Assembly (NCBI GenBank): GCA_014905825.1
Contig: JACGCN010000006.1
Span: forward strand, 1,674,001 to 1,738,000
DNA from: Lyophyllum atratum
Lineage: Eukaryota > Basidiomycota > Agaricomycetes > Agaricales > Lyophyllaceae
Direction: 5' to 3'
Length of the DNA stretch: 64,000 bases
Positions 1-64,000 of this stretch are shown here, piece after piece (the first letter of the stretch is position 1; each line of letters begins with the position of its first letter). The position numbers and the translations under genes were made by a program. The notes beneath the pieces were generated by a model that was not told the DNA's origin, did not search any database, and worked only from the letters and a program-made list of their open reading frames with translations.

Positions 1-1645
1 AAAATTGCAGACCTTGCGCGACCCACAACTTGTGCCTGGAATGTTACATTGTGTAGAGTCAGAGCTGTATTGGATTCTCAGACTGTGCCAAATCAATGAT
101 ATTTCGAGGGAATTTTTACCATGAGCAGCGGCAGTCTCGTGTGTGACTGTGTGGTGCAAGATAGCACGGGAAGTGCCATCAGTACAGGTAGGACATGGGC
201 ATGTGTTGTCTATTGGTCGCAAATCCTTCGCGTGCTTGCTCAATTCTTCGCAGGGGTAGTCCGATCAGACCGTGTTCGATAGTTGAGTTATCAGTGACGT
301 ACTGAGGTTGAGTGGCCCATGATGGGTTAGTGCAACACCAAATCGAGCCGTCCGAGTCGGAAACACGCAGTCAGCCTGTTGGATCCGTTGGTCAAGGACA
401 GAGAAGCTAAGCACGCTATTGCACACCATGTCAACTCCCAATGCAATGCAAACCAGTAGATCTAGGGCTTGTTTGGGACCAATATCAAGAAGGAGCTTTG
501 ACACCACCGACCTTCAGCAAAGCCGATCCCCATTGAATATCGAGGTCCTAAGTGATAGTTTAGAAGCAGTAGACTCTAGGTGGTAAATACATACGGTCTT
601 CGGGCAATTTCCCAGCACACTGTTTGATACTAGGTTGATCATCAACTTCATCCAAACAATATATATCTGCTTGACTCACATTCGCCAGAAAACATCTATG
701 AGATGAGAAATGGGTCGTTAAGTTTTTAATCTAGTATAAAGTCTGGAACTCCTGACCTTTTTCTTCACCTCCACTGAGACCGCCAATTGCAAATCCAGCG
801 ACTCCATCTTTACGTTTGATCATCTCATCTAAACATCGATCTCTGAGCTCGGGATCAAGGCCGCCCTGCACGATTGCGAAGAGGTTCTGTTTGTCTGCCT
901 TCCCAGAACGCTCATGATGTGCGATACATCTATCAAGCCATCGAACAGATCGCTCCATAGCTTCACCCACACGCGAGCCCACTGTCAGACTTGAAACTTT
1001 TTTGGGTAGCTTCAGTGGACCGTTATAGCTGACACAGAATTAACGTACCTACATCATCAAGTTGCATAATGATATCAGCTCCAATGGTGTGTTGAATAGA
1101 TATACTCTCCTCGGGCTAATCAGGCTTGGTAAGAATGCACTTGACAGCGACATCAATGAACGTACCGTCAACATGGTAGGTTCTCCAGTAAAGGGACTTT
1201 CGAACAATGCGCCCTCTTCGGTGATTGTAGTGAACTTGCTGAGCGACACTAGTTGGAATCCACCGCTATCCTGGGGTGAAGATCATGAGCTACGTGATTA
1301 GGGCTCATACCTCGTTGATACACGTACAGTAAGTAGATTGCGATTCCATCCCTGGAGTTTGTGGGCACCTCCAGCTGCAGCTAGAGCTTCCAAGCCAGGA
1401 CGCAAGTTTAAGTGGTATGTGTTGTTCAAGATGAGGCTAACGCCGAGGGATTCGACTTGCTCCGATGTTAGGCCTTTAATAGCAGCCTGAGTCGCGACAG
1501 GCATGAAGGTCGGCAACATGGTGGTACCATCTGGAAAGATGAAATTATTGTGCATGTAGGAAGACATTGACGACATACGGGCAAGTTTCATTCTGGATAC
1601 CCTGGCGCGTGTCGTATGGCATTTCGCAAGGACTTCGAACTCCAT
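1..1645 (-). CDS. QTRT1: Queuine tRNA-ribosyltransferase catalytic subunit (3' end cut by window edge)
   Basis: Eukaryotic tRNA-guanine transglycosylase, which exchanges the wobble guanine of GUN-anticodon tRNAs for queuine; in eukaryotes it acts with QTRT2. I start at the ATG at 1645, just before EFEVLAKC; an in-frame extension to about 1732 is possible. Reading the minus strand through about nine short introns gives [17 protein letters not shown] (catalytic Asp), [51 protein letters not shown] and the zinc site CPCPTC followed by LHNVTFQ. Introns I could place exactly include 65-119, 246-302, 376-426 and 468-511. Each one restores family sequence. The ORF is still open at base 1, so only the last few dozen residues are missing. 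It diverges from the TM9SF gene across 172 bp. Identity is sure; exact start moderate. Confidence 0.93.
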
Positions 1646-1817
1646 GGCAAGACCGCGAAATAAGGATGGCCCCGCCAGGATGTAAGGTTGAGAAGATGAA
1701 ATTTGTTTGGCGATGGGGGCACTGACAAGCAACTGCGTGTTAGCCGAAGGACGTGTTAAGCAGGCTGTCCATAACTGTCCACTCGTTCAACTTCATCTCT
1801 CGTTTTCTCCATCCGCT
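1646..1817. promoter_or_regulatory. Short shared promoter between QTRT1 and TM9SF
   Basis: 172 bp separate the two divergent start codons. No clear TATA box was seen. The TM9SF side has a pyrimidine-rich stretch just before its ATG, common in fungal promoters. Inference from gene layout only. Confidence 0.4.
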
Positions 1818-4688
1818 ATGCGCCCACTACTCCTGGGCATCTCTGCGCTCTGGGCAGCGCTATGTGCAGATGCTTTCTACCTCCCTGGTGCCGCCCCCCA
1901 TAACTATGTCCTCGGCGAGCAGGTCGCCTTATTCGTCAATGCACTTACTCCAAAACTTATGAGTGGCGACGACGACAAACTGGTAAGCCTATTGTAGATC
2001 TGTGACCCTCCTTAAAGATGTTGACTGCTTTTAGAAATCTATGATAAACTGTAAGTTCACCTTGCATCGCGTAGATCCCGGCATCTAACCCCCCCTCCGC
2101 AAGACGACCACTACAATCCCAAATTTCGATTTTGTAGACCTGAAGATGGTCCGGTCAAGCAACCTGAATCGCTGGGGTCCATTCTTTTTGGAGATAGGAT
2201 CTTCAATTCGCGATATAATGTGCGTTCCCCATTCCATTAGTGCCCATTCCTCCAACGAGTCCATTTGCTTGTTAGATCACTATGTTGAACGACAACAGGA
2301 TATGCCAAACCCTTTGCACTGCGCATGACGTTACGGGCGAAGAGGCAAAATTCATCAACGACCGCATCAAGGAAGACTACGAGCTTAATTGGCTTGTTGA
2401 CGGACTACCAGCAGCTATGATGAAAGTCGACACCAGGAATGCAGAGGTGTTCTACGATCAAGGTTTCAACCTCGGGAACTACGACACAGAATCACAATTG
2501 CCGCCCAGCTTAAATAACCATTACGACATTATGTTCCGGTAAGGTGTATCATACCTTCTTGACAGGAATTTTGACTCGACGAATTTCCTCTATAGATATC
2601 ATAAGCCTACCCCGAGTACTTTCCGGATCGTGGGTGTTCTAGTTTGGCCATTCAGGTCAGTTTATTTTATTTCGAGTACAACGTGAACGCTCACAGATGC
2701 TAATTCAGCATTGGCGGGTCGCAAACTGAGAGCGCAACTTGCAGTCACGACCTCAAGATGCCTCTGATTCTAAGCGAGACTCACAATCAGACGATTCGGT
2801 ATACGTATCGCATTACCTGGAACGTCAGTGCTTCTGTATTGCAGATGATATTGTACCAGAACGTTGACGTTGCTCCTCCAGGAATCAGATATTTCATGGG
2901 TACGGTAGCCAATCTTCCTCTACCCCACAGTACTGACAAGTTATTTTAGGCGACGCGTTGGGACAACTATCTTCATATTCTAGACCCTCGCATTCATTGG
3001 TTCAGTCTCATCAACTCCATTGTAATTGTCGTATTCCTCTGCGTCATGGTCTCCATGGTCCTCGTCCGCAGCGTCTCTCGTGATGTATGTTGCTCCCAAG
3101 CGTCGTTCCTTCTCCACTCACATATATCTACCAGATATCTAGATATAATGCCATTGATCTCAGCGTAAATTTCCCAAAATTTTGACTGAATATCTCTGAT
3201 CTCGTGAATAGGAAGATGTCCAAGAGGACTGGGGCTGGAAACTTGTTCATGGCGAAGTTTTCCGCACACCTCAAAATCCTATGGTCTTATCTGTCATGGT
3301 TGGAAATGGTTCTCAACTTTGTGCTATGGTTGGTGTAACACTCGGTTAGTTGGCAGGCTTTTTTTGTGTTCTTTCTGAAGATTCCAGTGCTCACCGTCCC
3401 GTCTCACAGTATTTGCACTTTTGGGTTTCCTTTCGCCGTCAAATCGAGGATCGCTCGCAACTGTCATGATGGTGTGCTGGTCACTCTTTGGAGGGTATGC
3501 ATGCCTATTGCCCCCGTCCGAACTCATTTAACATCTGTGCAGGATAGGAGGGTACATCTCCAGTCGGCTATATGCGTCTTTAGGCGGGACCAATCGGAGA
3601 AAAAACTCATTTCTTACAGCGACTGTCCTCCCATCGTAAGTCGTGCATTTCAGCGAAATATCTAGCAAATTCTGAATGCGTCATGTTCAGGATCGTCTTC
3701 ATGATCTTCTTTATCCTCAATCTCTGTCTCCTGATCGCGGGCTCGTCTGGGGCCGTTCCATTCGGTAAGCTTTATATATCATATCTCCCCTCACAGAAAC
3801 AGTGTCAACCAAACCTTTCAGGCACAATGCTTTTGATCGTGTTGTTATGGTTTGGCATCTCAGCACCATTGTCAGCGATTGGCTCGTACTTTGGCTCTCG
3901 AAAGGGCGTACGTCTACCCAAAAAATGCAAGCCTAATCCCTGTTAACGTTCCCAATTTTCGCGGTTCAGGCTGTCGAGCATCCTGTGCGTGTCAATCAGA
4001 TTCCCCGTCAGATACCTCCGGGTCCTAAATACCTTCGTCCTTGGGTAAATGTTTTGCTGCCTATAATTCGATACAGCGTACTCATATTTTCTTAATTCAG
4101 TCCGCCGCTTTGCTCAGTGGCATTTTACCTTTTGGTAAGTTCTTCAACAAGCGTTGCTATGTCAGCCTCTGAATCTGCGATAGGTGCCGCGTTCATTGAG
4201 TTGTACTATGTGCTCACAAGCCTTTTTGCATCTCGCGCATACTATGCATTCGGCTTTTTGGCCCTGACGGCGGGCGTTGTAACCCTCACAACAGCCACTG
4301 TTACGATCCTGTTTACGTACTTCATTCTTTGCGCCGAAGAATACAGGTACGGACAGTGAAGTAACATTTCTGTCCTGGTGAAGATTGACAATGAAATCTT
4401 AGGTGGCACTGGCGTGCGTTCTTGACGGGGGGTGGAAGTGCTTTCTGGGTGTTTGGCTACGGTTTGTTCTACTGGGCAACACGTCTTTCCCTCGATTCGC
4501 TTTCGGGGTTTGTCATCTATCTCGGATACCTCATTCTGCTTACGCTGGTCGACTTTTTGGCGACGGGTATGGCAGTCATGCTTCTCCTAATTGGCAGATT
4601 GCTAATTTTGTTCTTCTTAGGGACTATCGGATTCCTCGCGTCTTACTGGGCCGTCCGGAGATTATACAGTGCAATTCGTGTTGATTAA
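1818..4688 (+). CDS. TM9SF / EMP70 family nonaspanin, nine-membrane-span endosomal-Golgi protein
   Basis: Transmembrane-9 superfamily protein. The family acts in endosome-Golgi sorting and membrane-protein surface display. The ATG at 1818 opens a signal peptide followed by [11 protein letters not shown], the family's luminal start. Later exons give the luminal block [27 protein letters not shown] and NHYDIMF, then [10 protein letters not shown] and the first long helix ([21 protein letters not shown]), then [12 protein letters not shown] and eight more hydrophobic helices. It ends [10 protein letters not shown], matching the C-terminal K/R-x-D/E COPI-binding type motif. More than ten introns are needed. 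One exon is only 18 nt (2882-2899, ESDISW). All junctions I tested keep frame. It is tail-to-tail with the TyrRS gene (122 bp between stops). Family assignment is certain; which paralogue (TMN1/2/3) is not decided. Confidence 0.93.
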
Positions 4689-4810
4689 TATCAGTGGGAC
4701 GTTGGAGGACGTTGTATATCATAGAAGACTCCGGATTTCCTAAGTTTAATCGGAGAAAGAAATGGAGACTCAATGGAAAGCTAGTGGTCGGCGGTCGATG
4801 CAAATGTTTA

Positions 4811-6621
4811 CTATGCACTTCGATTCAACGCCAATATCAGGAGCTTATCTTTTCCAGCACGTAGGATAGCCACCCGGTCATCGATGAGCTCAGTTTTCGC
4901 GATTTTAAACTGCGTTTCTGGGACTGTCCGATTGTTCACATATAACCCATTCGCTTGAACGAGGTTTCGCGAAGCAGCTGTCAAGCAGAGAAATTAGCTC
5001 CCAATCAAGAAATGACTTTCGGAATTGTACATACACGCTGAGGATACAAGACGGTATCTTGCTGCCAGCTTCATGATAGGGGAATTGAAGAGCTCGTCTT
5101 CATCCACCAGGACTAGCCGCGGGTCACCCTCGAACGCAGACGTGATCTGATGGGCAGTTAGCCCATCGTAGTTGGACTCGAATAAGAGGTTCGTAAGGGT
5201 GCGGGCGCGGAGGAGTCCTTTGTCTAAGGACACGTTAACTGTGGTAGGAGAAAGCAGAGAAAGTAAGTACCAGTGTGCACCATCTCGGTAACCTCAGATG
5301 CTAGGCGCTTTTGTGCTGTCCGTATTTCGGGTTTTTTCTATACAAGATAAGAGAAATGTCGGGTACTTCTTCGAATCTCTACTCACAGCATGAACCTCCA
5401 TGATAGTCGCAATGTCAGAGTGTGAAAGGAGAGTAAATAGCTTAAGGTGTTTTTCCACATCTGCATCGTCCACTTTAATGAAATACTAGAAAAAAAGTGA
5501 GCTCAGTGCCTGTATAAAAAATAAAAAGGTCATACTTGATAAAAATCGAATACGCTGGTCATATTTGAATCAAGCCAGACAGCATTCCCCGCACTCTTCC
5601 CAAACTTCTCTCCCGACGCAGTGGTCAGCAAAGGAGTCGTTAAGCCAAAAGCTTTGGCTTCGGCTTCAGAGTTTTGCTCAGAAGCCGAGGGATCTTCTAG
5701 GCGGCCAATAAGCTCAATTCCTGCAAGAATATTTCCCCATTGGTCTGAGCCGCCAACCTGTATGGAGCAACCAAATTGTTTATGTAGGTGGTAGAAATCA
5801 TAGGCCTGAAGCAGTTGATATGTGAATTCTGTAAAGGAAAGCCCTCGTTGGGAATTTAAGCGGGCCCGCACACTGTTCCCAAACAGTTCAATAACAGTGG
5901 ACGGGTTGAAGAGATGACCGAAAACACGCACCTCTCCCTGTTGAGCATGGTGTTTACACGGGCGTGGACTCCTACCGTCTGCAAGAAATCGAGGAAGTTG
6001 ATCCCTTCGTGCCATTTCAGATTGTTGGCCACCGACGGTTCAACGCTCAGTTCCTCGTCATGCGCTACGCGCGTGTCTGCGTAGACCAATGCGCGCCGAA
6101 AAAAAGTCTTGATGCTTTCCGTCAGGCTGGTGACGTTGTCCGCGACGCGCTTCGTATCTGCAGGTTGCCGTTCGGTTGATCTGCCAGAGGGGTCTCCCAC
6201 CCGACCGGTCGCACCACCTATCTGGCAGGGTTGTAGTCATCCCGGCACTGCGCGGTCAATGGACAGTGACTCACTAGTGGTATAACCTTATGACCACGGA
6301 GTTGGAAGTGTAACAAGCACATGAGTGGAATCAAATGGCCAATGTGTAGTGACTCCGCTGTTGGGTCCACTCCGGTATACACCACTTGACGCTTCGATTC
6401 TAGTGCCGCCTGCAATGCTTCCGGTCTGTATTGAGCTATGTTAGAACGCGAAATGGTACATCTCTCGAGGCTGCAGACCGGGTGACATGGTGGACAAAGC
6501 CGCGGTGAGTAAGGTCTTCGAGTAGGCTGGGAGGCACCCCGTATGCCCTGCATTGCCCTCTACGCAACGCATTACCAGAATGCGCTTTCCGTGCGACGCG
6601 TCGTCCAATTAGCGAGAACAT
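4811..6621 (-). CDS. MSY1: Mitochondrial tyrosyl-tRNA synthetase
   Basis: Class Ic aminoacyl-tRNA synthetase that charges tRNA-Tyr, of the bacterial/mitochondrial type. The ATG at 6621 starts a basic, Ser/Arg-rich presequence ([14 protein letters not shown]) expected of a mitochondrial import signal. Then come [15 protein letters not shown] (HIGH motif), [16 protein letters not shown], the tyrosine-binding [11 protein letters not shown], and [12 protein letters not shown] as the KMSKS-like loop. The C-terminal S4-like RNA-binding part ([16 protein letters not shown]) ends NRSA at 4811. I verified several junctions, including one giving [10 protein letters not shown] and one giving [16 protein letters not shown]; frame is kept throughout. 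It is followed on the same strand by the hydrolase gene, whose stop lies 82 bp upstream of this start. Confidence 0.93.
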
Positions 6622-6703
6622 GGAAGTGACCCAAAATTCACTGATCAATAACTTCCTATTGTTTACGTAACCGGCTACCACTATGTACAGTTTGGGCTTC
6701 CGC

Positions 6704-8340
6704 TTATTTCTCTTCCAAGAACTTCTTCACCTCGTCTTGTATAAATTTGTCGTCTTCAGGATTTGAACCTCCTCCAGCTAGCGAAGTATCTAATTAAACG
6801 TATATGCGAGGCAGGCATTGTACTCACACATATGACCCCAGACTGAGTCAATCACCACCAGACGCGCGGTATTCTGGCAATGCGACACTTCGATTTCATT
6901 GTCTTCGGGCTAAGAATCCAGAACATCCTGTCAGCACTTTTCTCCAACGCACCACCATCTTCCATACCGGGAAATAGAGATCAGTCTTGCATGGCATAAT
7001 CAATCCACGCGCTTTGATCGAGCTTAAGCATTTCTGTAGATCCCCTCCATCGCGCACCAGTGATATATCGCCTGACTGCCAAGTGCTCAAGAGAGTGAGG
7101 AGGTCGTTCGCATCCCAGGAGGTCAGAAAACGTTCCTCCCACTTCTCGCGAAGGAATGTATCCAAGTCAGGGAACCTTGAAGGGCTTCATCAGGTCAGAA
7201 GCATAGTGTCAACAACCAAGGCCCTACAGTCCAGATTGGAGATACCCATAGTTCCGAAACCACTTGGATCATGATCAGTGGGTATCGTTGTGGAGCAGGA
7301 CATTGAACTCACAGCCTAGCCATAAGCCCACGCGCTGTAAACGCGACCGAAGGCCCTAAGACCATGCTGAGGAGTTGACTTATAATGTCCGTTGTCGAAA
7401 TCTTTCGAAACGGTGAGAGCTGCCTTTGGTCCTTCGAGAAAACTTTCTTTCCATGTCAGCATTTGGGAGTATAGGTTGAGCGAACAAATACTTGCCATAT
7501 GTTGTGGGGACTCGTTCGAGCAGAACCGCAGATGGATACAAATCTACATGACGTGAGCCTATATGTATGTATGATGCTCATAGGACATTGCCCGCCTTCT
7601 GACATATTCTGGGTAGACCACGGGCCAGTAATAGGCCTGAGAGATATCCGTTAGAAACGCTTTGCATGAAATATTGAAGACCTGTACTTGCTGACCGCCC
7701 ATGGAAAACCCGATAACGAGGAAAATCTCGCGGATCCCGAGCTTGTTAGCGAGGACCGCATACTGAGCACGACTACATGGTAGTGTCCAGCGAAGACTTC
7801 TCCTGAACCCTGACTAACAATGCTCACATGTTATCCTCGTATGATACCGCTGGGAAATATGGTCCGTTGTAGGGAGCCGGCTGACTATCTGTGAGTAATA
7901 TAACGAAAGCATTGGAAGTCATTGGTCACCGTATTAGAAGGGGACGATGACTTTGGACATCAGTCTATGCGAAGGAGTATATATCTGGAGCCTACCCCCC
8001 CGTTGGAGAAAAGGGCAAACGTGACAACAAAGTATTGCTCGGGATCAAGGACCTGCGGAGCAAGAATCAGCCTTTAGCACAGCGATTTACAGGGCTGAGT
8101 ATTGCCCCCCTTTCCGCTCCCAACCATGTAGAGTTGGCCTATACAAATGGGTGAGTTCACAGCAGATGTGCGATGTCATCGCAACAAACTGTCGAGTTTT
8201 CCCCCGTAACAAGTGGGAAAAACTATGCATGGGTCCTTAGGATCACCGTAGGTGCGAAAAGCTGTGATCGCGTTGGGAATGACTCCTCCCTTGACGCGAA
8301 ATCGGCCGTGATGATAGTACTGGGTCTGGCCTTGAGACAT
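6704..8340 (-). CDS. Homoserine O-acetyltransferase-like alpha/beta hydrolase
   Basis: Member of the MET2/homoserine acetyltransferase superfamily of alpha/beta hydrolases. This branch is common in fungi and its substrate is usually unproven. The ATG at 8340 gives MSQGQTQYYHHGRFRVK, then FRTYGDPKDP, VFPTCYGG, LDPEQYFVV, SSSPSNTPAPYNGPYFPAVSYEDN, the nucleophile elbow GFSMGGQQ (Ser), QAYYWPVVYPEYV, WDANDLLTLLSTWQSGD, MPCKTDLYFPPEDNE (acid) and VWGHM (catalytic His). It ends GGGSNPEDDKFIQDEVKKFLEEK at 6704. About nine introns. Frame is kept except at a C6 run (8105-8110), where one base must be dropped to connect MVGSGKGAILSP with VLDPEQYF; see findings. True MET2 activity is possible but the short N-terminus and SNGG-SSSPSN region fit the uncharacterised paralogue group better. 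Confidence 0.82.
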
Positions 8341-8525
8341 GGGAGAAAATGGACAGAGAACAGATACGATAAGAGACCATTTAACGGTTCCTTATGACGC
8401 CAATTCCGGCAATTGTTTCGGTAGACCATGAGAGATCATGAGAGAGTTCACATTGACAGTGGGAGAGCTTCTGACGGCTTAGAGCCAAGTACTTGCTTAG
8501 TTAGTCTAAGTTGGACGCGACGTGC

Positions 8526-8564
8526 CTAGCCACGTGACTACACGAATGGCAGGAACAGCACGTG
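8526..8564. promoter_or_regulatory. Paired CACGTG boxes in the RPS23 promoter
   Basis: Two CACGTG palindromes, within CTAGCCACGTGACTA (8526-8540) and GCACGTGC (8559-8564 core), lie about 95-130 bp before the RPS23 start codon in the 318-bp gap shared with the divergent hydrolase gene. CACGTG is the core of bHLH (Cbf1/USF-type) sites. The same 15-mer recurs before RMT2 (58907-58921). Function is inferred. Confidence 0.5.
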
Positions 8565-8658
8565 CTGATGGAACTGTAACAGTTTTTGAAAATAAGGTTC
8601 AGGTGTCCGGAATTGGTGAGAGCCGCACGAGCAACCGCCATCGACCTCGACCTCAAGA

Positions 8659-9325
8659 ATGGGCTGTACGTCGTCTCCTCCGATGTCCATGATTCCATGC
8701 TGATCGTTCTGCTGACATTCAGCCAACAAACCCCGTGGACTTCACGCCGCCCGCAAACTCCGTAACGACCGACGGGAAAACCGATGGGTTCGTCTGCCAT
8801 CTTGTAACACCCCAATGCCTCCTAATCGCATTTTTATGCTTCTTCCAGGCCGACAAGGCTTACAAAAAGCGTGCCCTTGGTAACATCTACAAGACCTCCC
8901 CCACTGGAGGCTCTTCACACGCAAAAGGAATTGTGCTCGAAAAAGTCGGTGTCGAGGCGAAGCAGCCCAACTCCGCTATCCGAAAATGTGTGCGTGTGCA
9001 GCTGATCAAGAACGGAAAGAAGGTGACTGCTTTCGTGCCGGTGAGTCCTCATGTTCTTTCATATATATTATATATGTGCAAGTTTGACTCGTTTTTTATC
9101 AGAACGATGGTTGCTTGAACTTTGTCGATGAGAACGACGAGGTCCTTATCTCCGGTTTCGGTCGTCGTGGAAAGGCAAAGGGTGATATTCCCGGTGTGCG
9201 TTTCAAGGTCGTCAAGGTCTCGGGCGTTGGTCTGTTGGCTCTGTGGAAGGAAAAGAAGGTTAGTGACTGCGCGCGTTTGACCGTTTATATCCTCATTTTT
9301 TGTATAGGAAAAGCCAAGGTCATAA
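8659..9325 (+). CDS. RPS23: 40S ribosomal protein uS12 (S23)
   Basis: Universal small-subunit protein uS12 at the decoding centre, which governs translational accuracy. The ATG at 8659 is in a tiny first exon (MG plus one base), as often in ribosomal protein genes. Splicing gives [45 protein letters not shown], then the accuracy loop [15 protein letters not shown] (its Pro is the conserved hydroxylation target in yeast and animals), [19 protein letters not shown] and finally KKEKPRS with stop TAA at 9323-9325. Four introns, all in frame. Length is close to the usual 143-145 residues. The promoter carries two CACGTG boxes. Very confident. Confidence 0.97.
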
Positions 9326-9587
9326 GCGTAGCATGCCGCCTGTTGATTCGATATACTCTCTCAACCTATGATCATGTTTTACTGCATCATGCATCATGCA
9401 CCGCTTTCAATTGAATTCGAAGGCACCCTATGCTAAGTTTAAATGACATCCAGCCGGTGAAGATGCGTTTTGCTTCGGAGTAAGGCATTGAGCAGGCATG
9501 CTATGTCCTTCGCGACCGGCGTGATGTGTTTAAGCGCCTCTTATCCATCAGACTTGCAACCTGTTTTACTTTACTTTTTCAATTTTC
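9326..9587. other. RPS23 3' region and promoter of the next gene
   Basis: 262 bp without a gene. It has AT-rich and pyrimidine-rich stretches (TTTTACTTTACTTTTTC) just before the start of the next ORF, typical of a fungal leader. No repeat or RNA gene seen. Confidence 0.4.
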
Positions 9588-11147
9588 ATGTCTGTTACTC
9601 GACCAGCTCTGCCTCCTCGGCGCAAGATACCCCCACCTCCTAGCAATACGGACGTTGAAGAGGTTGAGCAGAATGAAATCTCCCAAGGCATAGCAGCCCG
9701 CATAGCTAGTCTACAGTTGGGACAAGTTGGTCGCGCGAAACCTCCACTCGCCAAACCGCCACCAGTCCCAATTCGTCATGTAGAGAGCCTAAAAACTGTC
9801 AGGGGCGCTGTCGGGGACGGTCTGCAGGATGAGTCTAGAGTAGAAGAGGATGTGGAGCCGAGGAACCCGCGTGACGCCCCGCCATCCATCCCACCTAAGT
9901 GGACTCGTCCGAATCCTGATGATCTCGCTAGGGCGCTCGCTCGGAGGCCCCCTCCTCCTCCTATCAAACACGTTTCCATTCCCGAAATCCAGAAACCTCC
10001 TAGTCCACCTCCATCTCCTCGTGACGCTGTGGCCCCTCGCCGCCGTTTGCCTCCCGTGCCAACTCGGCTCCCCACCCCTCCGCCCGAACCAGAGCCACAG
10101 CACGAAGGGGCAGATTACGAAACAACGGCTGGTGGTCTGTATGAAGAACAGAGCTCCTGCCTCGAATGTCGAGACTTCTCCCATGTCGATGCGCATGCGG
10201 CGCTCTTCCCGCGTCACACCGTAACCTCACTAGACAATCTTGCCTACGATCTCACAGAGCCGTTCTCTTACGAGATCGAAAAGGCTCGTGCCATATTCAC
10301 ATGGCTTCACCATAATATTGCGTACGATGCCGATTCGTTCTTTTCAGGGAATATTCAGGCATCCACTGCTGAATCAACGTTATCTTCCGGACTAGCCGTC
10401 TGTGACGGTTATTCGGGCCTTTTCAAATCCCTTGCAGAAAGGGTCGGCATACAGACCCATAAAGTCACAGGACATGGCAAGGGTGTTGGGTATGAAATTA
10501 CCGGACCAGATCAGCCTGTACCTGCATATTCGAGCGGGCATGCCTGGAACTGTGCCTTTTTGGATGGCGAATGGCACCTTATCGATGCATGTTGGGGTGC
10601 TGGCGCGCTAGATGGGTCTACGTATCAGCAACGCTTTGCTCCTATGTGGTTTACATCTGGCCCTACTGAATTCGGCAGAACACATTTCCCCGAGGACCCT
10701 TCTTATCAACTTAGGTCTGAGGAAGATGGCGGCCCTGTGTCATGGGAGGACTATATCATGGAACCTGCAGGTCCTGTAATCTTTGTGGACTTCTACAAGC
10801 TCGATCTATGGCCGTCCGCTTTACAGCCGTCAATTCGAAATATCGAAGGGGGAACCCGACTTAGTTTCCACGTTTTCAAACGATGCGAGCACATGTCAAC
10901 TGCAGAAACCGACAACTTCGTTTATATGATTTCGATCGGGGACGAGCGAGTGCCGCTTGAGCTGAACGCGGAAGGTGGATGGAGTGCCAACGTTTATGTA
11001 CCTAGGGGAGCCGACGAGGTCTCGTTATACTACGTGACGACCATTAGCGGACAAGATGCTAAAGGAATTGGGATGCGAGCATTGAAAGATGCCCTTGGCC
11101 GTAAAGCTATGACATTTGGTGGCCTTGCTCGATGGACAGTTATCTAA
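9588..11147 (+). CDS. Proline-rich transglutaminase-like (Cyk3/kyphoscoliosis-peptidase type) protein
   Basis: Single-exon, 519 residues. Residues 1-185 are disordered and packed with PxxP tracts (PPRRKIPPPPS, KPPPVPIRH, RRPPPPPIKH), which look like SH3 ligands. From about residue 205 comes a transglutaminase-like domain with the papain-type triad in order: Cys272 in AVCDGYSGLF, His318 in GHAWNCAF and Asp333 in LIDACWGAG. This matches the Cyk3/KY group, in which fungal members work at the cytokinetic ring. Unlike Cyk3 there is no SH3 domain here, only ligands for one, so it may instead recruit SH3 partners. A C-terminal beta-rich half (residues 390-519) has no name I can give. All three catalytic residues are present. 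Tail-to-tail with CDS1 (107 bp between stops). Confidence 0.82.
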   Translation: MSVTRPALPPRRKIPPPPSNTDVEEVEQNEISQGIAARIASLQLGQVGRAKPPLAKPPPVPIRHVESLKTVRGAVGDGLQDESRVEEDVEPRNPRDAPPSIPPKWTRPNPDDLARALARRPPPPPIKHVSIPEIQKPPSPPPSPRDAVAPRRRLPPVPTRLPTPPPEPEPQHEGADYETTAGGLYEEQSSCLECRDFSHVDAHAALFPRHTVTSLDNLAYDLTEPFSYEIEKARAIFTWLHHNIAYDADSFFSGNIQASTAESTLSSGLAVCDGYSGLFKSLAERVGIQTHKVTGHGKGVGYEITGPDQPVPAYSSGHAWNCAFLDGEWHLIDACWGAGALDGSTYQQRFAPMWFTSGPTEFGRTHFPEDPSYQLRSEEDGGPVSWEDYIMEPAGPVIFVDFYKLDLWPSALQPSIRNIEGGTRLSFHVFKRCEHMSTAETDNFVYMISIGDERVPLELNAEGGWSANVYVPRGADEVSLYYVTTISGQDAKGIGMRALKDALGRKAMTFGGLARWTVI

Positions 11148-11254
11148 TCGCTCTTGCATGGAAGGAGCACATGATAGTACTTGCGAAATTAGACGGAATG
11201 CATTCAGAGGTATATAAGATGTCCACCGAGCATGTGTTATATGTATGGATAGTA

Positions 11255-13449
11255 TTATGGGACCTTTATTCCCTGTGTCCCCAGATATCTCTTCAGATCA
11301 GCGATCAGCTCGAGTTGCTGGTCCAGGGTTAGTCCGCTAACGATAGTTTGCAGGACACCACCAACAGTGACGTGATGTTCACGAATTAGGCTGCTATAGT
11401 AAACATAGGTAAAAATTCCCATCAAGAACCTAAAAGCGAGGTCAGCGACGTCGGCAAGGAAGCAATAGAGTGGGATAACGACGTACTGGCAGTCCATGCG
11501 ATCGGTCATGCCGCCATGTCCCGGAATACTGTGTCCGAAGTCCTTGATGTTGAAAGCACGCTTGAAACCAGAAGCAAAGAAACCCCCAAACGGTGCGACG
11601 AGAGAGGCGAAGAACGATAAAAGTAGGAGATGGTATTGATAGGGAGCATATGGAATAGTCTTGATAGTGCGACCGAACTATTGTAAGAGGGAAGGTCATG
11701 CTTAGTTAGGCTCAGGAAATTTGAATGGACGAACCAGAGTCGAAAGAAATACCGCCATGGGTGTCCAAATCTCCCAGTCTTTCCATACAAACACAGGGTT
11801 CGGAGTGCACTGTGTGGAGCTCCACGCACTAACACCTAAATCATGTACAGGACATATCATGTAATTGAACCGCATGAAGTATGTCCCCCAGATAACGCCG
11901 AATATGAGGGTGCTCCAAAAGGCCCCAACAAAGCCTTCCACAGTTTTCTTGGGGGATAACTTGATCAAGGGTGTACGTCCAAGTGTCATACCCCAGATGT
12001 AAGCAAAAACATCGTTGCAAATGACAAGAGATGCTGGAACCCAAAACCAAATGAGACCCTCGAGGATGTTGTTCACGATGAAGTGACTACAAAAATAGTC
12101 AGTTAAACGGACACGGCTCCGATATTCCAGTCATCTGACCTTGACACAACAATCAACAATAGGCTCATATGCACCCAACAGAAAAGCCCAAATTGCTGCT
12201 TCAGGTAGCCTTTCTTGAGTGACATGACGAATCCCATGAAGCCAATTGTATAGAGAATGAAGCTGATCATACGATGATTTGTCGCGAAAGGAAGTAGCTG
12301 TGCATCAGCGAAGACGACATGCTGGCATTAAAACATCAGAGTGCGCATCTAAAGAGAGGCGAACACGCAATGTACGCACTTTGAAGTAGTATATGATACT
12401 TTCTCCGTACAAAAAGTAGTTCGTTACCGCAAAAAAGTACCAGTTGAGTGTTTTGCTCCAAGGATCTTTGCCGTGCATGGCTTCCGCATCGTGTGATTCC
12501 GGCTTCGAGGATTTCAGGGAGAAGAGAGCCGTAACTTCTCTATAGACGAGTGTCTGGCAGAGCATGACGAGTAGGATCATATACGCATGACCAAGGAGTA
12601 ATAAGCCTGTCAGAACCCTTAATACACATAAGTCGGAAAAAAATCAATAGATACACACCAATGAAGCCGCCTATCATAATGAACGTCCACAGTGTACGTG
12701 TGATGACGCTCTGTCTCTTCTTCACTTTTTCTGCGTCCTGAGAATGGTTGGCTTCATGTGGAGGCAGTGAAGCTGGTCGATCGACAGGTCGTTCCTCCTC
12801 GGCAGGCTGCTTTGTTTCAACAAGATGCTCCTCCGCTGTCAAAAGCTCACTTCTTGCAAGAGGCGCCAGTTCATCAATACTCAGCACAGGCTGTGACGTA
12901 GGGGCGACGGGTGCGACAATGGTAGCCTCGGAATCCAACAATGACATTTGAACGGGAGCAGCCTGAGGAGTTGTTACGAAGCTAGACTCGATCCGCTCGC
13001 CATTCACCTTGGGCGGCTCGACTGCTGATGGAGGGATAGGCATAGACGACTCTTCTTGAAGCGTAGGGCGTCCTGCTAGTCTTCCAACGTCCACAGGATC
13101 GAGGGCCAATTCGGGCGTTAAGGATCCGTCAGACGACACTGAACTCTCGGCAGCAGGATATTGTCCACGTTTAGCTTTTAATAGAGCCTTTTGCTGTTGG
13201 CGCTTCTCAGCGCGGGCTAGTTTCAGAGCTTTTTTGATAGCAGACTTGGAAGGCTTTTGTTCTGATAGGGTAGAACTACAGAATCGTGGTGAGCGAATAT
13301 GCAATGGCTGAACGTAAATATGAAAACCGAAACCTTTCTTCTGAAACAATGACCTCTTCCTCATCCGTTTCCTCTCCAGAATCCACAACGAGCGCGTCAA
13401 AGGTGGTCTTGGAGGCAATTATGGGGCGTCCGCCAGCAGTCCGACTCAT
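11255..13449 (-). CDS. CDS1: CDP-diacylglycerol synthase (phosphatidate cytidylyltransferase)
   Basis: Integral ER enzyme making CDP-diacylglycerol from CTP and phosphatidic acid, the branch point to PI, PS, PG and cardiolipin. The ATG at 13449 (MSRTAGGRP) starts a roughly 230-residue disordered, acidic then Lys/Gln-rich cytosolic head, longer than in yeast. Several hydrophobic helices follow, with ICNDVFAYIWGMTLGRTPLIKLSPKKTVEGFVGA. The family signature near the C-terminus, SGFKRAFNIKDFGHSIPGHGG then TDRMDC, is split by introns but complete, with the two catalytic Asp (D-x-x-x-D) present. It ends GTQGIKVP at 11255. About seven introns. Neighbour of topoisomerase I on the same strand (192 bp apart). 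Confidence 0.94.
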
Positions 13450-13641
13450 GGTGGTAGTTAGAGAGAAATTATTTCCTACTGACACGCGAATGACAGCCTT
13501 GTTTACATTCCACCACCTTGCCAAATAAAGCTACACATGTGAATTTGATTCTGTCCATATATTTGAGACGACAACTTGTATGTAGCTCTAAGAATAATAA
13601 CAATGTTCATGGCGCTTCCAGAGTCCGAAATCGAGATGGGA

Positions 13642-16600
13642 TTAGAATTTCCAGTCTTGCTCGGCTTCCATAGCCCAAGGGACTGTGGAGAATGATCAGA
13701 CAGCTCCACCACTAGGCAGTGAATAAAACGTACATTTAGTGACAAGCGTCTTAGAGAATAACTTTTCTAATGGTACATCGTGGATTTTACACCACGCGAC
13801 GGTGATTCTGACAATAAGAATTAGTAAGAAGGAACTTCAGAACGGAAAGTGGCATACCGAGGATCTAAATAATTGATTTTACTGTTATAGGCAGTCCATT
13901 ATTAAATTGTTTGAAGGAAGAGAACCACCGTAACCCACCTTGTTCCAAGTGCGACTTCTTTACCGGCGTCTCTATCTTCTATCTGTAATGCAAAACCCCT
14001 GATCCTGTCACTGAGCTTGTCGATGGCTTCCTCGATCTTCTCAACTGGTCGGTCCCTCTTCAGCGTCGCCTTCTTGGTCCCTCGTTCACCAGCCACCCGC
14101 TCGAAGTCCTCTTCGATGGCCTGTATCCGTTCCTGCAAGACATCGTCACTTTGCCGGTCTTTGCCATCTTCCATGAGTTTCTCGTTATCCTTAGCGAATT
14201 TCTTTTCCGCCTTCTCAATCTCTTTCGCCTTGAGATCTTCCTCATGGCTGACTATCCAATCATCATCTATGTCTGATTCGTCGTCCACATATTTCTTGTT
14301 CTTTTTGTACTTGGCGTCAATGTTGAACAGAGCGTGGCGAAGCTTCATTCGCTCATACTTGAGGCTGCGATGCTGGAGCAAAATAATCAATAAAAGTCTA
14401 ACAAAGAAAAGAACAAGAGCAGATTACCTTGTGCCGCATCTTCTCCATGGATTGATCATGGGTTTTCGGGGCACTCCTTTGATGATTACAGAGAATAGCG
14501 ACCATTCGATTCGCTTTGTTGTAAGCGTTGAGCTTTTCCTGCAGCGTTGCGCCAGCAAGTCTATCTTCATCTAGAAGGCGCTGAAAGGTGCTGGAAGCAT
14601 TGAAGGTACGAAAAACCTTGGCGGTGAGGCCCTTCATCTCCGTCGTTAGGTGTTTATTAAGAGAGCTAGTCTGTAGTTGAAAAAATTGGCTCAGAGGTCG
14701 AGAGGCGACATAAGATCTGCTTACATTCACACGATCAAAGAGATTGTCGTCGTCATTCTTGTTGTCCTTGAAAATCCGGATATTCTTGAACACTTGGGGT
14801 TCGACATCGATCCTTTTGTAGTACCGAATGGAATCTTTACCGAGGAAGTCGAATATAATAAAGTTCGGAGCCTCCAGTGTAACATGTTCACACCGCAGTG
14901 AACAACAGCCAACGGTATCCGCCTCGTCCTCGCCTTTCTCATTTCCAGCACGCAGTGCCAGTCTATCGATGAAATACATCGCTGTTGCTCGTTGGCGATC
15001 AGCCATGACTTTGGATTTAAGATCGTGAGTGTAATTTTGACGTATGCGCTCGACATGATTCTAAGGGAAGCTGTGAGGTTGTGGACAAGTCTTCATGGAA
15101 TAGCAGGCAGCTGACCTTGAGTTCTCGTGCTTTCTCGAACTTGATCATATCACTCTGGCCCTTGAGAGAACTACCAGCAGCCAGGAAAACATATTTATGG
15201 TTTCCATTTACGTTCTCCGTCCAATTAGCGAGCCAGGTTACGGTATTATCGTGTTGCACGGCTTTCCATGTTCCGGGCATGTTCGGGACGGGAATAGGCG
15301 CATCCTTCCCGATATTAATAGTGATATCCTCTGGTCGTACACGGAACTTCATCTTCGGTCAGCATCATGAACATTTCAACGATTAAAATTTCAGACTTTA
15401 AGTGCCCCTTTCTTGGGATGGTCACCGCGACCTCTGAATAGACCGGGAGGCTCGACACGGAAATTGCCGATCTTTTCCTTGCGTCCATCGAGGAGACAAG
15501 TCGTATACTTTGCCTCCATTTCATCTTTCGCCTTCTTGGCCTCTTTCTTCTCCTGGGAAGTCATTGCCTTCTTTTTGGCTCTTTCGGCTTCAAAATACTC
15601 ATACATAGGCCGAAAGTCACACAGCGCGAACGAGGTGATCTTTGTGCCATCAAGCTGAACCAAAGACGGGTATCAGAACCTATGATGATAGGGATGATGA
15701 CATGGGAACGAACAGGGGGATATTTCTTCATGGTGGTTCTCCAATCTTCAAAGAAGTTCTTGTTGAAAGTGGCGTCTTGAGCATGGTCAGTTTCCAGCAT
15801 AGCTGCATAAAACCCAGCGACTTCCTCCGATGCGGGGGGTAAAATAACGTCCTTTCCTGGATATTCATGTAAGATGAGGAGCAACGTCGTGGAAGTAAAT
15901 AGACATACCATTATACTTCATTTTGACGTGTTCAGGTAGCGGTTCGTATGGAGGAGGGAATATGACGCCGTTATGCTCCAGAGTCTGCCACTTGACAGAA
16001 CCATCCCCATCGCCATCAGCCTCCCACCATCTGAAGATTTGCTCTTGTTCTTCTTCATCCTTTTCCTTCTTCTTTCCCCTCGCCTTGACTGGAGACCCGT
16101 TTACCTCTTCCATGGGAGCTTTCGTGGCCCGCTTCTTGGCTTTCGGTAAATCCGATCCTGACGCGTCTTCCTCTTTCTTGACTTTCTTCGCCCGAGGTTT
16201 AGCTGCAGGTTTCTTGTCCAGCGGCTTTTCGTCGTCTGCATCACTCTCCGCTTTAACTCTCCGCTTGCGCGAAGTAACAGCCTTCTTGGCTGCGATAGGC
16301 TTCTCATCGTCCGACGATGCACTAAAATGGTCATTGTCCTCCTTGAACTTCTTCTTCGACGGTTTCTTCGTGCGGCCATTCAGCTTGCGCGATACCGGTG
16401 CGTCGTCATCGCTGCCGCTGAAAGCTGCAGCCTTTACAGCCATCTTCTTTTTACCATTAGAAGGTAATGCGGATATGGTAGTAACTTCAGCAGCGCCGGG
16501 CATCGGAATGGTGGCTGCTGGAACTCGTTTGATCGGAGAGGAAGCAAGAGGCGTGTCTTCATCACTGGAAGACTCGGCATATACTGGCTTTTTGCGCTTC

Positions 16601-16860
16601 AGATTGCGAGGTGGTGTAGAAACAGATTCGGATTTGCGTATCGTCTGCGACTACACGATGAGGTGGCGGAGCCAGGGCGTGTCAGAAGCCTTGAAATTAC
16701 TATTACAGACACGTAGACGCACCAGTGGCATATCGTCATCCTCACTCATAGAGGATTCTGGGTCATTCCGGTTAGAATGGCTGTTCCCATTAACAGCGAC
16801 TGCGCGGTTGTGTCCATTTGCTGCCTTATGAATAAGCGAATGGTCGTTGATGGCTGACAT
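13642..16860 (-). CDS. TOP1: DNA topoisomerase I (type IB)
   Basis: Relaxes supercoils ahead of polymerases by a 3'-phosphotyrosyl intermediate. The ATG at 16860 gives [17 protein letters not shown] roughly 290-residue Lys/Ser/Asp-rich head with nuclear-signal-like clusters follows (for example [30 protein letters not shown]). The core starts at [22 protein letters not shown] and KDVILPP. The middle shows RADT-region equivalents such as [14 protein letters not shown], and the long helical linker lies about 13900-14390. The catalytic Tyr is in [20 protein letters not shown], with KINYLDPR encoded by an exon of only 24 nt (13858-13881; Tyr codon 13869-13871). It ends [12 protein letters not shown] at 13642. 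All junctions tested keep frame. Divergent from the complex I subunit gene across 310 bp. Confidence 0.95.
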
Positions 16861-17170
16861 CGGGGTTTCACTAGGTGTTTGACCTAGTGGCAACACAGAA
16901 CGCGCCAATGGGCGTATGAGGGCGGAATAGGAACAAACGGTGGTGAACAGAGTGGGTTGAGTGGGAGTAATGAGACAAGACGGTTGACCGATCAAATTTC
17001 CGGACAAGTCGCATTGACCTGCCCTAAGGTGAGATCACGACACCTGTCCATGTCGGCACAAGTCGGCCACAAACATTGACAAGTATCTTCGCAATAGACC
17101 GTAGACGTAGGCACAAAGCAAGTTCGTTTCTCGCACCACCCCACAAGCACTCACCGTTCCCGTTGCAGCC

Positions 17171-17362
17171 ATGTCCAATCTTCCTCTCTTTAGGGATCCA
17201 TGGGCAAAAAGAGAAGCATGGCGCAAACACCCCGTCTTCACCAACCGTGTTATGTTCCGTAATATCCTCCCTGGCTTTGGCATCGCAGTAGTCGCTTTTA
17301 CGGCGTACGTCGTTGCCGAGAATTTCTACATTGGTCAAAAACCGGAATCAAGCCACCACTAG
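17171..17362 (+). CDS. NDUFB3: NADH:ubiquinone oxidoreductase B12 (NDUFB3-like) subunit
   Basis: Tiny single-exon protein of 63 residues, an accessory subunit of mitochondrial complex I. It reads DPWAKREAWRKHPVFTNRVMFRNILPGFGIAVVAFTAYVVAENF. The charged N-terminal half, the RxxFPGFG-like turn (here FRNILPGFGIA) and one membrane helix (about residues 33-50) are what define the B12 family. No presequence is visible, as usual for this subunit. It ends ESSHH. Short but convincing because motif order and length both fit. Upstream is the divergent TOP1 promoter; downstream begins a long gene-poor stretch. Confidence 0.85.
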   Translation: MSNLPLFRDPWAKREAWRKHPVFTNRVMFRNILPGFGIAVVAFTAYVVAENFYIGQKPESSHH

Positions 17363-19592
17363 TATGAAAAGAGGTATGTGCAACATACTTTGCCTTTGTC
17401 GTTGTTTAAACCGCCTAGCAATGCAGGAGAGCATTGGTGTTACTCCATCGTCGATCTTGTACTCTTATCTCCCTACCATCGATAATGCAACTCCGCCTAC
17501 GTCTTCATCAGTACCCTTTTCAAGCAACGTATTCCTTCCTTTGCCTTACAGTACACCGACCAATCTAGCCATTGCCAATATTTCCGCTGGGGTTGTCGCG
17601 GCCCGTTATGATTTCAAAAACTTGAGGCCAATACTACTTGGACCCACAAATCGGCAGAATGGGCATATCGTGTTATCCCTTCCCACAATCTTGGAGTTGT
17701 GAGAAATTTGGCGATCACACAAACGGGCATCATGGAGAAGGTCTTCCATGCGGTAAGACCGCCTGGTGGTCTCTAACTGACCAGTCAACGTCTTGAGGAA
17801 ATCATGGTTGGTTAATGCACTGCGCTCTCCAGTATCGAGGTCGTTCAGTATTATTTGGGAAACAGCTGACTATCCGTTACGCCATAAACGTCGATCGGGG
17901 TCTAGTGAGCAATGGTGTTTCGAGACTTGTAAATGACGTATAGTTATTGATGCATTTACCCACATTCCTCTTGTTTAGTGACCCTGAAATCATGTTGAGG
18001 CTCATCCGCTCACCGGACAGCTTTCGGCGAACAAGACTGCCTGAGATACTTATAGTATGGTTTCACTCGTCCCTATCCTCGCCTCCGAACACTCCGATGG
18101 AGTCTGGTGTATGCGCTAGGTCTCAGTCAAGAACCATCTCAATCTCCGGCATTTCTACCCATGGACGATCCACAGTCTCCATCCAGCCTATCCGTTGAAT
18201 TATCTGACCTCTCTTCACCCTTAGACCCTGTTTCCTTCAAACCATAACGGTTATGGAACAGTCAATGCTGTTCATGACCCATGTTCACGTACGTAAATGT
18301 ACAACATCCATGTTACTAGGCCAGATAAGCATCACTTTCCATGGTCCTCTACGGTCAGTCTTCATCTACATGGGCCCTTGTTCCTGCGGTAGATCGTTTT
18401 TGCAGTCTCGTGTTCGCTATTAGATTGCACTTCGGCGTTCTTTCTGGATTTGTCTTTTCATCCAGCCCCAAGTGTCTTCGGGGAAATTATCAACAAGCGA
18501 GAATCTTACCTTGTACTTATGACAAAGTTAGGATTGACTTCAGAACTCCTTAAAGCGCCGATAAACCCAGGCAAGACCAGATATGATGCACGTATGTCAA
18601 GAAACTCCGATGTTATCGTGACATTATGAAGGGTAAGTAAGGGAAGAACTCTTTCACGAATTTCTCGTTGATCATGTATAATCAGCCACCTCGCTGGATT
18701 CGAATACATGTGTATGGCTAGTGGGATGGGTTATGGAATTCCCTTCACGACATGACGCCCACATTCCATGCATGATTCTGACCTGGATGCCCACAGCGCC
18801 TGACCTGAGACGCCCGACAACCTGGCCAAATTTAACATCAGATCATCGCAGCAAACCCGAATCCGATATCCATCAGGATGCGCTTGATGCGATGTTCAGT
18901 TACCGCCATTCGAGTTTCCCTGCATCTCAAACTTCCTGTAATTCATGCGCCTTGTCGACTCGTCAACTGAAATGTGTAAGGCGCCAGCCTAGACCCATTT
19001 GTAACCCACTTACTCAGTCGTCTTCGCGCATTTTCGTAGAACGTTCTTTTAGGAACAATGCCAAGAATCTGACACCATTCTCTTGGGTCAGGGTATCCTC
19101 TACTGGCCTCCAGTGCGCCCACAACCCGCCGGGATTGCTGTTTGGAGTCTGGTTGCAGTTTGCAACATGAGGGTCCCCCTCTTGCTAAGTACTCGGCAAT
19201 CTTTTTAAATACCTATATTAAAATTATCAGATCGAGATAATCAACCACGCATGTTGATCCTTCATCTTGTAAAGCCTCTAGAAGACCAGGCTACGCAACG
19301 TTCTTTGGTCCTGCTCCATCCCGACTGAGGCAGGTGGGCCAGCTACAACTCCAATTATGCGAGCTATTCTTGATACTCCTGCATCAAAAACCTACCATGA
19401 GGCTTTTCAAGCTTGGAACAAATCATCGGGTCGGCACTGGACCCCTACTCGGGTGTTCTGTGACCCCATCGTTGTCTGCCTCGAGGCAAGTTGGCATCGT
19501 GGACGCGTGAAAATTCAACCAACCCTTCCGCATCGCCGTTCTTCCTAACCATCAAGGCACAAAACAGGAATTGGGCGACCCATAGGGTGATC
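17363..19592. other. Gene-poor stretch; only short unassignable ORFs
   Basis: 2.2 kb between the B12 subunit and the terpene cyclase. Short open stretches exist on the plus strand (17313-17702 with NLAIANISAGVVAARYDF, 17947-18198, 18721-19170), and none matches a family I know. Stops break every frame without plausible splice joins. It may hold decayed coding DNA or a non-coding transcript. No LTR, inverted repeat or tRNA was recognised. Confidence 0.4.
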
Positions 19593-19600
19593 TCTATAAA
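19593..19600 (+). promoter_or_regulatory. TATA-like box before the terpene cyclase
   Basis: CTATAAAT about 45-50 bp before the preferred start codon at 19645. It overlaps an earlier in-frame ATG at 19600, which argues that the earlier ATG is not in the mRNA and that translation begins at 19645 (MSRSSRY). Confidence 0.5.
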
Positions 19601-19644
19601 TGCAATCAGAGGACGAATATCATTTCTTCTCATCCGCGCTTACA

Positions 19645-21407
19645 ATGTCGCGATCTTCAAGATACACTGCTATCATCTTCGACCTTGGAGACGTGCTGTT
19701 CAAATGGTCGTCAGAAACCAAAACCACTATCTCATCTCGCACACTTCGCGATATCCTTTCATCACCGGTCTGGTTTGACTATGAACGGGGTCGGCTCTCC
19801 GAGGATGACTGCTATGCCAAAGTCGGGGAGGAGTTTATCCTCGAGCCTGAGGAGATCCGAAGAGCATTTCAGCAGGCGCGGGATTCCCTACAGGCCGATG
19901 ACAAGCTGATCGCACTCATCCAAGAGTTGAAGGCTCAGTCAGGTGGTCAACTCCGCGTCTTCGCGATGTCGAATATTTCCCTACCCTGATTATGAGGTTC
20001 TTCGGACGAAGCCTGCCAATTGGGCAATATTCGATGAAGTCTTCACGTCGGGCGCTGCAGGGGAACGCAAGCCAAACCTTGGGTTCTTTAGACAAGTCTT
20101 GTCAACTACAGGTGTTGACCCGCATACCACCATCTTTGTGGACGATCGCCTCGAAAACGTCTTATCAGCGCGCTCGTTGGGCTTATATGGGATCATCTTC
20201 GAGAATCCTGATGTCGTCGGGCGTGCCCTTCGCAACCTTATTGGTGACCCTGTTGCCCGGGGCCGGGAATTCTTGAAGGCGAACGCGAGAAGTCTTCTTT
20301 CGGTAACAGACAGGACTGAAAAACACGGAGGCATCGAGCTACGGGAGAATTTTGCACAGCTCCTAATCCTGGAAGCCACTAACAATCGGTGAGCCTCAAT
20401 ATTCCTCAGACCTGCTCCGGAAGTTAACCTTGTCACCTTCCAGAACTCTCGTTAACCTTGTAGAGCACCCAAGGACTTGGAACTTTTTCCAAGGTGAGTC
20501 AATCTTACTTTCTTGAGGGGGGCAGGATTTACACTCCTTAACAGGAAAGGGGCAGCTTACCACGGAGCAATTCCCATTTGATCTCGACACAACGTCCCTA
20601 GCTCTCACTGTTCTCCGCCGAGACAAGGCGCTTGCATCTTCTGTCATAGACGAGATGCTCGAATACGTAGATCCAGACGGCATCATCCAGGTGAGTAACC
20701 CATCATTTGTCTCAAGCTCTATTCTAATTAAGCAACAGACCTATTTTGATCATCGACGACCCCGGTTTGACCCCATCGTCTGTGTGAATGCCTTGAGCCT
20801 CTTCTATACCTACGGCCGCGGGAACGAGCTCCATCAAACGTTGGAATGGGTCCAGGAGGTCCTCCGCAATCGAGCCTACCTTGAGGGCACCAGGTACTAT
20901 GAAACGCCTGAATGCTTCCTCTTCTTCACGAGCCGGCTACTTGCGAGCTCCGACGATCAAGAACTTCACGCGATGTTGAAATCACTCTTGAGAGAAAGAG
21001 TGCAGGAGCGGATCGGTGCTGAGGGGGACTCACTCGCACTTGCGATGCGGATCCTAGTCAGCGATTTCGTGGGGATCAAAAACGAAGTTGACCTGCGCGC
21101 TCTTCTTCCCCTCCAGTGTGAGGACGGCGGATGGGAAATCGGCTGGATGTATAAATATGGATCGTCGGGGATTCGGATCGGGAATCGCGGCCTTACCACC
21201 GCTCTTGCTACCAAGGCTGTCGAAGCCATGAGCACTCCATCAATCCCGCCGAGCCAGTCCCCCTCTCCCACCCTTGTCGGCTCTCCACCACTGTCGCCGA
21301 AACCAAAGTCCGCCACGACAGGGCGTCATCGTCGCAGCGGTTCGCTCAAAGACTCTTTGCAGTGGCTTTGGCATGGTGGGAAAAGCAGGAAGACTGTCGA
21401 GGTTTGA
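19645..21407 (+). CDS. HAD-fused class II sesquiterpene cyclase (drimane-synthase type), with apparent 1-nt frameshift
   Basis: Two fused parts. Residues 1 to about 210 are a HAD-like phosphatase: motif I IIFDLGDVLF (nucleophile Asp), motif II AMSN, motif III Lys in GERKPNLGFF, and motif IV IFVDDRLENV. The rest is a terpene synthase beta-type alpha-barrel with the class II acid motif in FDLDTTSLAL (DxDTT at 20580-20594) and QCEDGGWEIGWMY. This layout is that of fungal enzymes such as AstC, which protonate farnesyl diphosphate to a drimane diphosphate, the HAD part then removing phosphate. Introns near 20391-20743 splice cleanly. At CCC 19984-19986 the frame breaks (stop TGA 19987) but SNISLPDYEVLR is restored if one C is removed. 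A Ser/Pro-rich tail ends GGKSRKTVEV. No P450 or oxidoreductase partner lies nearby. Product inferred from family only. Confidence 0.85.
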
Positions 21408-21650
21408 GCTACAGGACACTAAGGACGTCGTGACAACGGACAATGTAGGAATGTATACCCCCCAGAGATTGCTCACTGGTCGATCTTTAATTTACCATTT
21501 GTATGTTCCGTAAGAGGATTCACCTGTTGTATGTATTTTGTATTGTAATCCGTCTCAATTTACGCGAATCACATCTATGTCCTGCTTGCTCGAGTGCGTA
21601 GTGAAATTGGTCGATTGTGGGTATACTACTGGTAGAGTTTTCTACTTCGG

Positions 21651-23608
21651 TTAACCTCGCAAAAACCGTTTATACACTTCATTGTCCTGTTTCCTCGACA
21701 TATGTGAAGTTTAATTTCTCCAGGAACGCGTCAAATGCCGCATAGTCCTGCGGTGGAACTTGGATACCAGCCAGAACCTTGCCTAAATCTGTGAGAGTAT
21801 CAGTCACTGGACAGGAAAGCGAAAAGATAATGGCAGTCACGAACCAGCACCGTGATTACGATAGTGGAAGAGGGAGATGTTCCAGCCTTGTTGCAGGCCT
21901 AGCAAGAAAGAGCGAAGGGCATTTGGTCGTTCAGGAAATTCTTGATAGCCAAGATAAGTGTTTAAAGAAAGAACTGTCAAGCCGCAAACCCACCAAACCG
22001 AAACACTCGCTCATCAGGAACAGCGTGGCACCCACCGATCATATACCTCGCGTGGCTCTTGGCCATTTCGTCGTCGCTTATGTCGATCCCTTTCATATCG
22101 GATGCTTCGAGGGCCGCTAGAACACCTTTCACTTCAGTCGCCCGAGACGTCGAGTCTGTCCTGAACGAGAGCATCACATGGGCTCTATCTCCCGTTACAT
22201 TATACCGATAGATGAATTCAGTCACCGCCCTTGGGTGGATGGCGCCATGCAAAGCTATGAAGCTATACAGGATTAGGGTCAAGGACCTGGAGTTTGACTC
22301 TTAAATGGCTCAACATACCTTCCTGGACGTTCTGGTATGTCGACGATGAATAGAGCTTCTCTCCCTTCTCCGAGTTCTGCACGTTCTGCGACAAATCTCA
22401 AGCGGTCGAAGTTCATGTTAGCGCCACTTATGACAGCGACAAATTTTTTCTGCGCTCCAATAAGGTTATTATCGGTGATATAACGCTTTTAGACCGGCAA
22501 GAGAAAGGGCGCCTGCGGGCTCGGTTATGGAACGCGTCTCTGGGAATGTGTTAGACATAATACCGAAGAGAAAGAGCTTAGGTAGGTAGTGCACCTTCGA
22601 AAACGTCCTTGATCGCAGCGCAAATCTCGTCGTTATCCACCCTTACAATATCCTCCAGAAGCTGTTTACAAATTCTGAATGGTTCTTCCCCCACGATCTT
22701 CACTGCTGTTCCGTCACTGAAGGGACCGACTTCTCTCAGCGTCACTCGTTCCCCCTTTGCTAAGCTCCGATGCATTGCATCACCGTCGACCGTTTCGACA
22801 CCGATCACGTTCGTTTTAGGATCGCCGATTCTCCTGACATACTCGCAGATGCCAGCCACAAGGCCACCACCACCGACGGCAGCGAAAATCCCATCTAGTT
22901 TATCGGCATCGGATATCTGTTTCAATATCTCCATACCCACCGTGCCCTGGCCAGCAATAACAAGAGGATCGTCGTACGGGGGAACGAATGCAAGCCCATG
23001 GACTGATGCGAGGCGCGCACACTCTTCTTTTGCCTCATCAAAGTCCACGCCGTGCAGGATGACTTTGGCACCTAGTCTGCTCACATTGCGGACTTTAATG
23101 GATGGCGTCCCTTTCGGCATCACGATTGTGCAAGGAATGCCCAGATGTGCTCCAGCGAGCGCAACTCCCTGAGCATGGTTACCTGTGCACAGGAAGAACA
23201 GTTATTAAATAAATGCCCGGTGAATAGAGGAGTCAAATAGAGATTTGAAAACGAATTGGGTTATCTTCGCAAGAGGTACGCACACTAACCAGCACTACAA
23301 GTTACGACACCTTTCCATCGCTCTTCGTCCGTTAGACTGGCCATATAGTTGTAAGCACCCCGGATCTTGAAGCTGAAGACTTCATGTAGATCCTCGCGTT
23401 TTAACCAGATCTGATTGCCTAGCTTTGTACTTAAGCTTTGAGCAAGTACGAGAGGAGTTTCCTTGATAATCTCATAGACTTTTGCGGTCAGAATGAGCCT
23501 CAGATAGTCCGGAGTGTTGTTCGCAGTCAGATAGTGCTTCGCAAGGCGAGGATAGGCAAGAGGCTCCGGTGCATGTGAAGAATACTCGAGAGTTGCGGAA
23601 GGAGACAT
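21651..23608 (-). CDS. ILV1: Threonine dehydratase (biosynthetic, mitochondrial)
   Basis: PLP enzyme that deaminates threonine to 2-oxobutanoate, the first step to isoleucine. The ATG at 23608 ([11 protein letters not shown]) is preferred because the upstream in-frame codon is TTG. Seen: [22 protein letters not shown], the PLP lysine in [22 protein letters not shown], the phosphate-binding GGGGLVAGI, and two regulatory ACT-like modules ([24 protein letters not shown] region). The C-terminus reads FTYVEETG then stop TGA at 21679-21681. With one base fewer in GG (plus 21686-21687) it continues [10 protein letters not shown] to a stop at 21651, the usual family end, so I extend the gene to there. 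About seven introns. Divergent from CTI6; two CACGTG boxes sit 50-73 bp before its ATG. Confidence 0.93.
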
Positions 23609-23657
23609 CGTTGACAATCAGATTCAAGGACTTCGCGCCGAAAAATTGGATGGAAGT

Positions 23658-23681
23658 CACGTGGTGTGATCAGAGCACGTG
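23658..23681. promoter_or_regulatory. Two CACGTG boxes between ILV1 and CTI6
   Basis: CACGTG at 23658-23663 and 23676-23681, spaced 18 bp start to start, inside the 182-bp divergent promoter. These are possible bHLH sites like those before RPS23 and RMT2. Function is inferred. Confidence 0.45.
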
Positions 23682-23790
23682 CACCGTATTGTCGGTGATT
23701 AGGATGTTCTTAACGCCGACGGACGGTTTGTGGCAGTCAGTTTTGGGGCTTGGCCTAGTCTCGAATTTCCATCTGTCTTCGCTCCGAGTC

Positions 23791-25976
23791 ATGGCCCAAG
23801 CTGCCACAATGGGCCCACCTCTCTCTCCAAGGGAAACCCGACGCTCAGGACGCCGCTCACTCCCCTCAGCCTCTACCAGCGCCTCGAAATCACCCGACTC
23901 AGACCCAGCACCCAGACAAAAAGAAATCTCGCATCGCCCCCCTCTCACCTCCAACAACAGCAGTGGTAGGCAGAAGCGTCTCAAGCAGGAAGACGTTGAC
24001 GAGAACGTCGATGAGCGCAAGAACGGCTCTGCACCATCAACAAGCTCAACAAGCTCTACTCACGCCCTCACCGCTGGGAGGGCAAAACGGAAAGCGAAAG
24101 ATAAGGACAAGCAAGCCACAGCTGAGGCTGCATCTGGTGGCGATGCTGTGGACGCCTCTCAAAATGTGCCACTGGATGCCCCAGAGGAGGAAGAACAGGG
24201 TATAACGCGGTGTGTCTGTGGGAGTACTGGTGAGTACTTCCGTTCATATCTGTGCTTTCTTTCTTCTTTATCTAACTCGAAACCTCTTGTAAGGAGAGGA
24301 TGACCCGGATGCCGGTGAATTCATGGTTCAGTGCGAAACCTGCAAGGTCTGGCAGCATGGGCTGTGCATGGGATTTGAATCCGAAGATCAACTTCACGAC
24401 GATGACTACTACTGTGAGGAATGCAAACCAGAACTTCATATCGATCTCTTCAAGTAGGCAAACTCTTTCACCTTTCCTTTGTCAACTAATGGTTGCTGTC
24501 ACAGGAAACGGTCCAAGAGGCCTCGGCAATCGTCTGCCAATTCACAGCATAACTCCGTATCAGCTCCGTTGCGTGTATCGCGCTCTCACTCTCCTTCGAC
24601 GCTATTGAAACAACCATCCAAGCGGAGAAATACTATGAACAGCCGGGATGCTGCCTTCGATGAGAGTCTTAAGGAGATCATTGAGGCGACTGCGGCCGAG
24701 GCCGCGGCCGCCCACGACAATGCTAGCGTGACATCAGGTGGAAACCGTGATGGCCAGCAAGCCATGGATGAGGAGATGGACCATGGACCAAACAGCCGAA
24801 AGAAGAGAAAGCGAACTGAAGATGATGCGTACGTCGTGTTCGGCTCTCATCTCCATACTATCTGACTTTGTCATAGCGTTCCGAAGAAACGAACAAGGTC
24901 TGCCTCTACTGCGTCTGATCATCAGGGATCGGTTGTGGTGAGAGGCGATACTCCTGGTCAGAATAAAGGGCCAGTGCCTCCCACCGCCCCACTTTCAAAG
25001 CCTGCGCGTCCCAACAAGCGCGGCGGAAGGAAAGCTGCGTCCGTCGCGCTCACTATTGAGACTCTCGCAGCAATTGATAGCGAGGAAGGTGCGTCACGGA
25101 AGTTCTTTAAGGCAACTTCTCATTCTCACTCACGTGATATGTCATATCAGGTGTGCCTCTGAGCACAACGAAGCGACAGGGAAATAGCAGTCGGGCGAAA
25201 AACTTCCCAGGTGCCGAAAAGACCACCAGCCTCTCATTCGAATTCGCATGGCGGTACAGGAGGCCCTCACGAGCACAGCACTCGACGTGCCCAGACAGGA
25301 GGACTGATAGGACCACCTGCAGGGTCGAGCGCTAACGAGACATCTCGTGCTTATCGCAATTCACACGCTTACGTCGTGTCTCAGCAACCCCTTTACACAT
25401 CGTGGAACTTGCCTGATTATTTGGCTCACTTAGAGCCGATGCTGCCGACAGAGGCTCCGCAGCCTTTGGAGGTTCGAGGCAGCGTCGCAGCAATCGGGCC
25501 AGGAGGGAGAGGAGCTAGCGTTGAGTGCATAGTGGAGAGGGGGGTCAAAGTCAAAGTGGCCAAGTAAACGGATGAGTGTGGGAGATATGAATAAGCGGGT
25601 GAGGTCTCTTGTGGAATGGGTGGGAAGGGAACAGGCGTCTGCTCAAGATCGTATGAGGCGAAAAGATGCGTTAAACAATGCCTTTCGGGAGGAGCTGAAA
25701 GGCCGCAGGACTTCACACAGTGGGGCACCTGTGAATGAGACAGAAGGTGGGACCATGATGGTCGATGGAGCCCAAACGGAAATAGTGGCGCGGCCAGGCG
25801 GCTATCCAGCCGATGAGCTCCCATCAGCTGTACGCATATTCCCGATGGACGATACCCAGTCTTCCGCGACTATGAAGATGATGGAGGAGCTTATGGAGGA
25901 GCTTATTGGATTCCAGGAGAGGTTTGGACCTGGCGTACGGAATCGAGAACGAGAGCGCAGGATGGGTTCGGCGTGA
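23791..25976 (+). CDS. CTI6: Cti6-like PHD-finger protein (Rpd3L histone deacetylase complex), with two apparent frameshifts
   Basis: Probable subunit of the Rpd3L/Sin3 deacetylase, reading histone H3 tails. After a Ser/Pro/Lys-rich head it has a PHD finger: RCVCG, GEFMVQCETCKVWQHGLCMGF, YYCEECKPELH, the full C4-H-C3 zinc set. A basic middle (KKRKRTEDDA, KKRTRSAS) may be nuclear signals. The C-terminal module reads TSWNLPDYLAHLEPMLP and RMSVGDMNKRVRSLVEWVGREQ, matching the Cti6 tail. Upstream exons lead into SSRAKNF while downstream sequence needs the +1 frame (VPKRPPASHS), fitting one base too many in A5 at 25198-25202. Likewise G6 at 25539-25544 must lose one G to reach SKWPSKRMSVGDM. No intron fits either place. 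Confidence 0.83.
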
Positions 25977-26770
25977 TGTCAAATTCTCTTTCACTTCGGT
26001 TCATGTATCAGCGGCTGTTTTCTACTAGTGTCTTCCTTTCCTCAGGTATACGTATTTCAGTCGGAAACTTCTATTCATTGCTATCTCTACGCATCGCGTA
26101 AACTAACGTATTCTAGGTATCGTCGTCCTCATGTATTGTTATTCCTCTATCGTCAACCATAATATTACCTCGGCAACTGTGTAATGACGCCATGAAAATC
26201 ATCCCGCTGGAGCCACCGCTGCCAGTGCTATCTGGAATACAAGAGCTACTTCCATTGTGATTCGTGGCTTGTGCAGCTGCTATTGCCTCGGAGGCTTGAA
26301 TATCCTTGCTTGCGAGTTACAGGGTCTCCCGCATTCGTTGTTTTGGGCTGGAGCATTTCATTCAATTTCTACCGAGTGCTTTTCTCAGCTTCATTGACGG
26401 TCGCAATTCCACGAGGTATTACTTTGTTTACCTCAGGTTGAAGAATACTATTGCATCTCGAGTGTGGAAGTGGCGAAAGCTTTACAGGCCAGCAAAGATC
26501 AGGATGATGTGTTTCCATGGTTTGATTTGGACCAACACTTCATGAATTCAATTGAAGGTAATTCAGAAGGGAAAAAGAGGGGGGAGAGGGGAAAATCCAG
26601 TATGTCCATTGAATGCAACGCAGCACGATGCCAAGGAAAGCGTTGGCCCGAGGCGACGCGATCTTCGAAGCCCCAAAGATCTGTTTGGAACAGTGGTGCA
26701 AGGCAAATAATGCTTACGAAAGAGTCACTGCACGGGCTTCCTCTAATTAGTTCAGACCGTTTGCGTCCTC
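25977..26770. other. Intergenic region without recognisable gene
   Basis: About 0.8 kb between CTI6 and VPS8. Short ORFs (for example 26306-26545 and 26464-26793) have no family resemblance and overlap each other. Probably the CTI6 3' end plus the VPS8 promoter. Nothing repeated was found. Confidence 0.4.
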
Positions 26771-29700
26771 ATGTCCAGCTCATCTTTTGGTAGCGCTGAT
26801 GTTGGCCTAGTACACCGCGAAGATGGCGTTATTATGGCAAGACAAGCTACTCCCGACTCCTCCGACCATATCTCGGATACCAATGACGAAGAACATCCTG
26901 GTGACTACTCTACGCGGATGGAGGAACTCTTTGACGACGGGGAGGATGAAGCCAAGGAATATGAGGATGGCGAAGAAGAAGAAGAAGAGGAAGGCTTCCT
27001 CTACACCGGAGTTGACGCCATGAGCGTTCCCACAGGATACCGAGACCAACTACGTGACGTTCTGGGCGTAGAGCTCACGGATGACGAATTGGATGCACTT
27101 GAAGTAGAGCAATCCGTGATTCTTGACGACAACGCCCGGGATTTGCACTTTGATGATGCCGAAGAAGACCTAGTGAGTCTCATCTATCCTCGCACATGGC
27201 GGTCCTAGCGAAGTGGGCTAACAATGCCTTTAGCGTGGGGACACCCTCTCAGACCATACACCATCCACTTCATCCTTGGGACCTATCACGCCTCAACGAG
27301 ATGGCTTTCCAGGCTCCAACCGACCCGTCAAGCTTGCGCGACCGTTTTTGCACCCTAACGTATCACGTCTTCGGTCATACACGCCGCGTTCATCTTGGTT
27401 GACTTCCAACGACAGTGGAATGACTTCCAACTCCCATCCTGCGGACGGGGTGTCCTCTTCTCCCTCTCATTTCTCCTCGATGTCGCGGATGTCGTCTCGC
27501 TCAAACTTACACGCACACTTGACTAGTGAGAATAAGGATGCGCCAGCCAGCCATACTTCACATTCAGAACGCGATGTCTTCAAGTGGACTGAGCTGCGAA
27601 ATATATCCGAGCACATATACAACTCTCTCACACAGAAATTGTCGTCCGTTCTTGGAGCACCATTAGTGGGCACTCCTACAGCCCTGGCTGCAAATGGATT
27701 GATATGCGTGGGGACAGATCAGGGGAAGATTTGTGTATACGACTTCAAACAGACATTAAGGTGTATTTGTGGAAATGAAGCTTCAGGTGCGCTGTAAACG
27801 TTTATTCTGTGTGATATAACTAACATTCGCGTTCTAGATAGGAGCATCGGACCGGTAACTGCGCTTGCATTGTCGTACGATCACACTTATGTCGCATCTG
27901 GGCATGCCACTGGTCATATACAACTCTTCAATTTGAAGAATCCGAAGACACCTGCGCGGTTCCTGCCGCCCACAACTTTGTCAGCGGTAGCATCTGGACG
28001 CAAGGAAGGCCATATCGAAGGGTCGCGGATTGTCAGCGTCGGTTTTATAGCTGGAAGGCACACAGCTATTGTTTCATCGGATGATCATGGTCTCGCCTTC
28101 GCTCATAGCCTAGGAAAGGTGCTTTTCGTTGAGGCACCTGATATCCTTAGAATCCTAGGGCAGTACCAGCTGGACAGTACTCCACAGGTCGTGTCACCAC
28201 TTGCCAACGCTACGTCAAGACCTGCCCCCGACACATCCCTTCCACAGCGTCGCAAGTCACGATATACAATACTGGAAACGATGCCCTTACCATTGGGCAC
28301 ATCCGCTCATGCGACAGACCATTACAATGTCGTTGCTATGCTTACCCCAACAAAACTCGTTGTCGTCGGTCTAAAGCCTACTCCAAGAACTTGGTTCAAA
28401 TGTCCTCGTAAAGCTGACGAAGGTGGTACGTTGCGGTCAAAGTCGAAGACCCGAGGAACGCTGGCATGGTACCCTAGCGTTCTTCCCCCGTCGACCAAAT
28501 CTGACACAGACAAGGACCTAGCAACGAATGATCAGGGGAAAAGCTTGCCGACGACTCCAATTCTTGTTTATACCTGGGGCAGTGCCCTTCGTCTCATTCA
28601 GGTGAATGAATCTCGGTCGATGGAGATATCGCTAAACGCCCGAACTGGCAAACAAGTGGAAATAGAGGTCGGCAGGATCGTCTACGAAGATGTTGGCTCT
28701 TGGTCTGCTGAGAACGATATTCTCGCTGTGCAATGGTTGAATGTCAATGTGGGTTCGTTTTCCCAGGTTTTCATTGCACGCCGAAGCTAATACCATGCCT
28801 TTTCTCTCAGCAAATTATCGTACTCACAGCAAAGATCTTGCAGGTATATGACATACATGCCTCAAAGGTCATAGAATCTGTCCCCTTCGACGGCCTGTCG
28901 CTTGTGTCGCCCTCTCTTAGTTCCACCGTCAATGGCACTGTGTCGTACGCGGACTCTGTGGGCGATGTCGCCCACAGCCTGCGTGTTTACAAGGGGAAAA
29001 TCTTTTTACTTGTATGCGTACACCATCCACTGTGCATAAGTGTCTCATGCTGACCTTCATGCTTCAGGGCAGAAACCACCTGCGCGTGGGTATGCTTTTA
29101 ACATGGGCGGACCGGGATACTCTCCTTTGTACAGGATGGTGACTTCCTCAGTGCAATCGAGCTCATTAGGTCCTATTATGTCGGAGAAGCTCCTGGCAAT
29201 CGAAATGGACTCCCGGAGGATCCAGAAGTCCGTAGGAAGGAAATTGGCGGTAAAATGAGAGACCTCATGGTGGCTTCGGCGCGTTACGCGTTTTCGGAAG
29301 ACCGTATGATCGATGGAACCCATGATACTCCAGACGGTCGTGGAGTCGATCGAACTTCTCTTTTTGAAGGTCTAGTTACGGTCTCTTGTCGTGCCTCTGT
29401 TGCCCTGGGAGACTTCGACTTTCTTTTCGAGGAGCTCTTTCAACGCTATGATGATTCGGGAATTTCAACCATTTACCTACATCAACTCGAACCATTCATC
29501 CTCAACAACGATATTCGTTACGTGCCGCCGCGCATCACACAACGACTCGTAGCTCTACATCAGGAGGACGGCCGCCCTGATCATATAGAGAGGATAATCT
29601 GGCATATTGACCCCTCATGTCTGGATATCAACCAAGCCATCCACTTATGCCAGCGATACCATCTCTACGATGCCCTCATCTACGTTTACACTCGGGCACT

Positions 29701-31759
29701 ACGTGACTGTGTTGCGCCTGTCGTTGAATTGCTGGGTCTGATCAGGAAGGTTCAACAGTATCGCCGATCCAGAACGGAGTCTACGGAGCCAGACGACTCG
29801 AAATCCGTAATCGAGGCTACGATGGAACCCATCATTTTGAACGCTTACAAGATATACCCGTATCTCTCAAACATCTTGTCCGGTCTCGCGTACCCGAGTG
29901 AGGAACTGCTTTCCGAAGACGAAGCACGACGGGCGAGGAAGGATGTCTATACATTTCTGTTCTTCGGACGCTCAAGCGTTTGGCCTCCAGGTGAAGGAGC
30001 TAAACTTGTCTTGACTGCAGATGAAGAAGGCGGTCTCGAACCAACATATCCCTACGTACGACAATTGCTTCGTTTCGATTCTGAATCCTTCCTGCATTCT
30101 CTCGACATTGCTTTTGAGGATCCATTCCTCAACGATAAATCTCTGGACGTCAGTCGACTCGTCATTGTCAGAATTCTATTGGAAATTCTGGCTTCCGGAG
30201 ATCTATCCTCCACAGATATGACATTCGTGAATATCTTTATTGCCCGCAATGTCCCCAAGTACCCCCAATTCCTTCATGTACCTCCTAGCGCCCTCCACGG
30301 TATCATCGTCGGTCTCGCTGAAGACCCTGATCTCGACACGCGCGAAGATCGACAGTTGGCGGCTGAGTATCTCCTCTCTGCCTATAACCCGCACGAAAGT
30401 GAGCGTATCATCGAACTTTTCCAATCCGCGGGCTTCTATCGAATCCTTCGATCATGGCACCGGCATGAACGACGATGGGGACCCCTGCTGTCTGCATACC
30501 TAGATGACGGTGATCTTCGCCCTTCCGAGATTTTTCAGAGCGTTGAAGACGTCCTTGCTGTCAATATTCGCATCAACAAAGGCTCCATATCTCCAGAAGT
30601 CTTCGATACTCTATCTGCCGCTCTTCCTCAGCTACTGGTTACCAGCCTTACAAGCACGGCCGTGCTCCTCGATAACCACGCGCCTGACCTTCATGAGGTA
30701 GCTTTAAAAGTTCTCTCGGACGATGCCCAGCGTTTCCTCTATCTGCGGCGCCTATTGGGCCCATCGGAAGCGGACGACGATGAGGAGCAGGTCCGTTCCA
30801 TACGCACTGGACCCTCCATGAACCTGTCTGGGCACCTCCGCAAACTGTATATTTCCTTACAATGCCGATACCACCCAGAAAACGTCATCGATGCCTTAAA
30901 GTATCTTCCGCCGGAACTCATCGATTGGGATCAAGTTCTCAGCACGTGCGAAACCAACGAGGTGTATCACGCTGTAGTGTGGGCCACAAACTGGCGAGGC
31001 GACCCGCAAGAAGCATTGCGGAAGGCAGAAGCATACCAAAAACAAGCGACTCTTAAACTACTCGAGGTTCTTGTCGAGCCAGATTTGACAGCACAGCAAC
31101 GCACCAGCATACGTCAGAAGGTCGACTCGCTAATGTCGATTGGTGGAATCGGCGTTGACATATGCCTCGAACACTCACGAGGCACTTCCGAGATAGAGGT
31201 TCCCTTGGAAGACATTTGGTTTCAGTTGCTCAGCAGCCAAATCCATTCGGTTCAAACTTTATCTGCCTCTGGAGCAGAAACAGGGGCGGACAATGCTTCC
31301 CCCAGCGTCCAGGACGATATACTAACTACCCTCCGCACACTTGTACAGAGAACTTTTGCGTCTCTGGTTTCCGTCACATCTACACAAGCCGTCTCCTTCC
31401 CTCGTTTGTTCAAACGCCTTGTCAACTCTGCCCCTCCATCAATGCATTCAGAATACACCGAATTCCGCACTATCCTCACCGGAATGTTGGAGTCGTACCG
31501 ATCAGAGGGAGATATGCTTGTAATAACTAAGCATCTGGTTGACCGGGACGTATTCGAAACGATGGCAGAGATCGCGCGCGAACGTGAGCGCGGATGGTCA
31601 CACCCTGATCCAGAACAATGCCTGTATTGTCGGAAGCCTCTCCTCGGCGCTCACCCATCATTCCGTCCATCCAACGCAGAGAATACTTTTATTCCAAAAA
31701 TTGTCATTTCACGGACAGGAATAGTATATCACAATAGTTGTCTACCACTAGGACCGTAG
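26771..31759 (+). CDS. VPS8: VPS8, CORVET tethering complex subunit
   Basis: Subunit that gives the CORVET complex its early-endosome Rab5 (Vps21) binding. The ATG at 26771 begins an acidic disordered head (YEDGEEEEEEEGFLYTG). A WD40-like propeller follows (VGTDQGKICVYDF, SIGPVTALALSYDHTYVASGHATGHIQLFNL, RIVSVGFIAGRHTAIVSSDDHGLAFAHSL), then a long alpha-solenoid (29255-31500) and a C-terminal RING-like zinc module CLYCRKPLLGAHPSF with late HNSCLP. Introns include 27175-27234 and one near 27787-27838. In the solenoid start, LLTWADR must pass to ILSFVQDGDFLSAIEL, which requires one G fewer in GGG 29114-29116; otherwise a stop follows at once. Tail-to-tail with COG2, 59 bp between stops. Confidence 0.92.
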
Positions 31760-31818
31760 TTACATACGTCTCAATCTTTGGATGTTGAACGCCTCTACCC
31801 GAAGCCGCAGGAACTCGA

Positions 31819-34800
31819 TTACGAGATTTCTGGTACTATAAGTCAGTCAGAAGGAGTATCCCTGGGACAGACCTCATGGCATACCTTCAAGAGCTTGAAC
31901 CATACCCTTCAAAGCCTTGTAGGCTTCGCTATTCTCTAGAACAACTCCTAAAGACTCGCCATCTCTCCCAAATGCCTTCACGTCATGAATCATTTGAATG
32001 CGGATGCGTTCCTCATCTCTTCCATCGTCATCCTTTGCTGTGTTGGCACTTCCAAAAAGAGAAAAGTTGTCTTCTTCCCTTTTTTCAGCCGGCGGAGAGA
32101 TTCTTCTGTTTTCTTCATTGCAGCAAGATAATAAACATATCTGCGGAAGATTTTAATCTCAAAAAATCGAACCATACCTAAGACCACATACCGTTGGGAA
32201 ACATTATCAAAGACTTCAGTAGAATACGGTCTGACATGATCTTCGCTCAAAGGGAGCCCAAGGCCATCGCCGAAACCGACGCCAAAGAATACCTTGACTG
32301 GTCGAAGAATGGATGCTATAAAATAGCTCGGCTCGGTTGGGGACCGTTTGTTCGACATGGCCCGGAATTGTGAAGGTATGGACCGCACTGGAAGTAAGGC
32401 GTCACAACATCGCCTCGTCAAAATCGTAACGATCTCGTTCGACATCGAAGGGATCATAGAGCTGATGCCAGATAGCATATGATGAAGAGCCTCTGTTGAA
32501 GAATTAATTTGTGACTCCTTAGCTGACACTGGATTCAAACCTTGAGCCTCGACCCCATCAGTCTCATCCTCCGCCAAGTCGGACGCCTCTGGAAACATCA
32601 TACTGATTTCTTCTCGCCAGATGGTGAGTACATTAGTTCGCATCGCTTTGATGTCGACCATGACAGCAACATATTGTCGCAGAATAAAATCGTCAGCCGC
32701 TGTAGTTTCTGCCGAGGAAGACTCTGATGCCAGAGCTGGAGTCGACGAACGGGATTGAGATGGAGACCCAAGATTCTAAAAATGATTCAATTAACCACGA
32801 GAGTTGAGAAATAGCATAAGGACCATACTTTTTCTGATGCCAGACCAGCCGATGCCTTCGAAGCAGGTTCGGGCTTTGCCAGAGTTTGATCTAGCCAAGT
32901 CTTATACCTACTCAAAATCTTGGTAGGAGAGTATTGTCAGACTCCATCATGAACATAAGAGAAGGCTTTACCTGCAGCGTCAGTCTCCAAAACCGGTGGC
33001 ATAGATCTGGAATGAAGATTTCTGCACTCCAACAAGCCGTTATAGCCACCCATACAGCATTAGCCTGAGAAGTCGCAAAAGAATTCTTATCTAGAGATAT
33101 ACTCTTTTAATGCCGAGCATATCAGTAGAAAGACGAAATGAATAGACCTTTCGTAAAGGTGAGTATCCATTCGCGTGACAGCGAGAGCGTCTTCTAGCGT
33201 TCCGATTATCACCTTCCACCGCATTTGGAAGTAGACTGGAAGTTGCCATCGCTGTTCGAAGGCAGTATAAATGGGATGAGTCCGCATGGCCTCGACAGAA
33301 TGAATTGAGGGGGCGAGGAATTCAAGTGATCGGGTAAAGGCTTGCGAAAGTTCACGATGCTGGTCAAGGCTTATCAAACCTGGATAGATTATATGGTCGT
33401 TGGGACACGCACTTTTCTGAACTCGTTCGGTCGACCTGCTGCAAATACAATTCCACCTAGTTCATCCATTATCGCTCTCCCGAATTCTTCCCATATTACA
33501 TTCGCCATTATCTCAAATCCTTTCCCTTCTGATATGTTTTCCCGCGTAGAGGGGGAGAAAAGCCGTCTCATTCTCAGAACGAGGACGGGAAAAAGGACTT
33601 TATAGAGACTTTCTCCGCGATTTCCATGATGCGGCTTAGATCTCTCTCGACGAAGCGCAATGCCTGGCTATAAAGCCTTGCCAAAGGATCGTCTGTGTCC
33701 TCCAGGATATGGAGATAAGGAGAGATAGAGCTTATTCCAAGGGGGTATGTAGAGCTTCGTCCCATTGAGACGAAGGCGGTGAATGGTGTATATGGAGTCC
33801 TAGGTGGTAAAGGGGTGGCTATCGGAAAAGACGTTGTCTTTGCCACGGGGAATGGAGTAGTGTGGAATTATAGGAGAATGAGGAGCTGCAAGTGCACCAG
33901 GGTATATGGTCTTTTGATAGCTATGAACATATTGCTCCAAAAAGAAAACGCTAGCTACCCACCTTTTTCACAAATCTCCGAACGACTTCCTTTTTCAAGA
34001 CGTCTTCGGCATCTCTCCAGAGTCCGAGGATATCGTATGTCCTCAAACACTCTGTTAGGTCGGAAATCAACTTGTTCTTTTCCACTTCCGTGACCTTGCC
34101 CTCTCCTTTGCCGTCCGTCAAAGCGATCAATGTGGCAGCAAAGATATGGTCAAGATCTGAGGATATGGTCGACTGTATCCTGTCGATTCTCTATAAGAGC
34201 AGAGAACTCTAAGCCGACGCAGGAATTATAATGTGAGGGAAGAGCTCACAAACCCATTGTATCTCGTCAACAAAAACACATTTTTCTGCTCGTGCCTTCG
34301 ACGCGTGATATAGAAGTTGCATATATTCCGCAGCGACCCTACCGAGGTGCTTGGCCCTGTTGCCCCGCGATCTGCTGTGAGGTGTCTTTTGAGTCAGAGC
34401 TGAACCGCGTATGGAATAATCCCACCTGTCCTCTGCACCGTCTTCGATGCTACTGAAATGAGATGGCAACCTCACATCGTTTGCACTAGACGATGTCGAG
34501 GCTTCATGTTCGGGCGGTGCAATCAAAAGAAGAGACTCTAGACGCGTGACGGACTCTGAGAGTCTGAGGAGGAGGTGCAGTAGCGCCTGATATGTATCAT
34601 TAGCTACGGATGAAAGAGTGGGATAGCAGCAACTACCTTCTCTTCCCTCAGGACAGCCCGTTTCTCAAGCTTTTCTTGAATCGCGTCTTGAATGACTCGT
34701 AGCTCATCTCTTGATCGCTAGGTGTTTCCTCGTGAGTACACGAGATACTTGAAATTCAAAGGACATACAAGTATCTCCGACTTTAAATCACTCAGGGGAG

Positions 34801-35176
34801 ACTTGAGGCGGACGAGCCGATCACCCTCGTCTCTAAGATCCGTGCTCAGACTGATAAATGCCTCGTAGTCATCGTTGATGAGTTTAACTAGCTCTTCTTT
34901 CAGTTGGGCTAAGTACTCCCGCAGCTCTGTGCGAAGGTCCGATAGAGAGGTATTTGACCTAGAAAGCAGAAACTCCTCGACTTTGAAGTCCGGGTCTGTG
35001 AGAAAGGTGTTGTCATGCGAGAGCGGGACATAGTCTGGAAGGTCGTGAATATCGGTGTCGGCGCTGTGACGTGCTAGAATGCCTGACTCGCGATTAACGA
35101 GCTCTTCGGCCAGACGGTCAAGCTGGAATGGGTCACTCGACGTTTGTGAGAGGTCCGCCGGGCTTCGTATAGTCAT
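31819..35176 (-). CDS. COG2: COG2, conserved oligomeric Golgi complex subunit 2
   Basis: Lobe A subunit of the COG tether for retrograde intra-Golgi transport. The ATG at 35176 (MTIRSPADL) leads to the family N-terminus: FKVEEFLLSRSNTSLSDLRTELREYLAQLKEELVKLINDDYEAFISLSTDLRD. A coiled-coil (QEKLEKRAVLREEKALLHLLLRLSESVTRLE) and a helical body follow with FEIMANVIWEEFGRAIMDELGGIVFAAGRPNEFRK, typical of COG2, then C-terminal exons ending QALEGVPEIS at 31819. Around twelve introns. Between VSIKSFFP and VLRMRRLFSPS the frames join only if A5 at 33590-33594 (plus strand) were A6; no intron fits. Exact internal exon edges between 32660 and 33090 were not all fixed. Confidence 0.88.
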
Positions 35177-35706
35177 TGCATTATCAGACGGACTCGGGGA
35201 TTTCTCACTCGACCGTGTCCTCCACTTTGTTTGTCTACAAAGGCATTGTACAAATACGTATGACTTGTTGAATCAAGAGATTCAAATTTGAAAGGGATTA
35301 TTCGGATACTTAGGGAGGCAAAACACGACAAAGTTAGATACGGCTGCGATGTCAGGATGCTATCCAACAAATCTAGCTAAAAGTTATAGATTCCCAGTGG
35401 GCAGCGAAGGTTGTTTATCATTTGGCATAGTGGCAGTCCTAGTCAAGTGCAAAGTCAGTGTCATAATCAATCTGATGTCATCCTCACTTACTGCTTAGCG
35501 CTCAATGTTCGTGAAAGCGAGCTGACAAAAATCAGAAGAACCAAGGTTATCATGATACCGGGTCCAGTCATAAAAAAACCCCTTATAATCCCTGTCCTCT
35601 TCGAATGAAGTATCCCCCGGCTCTTCCATTCTTTGCACTACGTCGAACTTCTCACTGCATACTGATCCAAAACAACCCATTGAAGCGTAGTTCCCTCAGC
35701 CCTACC
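35177..35706. other. Divergent promoter region COG2 / hemerythrin-like gene
   Basis: 530 bp, AT-richer than its surroundings, with no ORF of note. A TCATAAAAAAACCCCTTATAA segment near 35570 is the only AT-rich box seen. No RNA gene recognised. Confidence 0.4.
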
Positions 35707-36556
35707 ATGTCGTCCAACAACGTCACATATGCATCTGCAGAAGAGGAAAGGCGATGGAATTCGGTCTGTAGTCCGTTCAGGCTCGTCGGACGATGATATT
35801 GAAACAACCACAAGCTGAGCAAGAAGATGACTTCATTTCATAACTGGTTCAAAGAAGAATGTACGTGAAATCGTCGCTTAGTCGCAAGACGCGACTTAAT
35901 ATTCCCATTCCTCGCCTAGACAAGACAATATATGAGGTTTTTCGACCGCTTCATTCAATCTCGTTCGTTTATCTGATACCAACGACAGTCGGCCGACGGC
36001 TCTTACACAAGGCGAGGACTATCGTTTCCGAGATACCTTGACACCATCATTGCATTCAACTATCGTACGTTCCTCGGACTTCTAATGGATTAATCCCATC
36101 CCCTTACTTTGCGCTGTGATCGCGCATCAAGATTTACATGCGCATCATACCACGGAGGAGCGATTGCTCTTTCCGATTCTGGCGAAAGGGTTACCAAAAT
36201 TTGCACGTAATACCCCCGACGGCCATGTTGGTTCTCATAAGGCTATACATGATGGTATGCGCCTCAATTTCTCCGTGTGCCCAACCTGCCAATCTATGTA
36301 TACCCAGCCCTTACAAGCCTTCTGAAACATGTGGACAAATGGCGTAAAGAACCAACATCCTACTCACCCACAGAGATGAGAGGTGCTCTGGACAAAGTTG
36401 CCGGCGTTCTTTTTGAACATCTTGATCAAGAGGTGCGTCCACCAGTGAATACTACTTGAGCCATTGATGCAACCCTACTTTAAGGTTGAGGACATTCGAG
36501 GCGATAATTTGAAGCCTTACTTCAAACTAGAGGACATTGAGAGCATCGGACGGTGA
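35707..36556 (+). CDS. Hemerythrin-like (HHE) domain protein
   Basis: Small soluble four-helix protein predicted to bind a di-iron centre. Assembled from six exons: MSSNNVTYASAEEERRWNS, LSKKMTSFHNWFKEE, KTIYESADGSYTRRGLSFPRYLDTIIAF, HLHAHHTTEERLLFPILAKGLPKF with GSHKAIHD, ALTSLLKHVDKWRKEPTSYSP with LFEHLDQE, and VEDIRGDNLKPYFKLEDIESIGR. Ligand candidates are the His of TSFHNW, the HxHH and EE of the second helix, the His of SHKAIH and HLDQE, which is the expected H-HxxxE-H-HxxxD/E pattern. Introns (for example GT 35938 to AG 35990) all preserve phase. Fungal relatives are uncharacterised, so no role is assigned beyond iron or oxygen-related binding. Confidence 0.83.
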
Positions 36557-36963
36557 TCATATCATACCACCTTTTGTCGCCGGCGGCTGGGTGCTTTTCG
36601 ACCATGTCCGGTATCCGATATATACTTACCATTTAACAACCACCTTTGACGCCTTGCTGGGCTTACCCTCTACCAACGCATTTATATCCGCAAGGGAAAT
36701 TATCAGAATGAACAGGTACGCAGTTACCGCCATTATCACTGCACTATGGTGAGACTTGGGTGAGACATGCAGGACTTCAAGCAGTTCCTGATTGATGTGC
36801 ACAAGGCTCGGCCGAAATTACCAACTAAAGCCAATATTGAGATTGGATAGGATAGTTACCCGCCGCCAACCCGCCGCGGTCCCAAAAGAGGAACAGGCGC
36901 GGCGTCTTGCCCACGTAATCACAATGATCTCATGCTTGTTACTATTTGGCAAGGACGATTGAA
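36557..36963. other. Short intergenic region
   Basis: 407 bp between the hemerythrin-like and PRKRIP1-like genes. A 71-codon open stretch (36537-36752) is mostly 3' sequence read in another frame. Nothing else is supported. Confidence 0.35.
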
Positions 36964-37685
36964 ATGTCGACACCAACCACATCCACAACGATACCCCCGG
37001 TAAATCGCCATGCGCTCACTGCCGTCGAGAAACAGCGAGGACAGCTCGAAAAGCTTCTCAAGGATCCCTCAAAACCTGCTTACGTACCGCCAGCGCCCAA
37101 GGAGAAGACCATTCGGCCCCCACGCGAAATGATGAAGAATGTTCAAGGTTCAAGTGCTGGTGCAGGGAGTGGCGAATTCCATGTCTATAAAGCGAGTCGA
37201 CGGAGGGAATATGAGCGTCTCAAACTACTAGAAGAGACTTCTCAGAGAGTAAGGATCCGTATTTGCTCCAAGATGTGCTTACTAACTTGTGGCGCTTTCA
37301 GGAAGTCGTTGAAGCCGAATTTGAACAAAGGAGACGAGAGGCGGAGGAATCAGCTGAGGCGAAGACCGCAAAGAATCGCGCAAAGCGGCAAAAAAGAAAA
37401 GAGAGGGCGAAGACGAAGGGAGCGACTGAAGAAGATAATTTAGAAGCTCGAACGTCGGCACTAGACTACAGCCAAAACGCGGCTCCCTTGAAGAAAAGGA
37501 GACTGGTCCATGGAAAAGAATTGGTATTCCGTCAACCCGGAGAGGAAAGCGAGGGGGAGGAGGAAGAGGACGAATCTCAAGCCCAGTCGGATGTTCTCCG
37601 AGCGTCGTCGAGCGACGCTCTACTCACGACTACTGAGGCCGTTCAGGTTGTGGAGCTCCCAAAAATCACTATACATGAAGATTGA
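36964..37685 (+). CDS. PRKRIP1: PRKRIP1-like (DUF1168) spliceosome-associated protein
   Basis: Two exons, 36964-37248 and 37302-37685. Family signature PREMMKNVQGSSAGAGSGEFHVYKASRRREYERLKLLEE is followed by a long single helix rich in Glu/Lys/Arg (EAEFEQRRREAEESAEAKTAKNRAKRQKRK). In human and yeast-like spliceosome structures this protein is one long helix contacting the U2 region in step II complexes. The tail is acidic and disordered (EESEGEEEEDES) and ends LPKITIHED. The ATG at 36964 is chosen because the codon at 36946 is TTG. Good confidence in family, moderate on role in this fungus. Confidence 0.88.
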
Positions 37686-38091
37686 GGGCAGTGTATGAGC
37701 CGTACGTCGACTTTCTCGCGCCGCCCCAAGCATTGCATTGTTAACACATAAATTAGGTAGACGCCGCGTTTTGAGAAGTAATCGAGACGATGCTTACATG
37801 TGTATACCTTAATCTCAATGGGGACTTATGAGTTACCTTCATGGTTGGATCTCAGAAACCAACAGTTTTCCTGACGGGGATGGACGGACTCCTACTTCGG
37901 CGGTCGTCTGATATGGGTTTTCTGCGTCCGTTGGGCCAACTCTCTAGCAACAGTTCAACACATCTACTTTCCTTATCCTCCCACCCACAGACCATTCATT
38001 CGTCAGCGATCATGACCAGTCATCTGCGAAAGCCCGCTACATGTCGTGGAGGAGCCTGGCCGTATGTGGACTTGGAATTCATCGGTGATGT
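37686..38091. other. Left flank of the transposon nest
   Basis: About 400 bp holding the end of the PRKRIP1 transcript and then host DNA up to the target-site duplication GATGT just before the LTR. The 37841-38143 open stretch runs into the LTR and resembles no family. Confidence 0.4.
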
Positions 38092-39104
38092 TGTGGCAGA
38101 GCGCCTAGAGCGTCTGACGAACATTTCATTTTTGTTGTTTTGATCTCAGCTTGTTCCCCGCGTTTCTGATATCGAATTAGCCGTCCTAGCGTCCGAAGCT
38201 GAATTTCCAGGGTCTTTTGTTAACATTCTAACTTTCTCAGTTGCATATCAGACTACGCTCAAACTCCCGGTCAGCCTCTGAGTCTTCAAGTGGGCTCACG
38301 CGAACGTTCGAAGAAGATCATGTGACGGACTTGGCCAGGAAACGTCGTAACTCGCCCGTATGCACCTTACCCTATATCTTTTTACTTGTCTTGGACTTTA
38401 TGTACTAACGGTTGCGTATGCGGCGAGGCTTCAACAGTTCTCCAGAGGGCGGACGGTAGGGTCGAAGCGCGACGCGTCTGGTCACGCCAATTCGCACGTG
38501 CCGGGGGTCACGTTGCGACCCAGACGTTCGAGTCCGCGCTCCCCGAGCAATTCCCGCCCCGAGGATTTCTTGAGAAGTCGCGTCCTGTATGTAATCGTTC
38601 TTCCCCATTCCCTTTCATTCCTTTCGATACATGTGAATATTCCCCCATCCAATCCCAGTAGTCCGATACGTAGTCGGGGCCGCGAGTGTGAGAGAACGCA
38701 CGTCGTGAGCTATTTTTGTATCCCATATAGGTGTCCGCCCACCTGTCGAATGGCGCATTCTTCCCTTTCGAGCTATTTTCCGCGTGTCCTCTCAGAAGAG
38801 ACCTCAAGAGTTTACAAGTTACCAAGTACTCCAAGTTTTTAGCAACACGCGATCTCGAGTCAGCGCACTCGAATCGTTGGCGGCCTTTACGCTGAGTATT
38901 CCGATTCCGTTGATCTCATTCCGATCCCGTTCATTACCGGTGACCCTTGATTTGATAAATCCGAGTTCCCATCTGCCTCGTGCCTTTGACGCTAGTCTTC
39001 ATCTCTTCTATTGAAAGTTCTATTATAGGACTACCTCTAAGAACGTCGTCTGGGGACGGCCGACCAGAAATCCAGCACTCCAACACGCGGATTCCTCTTC
39101 CTCA
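38092..39104 (+). repeat. 5' LTR of the outer element
   Basis: Begins TGTGGCAGAGCG and ends CTTCTTCCTCA-type TG...CA (last bases CTTCCTCA). It matches 56495-57508 over its whole length. Differences seen: TTTTGATC versus TTTTTGATC near 38142, ACACGCG versus ACGCGCG near 38846, and TTACCGG versus TTACTGG near 38938. Confidence 0.95.
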
Positions 39105-39105
39105 G

Positions 39106-39121
39106 TGGTGACCACCGCAGG
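39106..39121 (+). other. Possible primer-binding site of the outer element
   Basis: TGGTGACCACCGCAGG one base after the 5' LTR. It has the TGG start expected of a site complementary to a tRNA CCA end. The tRNA was not identified. Confidence 0.35.
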
Positions 39122-39309
39122 GGTTTTGGTTTTCCGTGCCTTTCAAATCCCTGACCGACTTCTCACGAGCCTTCAACTCGTCGAATTTTAGTACGTCCTC
39201 GTGACCCGTCTCGACGCTAACCTCTCGTGCATTTTTACATAGATTCGCTTTCCCACCGGGCCTAATTCTGCTCCTTCATCATCTTTACGTGCTAACACCT
39301 GATACCGTC

Positions 39310-39632
39310 ATGGCGGATGCAGCAGCCGCGGCAGCAGCATCAGGAGGCATTGGCCCGTCTACTAGCTCAGGTTCCAACTCGTCTACTGGACTTTTCTCGA
39401 TCGCAGCGCATATGCCTCTTCCTGGATCCTCGAACGCACCCAAGTTTAAAGGAAAGGACGTCAAAGACTTCCTCGACCTTCTCGAAAGCTACGCCAATCA
39501 ATCGGGACTACACTACACCAGCTTACCGCAATATGTCGAACGCTACTGCACCTCAAAAGTCAAGCGTGTACTTGAGGGTAATACTCTATGGGCTGGGACT
39601 GACTGGGCTGGGTGTCGAACTCATCTTACCAC
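39310..39632 (+). pseudogene. Outer element gag, N-terminal piece (cut by inner element)
   Basis: Starts at ATG 39310 (MADAAAAAAASGG), Ala/Ser-rich, then FKGKDVKDFLDLLESYANQSG, a gag-like capsid start. It runs into the inner element after RTHLTT. The frame resumes exactly at 49420 with LYESNDKTPAKTAERL once the inner element and one copy of ACCAC are removed. It is broken by insertion, not by point decay. Confidence 0.85.
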
Positions 39633-39740
39633 TGTTATGGATATAGTACCTTACCAAGTAGCTACTACTTCTTATGATACCTCTCCTAAAGTCTCGATAC
39701 ACAAATGTTAGCAAAGCCGGACAAATGCGAGCACACGCGA

Positions 39741-39864
39741 ACGCGACGTCATGGTTTGTTGTGCCTCACTCGGATCTGGCACATATCCGGTTCCGGCAGC
39801 AAACGCGACGTCATGGTTTGTTGTGCCTCACTCGGATCCGGCACATATCCGGTTCCGGCATCAA
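39741..39864 (+). repeat. Two tandem 62-bp units in the LTR (U3), each with a GACGTCAT site
   Basis: The unit starting ACGCGACGTCATGG occurs at 39741-39802 and 39803-39864, with two base differences (TCTGG/TCCGG and AGCAA/ATCAA). GACGTCAT is one base off the CRE consensus TGACGTCA bound by ATF/CREB-type bZIP factors. The pair lies 125-250 bp before the TATA box, where an enhancer would be expected. The copy in the 3' LTR is at 48879-49002. Confidence 0.85.
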
Positions 39865-39988
39865 ACGCGATCAAACCCGACGATTCGCCGAGCTGCGCGC
39901 CTCTTACAGATAATAGTAGAATCTTCTAGTATTCGACGCTCCCTCGGCACCTACTTCGACGATTGAGTCATCGCCGAAGACCCGCCAG

Positions 39989-39996
39989 TATATAAG
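39989..39996 (+). promoter_or_regulatory. TATA box of the inner element's LTR promoter
   Basis: TATATAAG, placed about 290 bp before the LTR end, so RNA would start near 40020 and R would begin there. The equivalent in the 3' LTR is 49127-49134. Confidence 0.6.
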
Positions 39997-40276
39997 ACAC
40001 GTAGTTTACTTGTACAGACTCCCGACTTCCAAATACATCGATTTTCGACTTACATCTGAGTGATCTAAGTACCTTTGCAAGATTGCAAAGTATTGACTCG
40101 TGAACTTACTATCTTAAGGACCAATAGATTTCTATTGCTCTGTCAACGTCTGATAAGACGGTTTGGAGATAGCTCACTCATCAATAAACTTAGAAACCTA
40201 CAGTGTGAAAGATCTTAGTATTGAACCGTGACGTTGCTAATCTAATCTTAGATAAGATTACCCGCGGATCGCAACA

Positions 40277-40293
40277 TTGGTGGACACACCCGG
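40277..40293 (+). other. Primer-binding site of the inner element
   Basis: TTGGTGGACACACCCGG begins immediately at the LTR edge (TGG from the second base), the normal place for tRNA-primed minus-strand synthesis. The tRNA partner was not identified. Confidence 0.55.
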
Positions 40294-40470
40294 AACTGAG
40301 AATTTTCAATAGCTCAGTTTCTATAGCCCCTTTGGTCTAACAAGACCTCTCATCTCTCTTATAATCCTCAGTGCATCTGCACGACACTTACTCTGGCAAA
40401 CATCATCACTTAGGTAACCTTCATCATCTTCATCTTTAAAACTAAAGTTTGTATTTTCAGATAATCAGCC

Positions 40471-43400
40471 ATGGCCGAGGTCGACGAAACCTCTCTCTCT
40501 AACACTCCTTCTTCGCTCACGTCATTGGATAGGATCTTGCCCGAAGCAGTGTTCGATCTGCCTGATTTTACCGAAATGGACCCTCCAGTTAGAAACCAAG
40601 ACATCATCAGCGAGCCAGCTGACACCAAGATTGATCTGCCATCTTTCGGCCCCTACCATCTCTATCGATCCAACAACGAGCTGGTGGATCGTCGGCTAGC
40701 CGCTCTGGATATCGGTGCTCGAAACCTCAACAAAACATTCTTACGCGAAGCTCCCAAGGTTTTCTCGCGCCGACTCCTCAAGGACATCTTCAATCATGAG
40801 TCCGCCCTCTTGGACGTCTTACTATCCGATTGCTTGAAGGTTTCTACGCTGACAGAGGAACGATTCGCGTTCTCAGTTAAGTACGATCATTACGCCAACC
40901 TCCTTTCCTTACTGCTGAAGATCAAGCAGAAACTCTCGGATATTTTGCTCGCTAATGCTGTACCAGTTCCCGATCTACCTATTTGGGGAGCCACCGGTGA
41001 CATTAACGTGTTTTATTGCGAAAATGAATTCGAGATCATCGGTATTTGTTTCAGAGCAGAAGTAGAACGGTTCCTAGCTATCTTTGACGAACACTACAAC
41101 TTTAACACGGACGTACCGCGCAACCCAGATCTGATACCCGCTCCCTTCGAGAACACTGATTATGAGCGCAACCTTGCATCGCCAACGAATCAAAGGAACC
41201 ACCGCGATACTCCTCCCCATCTCGAACAGCATCCACACAGCGAGGAGGGACAGGAACGTGGTTCAAGGTTCGAGGTGGGAGGTCCTAGAACGAGACGACC
41301 ATCTAACATTTATAACCAAGGAAATGTTACCGCTCGAGCAATGCAGGGACGAAGGACGCAACAGGCAGGTAACCGAGCTCCCACGTCTCGTATGAGGGAG
41401 GTATTAGTAAACATTGCGGAGACTTACGATCACAACAGGGCCCCGTCCTCAGCTTCGCGAGCGAACCATCGCTATCACGCTGGAGGTGGCCCTCCCGATG
41501 GGGATCCCAGTGACGATGAAGGAAATAATCCCAACGATGGACGTCGTAACGCCAGATCTCCAGGAGATCCTCGACGCTTCGATCGTGCGAATGATCCACA
41601 GAGACCCCGAGTACCACCAGGAGGACCTCCCGAGGATCCAGACGACGACGGAGGTAACGGACCACGCCGAGGTAATCGATCTCTCGGTGATCGACCTTCC
41701 CGACCGCAAGCCGAACCACATTTCGATCTAAAGCTCAAATTCGAGAACGTACCTAAATGGGACGGGAACACGGATAATATCGTACGGTGGTTATCAAAGG
41801 TGAATAATCTAGCTCGTATGTCCGCGACCGTCTTCACTCAATTGGGTACGGTAGTCCCGAAACGACTGGAAGGCGCAGCCGAGACCTGGTATTGGTCCCT
41901 TCCGCTTACCCACAGAGACTCGGTGGAGAAGAATTGGGACACATTGCGAGCTTGTATAACATCTTACTTTATGAATCGCAAATGGCTTGACAAACAGAAA
42001 GCTCGAGCCGTACGCGCTAGTTATAGGGAGTCAGGTCACGGTCGAGAAACTCCTAGTGAGTACTACATCCGTAAGGCGGAACTATTGAACACAGTATATA
42101 CACTGGAAGACTCCGAACTCATACTTGAGATAATGGAAGGAGCTCCCGCCAACTGGAACACCGTACTCACTACTCAGTTGTACGTAGATGTGATCGAATT
42201 CCAAAGCGCGATAAGATTCCATGAGGACATCTTAATGAGATTAGATGCCGGATCCGGAAATCTATATCGATCGGAGCGATCTGAAGCAAACAATTTCCGA
42301 GGCCCGGCCAACTATCGCGACCAATTCAGAAGTAATCCTAACGCTCGTACAAATTTAGTAGGAGCTTTCAGCACCCTCGAACCTCCCAAATTTCCTAAGG
42401 ACGATGCTAACGTTAGCCGGCGATCAGCTACTCCGGAACAGAAAGGCGCTAGACCATGTCGGCATTGTGGTAGTGGAAAGCACTGGGACAACGAGTGCAA
42501 GCACGCCTTCAAGGGAAATCGCGCTGCCCGGGCCAATCTCGTCACTACTTCAGACGAAGCCACTCGAGCGCAGCACGATTACGACGACCTTTACTATGGA
42601 TTGGACTCTGATATGGAGGAACAGGATTTTGATAGGTCCCTCCAGACTACCGCTGACCTTGCCTTAAACGAGGACTCAACGGACCTGGAGGGATTCCGCG
42701 TTACGGAGGATCAGGAGGGCTCAGGTCACAATAACTGGTCAGCCTTTTCTACTTCTGATTCCCCGTCGTTCAACTCAGCTTCTTTAAATACTGCGTGCGA
42801 GCCATTCAACGTTAAACCTCCCCTCAATCGTAGAACCCGTCGACGGCTCGCGAGAGACATCTCGGCTACCAACTACCTTATACGAGCGGAGGACGATCCT
42901 CATACAGTGGGACGAACAGTACAACTCAAGAAACATATGGCGCGACCACCGGGATGTTCCTTTCTCGGCGCTCGCGCTACGCAAACCACTGCTACAGTTG
43001 GAGGCGTTGACCTGGACCCTATGAACGTCATTATCGACTCCGGATCCGACATCACCCTTATCTCGGAAGAGATGCTCGGCTCGCTAACCTCGAAACCCAA
43101 GGCACGACAGGGTCAGAAGATCAACCTTATCCAAGTCACAGGTACGAGTTCTATATCTGGATTCGTTGATATTGACCTATATTTCCACACACAGGAAGGA
43201 CCAGTTAAACTCAGCGTCGAAGCCTACGTTGTGAAAGGTATGACTACACCATTCATCCTCGGCAACGATTTCGCTGATCAGTACGGTCTATCTATTAAAC
43301 GCGAGGAGGGCCAAGCCTATATAGTCTTTGGCGACTCAGGTCGTATCTTACCAGTCGATAACTCTACGGCTCAGCCATTAACCGACCAAGGAGGACATGC

Positions 43401-46400
43401 GTTTAAAATCAGGACTCAGCATCCAACGTTCGCCACCATCCCTCGGCACCGCGCTCACCGTAAAAGTCAGAAGAAGAAGAAGGATTTCAAACGGGCTTTT
43501 GGTAACACAGAAGTACGAGCCGCCGTACGCACGGTCATTCCCTCGGGTGTTAGCAAGCTAGTTCCCTTACGCGTTTCATTTCCACCAGGTATCGAGACTC
43601 TGTTCATTCAACGAAACCTTGACCATGGAGGGAACATAGATGACTTATATGGGAGCGCCGACTCCATCATCTCCAAAGAGAACCCCGTTCTCCATATCGC
43701 CAATTTTTCGACATCGCCAATCGTTATCTCTGAAGGTCAACTTCTGGGCAACGGTCGTAATCCGCGCACTTGGTTGGACAAGGAAAGTAAGCTAACTCCT
43801 TCGCAGAAAACTGCCGTTCAGCAGCAGTCGCAACTAATTCAGGCCGTCATCGCAGCCCGATTTAATGCAGAAGTGAGTACCGTCTCAAGTCAGACTGAGA
43901 TTTCCTCGAAGGCCCAACGCAACGCCACGGAAATCGACGATCCGCTCGCCGAAGAACCTCTGGAGGGTGGTCCCAAGACCTCTGAAGCCCCTTTCGATTC
44001 GCCTTCTGCCGATCAACTTTTATCCGAGGTCGGAATTTCGAAAGATCTTACAGAGGACCAGCGGGGGAGATTGGAGACGTTACTTCTACGCCATAAACAG
44101 GTCTTCGGCTTGGACGGTCGTTTAGGGCATTACGATGAACGGGTCGATATACCTATGAAACCTAATGCTACTCCGATTTCACTACCGCCGTTTCCTGCTT
44201 CCCCAGCTAAGCGTGAGGTGATAGATAAGCAGATGGACTCATGGATCAAGCTCGGCGTTATTGAGCCATCGAAGAGCCCCTGGGCTGCACCGGTGTTCAT
44301 AGTCTATCGAAATGGAAAACCGCGTATGGTTATTGACCTAAGGAGACTTAATGAGATGGTTATTCCGGACGAATTTCCCATCCCTAAACAAGAAGATATC
44401 CTGCAAGCTCTTACAGGATCACAATGGTTAACGACCCTCGACGCTCTCGCCGGATTCACGCAACTTACCATGTCAGATAGTGCCGCCGAGAAACTCTCGT
44501 TTCGCACACATCGAGGTCTATGGCAGTTTAGGCGCATGCCCTTTGGGTATAGGAACGGTCCGAGTGTTTTCCAACGCATCATGCAGAAGGTATTAGCACC
44601 TTTCTTATGGATATTCGCACTGGTTTACATCGACGATATTGTGGTATTTTCATTAACATTCGATGACCATCTAAAACACTTGGATCAGGTGTTTACCGCT
44701 ATTATCGAGGCTAACATAACCCTTTCCCCATCCAAATGTCACTTCGCGTACCAGTCGCTACTCCTACTTGGGCAAAAGGTTTCACGATTAGGTCTTTCAA
44801 CTCATAAGGAGAAAGTTGACGCTATCTTACAGCTAGATATCCCTAAAAGCGTTAATGAGTTACAAATCTTCCTGGGCATGATGGTATACTTCTCGGCCTA
44901 CGTACCTTTTTATGCCTGGATTGCTCATCCCTTGTTTCAACTCCTTAAAAAAGAGAATGACTGGGAATGGACAGAACTGCATCAGGAAGCCTTCGAGCTA
45001 TGCAAACAGGTACTCACAAACGCCCCAGTACGAGGGTACTCCATGCCAGGAAAGCCCTATCGAGTCTATACGGATGCTTGCGATTACGGCTTAGCAGATA
45101 TCGTGCAACAGGTTCAGCCGATCGCCATACGAGACCTAAAAGGTACTAAAATGTATGAGCGGCTGCAAAAGGCATTCAAGAACAAGGAATCCGTACCAAC
45201 CCTAGTCCCGACTCTCTCAAAAGAATTTAATGATGTTCCTCCACCTGGAGATTGGGGCGAGTCTTTCGAAGAAACCGTTGTCCATGTAGAGCGCGTTATC
45301 AGCTACTGGTCTCGCGTCTTAAAATCTGCTGAACGAAACTACTCACCCACCGAACGCGAAGCGTTGGCACTCAAGGAAGCATTGATAAAATTCCAACCCT
45401 TCTTGGAAGGAGAGCAGGTACTCGCCATTACTGACCACGCGGCGCTAACATGGAGTAAGACCTTTCAGAACGTCAATCGCCGGTTACTTACGTGGGGAAC
45501 AGTTTTCTCGGCCTACCCAAATCTTAAAATCATACACCGCGCCGGCAGGGTACACTCCAACGTCGACCCTATCTCCCGACTTCGACGACGAGTACCACCC
45601 GAGACTGGGCCAGCGACCGATGATATCCGAACTCTGAGGTTGTCCTCTGGTGAAGATCCTCTGAGGGATATGTTCTCTGAGTTAGGAGAACGCTTTGAGG
45701 AGAAAGTTCTGACAGTCGCGTCTAGATTCGTCAAAACAGAGGAGTTAAGGGACGTAGAAGTCTTCGCCTACAAAGCCGACCCTGTACTGATCGAGTCCGA
45801 TCTAGGAACGCCGGCTATTTCCCTACCATACGTCACTTCCAGCTCTTACTCGGTTATCGTCGGAATCTCGAAGGACGAAATCTCACGTTGGGTCAAAGCA
45901 TATTCGTTGGATTCACACTTCAAGGAGGTCATTAAGGGGTGGAAAGGTGAAAAGAATTGGAGTAATCCTTTGTACCCCCAATACCATTACAGCGAGGACG
46001 GATTAATCTATTTTGAGGATTGGCAGGGAAGCAATCGACTGTGTGTCCCTAGTTCGCTTCGCGCCGAGATTATGAATGAGGTCCACAATACCATCTCCGA
46101 GGCTGCGCACGCCGGGTATCACAAAACATACAACCGCTTGGCGTCTACATACTACTGGCCTCGCATGTCACGAGAACTCAAATTATTCACCAACTCTTGT
46201 GACATCTGCCAAAAGTCAAAGCCGCGACGTACTGCACCTAAAGGCCTGCTTCAGCCGATCCCTATTCCTTCCCATCCCTTTGAAGTAGTCACGATGGATT
46301 TTATACCTGAGCTACCTCTCTCGGATGGGTATGATAACGTCTTAGTTATCGTGGACAAACTAACAAAATATGGAATATTCATTCCCTGTTCCACTACTAT

Positions 46401-47598
46401 TACCGAGGATGAAACCGCTAAACTATTCTTCAAGCATGTCATTTCTCAGTATGGCATTCCGCGTCAAGTCATCACTGATCGCGATACGCGTTGGCGCCAT
46501 GATTTCTGGAAGGAGATCTGCCGCCTCATGGGCATGACGAGGTCACTCACCACCTCCTTTCACCCTCAAGCTGATGGTCAATCCGAGATCCTTAACCAGA
46601 CGCTCGAAATTGCGTTGCGCGCGTACATCGCCCAGACAAGAGATGACTGGACGGACCATTTAGACGCGTTAGCACTATCCTACAATTCAACACCCCATAC
46701 CGCTACCACTTTCGCTCCAGCCTACTTACTACGCGGATACACCCCTATAACGGGATCCACTCTAATCTGTGACCCGCAATCGGGTGTCTTACGTCCAGGC
46801 CCGTCCGATATCTCAAACCCCGTAATCCTTAGCGAAAAGGCTGGCGAAATGGTAGAACACTTCGAATCAGATCGCAAACGAGCTAAGGAAGCTCTTCTAC
46901 TCTCTCAGGTACACCAGCAACGAGCATATAATAAAGGACGACTCATTACCGAGTTTGAGGAGGGTGATCAAGTAGTCATCAACCCTCACTCGCTGAAACT
47001 ACTCAAAAAGGAATCCGGGCGCGGACAGAAGCTGTTAATGCGTTACGACGGCCCTTTTGAAATCTTGAGAAAGCTAAGTCCTGTGACATATCAGCTACGC
47101 ATGCCAGCGTCCTATGGCATTCACCCAATCATTAATATTGCCCACTTAGAATCATACAAAGATTCGCCATCCGAATTTGGTGACAGGCCGACGCGGAGGC
47201 TGAACAGAGAAGACTTCGACGAACGCCCAGAGTACGACGTCGACGAGATAATTGCTGAACGATACCGCAAACGAGGACATCGACGCATTCGTGAGTTCCG
47301 GACACGGTTTACTGGATTCGGGCCTGAAGCCGATGAGTGGCTCAAGTTAGCCGATCTCCAGAACGCCCCGCTCGTCCTCAAGGCTTGGGAAAACCGACAG
47401 AAAACCTCGAACAATATCACATCCAGGGTTAGATATCTGCGAGGGAACGCAAGCGCCCCAAAAACTCTCCAAGCGATCACACACGAGGCGGAGGAAAGGT
47501 CAGCTGAACTTAATATCACGGAGGTAACTATACATGAGGCGCGCGCAGGGTCTCCCGAAAATAGAGGAACCTCGCAGAATGTCACCCGCCTCTTTTGA
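40471..47598 (+). CDS. Inner element Gag-Pol polyprotein (2375 aa), intact
   Basis: One uninterrupted ORF from ATG 40471, so no frameshift is needed to make Pol. In order: an N-terminal domain of about 240 residues of unknown role; a Pro/Asp/Arg-rich linker; gag capsid (WDGNTDNIVRWLSKVN, near residue 430); one CCHC knuckle CRHCGSGKHWDNEC (Cys663); protease with IIDSGSDITLIS (Asp856); reverse transcriptase with VYIDDIVVFS (1386-1389); RNase H starting YTDACDYGLADIVQQ and carrying an insertion of about 60 residues before YWSRVLKSAERNYSPTEREA; integrase with HAGYHK...CDICQK and Asp1943, Asp2003, Glu2039 (DD35E); and a C-terminal chromodomain-like part YDVDEIIAERYRKRG...FTGFGPEADEW. All catalytic residues are present. 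The chromodomain-like end suggests chromatin-directed insertion; its aromatic cage looks incomplete. Confidence 0.95.
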   Translation: MAEVDETSLSNTPSSLTSLDRILPEAVFDLPDFTEMDPPVRNQDIISEPADTKIDLPSFGPYHLYRSNNELVDRRLAALDIGARNLNKTFLREAPKVFSRRLLKDIFNHESALLDVLLSDCLKVSTLTEERFAFSVKYDHYANLLSLLLKIKQKLSDILLANAVPVPDLPIWGATGDINVFYCENEFEIIGICFRAEVERFLAIFDEHYNFNTDVPRNPDLIPAPFENTDYERNLASPTNQRNHRDTPPHLEQHPHSEEGQERGSRFEVGGPRTRRPSNIYNQGNVTARAMQGRRTQQAGNRAPTSRMREVLVNIAETYDHNRAPSSASRANHRYHAGGGPPDGDPSDDEGNNPNDGRRNARSPGDPRRFDRANDPQRPRVPPGGPPEDPDDDGGNGPRRGNRSLGDRPSRPQAEPHFDLKLKFENVPKWDGNTDNIVRWLSKVNNLARMSATVFTQLGTVVPKRLEGAAETWYWSLPLTHRDSVEKNWDTLRACITSYFMNRKWLDKQKARAVRASYRESGHGRETPSEYYIRKAELLNTVYTLEDSELILEIMEGAPANWNTVLTTQLYVDVIEFQSAIRFHEDILMRLDAGSGNLYRSERSEANNFRGPANYRDQFRSNPNARTNLVGAFSTLEPPKFPKDDANVSRRSATPEQKGARPCRHCGSGKHWDNECKHAFKGNRAARANLVTTSDEATRAQHDYDDLYYGLDSDMEEQDFDRSLQTTADLALNEDSTDLEGFRVTEDQEGSGHNNWSAFSTSDSPSFNSASLNTACEPFNVKPPLNRRTRRRLARDISATNYLIRAEDDPHTVGRTVQLKKHMARPPGCSFLGARATQTTATVGGVDLDPMNVIIDSGSDITLISEEMLGSLTSKPKARQGQKINLIQVTGTSSISGFVDIDLYFHTQEGPVKLSVEAYVVKGMTTPFILGNDFADQYGLSIKREEGQAYIVFGDSGRILPVDNSTAQPLTDQGGHAFKIRTQHPTFATIPRHRAHRKSQKKKKDFKRAFGNTEVRAAVRTVIPSGVSKLVPLRVSFPPGIETLFIQRNLDHGGNIDDLYGSADSIISKENPVLHIANFSTSPIVISEGQLLGNGRNPRTWLDKESKLTPSQKTAVQQQSQLIQAVIAARFNAEVSTVSSQTEISSKAQRNATEIDDPLAEEPLEGGPKTSEAPFDSPSADQLLSEVGISKDLTEDQRGRLETLLLRHKQVFGLDGRLGHYDERVDIPMKPNATPISLPPFPASPAKREVIDKQMDSWIKLGVIEPSKSPWAAPVFIVYRNGKPRMVIDLRRLNEMVIPDEFPIPKQEDILQALTGSQWLTTLDALAGFTQLTMSDSAAEKLSFRTHRGLWQFRRMPFGYRNGPSVFQRIMQKVLAPFLWIFALVYIDDIVVFSLTFDDHLKHLDQVFTAIIEANITLSPSKCHFAYQSLLLLGQKVSRLGLSTHKEKVDAILQLDIPKSVNELQIFLGMMVYFSAYVPFYAWIAHPLFQLLKKENDWEWTELHQEAFELCKQVLTNAPVRGYSMPGKPYRVYTDACDYGLADIVQQVQPIAIRDLKGTKMYERLQKAFKNKESVPTLVPTLSKEFNDVPPPGDWGESFEETVVHVERVISYWSRVLKSAERNYSPTEREALALKEALIKFQPFLEGEQVLAITDHAALTWSKTFQNVNRRLLTWGTVFSAYPNLKIIHRAGRVHSNVDPISRLRRRVPPETGPATDDIRTLRLSSGEDPLRDMFSELGERFEEKVLTVASRFVKTEELRDVEVFAYKADPVLIESDLGTPAISLPYVTSSSYSVIVGISKDEISRWVKAYSLDSHFKEVIKGWKGEKNWSNPLYPQYHYSEDGLIYFEDWQGSNRLCVPSSLRAEIMNEVHNTISEAAHAGYHKTYNRLASTYYWPRMSRELKLFTNSCDICQKSKPRRTAPKGLLQPIPIPSHPFEVVTMDFIPELPLSDGYDNVLVIVDKLTKYGIFIPCSTTITEDETAKLFFKHVISQYGIPRQVITDRDTRWRHDFWKEICRLMGMTRSLTTSFHPQADGQSEILNQTLEIALRAYIAQTRDDWTDHLDALALSYNSTPHTATTFAPAYLLRGYTPITGSTLICDPQSGVLRPGPSDISNPVILSEKAGEMVEHFESDRKRAKEALLLSQVHQQRAYNKGRLITEFEEGDQVVINPHSLKLLKKESGRGQKLLMRYDGPFEILRKLSPVTYQLRMPASYGIHPIINIAHLESYKDSPSEFGDRPTRRLNREDFDERPEYDVDEIIAERYRKRGHRRIREFRTRFTGFGPEADEWLKLADLQNAPLVLKAWENRQKTSNNITSRVRYLRGNASAPKTLQAITHEAEERSAELNITEVTIHEARAGSPENRGTSQNVTRLF

Positions 47599-47646
47599 CT
47601 ATCACATTATAGGATCCCGACGCGTTCAGTGGCTCAAGGGATTTTT

Positions 47647-47656
47647 TATTTAAAGG
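47647..47656 (+). promoter_or_regulatory. Possible internal TATA-like box before the extra ORF
   Basis: TATTTAAAGG lies 101-110 bp before the ATG at 47757 and is followed by a CT-rich leader ending ATCTCTAAATC. The layout is like a fungal core promoter and suggests the extra ORF could be transcribed by itself. Alternatively the CAG-ending pyrimidine tract near 47679-47682 could be a splice acceptor for a subgenomic RNA. Inference only. Confidence 0.35.
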
Positions 47657-47756
47657 CTCGTATCATTCTCACTTTTCTTCAGTCTCTCGACACCTGCATC
47701 TCTCACACTCAGCACCTCTATTCTCAGCGTCTTTTCGCCCTCATCATCTCTAAATC

Positions 47757-48557
47757 ATGCCTGCCGTACACTCCACCGCTGTCACGTTCGTCGCACACCC
47801 CACCATGCGCGAACTTGAACGCGTTATCAAGAACCCGTTCCTCAAGACCCTTTTTCGCGGGGCTATCAGTTCCTTGCTCCTGGACTACGCGTTCAACCCA
47901 CTCGACATCGTTCCCCACCTCAACATCGGCCTCACTACCTACTCCCTCGAGCCCCGTATCGCTACGACGCTCTGGACCAACATCCTTAAGATTGCGCAGG
48001 TCATTCACTGCTCGGCGCTCGATTTTAACCCGTACACCACGAGCGAACCACTGCCCGTCGCCATTCCCTACGACCGATTCCGCGCCCTCACACTTCACGC
48101 ACCAGTAATTTCCCTCGCCCTCCAAGCGCCCCACCGCAACCCTCTGCTCGACGAATTCCTCACCATCGAAGAAGTTCAAGAGCGCGTCGCGCGCGTACAA
48201 CACTTCGGGCACTACTACATTCGTTGGATTGGTTCTGGGATCGAGCGCGCCGTTGCTCTAGGAGAGAATGCTAAGGGATGGAACTGGGGGGCATATTGGG
48301 GTCTCTCCTGGGAAGAGTTCTTGGAACATGTGGAAGCGCACACGCCGGTACGAAAGGTTCCCCTTCCTACCTACGATAGTGCCGCCATCAATCACTCCCT
48401 CGCGCTCATCCTACACCCTACTCATTCCCACGCGGCCCGTCGCGCTACCAACATACTTGCAGGTCATATTCCTACCGAATCGCGCGGCAGAGTCGCTCTT
48501 CCTATCGGGTTGGCTGATACCCCGTTCTACACACGCTTCACCGACTTGTTCATTTGA
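47757..48557 (+). CDS. Extra 266-aa ORF of unknown function inside the inner retrotransposon
   Basis: Intact ORF between pol (ends 47598) and the 3' LTR (starts 48771), the place where env or accessory genes sit in some gypsy elements. It starts MPAVHSTAVTFVAHPTMRE and ends YTRFTDLFI. I do not recognise it. It has no signal peptide, no convincing membrane helix, no furin-like site and no zinc motif, so it does not look like an envelope protein. It is Trp/His/Pro-rich with local blocks GWNWGAYWGLSWEEFLEHVE and HYYIRWIGSGIERAV. Its codons end mostly in C (CTC, CGC, GTC, AAC), unlike the mixed, more T/A-ending codons of the neighbouring pol, which hints at a separate origin such as host gene capture. 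Absence of stops over 266 codons in a TE is itself evidence that it is, or was until recently, a working gene. Confidence 0.8.
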   Translation: MPAVHSTAVTFVAHPTMRELERVIKNPFLKTLFRGAISSLLLDYAFNPLDIVPHLNIGLTTYSLEPRIATTLWTNILKIAQVIHCSALDFNPYTTSEPLPVAIPYDRFRALTLHAPVISLALQAPHRNPLLDEFLTIEEVQERVARVQHFGHYYIRWIGSGIERAVALGENAKGWNWGAYWGLSWEEFLEHVEAHTPVRKVPLPTYDSAAINHSLALILHPTHSHAARRATNILAGHIPTESRGRVALPIGLADTPFYTRFTDLFI

Positions 48558-48756
48558 TAATTTAGTAGCCACGCTTCGTTCTACTAACCTACAATCTCTT
48601 TACCCTTTACTATCTTGTCTCGTTTCAATTTCCCTATGTTCTTATCTCTGACCCTAGCTAACGACTTGTTACGATTTCCCGCACATTTCATTTTCACTCT
48701 ATCTGACGGCCTCTTACGATTTACCTTTCTAGTTTTCAAATTCATTAGTGCATCGA

Positions 48757-48770
48757 GACTGGGGGGGCTA
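48757..48770 (+). other. Polypurine-tract-like sequence of the inner element
   Basis: GACTGGGGGGGCTA directly before the 3' LTR. The G7 run would serve as plus-strand primer. It is not a perfect purine run. Confidence 0.45.
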
Positions 48771-49414
48771 TGTTATGGATATAGTACCTTACCAAGTAGC
48801 TACTACTTCTTATGATACCTCTCCTAAAGTCTCGATACACAAATGTTAGCAAAGCCGGACAAATGCGAGCACACGCGAACGCGACGTCATGGTTTGTTGT
48901 GCCTCACTCGGATCTGGCACATATCCGGTTCCGGCAGCAAACGCGACGTCATGGTTTGTTGTGCCTCACTCGGATCCGGCACATATCCGGTTCAGGCATC
49001 AAACGCGATCAAACCCGACGATTCGCCGAGCTGCGCGCCTCTTACAGATAATAGTAGAATCTTCTAGTATTCGACGCTCCCTCGGCACCTACTTCGACGA
49101 TTGAGTCATCGCCGAAGACCCGCCAGTATATAAGACACGTAGTTTACTTGTACAGACTCCCGACTTCCAAATACATCGATTTTCGACTTACATCTGAGTG
49201 ATCTAAGTACCTTTGCAAGATTGCAAAGTATTGACTCGTGAACTTACTATCTTAAGGACCAATAGATTTCTATTGCTCTGTCAACGTCTGATAAGACGGT
49301 TTGGAGATAGCTCACTCATCAATAAACTTAGAAACCTACAGTGTGAAAGATCTTAGTATTGAACCGTGACGTTGCTAATCTAATCTTAGATAAGATTACC
49401 CGCGGATCGCAACA
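48771..49414 (+). repeat. 3' LTR of the inner element
   Basis: 644 bp, same length as 39633-40276 and one base different. It contains the 62-bp tandem pair (48879-49002) and TATATAAG (49127-49134). Followed by the second ACCAC target copy. Confidence 0.96.
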
Positions 49415-49419
49415 ACCAC

Positions 49420-51730
49420 CTTATATGAATCGAACGACAAAACGCCAGCTAAAACGGCGGAAAGACTTCGAGTTTGGACCGATAACCACGGCACCCACGG
49501 ACATATAGGTAGCCTCCAAGACGCCGATAAGTATTATCGAGATTTCACCCAATTATCTGCACGACTCGTAACTGACGGTAACATTCTGTTGAACGATTTG
49601 AACCTTTGTTTCTATAGAGGAATCCCTACCGAACTGCGCCTTCGCGTCAAGAAGAGAATCCCTGTCGCTAACCATAAACAGAAGAATGCTCCTAGTGTCT
49701 TGGTGGTACGAGATTTTCTACGGGCCGAATTCGAAGACGACGACCTGGACTCTCGTGTCGACTTATCGAGCATCGCTTTGGACGACTCTAGTTCTGACGA
49801 ATCCGAAGCAGACATTGATGTCTCGTCGATTAAAAAGAAGAAGTCGGTAACGTTCCACATTCCGACAGAGAAGATTGTACCCGCGGCCAGCAGTAATGAC
49901 GCTTCGACCTCAATGACGTCCGTGGATCGACTTACGAGGGAACTTCGAGAGCTCAAGCAGGCGAACATGGAACTCATTCGTAAAGCGCCGAAAGCTGAGG
50001 CGTATCTTCCCCCTACTGAATTGGAAAACCTGACTAACCAACTTCGTGAACTACGGATAGCGAACGCTGAACTGATGAAAAAGAACGGTTTACCTCCCCA
50101 AAGTTACTACCCGAACAGTACGAACCGTGACGCAACCTGCTACATGTGCGACATGGTGGGTACCCATCGCCTCGGAATCAAGAACTGCCCAGAAACGCGT
50201 CGCTTGATAGCGGAGGAATTGGCTAAGTTTGATATGTATGGCAAACTCGTATGCATTGACGGTTCTGATCTCCCTAGAGCTATGGGCGGCGGTATTGCCA
50301 AAGCCGTTCGCGACGCTCGCGCTGCCCTGAAGGATTTAAAAGGTAAAGGGAGGGCCGATTACCGCGATCAGCCCCCCCACATGTCCAACTTTGCGGGCTT
50401 GGTTTATGAGGGAAACGATGTCTTTTCTGATGAAGTTTTCGGCGTGAATACAGCTTCTCCTATCCCGGCCTGGCGTGCACTAGCCGCTCCAGTAACACGT
50501 TCGGGTAAAGATACTAACCGTACAGATCCTTTGAAACGACCAGCTCCCAAGACGAAGCCAGATCCACCGACGATTCCCCGAGTACCACCATCCGACCGCG
50601 ACATCGAGCGCAAACTACAGACGACCGAACCCCAAGCTAAAGTGCCGACTCCAGTGAAGAAACCGACGGAGTACACTCGACCGACCAACGTGCCCGTGCC
50701 CCCGACCGTAAATACGCGAGAAGGACTCAAGAACGCCAAGAAAGCTGCTAAACCGGACTACGACATGCATGACTCGACGAACAAGAACCCTCCAGCGAAA
50801 ACCGCACCAGCATACCATTTCACGTCGACTGTTCAGGAATCTTACGACGCGGACGCCCTTCAAGAAAAGATTCTCGCTACGTCTATCACTTTATCTTTAC
50901 GTGACTTACTCGGTGCATCTCCAGAGCTTCAACGCCGTTTCGCCAACCTTACGAAAACGAGACGAGAGTATACCGATAAACCCGTCACTGCTAACCTTGT
51001 AGAAATGATAGAAGACGAACCCTGTTACTCCGACCACGACCGACGCTTTGTATCAGCAACCCTCGAAGCTGACGACGATTTTGAAGACTCGTTCTTTTTG
51101 CCCGAGATTACCGAGTCACGCGTTCAAGTAAACTACGACCCCAACGAGGACGACGAGAACGACATCTATCGACGTTACGCCATGGCTATCAAGATTCACC
51201 CCCAACCTCTCTATGCGATGGTTACTGGGCGTTTCGAGGGAAAATTCGGCGACATTTCGGCCTCCTTCATGGTCGACACGGGATCCGAACTCAACCTTAT
51301 ATCATCAGGCCTCTATGATCGCACGAGCCTCGCCCTCGATTTGGACGGAACTCGCTGGTCGCTCAAAGGTATCAATGGAAACCCTGTTCAACTTGGTGGC
51401 TGCGTCCGAGATGCCCCCGTCGCCATCTCGGGCCATCGGTTTGACCATCACTTCTTCGTTTCTATGAGTGGAGTTGGATCTGATCGTCAAGACATTATTC
51501 TAGGACAGCCATGGCTTCAATGGTATAGCGCCTCAGTTAACTACACTCGTAGAGGGCACATGCAAATGCGTCTGTGGAAGAACGGTGATCAAGGCGATGA
51601 CCCGCCCACGCTTTCTATTCCCCTTTGTACGCCTGATGCTGCTCGCAACGCTAAAACTTTGAACCAGGGGTGTCGTCATCATTCCAAGAATGAAGAAGGT
51701 GACGGACATCATTTACATTCGGAAAACTGA
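49420..51730 (+). pseudogene. Outer element gag (remainder) and protease
   Basis: Continues the gag frame cut at 39632. Seen: LRVWTDNHGTHGHIGSLQDADKYY (capsid), a coiled region with two near-repeat blocks (RELRELKQANMELIRK and QLRELRIANAELMKK), an atypical zinc knuckle CYMCDMVGTHRLGIKNC, and an aspartic protease with FMVDTGSELNLIS (DTGS at 51275-51286) and IILGQPWLQWY. The frame ends with TGA 51728-51730 just as pol opens in the -1 frame. Adding one A to the AAAA run at 51723-51726 would fuse gag-pr with pol, so this is either programmed -1 shifting or a homopolymer miscall. Confidence 0.85.
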
Positions 51731-53220
51731 AGACGGGCTCGTGTCCAAAGACTGCTTTACAACAGGACGTGTCCGTTCCTTGCTTTGGCCGAACTCTCCA
51801 AACATTAACCGGTTCTTATTCTATCGAAGATTCTCCTGAGCTAATTGATTTGTGCCCCCCAGATTCGTATGATCATATCCTTCGTCAAGTTGCTTTTGCT
51901 TCCCCAGATTCCGACCCTAGTTCTCAGGTACCGACTCCATGGACCCAGCGTGCGTTTTCAGAACCAAGTAGACTAACCGCCCTTCAAACTAGAACGAAAT
52001 ACAAGACCGTAGACCGAAAGGTCCGCCCCGTCCAAAGTTATATGCCTGACCCGGCCGGCCAAGTCTTCAAGCCCGTAATTATTCCAACTTTACCTCCGTT
52101 GACCTTAGACCCGACTCCTGTAGCAAACTTTGTCCCTTCCGCCCGTCTAACTCGTGAACGATTAGATGCGATCCTATTGACCGTCCATCCAGATTTCTTA
52201 AAGCCGAGAGAAATTGATCTTTTAGTTAGTGTCCTTCGCAACCGCGACCAAGCCCTGGCCTTTGAAGATTCGGAACGCGGTACGTTCTCGGATAAATACT
52301 TCCCTGACTATGAAATTCCTGTTATAGAACATACGCCTTGGGTACAAGAACCGATACGGATCCCTAAAGCCATCGAAGACACGGTGCGAGACATGCTAAA
52401 AACCCAGATAGCTGCGAACAAGTACGAACATTCTACTGCCTCTTATCGCTCACGGATATTTGCAGTTGCGAAGAAGGGTGGAATTCGCCTGGTACAAGAT
52501 GTACAAGAATTAAATAAAGTTACGGTACGCGATGCTGGACTCCCTCCTCGTATTGACGACTTCGCCGAAGGTTTCGTGGGTCGAGTCATCTACGGATTGG
52601 CGGACTTATTTGCAGGATATGACGGACGGCGTCTAGCACTGGTTTCACGGCCACTCACGACGTTTGCATGTACCCTGGTTGGCCCGCTTCGATCATGCGG
52701 TCTACCTCAAGGAGCGACCAACTCCGTTCCAGAATTTCAACGATGCACGAACCATACACTCGTGGAAGAGATCCCCCACAACGGTAACGTCTTTATTGAC
52801 GATGCAGGAATCATGGGCCCGAAGACTTGGTACAACAACGAAGAAGTAGCTCCCGGAATTCGTCGAGTGGTATATGAGTATGCGGTGATATTTGACCGTT
52901 TCCTTGCCCGTTTTATAGAGGCTGGAGTAACCGCATCCGGAAAGAAGCTCGTATTAGCCACCCCAAGACTCCATATCGTCGGGTCCATAGTTTCCGCAGA
53001 AGGCTGGCATCTCGAGCATGGCCTTGTGTCGAAAATAGTCAAGTGGCCTGTACCTTTAAATGTCACTGACGTTCGTTCTTTCCTAGGGACAGCTGGAGTT
53101 GGTCGAAAATGGATTCGGGGATTCTCCCTAATTGCGAAACCACTGACGCTTTTGACCAGGATTACGGACCGAGACTTCTATTTCGACGACAATGCCCATG
53201 AGGCGATGGCAGCGCTCAAG
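51703..53220 (+). pseudogene. Outer element reverse transcriptase region (3' end cut by a TIR element)
   Basis: Open frame from 51703. RT motifs: SRIFAVAKKGGIRLVQDVQELNKVT, YGLADLFAGYDGR, LPQGATNSVPEFQR, and the active-site FIDDAG (52792-52803, FIDD in place of the usual Y-I/V-DD), then DVRSFLGTAGVGRKWIRGF. Divergent from the inner element's RT, so the two belong to different Ty3/gypsy lineages. The frame breaks at 53221 where the 768-bp element was inserted. Confidence 0.87.
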
Positions 53221-53999
53221 AGGAATGACGAGTGTAGTGGGAATGGGATATATCCCACTATCAGCTCTTGTATTCTATATAGTGGGATCAGCTCCTTATT
53301 AGTGGTATTGGCTCCGTAATAGTGGGATTGCCTCTATAATAATGGGATGCTGATACTGATAGTGGGATCGGATTTTTTGTTAGTGGGATGATGAGGACAT
53401 CTGGAAGCCGGGCCCCGGCGTCGTTACGGAGGTCTGTGCGGCGTTGTGTTGCGCTCCGAGTCCTGGGAAAGCAACTATTCGGGGCTCGGTAAGGAGTGGA
53501 TTGCCTGGATTTTCCGGTCAATAGTGACGATGAACAGAGCAAATATTACTCACAAAGTCCCGATATCCTCTGATACTCTTCTGAGAGAGACCCAGATCGT
53601 CGTCATCCTTGGCATCAGCATTGCTAGCAGACATTCCTGTAAGGCTAACTGTGACAGTTCCGGAACAAAGGTGAGTGCAGGGTACTCACATTCAACGGCC
53701 GTCGGCCGGGCATTATTTGAAGCGGCTTGGGCCTAGACATGGTGGGTAACGCGCCCAAGAGTGACGGCTGAACGTTGAGGTTGGTGTTGGAGGATGTCGC
53801 GGAGTTTGAATCGCCGATTTGGCGGCGGAACACACATGCCATTGCCCGACCCCGGACCTGATCCCACTATCACACATCCAATCCTACTCTGACGCGGCAT
53901 CCATCGAACTATCAAGGATCCATCCCACTTTTTCATTACCATCCCACTATTTATATATTATCCCATTCCCACTACGCTGGTATAGACTCAGCGCTCAAG
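53210..53999. repeat. 11-bp target duplication around the TIR element
   Basis: CAGCGCTCAAG at 53210-53220 and 53989-53999. Collapsing the two copies rejoins the RT frame (MAALK) to the RNase H frame (ELVSSAPVLV) without loss. Confidence 0.88.
53221..53988. mobile_element. Non-autonomous 768-bp DNA transposon (MITE-like) with AGTGGGAT repeats
   Basis: Ends are imperfect inverted repeats: both sides carry GTAGTGGGAATGGGATA (5' from 53234; 3' as its reverse complement to about 53975) with the outermost 13 bases only partly matching. Inside each end the octamer AGTGGGAT recurs several times in opposing orientation (for example near 53277, 53318, 53363, 53385, and as ATCCCACT near 53861, 53922, 53940), a pattern of subterminal transposase-binding sites. 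The 10-11-bp target duplication is closest to Mutator-like elements; 8-bp families such as hAT or KDZ fit less well. No transposase ORF. Exon-like pieces on the minus strand (53842-53553) may be a captured or relic gene fragment. Confidence 0.82.
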
Positions 54000-56417
54000 G
54001 AGCTGGTGTCCTCGGCGCCGGTTTTGGTAAAAATAGACTACGACGCAGCTAAACTTCTTACACGTCTAGACCCGTCCCCTCGTGCATCCGAAGAAGGCCT
54101 CGTGGCTTTGGCGGTGGACTCGTGCACCAACGGCGCGGGTTGGATCCTTCAACAATATCAAGGTGGCGAGAAACGACCGGCTCTCTTCGGCTCGACGACA
54201 TTCAACGACACGGAGTCCCGATACTCTCAACCCAAGTGCGAACTCTATGGTCTATTTCGAGCGGTCAAGGACCTTCGACATCGGATATGGGGGATCCACT
54301 TCAGAATCGACGCGGATGCCAAGTTCCTTACCGAGATGATCAAGAACCCTGACCTTCCGAACGCCCCCATGACACGATGGGTCCTTTATTTAACTCTTTT
54401 CGATTTCGTTATCAATCACGTTCCCGCCCTTTCCCATAAACCCGCTGACGGACTATCCAGACGCAAACGCGATGACGACCGACCCGGTTCATTGACCAAA
54501 CGTTCATTACTGCGAACGACCGACACGTTTTCTTACACCGGCCGAGAGTTTGAATACCGAAAAGTACCGGTCCCTGTTCAAGACGAATGCGTTCTCGATG
54601 GTGAAGTATTCCCCTTAGAAGTTATAACTTACCGCCGTTGTTACATGACAGAACTACGACCTGGCCAAGACCCGCCTACTCTTTCGACTCTTTCTTCGCC
54701 CACATGTAGGAGTCTTGACCCTGAGCTACGAACCGACAACCGGACGGGGTACTTCGACGTTCCTATCGACATTCCAGTAACTTGCGCGACACATACCTTT
54801 GGCAAGAAGGACTTCGAATCTCCGGAACTATGGGGAGCAATTTGCCAGTATCTCAAGGACGATGTGATTCCCCAAGAGTACGACACGCAAGCCAAACGCC
54901 GCTCTTTCATCCGTAAAACCAAGGCTTTCTTCCTTCACGGCGACCGTATCTGGAAATACGAAAAGGCTGGCAGTCCTCCTCGTCTTGTCGTTACTGATAT
55001 CCCTCATTGTCAGGAACTTATAGCAGAAGCCCATAATGAAGCCGGACACCGTGGACGGGACGGAACGTACAAGACACTTTCCGAGCGATTCTATTGGCCA
55101 AACCTGTACGACGACGTCGCCTACTTTGTACGGAGCTGCAACATATGTCAACTACGCTCCAAGACACGACCAGTCATCAATTTATCGCCTACATGGAGCA
55201 CCGCAATCTTGCGATACTTCGTTCTCGACACCGTTCATATGGAAGCCGGCTATGGCGGCAAGCACTTCTTACTCCAAGGTATCGAACCCAGCATGGGATG
55301 GCCCGAAGGTCGCGCCGCTGCGAAGAACGACTCTCAGATGTGGGCAAAGTTCATGTACCAAGACATCATCTGCCGCTTCGGCCATATCCCCGTATTCATT
55401 GTCGACGGAGGAAGCGAGTTCAAGGGAGCGGCGGAAATCCTTTACGCTCAATATGGTATTACCGTCATACTCTCTTCGCCTTACCATCCACAGGGAAACG
55501 GGATAGCGGAACGCGGACACCAAACGCTTGTCAATTCGATCATGCGCGCCTGCGGCAAGGACTCTAGCAAGTGGCCTCTGTTCGTTCATGCCGGTCTTCT
55601 GGCTATGCGTATTACGACTTCGCGCATAACAGGGTATCCTCCGTATTTTCTCCTCTATGGCCGCTATCCTTTCTTTGCGTTTGATATCGCTGACCGTACC
55701 TGGGATACGTTAGATTGGGACACCGTTCGAACGACTGAAGACCTTTTAGCGATTCGGATTCAGCAACTCGTTCGTCGGGACAAGATGCTCGTGTCCGCTC
55801 TTGAGCAACAGAAGGCAGTACGTCAACGGGCGGTTGATGATTTTCATCGTAAGCATGCAAAGTACCTCTCTTCTGGTCATTTTGAGCCGGGAACCTGGGT
55901 GTTGCTTCATGAGACGTGGTTGGACAACCAGATGGGCAACAAGGGAGCGTTGCGCTGGTCTGGGCCTTTTATTGTTCACAAGAAACTTCGAGAGACTACT
56001 TACCAGTTGCGAGAACTCGACGGCGCTCTCCGTCGAGAGGTGGTTGCTGCTGACCGTATCAAGATTTTCTATTATAGGGAACTTCATCAGACTGTCAGGA
56101 CCGTCAACCCGGTCGTTCACAGAGTGTTCGCTGCAGCAGCGCGTAGTTCCGCCGCCGACGCCGCCGACATCCTGGGCAGAATTAACAACCATGCTTCCAT
56201 CGTCATCCCACCATATGGCCTTGCCGTCACTCCGGGAAACGCCCGACCGATAGAGAACCCGAGTTTGATCTTCATACACAGCAAATACGCGCGCCTCATC
56301 AGCTTCGGTGGCTATTCGTTGATGTCGGACTTGGTCACAGAACAGCGTCCACCTCTCAAGTACTTGAACGTTGGGGACATGCTCAAGCGAGCGTCGGAAG
56401 ATCTTCCTTTACGCTGA
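54000..56417 (+). pseudogene. Outer element RNase H and integrase
   Basis: Continues pol after the TIR element. RNase H begins LVALAVDSCTNGAGWILQQ and includes SQPKCELYGLFRAVKDLRH. Integrase has AGHRGRDGTYKTLSERFYWPNL with CNICQLR (HHCC) and catalytic Asp at 55227 (LDTVHME), Asp at 55404 (VDGGSEF) and Glu at 55509 (GIAERGH). A C-terminal GPF-type module LRWSGPFIVHKKL follows, with no chromodomain seen. It ends LKRASEDLPLR at 56417, only 77 bp before the 3' LTR, so there is no extra ORF like that of the inner element. Coding is intact in itself; it is orphaned by the insertions. Confidence 0.87.
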
Positions 56418-56494
56418 GTTCTTACTTGCGGTCTATTTCTTGCCCTTCCCCCCTTTCTTGAACGATGGGGTCATCGTTTAGACTTTGTCCCTAC

Positions 56495-57508
56495 TGTGGC
56501 AGAGCGCCTAGAGCGTCTGACGAACATTTCATTTTTGTTGTTTTTGATCTCAGCTTGTTCCCCGCGTTTCTGATATCGAATTAGCCGTCCTAGCGTCCGA
56601 AGCTGAATTTCCAGGGTCTTTTGTTAACATTCTAACTTTCTCAGTTGCATATCAGACTACGCTCAAACTCCCGGTCAGCCTCTGAGTCTTCAAGTGGGCT
56701 CACGCGAACGTTCGAAGAAGATCATGTGACGGACTTGGCCAGGAAACGTCGTAACTCGCCCGTATGCACCTTACCCTATATCTTTTTACTTGTCTTGGAC
56801 TTTATGTACTAACGGTTGCGTATGCGGCGAGGCTTCAACAGTTCTCCAGAGGGCGGACGGTAGGGTCGAAGCGCGACGCGTCTGGTCACGCCAATTCGCA
56901 CGTGCCGGGGGTCACGTTGCGACCCAGACGTTCGAGTCCGCGCTCCCCGAGCAATTCCCGCCCCGAGGATTTCTTGAGAAGTCGCGTCCTGTATGTAATC
57001 GTTCTTCCCCATTCCCTTTCATTCCTTTCGATACATGTGAATATTCCCCCATCCAATCCCAGTAGTCCGATACGTAGTCGGGGCCGCGAGTGTGAGAGAA
57101 CGCACGTCGTGAGCTATTTTTGTATCCCATATAGGTGTCCGCCCACCTGTCGAATGGCGCATTCTTCCCTTTCGAGCTATTTTCCGCGTGTCCTCTCAGA
57201 AGAGACCTCAAGAGTTTACAAGTTACCAAGTACTCCAAGTTTTTAGCAACGCGCGATCTCGAGTCAGCGCACTCGAATCGTTGGCGGCCTTTACGCTGAG
57301 TATTCCGATTCCGTTGATCTCATTCCGATCCCGTTCATTACTGGTGACCCTTGATTTGATAAATCCGAGTTCCCATCTGCCTCGTGCCTTTGACGCTAGT
57401 CTTCATCTCTTCTATTGAAAGTTCTATTATAGGACTACCTCTAAGAACGTCGTCTGGGGACGGCCGACCAGAAATCCAGCACTCCAACACGCGGATTCCT
57501 CTTCCTCA
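56495..57508 (+). repeat. 3' LTR of the outer element
   Basis: 1014 bp partner of 38092-39104, followed by host ATGTT. No purine tract is obvious just before it (the sequence there is TTTGTCCCTAC), which is unusual. Confidence 0.94.
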
Positions 57509-58906
57509 ATGTTCAAAGTAAACCTCCGACTGGTAGCGAGCGCGTCTGCGGATGATCATCCGTCAAAAGGTCTACTCTCATGGCATCAAACTCTCTCGGA
57601 TAGGCCGAAACGACTCGAACGCAGTGAGTAGATTATGACCGATGCGGCGGCGACATCTGCATAACACTCGGCGATGGTGCTATGGGACCATATCGCAAGC
57701 CGCCTGTAACACCAACGGCGCTGGTTTAGGAGGTTCTCAGTTTTCGGTCACTGTTGCAGCTGGTTCTAAGCTGTATCATAATCAGTGACCGCACCGCTAG
57801 GGCGAATTCAGTATGCTCCTTTATTGCAAAAAGAGTAAGTTAGACTGATAGTTCTTAGTTCGTCATGGTTTAGATGATGTCTGGCGGAATGTCCAAGCAC
57901 TTACTTGTCCGGTTGACCGTCATCCGTGATGTGCGTGGGTCATATCCTTTGCCCTTGCTCTGCAATTGCCTGATCGTACATACTTTTTCATTAGTCCAAG
58001 GTTGATTAAGCATGCCTGATTCCGGTGCTTTGATCACAGGACGTAGGCTCATGGCCAATTGGACCTCAACGGTACCTCTTGATGCTTGATTTCCTGCATA
58101 GGATCGCCATTTCCCCGAACTTCCTAGTATAAGTATAATCTAATCATCGTTTTCTGCTGGTGAATATTTCGTCATGCACGATGTGACCAAGATTCGTCTG
58201 GATGGCTACCCCTAGCTACCCCTTCCCCTGATTAACTTATCCTCAGCTGTCGACGCTCGGTGCACCGATCCAGCCGCAAATTCACCCTGAATGTGCTCAA
58301 TTGAAGATGACTGGAGGTGTCTTTCTCTTCTTCTGGGAGCAATTGTTTTTTCTTCTTTTTTTCTTGAACTCCTCAACGAGCATAAGTGACCACGTCGGTC
58401 CTGACAATAGTAGGCACATAATGGTAGGCCGTCCTGTGCCTCTCCATATCCCGCATCTGCTGGGCGTACGAAAGACCACATCGACGGGCGAGCTTCTAAG
58501 CTTGACGCCCCCAGACAGCTCGAAACTCTGGCCTCGTCTGAGACGCGTGCCTTGCCATGACGAGTGCCGGGGTTTTGTGGTTGTTCGGCCGCCGAGGGTT
58601 TGTTCCACAATTTGCTCCGTTCCTGAAGGAATCATGCTGGAAACTATTCAATAAAGCTTCCTGCGCTACGCTGCGTGAGCACTACGTATCGAGTCGTAAA
58701 TATACTTGGTACTGAGTCGTTTACTATTCTCGCTATACACGGAGATCTGATTCTGGCGTTGCAATTGTTATCCATTCTCAGCCAACGGTCATGACACAAA
58801 ATCCCTGGGCCCGCCGTCCGAAACACCTGAATTGTGCTAGCTTTGTGTTGACGATTCGCATATTGAAATATTCGAACTTAGCTAAAAAAAAAAATACCTC
58901 TCAGTT
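57509..58906. other. Right flank of the transposon nest, no recognised gene
   Basis: 1.4 kb. ORFs on both strands around 58212-58654 overlap antisense and have no family resemblance. An A11 run occurs at 58884-58894. Nothing else supported. Confidence 0.4.
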
Positions 58907-58921
58907 CTAGCCACGTGACTA
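58907..58921. promoter_or_regulatory. CTAGCCACGTGACTA box in the RMT2 promoter
   Basis: A 15-base match to the box before RPS23 (8526-8540), placed about 92-106 bp before the RMT2 start codon, close to the spacing at RPS23 (119-133 bp). Contains CACGTGAC, a Cbf1/bHLH-like core. Confidence 0.5.
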
Positions 58922-59012
58922 ATTTTGGTTGGAGAGGTCAAAATCATTGATTTGCTTCCCCAAGCGCCTTCGCGCTCACCCTCTCCTCAGACCCCCGGCG
59001 ACAAAAGGAAAA

Positions 59013-60382
59013 ATGGCGCAGACATCAGATATGGTTGTAGAAACCGAAATACAGGCTTTGACTAGTCTGGGTGAACACTTGATTGACTCAATCATCGCAG
59101 ACGAGCCTATCGAAACCATAAAAGCTATTATCGATTCAGATGCACCTCTCTGGTACCAAAACAGTGCAGAAGGAATGTCGCCTTTGCATGCTTCAGCTTA
59201 CATGCAAAATGCAGAGCTTGCGAGGATTCTTATCGAGCGTGGCGCTCTTTGGAATGCAGGCAAGTCACCTCAGATCCCAGATATGTGATCATGACCACCT
59301 AAAACTACTAGTTGTCACAGTGGACAATCTTAAAAACACCGCAGGCGACATCTCTCTTTCTCTCAACGATTTACAAACATATAACATTATCCGCGATGCT
59401 GGAATACGTGCAGGTATTTGTTTCCTCTGCAGGGCGTCTCCGTCGATATGATTAACCTTAATCTTCAAAGAGCTACTGCTTTCTCTTCTCTCGTCTAAGG
59501 CCTCTATTGAAAGTTCCTCCAGTCTGATCCTTAGAGAAGCCGATCTGTCCGCTGCTGGATCTACGGAGACATTCCTTTCTTCCAAGTTAAAATACACTCA
59601 GGACACCCATGGTCAGGATATCTGCCTCTTGAAAGTCGGTGAGGAGGAGATTGGTGTCATGATGGGTTGGGAGCAGGAAATCATGGAAGATACAGTTCGA
59701 AAGTTATGCGATGGCCATCATAACACCCAGAAGCTCAAAGTCCTCAATATTGGGTTTGGATTAGGCATTGTTGGTCTTCCTTTTCAATCTTATAACACAT
59801 TGATGAAAACTCTCTCGAAGATCGATAGCCTTTTCCAATCTCTTCCTACACGGCCCATAGAACATGTGATAATCGAGCCTCATCCTGACGTCCTGCAACA
59901 CATGAAGGACCGAGGTTGGCACGAAAAGCCAGGTGTCACGATCCTTGAGGGCAAGTGGCAAGATCTCCTGGAGAGCGATGCCATTCTTGGTGCTGGAGGC
60001 TTTGATGTGATCTATACCGATACATTTTCTGAAGACTACGGTGAACTGCGTCAATTCTTTGAGCACCTTCCAGACCTTCTCGCAGGGCCCGAATCTCGGT
60101 TCAGCTTTTTCAATGGTCTTGGGGCTACTAGTGAGGACCCCATCTTGCACGCCTGGAGCCGACTAACCGTGGACGGATACAGATGCCTTATTTTACGACG
60201 TTTACACTCACATTGCAGAATTGCATCTGGCCGATGTAGGGATCGACATCAAATGGTTCGATATTGACGTCACGTTCGACGTGAAAGAAGGTCGATGGGG
60301 AGATAGTCGAAAGTATTTTAGTCTGCCTCTTTACCGCTTACCAGTTGGTAGCATGACATCGACGATGCAAGTCAGTTCCTAG
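59013..60382 (+). CDS. RMT2: Protein arginine N5 (delta)-methyltransferase 2, with ankyrin repeats
   Basis: In yeast Rmt2 methylates the delta nitrogen of an arginine in ribosomal protein Rpl12. Start ATG 59013 (MAQTSDMVVETE). The N-terminal part has ankyrin-like sequence GMSPLHASAYMQNAELARILIERGALWNA. The methyltransferase part has the SAM loop VLNIGFGLGIV, the acidic IIEPHPDVL, the Rmt2 hallmark LEGKWQDLL, FDVIYTDTFSEDYGEL and FSFFNGLGATNALFYDVYTHIAELHL. Four introns. The first (from 59260) has a GC donor, CAG|GCAAGT, and joins WNA to VDNLKNTAGD; the last (60130-60181) is GT-AG and joins GAT to NALFYDV. Ends STMQVSS at 60382. Confidence 0.93.
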
Positions 60383-62077
60383 GCCACCTATATACTGACA
60401 TGAGTTATCCGAGGACAATTTGGGCTAGCCGACAGTGTTGGCTCTCCTCTGTTCTTGTACATACAGAGTCGCATGTATAGGTAAGTGACCATTGTGCAAC
60501 CAATTCATTATCAGCAGTATGATCGTCGTGGCTATGTAGATCTGGACCCGCCGGTCATACCAAGACACATATTTTTGGTTATGACTCTATGGTCGTCAAC
60601 ATTCTACTTAACATTACCAATCGACAAACCACATGCTAGCGTAATGGCAATCGTTGTTCGTTGCTATCAGTGGCACTACCCCTGTATAAAAATGCAGCAC
60701 ACAAGGTGACAGGGTACCCTTCTTGCCTCTTTTTCTATCCTTGCGCAACTGAACGTGTCCGCCCCTCTTTCATTCTTGGCTTGAGCTGTTTCCCTTCTTG
60801 GTCCTCTCATCTTTGCTAGACTCTGACTTTGTCAAATCGCATCTTCTCGTGCTTGAATTTCTACATGGGTTCGAAGGAGACGGACCGTCGGATGTTCCTA
60901 CCGACATCGTATCAGCGTCCGCGTGCAACAAGTGAAGTCGTTATTGTACGTCCTGATAATTATGGTCATGCAGCTTCCTGTTTCTGTTGTGGATCACAGC
61001 ATTTGTCGCCACCCCAGCAGTACGACCGTCGATACCAGGCCTTTGAACTCCAAACCCATGTCGGTCTACTCGCGGATTATGTTGCAGTTTACCTATCTCA
61101 GGATCCGCGTAGATCTCTAAGGACGCATGGGCTGCCTGAATACCCACGATAGTCAAAATATTCCCGCTCTGCTCGAAGCCTCACTTAGAACTGCTTTGGG
61201 CTATTCTTGGGTTTATGTCGGTAAAACTCCCGTGGTCCTTGCGCAGGTTTGATTTCTCATGGCACCCATCCTTCAGAGTGACCCTGGTTGTTCCATTCTC
61301 GTTACACTACTTCGTTTTTCGAGGTATTGGACGTTCTATTGGGCGGGATGAATATGGCCTTACCTGGCGAATTATAGGTCAACGTTGTACTCATTCTATC
61401 AGATCCGCAGTGCAAGCTTTGGAATGTTTGTGGGATGCCTACTGGTCTTCGCCCTACCTATGATATTATGGAAACTTCTGGTCCGTCAGAAAATGCCGCG
61501 CCCCTTTTTCATAGCGACCTAACTGGCATGATTGGGGCATTAAGCAAATGAAGATTTTGCTTCGAAGATGGGCGGACACGGGTCGTATAACATCTGGCAA
61601 CAGCAGCGCTGTTCCGACATAGAGAGTGGAAAAGCCTGGGATCTTCATGAACGGGATTGCAAAAATTGCTGGTCCCGATTGTAGCATTACTTAACTTGCT
61701 TCTGTCACAGACGCTCGAGATCACCTTTACCCAAACCCGAACATGTTAGGCTTTCATCAAAGCGCTTATATTCCCTCTTACATGGACACACCCCTCGATA
61801 CCGATGCGAACTATTACTATCCCTACAAGTAGGAGCCAGGAGTCCCGCGACTTCCGCGGATGAGCACTATTGGGACGGTTCCGTTCCGCTATATTTGGAT
61901 GAGAAACATGCATTTAAAAACATGGAAGTGTGACAAATGAGTCAACATATGGAGTGCTGGACACTGCCTGGTGAAGGGCTTACAGACCTGAAGTACTAGT
62001 ACGAGTACCGTCCACTCGGACAAAGGCAGATGTGATCCGTCGTGTATTATGTAATCCAGAGACCCTCACCAAGGACC
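60383..62077. other. Unassigned stretch, possible decayed or unrecognised gene
   Basis: 1.7 kb between RMT2 and BET5. Plus-strand pieces look coding-like but do not join in one frame: ALLEASLRTALGYSWVYVGK (about 61160-61240), a hydrophobic segment MFVGCLLVFALPMILWKLLV (about 61420-61480), FASKMGGHGSYNIWQQQ (about 61556-61610) and a last possible exon from 61712 ending DANYYYPYK with stop 61830-61832. It could be a multi-exon gene with membrane helices, or a pseudogene. I do not recognise the family. Confidence 0.35.
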
Positions 62078-62844
62078 ATGACCATCCATAGTCTGTACAT
62101 TTATGACAGGCATGTTGAATCTATGTCTGTACGTTGCAGGATGGTCTATTTAACGATGTATCGAATATAGACACTGCATATGTATCTACTATCAGGACTG
62201 GCACCGGACAAGACGCCCAAAGCCTGCAGTTGAAGGAGGGATCTTACCTGCCGTATCACAAGCCGTAGCCCCACCCAGCACTGTGGCAAGTGCATCTGGA
62301 CATGCCTCTGGCTTTACCAGCCCTCGCGACACTCTCTCTTCTGGAACAGGCATCGTTGTTGCCGTGAATGATATGTTGGCGCAATCACCCGTGACACCTC
62401 TCCTGCAAACTCCAGCGCCACCTGTCGCCCTGTCAACTACTGGTCTAGCATTCGACGAAGAAGTCAAACTAGTTTATGGCGTGATATTATCCTTGCGCAA
62501 TATGATCAAGAAACTTTCTGGGAGGTACGAGCTAGTCGATTTCTGAAGTCACACGCATTTTTGGATATTTTGCACGCAGGGATGAACAGTTTGTGAATTA
62601 CCGGACGTCAGCCTACAAACTGCACCTCTACGAAACACCATCGGGCTATAAATTCGTAATGCTCAGTGATCCCGGTACCGATTCCCTTCGCTTCGTCCTG
62701 CGACAAATTTATGTCGGTCCTTTCCTTGAATACGTTGTCCGCAATCCGCTCGTCAAGATGGACTCTCGGGAGTATGGTATCGATAACGAGTATTTCCGTG
62801 CAAGCGTCGATAGACTTGTTAGAGGCCTGTCTGTTTTCCCATAG
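62078..62844 (+). CDS. BET5: BET5 / TRAPPC1, TRAPP complex longin subunit
   Basis: Core subunit of the TRAPP GEF for Ypt1/Rab1 in ER-Golgi transport. Three exons: 62078-62109, 62171-62524 region, and from 62581. It starts MTIHSLYIYDRH, then CICIYYQDWHRTRRPKPAVEGG and, after a Ser/Pro/Thr-rich insertion of about 60-70 residues absent from yeast and human proteins, KLVYGVILSLRNMIKKLSGRDEQFVNYRTSAYKLHLYETPSGYKFVMLSDP, ending RLVRGLSVFP. The first intron (62110-62170) is GC-AG, AG|GCATGT to AATATAG; only that junction gives DRHCICIYYQDWHR. Tail-to-tail with the remodeller gene (114 bp between stops). Confidence 0.92.
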
Positions 62845-62958
62845 CCTGTATACTATAATGCTACATACAGTTCATCAAACGAACTGACAAGGATGTTAAG
62901 TCTAGAATAAGTTGACTCCAAAATCATATGTCCATCTCCAGGAAACCAAAAACTGCCT

Positions 62959-64000
62959 CTATGTTGAGTCTTCCGAGCCTGTCCTCCCTTGCTGCTTCTC
63001 AAATTGTTGTCGGAGCACATTCATCAACGAGGTCTTCATCTCTCGCTCGGGGGCACTCTCTTCCTTCTCCGTATCTCCTGCAACAGCTTCATCGAGTGCC
63101 AATTTCGTCTCTCCAAGCTTAAGCATGTCCTCCTCAATTGTACCGCGTGAAATAAGCTTGACCACCTCCACATCGCGTTTTTGTCCAATCCGGTATGCGC
63201 GATCCTGTGCCTGTCGGTCATTGTGTGGATTGAAATCCTGATCGAACCTATGGCAGAATGGTCTGAACGCATTGTGATATTGTTAGGAGGGGAGAGCGTA
63301 CATGATCACAACTGACGCTGCAGTCAGGTTGATTCCCATCCCCCCTGCTTTAGTTGACAGGAGGAAGACTGGTATCGACTGATCCTCAGTGAACTCATCT
63401 ACCAGCGTCTGGCGTACATCCACGGGTGTGTTGCCTGTCAATATCAAATAGTTTATAGAGTCATGTTTCAGAATCGCCTGAAGTATGTCCAGAATCTGCG
63501 TAAACTGTGGAACACGATTTAGCCTATGTAAGTGCATCGACGCAGGAACGCGAGTTAACGAACCTGAGAAAAAACAAGGACCTTCCTCCCCTCCTGGCGA
63601 TAGTTGGCGAGGAGTTTCATAAGGACTTGTACTTTTCCCGCGTCGAGATAGCAGTTTTCATCTTGGAGATACTTGCGCGTCGACTGAGAGGGAGAGAGAA
63701 AAAAGTTCTGTCAAAACAATCCAGAAGTGGGGACAAACTAGAAGACCGACTTTGTAAGTCGCGCAAAATATTTGAAGTTCTGCATCGGTCATGACTGACA
63801 TATCCTCTTTGACGAGGTCAAAAAGTGCCCCACGCTTCTTGAAATCGGGTTCCTTGAGCAATTGTTTTGTTATCCCCGACAATCTCGCATCCGTAAAGAG
63901 GGTACGGAAAAGCATAGGATGCGAAGCCGCCTTGCGTAAATCCATAAGAACATTGGAGCTGTTCTCGAGATACATCTTATCCTTAGGTCGCCCATTTGTT
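62959..64000 (-). CDS. FUN30: Fun30/SMARCAD1-type SNF2 chromatin remodeller, C-terminal part (runs off window)
   Basis: Second RecA-like lobe of a SNF2 ATPase. From the right edge inward: [20 protein letters not shown] and a region ending [15 protein letters not shown], both typical of the Fun30/ETL1 group; FSQ-type [34 protein letters not shown]; motif [17 protein letters not shown]; and motif [32 protein letters not shown] (HNDRQAQDR arginine fingers). It ends TGSEDST at 62959. Fun30 acts in heterochromatin silencing and DNA-end resection. Introns occur near 63240-63300, 63500-63560 and 63690-63760. The N-terminal CUE and first ATPase lobe are beyond the window. Confidence 0.9.

What the first reader, a model, noticed from the sequence alone, without database searches (positions are those of the whole stretch)
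47757..48557. Unknown 266-aa gene carried by a fresh Ty3/gypsy retrotransposon
The inner element has a complete Gag-Pol ORF and then a second intact ORF before its 3' LTR. It does not resemble an envelope (no signal peptide, membrane anchor or cleavage site), Gag, or any host family I know. Its codons are much more C-ending than those of pol, suggesting a different origin such as capture of a host gene. A TATTTAAAGG box and CT-rich leader precede it, so it may be expressed separately. Because the LTRs differ by one base, the ORF has been kept open to the present. It could be a silencing suppressor, an assembly factor or a regulator of transposition.
Basis: partly seen in the sequence, partly recalled or inferred. 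Interest (0 to 1): 0.85.

Follow-up and report, generated by a model that had tools for sequence, protein, structure and literature searches.

The report
Fungal retrotransposon's conserved extra gene
A jumping gene in a mushroom carries a third gene of unknown fold that related elements also carry and that selection keeps intact, apparently with its own switch, so it looks like a working part of the element and not a stray piece of the host.

Summary
A 266-aa ORF (47757-48557) lies between a complete Gag-Pol ORF and the 3' LTR of a young Ty3/gypsy element. Its 644-bp LTRs differ at one base; TSD ACCAC.

Capture of a host gene by this element is not supported. All 19 insertions found whose integrase end is 77-100% identical carry the ORF, 17 of them open over at least 261 aa. 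Of 19 sister insertions (integrase 65-69%), 13 were read and all 13 carry a distant homologue.

Purifying selection is strong: within one subfamily 68-89 synonymous against 9-11 nonsynonymous differences (omega 0.02-0.04). A TATA-like box precedes the ORF in 9 of 11 lineages, 0.18 expected. Sister copies carry intron-like stretches of 53-61 nt inside the ORF. So it is probably expressed from its own 3'-coterminal mRNA.

The protein is soluble-looking and mostly helical, without a Pfam or Foldseek match. I read it as an accessory regulator of the element, most likely acting on its genomic RNA or Gag, as CERV does in nematode Cer1. That function is inferred.

Verdict: a new family of LTR-retrotransposon accessory protein in fungi, a new variant of a known kind.

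The parts
39628..39632 (.). target site duplication ACCAC (left)
39633..40276 (+). 5' LTR, 644 bp, TG...CA; TATATAAG box, presumably of the LTR promoter, at 39989
40278..40296 (+). putative primer binding site TGGTGGACACACCCGGAAC; nearly the same motif is in the six other leaders read
40471..47598 (+). Gag-Pol ORF, 2375 aa: PR, RT, RNase H, integrase, weak chromodomain
47233..47397 (+). chromodomain-like stretch at the C-terminus of Pol (residues 2255-2309, Pfam E 0.0093, below the curated cut-off)
47647..47656 (+). TATTTAAAGG, putative TATA box of the internal promoter for ORF3
47679..47682 (+). TCAG whose A (47681) is 34 nt after the first T of the TATA box: putative initiator (transcription start), or alternatively a 3' splice site
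47757..48557 (+). ORF3, 266-aa accessory protein (the finding)
48761..48767 (+). G-run of the putative polypurine tract
48771..49414 (+). 3' LTR, 644 bp; presumed polyadenylation site of both the genomic and the ORF3 mRNA (inferred)
49415..49419 (.). target site duplication ACCAC (right)

Best explanation
ORF3 is a native accessory gene of a lineage of fungal Ty3/gypsy elements with a weak chromodomain match (host inferred to be Lyophyllum atratum). [quoted passage not shown] Inferred: it is transcribed by RNA polymerase II from that internal promoter as a short mRNA ending in the 3' LTR, which in sister elements is spliced while the genomic RNA keeps the introns. Inferred, weaker: the protein acts in trans on the element's own genomic RNA or Gag, most likely helping unspliced genomic RNA to leave the nucleus or be packaged, the role shown for CERV in nematode Cer1. 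The confidence given is for the accessory-gene reading; the promoter is about 0.7 and the export or packaging role about 0.3.
For: Presence: 23 matching stretches in the host genome, 17 of them covering 255 or more residues without a stop; 19 of 19 insertions with an integrase end 77-100% identical carry it, 17 of 19 open over 261 aa or more (234 candidates of which 106 were scored, so counts are lower bounds); 13 of 13 sister elements read, out of 19 whose integrase match reaches the end, carry a homologue, recognised by core-clade queries (5 loci, tblastn E down to 3e-10) or by P0009 (13 loci). Selection: L015/L019, L015/L020 and L019/L020 have 89:9, 71:10 and 69:10 synonymous:nonsynonymous differences, L023/L024 11:1. 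Identity is higher inside the ORF than on both sides in L019/L020 and L015/L019. Promoter: TATA-like motif 80-130 nt before the ATG in 9 of 11 lineages, 0.18 expected from dinucleotide shuffles; the A of a YCAG lies 32-35 nt downstream in 8 of 8 core-clade copies tested (L015 was not in that test). No donor matching GT(A/G)NG(T/C) in any of 7 leaders between LTR and gag ATG. Introns: intron-like stretches at four sites of sister ORF3 genes; at one, lengths 53, 54, 54, 54 and 56 nt all agree with the frames on both sides. Analogue: PMC10309623.
Against: No RNA or protein data: neither promoter, splicing nor expression is shown. L015 lacks the TATA box and L023/L024 have only a variant (TATATTAA) about 180 nt upstream; none of the three sister copies tested has a YCAG at the core spacing. 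The 11 lineages are related, and the TATA pattern and interval were chosen after seeing the alignment. Very young copies show 1-3 nonsynonymous and no synonymous differences (L012/L013/L014, L016/L018). Between subfamilies dS is saturated, so omega there is only indicative. In L020/L015 identity does not fall after the ORF, and L012/L016 shows no rise in it beyond the neighbouring bins. One of the four intron-like sites (B) and one copy at another (L048) are open and in frame, so they may be coding. No export, RNA-binding or localisation signal was found by Pfam and no dedicated predictor was run; export as the function rests on analogy and on the sister introns; the window copy has no intron in ORF3. 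ORF3 identities correlate with every pol part tested (r 0.80-0.96), so no partner is singled out.
Confidence: 0.8

Rival explanations
1. ORF3 is made from a retrovirus-like spliced subgenomic mRNA that starts in the 5' LTR: a donor in or near the leader joins the TTCTTCAG acceptor at 47682, and the TATTTAA is incidental.
For: YCAG after a pyrimidine-rich stretch is conserved in the core clade, and the window's leader has a GTAACC that could be a donor, L035 GTAATT and L036 GTAACA.
Against: No donor matching GT(A/G)NG(T/C) in 7 of 7 leaders and no GT(A/G)A in four of them (L037-L040); donors inside the LTR were not examined for this. A splice site does not explain the TATA-like motif in 9 of 11 lineages nor the spacing of 32-35 nt. 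The three sister copies tested keep the TATA-like box without the YCAG.
Confidence: 0.2
2. ORF3 is an assembly or copy-number regulator descended from the element's own Gag N-terminal domain, working like Ty1 p22.
For: Profile comparison aligns ORF3 residues about 17-100 with Gag residues about 91-167: score 24.8 for the window's Gag piece (P 0.012), 21.2 for 7 Gag sequences against at most 19.7 in 60 column shuffles. Gag and ORF3 identities correlate (r 0.914, n=36 pairs). Ty1 p22 comes from an internal transcript (PMC5834202, passages).
Against: With 17 Gag sequences the score was 19.5 and one of 100 shuffles exceeded it; an unrelated piece of Pol scored 21.3. hhalign probabilities are about 1-2%.
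Confidence: 0.2
3. ORF3 is an anti-silencing protein or transcriptional activator of the element's promoters.
For: An own promoter, a fast-evolving sequence and an acidic tail in some sister versions (P0009, P0010) are compatible with it; foamy viruses have an internal promoter (PMC7828637, figure legend).
Against: No DNA-binding domain by Pfam; no direct evidence.
Confidence: 0.2
4. ORF3 is a host gene fragment captured once by this element.
For: Codon use differs from pol.
Against: 19 of 19 close and 13 of 13 sister insertions read carry it; the two fetched matches without adjacent pol (L026, L027) lie beside stretches like the downstream, LTR-containing parts of these elements; the bias is shared by every subfamily tested. 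One short match (C130:330386, 55 residues) was not examined.
Confidence: 0.03

Closest known systems
CERV of Cer1 (Caenorhabditis elegans Ty3/gypsy element; PMC10309623, abstract, passages, sections 6 and 9 read)
   Same: Non-envelope protein of a Ty3/gypsy element that has an ORF between pol and 3' LTR; no obvious homology outside nematodes; highly divergent between species; precedent for a retrotransposon protein needed for export of unspliced genomic RNA.
   Different: CERV is 517 aa, made from a 5-exon mRNA whose exons 1-3 share the gag frame (what I read does not say outright that the rest is the pol-to-LTR ORF); ORF3 is 266 aa, has its own start codon and probably its own promoter. Sequence homology was not tested.
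Additional ORFs (3' aORFs) of plant LTR retrotransposons (PMC11728184, passages read)
   Same: Extra ORF beside gag-pol, some downstream of pol, conserved within a lineage, often without known relatives, function unknown.
   Different: Fungal host; TATA-like box before the ORF and intron-like stretches inside it in sister copies. I saw no sequence comparison with fungi.
ORF3s of bdelloid rotifer LTR retrotransposons (PMC5408684, passages read)
   Same: Non-envelope ORF3 in the env position.
   Different: The rotifer ORFs are family-specific acquisitions, several of enzymatic type (GDSL, DEDDy); ORF3 here matches no enzyme family and is inherited with the lineage.
Ty1 p22/p18 copy-number control factor (PMC5834202, passages; PMC4599808 and PMC8458377, starts of abstracts in the listing)
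   Same: Small trans-acting protein made from an internally started transcript of a fungal LTR element.
   Different: [quoted passage not shown] ORF3 is a separate gene whose relation to Gag is at best marginal here.
Foamy virus internal promoter for accessory genes (PMC7828637, passages of figure legends and references; tas/bet as its targets recalled)
   Same: Second promoter inside the provirus, accessory genes next to the 3' LTR.
   Different: Different virus family, no sequence relation tested.

Membership tests
Ty3/gypsy LTR retrotransposon (the carrier) | Two LTRs, TSD, and PR-RT-RH-IN order in pol | tested here: met
Ty3/gypsy LTR retrotransposon (the carrier) | Chromodomain after integrase (chromovirus) | tested here: inconclusive
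   Chromo Pfam E 0.0093, 16.3 bits against cut-off 25.1
Retroviral or errantiviral envelope | Transmembrane anchor | tested here: not met
   Maximum 19-residue hydropathy 0.92-1.31 in 14 members
Retroviral or errantiviral envelope | Signal peptide and furin-type cleavage | not tested
   No predictor was run
Conserved accessory gene of an LTR element (aORF sense) | Same ORF in the same place in independent insertions, under purifying selection | tested here: met
Captured host gene | A homologue in the host outside the element | tested here: not met
   Six-frame search of the 64.8-Mb genome: the matches examined adjoin pol or LTR-like remains; one 55-residue match was not examined, and a highly diverged host parent is not excluded
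CERV-type export factor | Spliced mRNA encoding a nuclear protein required for export of unspliced genomic RNA | not testable with these tools
   Only intron-like sequences in sister ORF3 genes
CERV-type export factor | Sequence homology with CERV | not tested
   The CERV sequence was not fetched
Gag-derived regulator (Ty1 p22 type) | Derived from Gag | tested here: inconclusive
   hhalign P 0.012-0.057; shuffle controls 0 of 60 and 1 of 100 higher
Internally initiated accessory transcript | Transcription start inside the element | tested here: inconclusive
   Sequence signal only, 9 of 11 lineages; no RNA data

The most novel reading that the evidence does not exclude
These fungal retrotransposons run two RNA programmes: a long genomic RNA from the LTR that must stay unspliced, and a short mRNA from a private internal promoter that in sister elements is spliced and encodes a new-fold protein which lets the genomic RNA escape the nucleus or splicing. 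It would be a fungal counterpart of Rev and CERV that evolved on its own, with introns gained inside the accessory gene of a retroelement.
Probability: 0.2. Interest if true: 0.85.

Novelty: new variant of a known kind. Interest (0 to 1): 0.6.

Why it matters
Extra ORFs in LTR retrotransposons have been described in plants and a few animals, mostly with unknown function (passages of PMC11728184 and PMC5408684). Here selection can be measured across many insertions in one genome and the putative expression signals are footprinted across lineages. That makes the question of what accessory proteins of retrotransposons do directly testable. In the passages of a survey of fungal LTR elements that I read (PMC3248453, six search terms) no such ORF is mentioned.

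Tried and rejected

Literature: nine paper searches ran. In the titles and abstract starts listed I saw nothing on this ORF family. This is no proof that it is not in print.

Full report
WHAT IS THERE. The window lies in a 64.8-Mb genome. The element runs from LTR 39633-40276 to LTR 48771-49414, with TSD ACCAC and one LTR difference. Gag-Pol is one ORF of 2375 aa with protease, RT, RNase H and integrase, plus a weak chromodomain. ORF3, 266 aa, starts after 158 bases behind the Gag-Pol stop codon. The element appears to sit inside another element of a different type (DUF4100 and protease ORF at 49589-51730).

HOW COMMON IT IS. ORF3 has 23 matching stretches in its own genome, the window's included. 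One other copy (C62) is identical; the rest are 43-65% identical by the tool's count. I fetched 20 loci. In 16 of 20 the ORF is open over 261-273 aa from an MP start, L014 with a changed C-terminus; L025, L026, L027 and L028 are truncated or broken. Integrase matches that include the end of integrase and are 77-100% identical come from 19 insertions, the window's included (18 rows of 81% or more, and one copy split in two rows, 88% and, over the end, 77%). All 19 have ORF3 directly downstream and 17 have it open over 261 aa or more. One further integrase fragment (C86:429557) looks like the other half of an element that another copy has split (L013, L024). Only part of the candidates was scored (106 of 234), so the counts are lower bounds. 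The next clade has integrases 65-69% identical; 19 of its matches reach the end of integrase, and I read the region after pol for 13 of them (L029-L033, L041-L048). All 13 match P0009, an ORF3 relative; the five tested with core-clade queries match these too, with E down to 3e-10; three aligned in full are 22-25% identical to the window's ORF3. The clade at 42-44% differs: the three members read (L034, L062, L063) carry a different third ORF. Outside this genome there are P0006 in Hypsizygus marmoreus (40% identity), P0009 and P0010 in unnamed assemblies, and P0008, an integrase piece continuous with an ORF3-like stretch.

SELECTION. Nei-Gojobori counts: L015/L019 89 synonymous and 9 nonsynonymous, L015/L020 71 and 10, L019/L020 69 and 10 (omega 0.020, 0.032, 0.033); with L022, 72 and 11 and 68 and 11 (0.034, 0.038); L023/L024 11 and 1; L012/L016 omega 0.13 at dS 1.17. 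Against: the very young trio L012/L013/L014 has 0 synonymous and 1-3 nonsynonymous differences, and L016/L018 0 and 1, as expected of copies that no longer matter. Between other subfamilies dS is saturated (1.2 to infinite; omega 0.08-0.32 where finite). Amino-acid identity of ORF3 between subfamilies (47-75%) is much lower than that of RT (85-93%) and similar to the pol C-terminus (49-72%). Identities of ORF3 correlate with those of gag (r 0.914, 36 pairs), PR (0.868, 36), RT (0.803, 45), integrase (0.891, 36) and the pol C-terminus (0.956, 21), as expected of joint inheritance; this singles out no partner. In L015/L019/L020 the synonymous divergence of ORF3 (0.51-0.76) is lower than that of gag, PR, RT and integrase (1.7 to saturated), while the short pol C-terminus lies between (0.86-1.74, 67 codons). 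Strong C-ending codon bias or gene conversion could each cause this; I cannot separate them. Along the element, identity rises in ORF3 and falls on both sides in L019/L020 and L015/L019; in L020/L015 it stays high downstream, and L012/L016 shows no such peak.

EXPRESSION SIGNALS. A motif TAT(A/T)(A/T)A(A/T) lies 80-130 bases before the ATG in 9 of 11 lineages, with 0.18 expected from 400 shuffles of each. The lineages are related, and pattern and interval were chosen after seeing the alignment. Still, the sister sequences around the motif look unrelated to ours. In the core clade the A of a YCAG is 32-35 bases downstream in 8 of 8 copies tested (W, L010, L012, L016, L019, L020, L023, L028, slightly wider TATA pattern, allowed spacing 28-42), in 0 of 3 sister copies. 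L015 has no box and was not in that test; in L023 the box lies about 180 bases before the ATG. The spacing fits TATA to transcription start (recalled). Between LTR and gag ATG, none of 7 leaders has a donor matching GT(A/G)NG(T/C), and GT(A/G)A occurs only in the window copy, L035 and L036. The window copy and L035 have an intron-like pair just before the gag ATG; L036 and L038 have pairs only farther upstream; L037, L039 and L040 have none. Donors inside the LTR were not judged.

INTRONS. Sister ORF3 genes are interrupted at four places by stretches with GT and AG ends: A, after VWQ, 61 nt (L031, L033); B, after HALPQ, 57 nt (L043, L044); C, after LQ or MQ, 54 nt (L043, L044, L046, L048) and by my own count 53 nt with an unusual AAG end (L047); D, within LSK, 56, 54, 54, 54 and 53 nt (L029, L030, L041, L042, L045). 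At A and D the frames on both sides agree with removal although the lengths differ modulo 3. Stops lie in the stretch at A (2 of 2), C (4 of 5) and D (4 of 5); B and L048 are open and in frame and may be coding. Copies within a site are related, so D is one event and not five. Copies at different places share these stretches, so they moved by reverse transcription with them, and the RNA that was copied was not spliced there. If they are introns, ORF3 protein must come from another, spliced RNA. This, with the TATA box, is why I favour a separate ORF3 mRNA.

THE PROTEIN. Two AlphaFold2 models from 7 and 9 sequences: mean pLDDT 66.8 and 75.4. The better one has a core at residues 41-190 (block means 80-92): a beta hairpin (51-64) and long helices 66-88 and 137-171. 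The motif W-x-W-G-(A/S)-(Y/M)-W-G and, further on, ILHP(T/S/A)xS are conserved in the core clade and P0006. Some sister versions have the ILHP-type motif twice (for example L031, L041, P0009, P0010), others once (L043, L046, L048); P0009 and P0010 have acidic tails. No membrane anchor, no domain, no structural match (see Tried and rejected).

FUNCTION. What is shown is a selected, lineage-long accessory gene. What it does is inferred. I rank: acting on genomic RNA export or packaging like CERV (about 0.3), Gag-related assembly or copy-number control (0.2), anti-silencing or transcription (0.2), other (0.3). The CERV precedent (PMC10309623): Cer1 has a non-envelope ORF between pol and 3' LTR, and CERV, the product of a spliced mRNA, is required for export of unspliced genomic RNA (abstract, passages, sections 6 and 9).

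NOVELTY. Third ORFs downstream of pol are known in plant, rotifer and nematode elements. This family, in a fungus, with a footprinted TATA-like box and intron-like stretches, is new to the libraries I searched. I call it a new variant of a known kind.

Noticed in passing
L034:665-2599, L062:704-3100, L063:686-2152: Elements of the next clade (integrase 42-44%) carry a different, longer third ORF after pol (488 to more than 799 aa); the L034 one has no Pfam match and no detectable relation to ORF3, and none of the three has the TATA-like motif in the 300 bases before it.
   Followed up: partly
L029-L031, L033, L041-L048 (sister ORF3 genes): Four sites of intron-like stretches in a retrotransposon accessory gene; at two of them (VWQ, HALPQ) the exon end is repeated at the end of the stretch, which looks like gain by tandem duplication.
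   Followed up: partly
L015, L019, L020: Synonymous divergence is about two to four times lower in ORF3 than in gag, PR, RT and integrase of the same elements; codon bias or conversion.
   Followed up: partly
window 39289-39632 and 49420-53319: Outer element apparently split by the inner one; its ORF at 49589-51730 has DUF4100 (E 1e-60) and an aspartic protease, followed by an ORF with a weak RT match.
   Followed up: no
G000 C86:416200-435400 (L013, L024): One ORF3-bearing element appears to be inserted into another of the same family.
   Followed up: partly
window 40414-40460 (leader, -57 to -11 from the gag ATG): Intron-like GTAACC...TTTCAG (47 nt) just before the gag ATG; a similar pair so close to the ATG in L035 only, of 7 leaders.
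   Followed up: partly
G000 C75:2621940-2622434: Third copy of the window-type Gag (98%) near the end of a contig, so its ORF3 cannot be seen.
   Followed up: no
P0008: Predicted protein in which an integrase core piece runs straight into an ORF3-like stretch, from another data set; links ORF3 to integrase outside this genome.
   Followed up: no
window 40277-40295 and the leaders of L035-L040: The sequence after the 5' LTR, TTGGTGGACACACCCGGAA, is the same in all 7 leaders of both clades; the primer tRNA was not identified.
   Followed up: no
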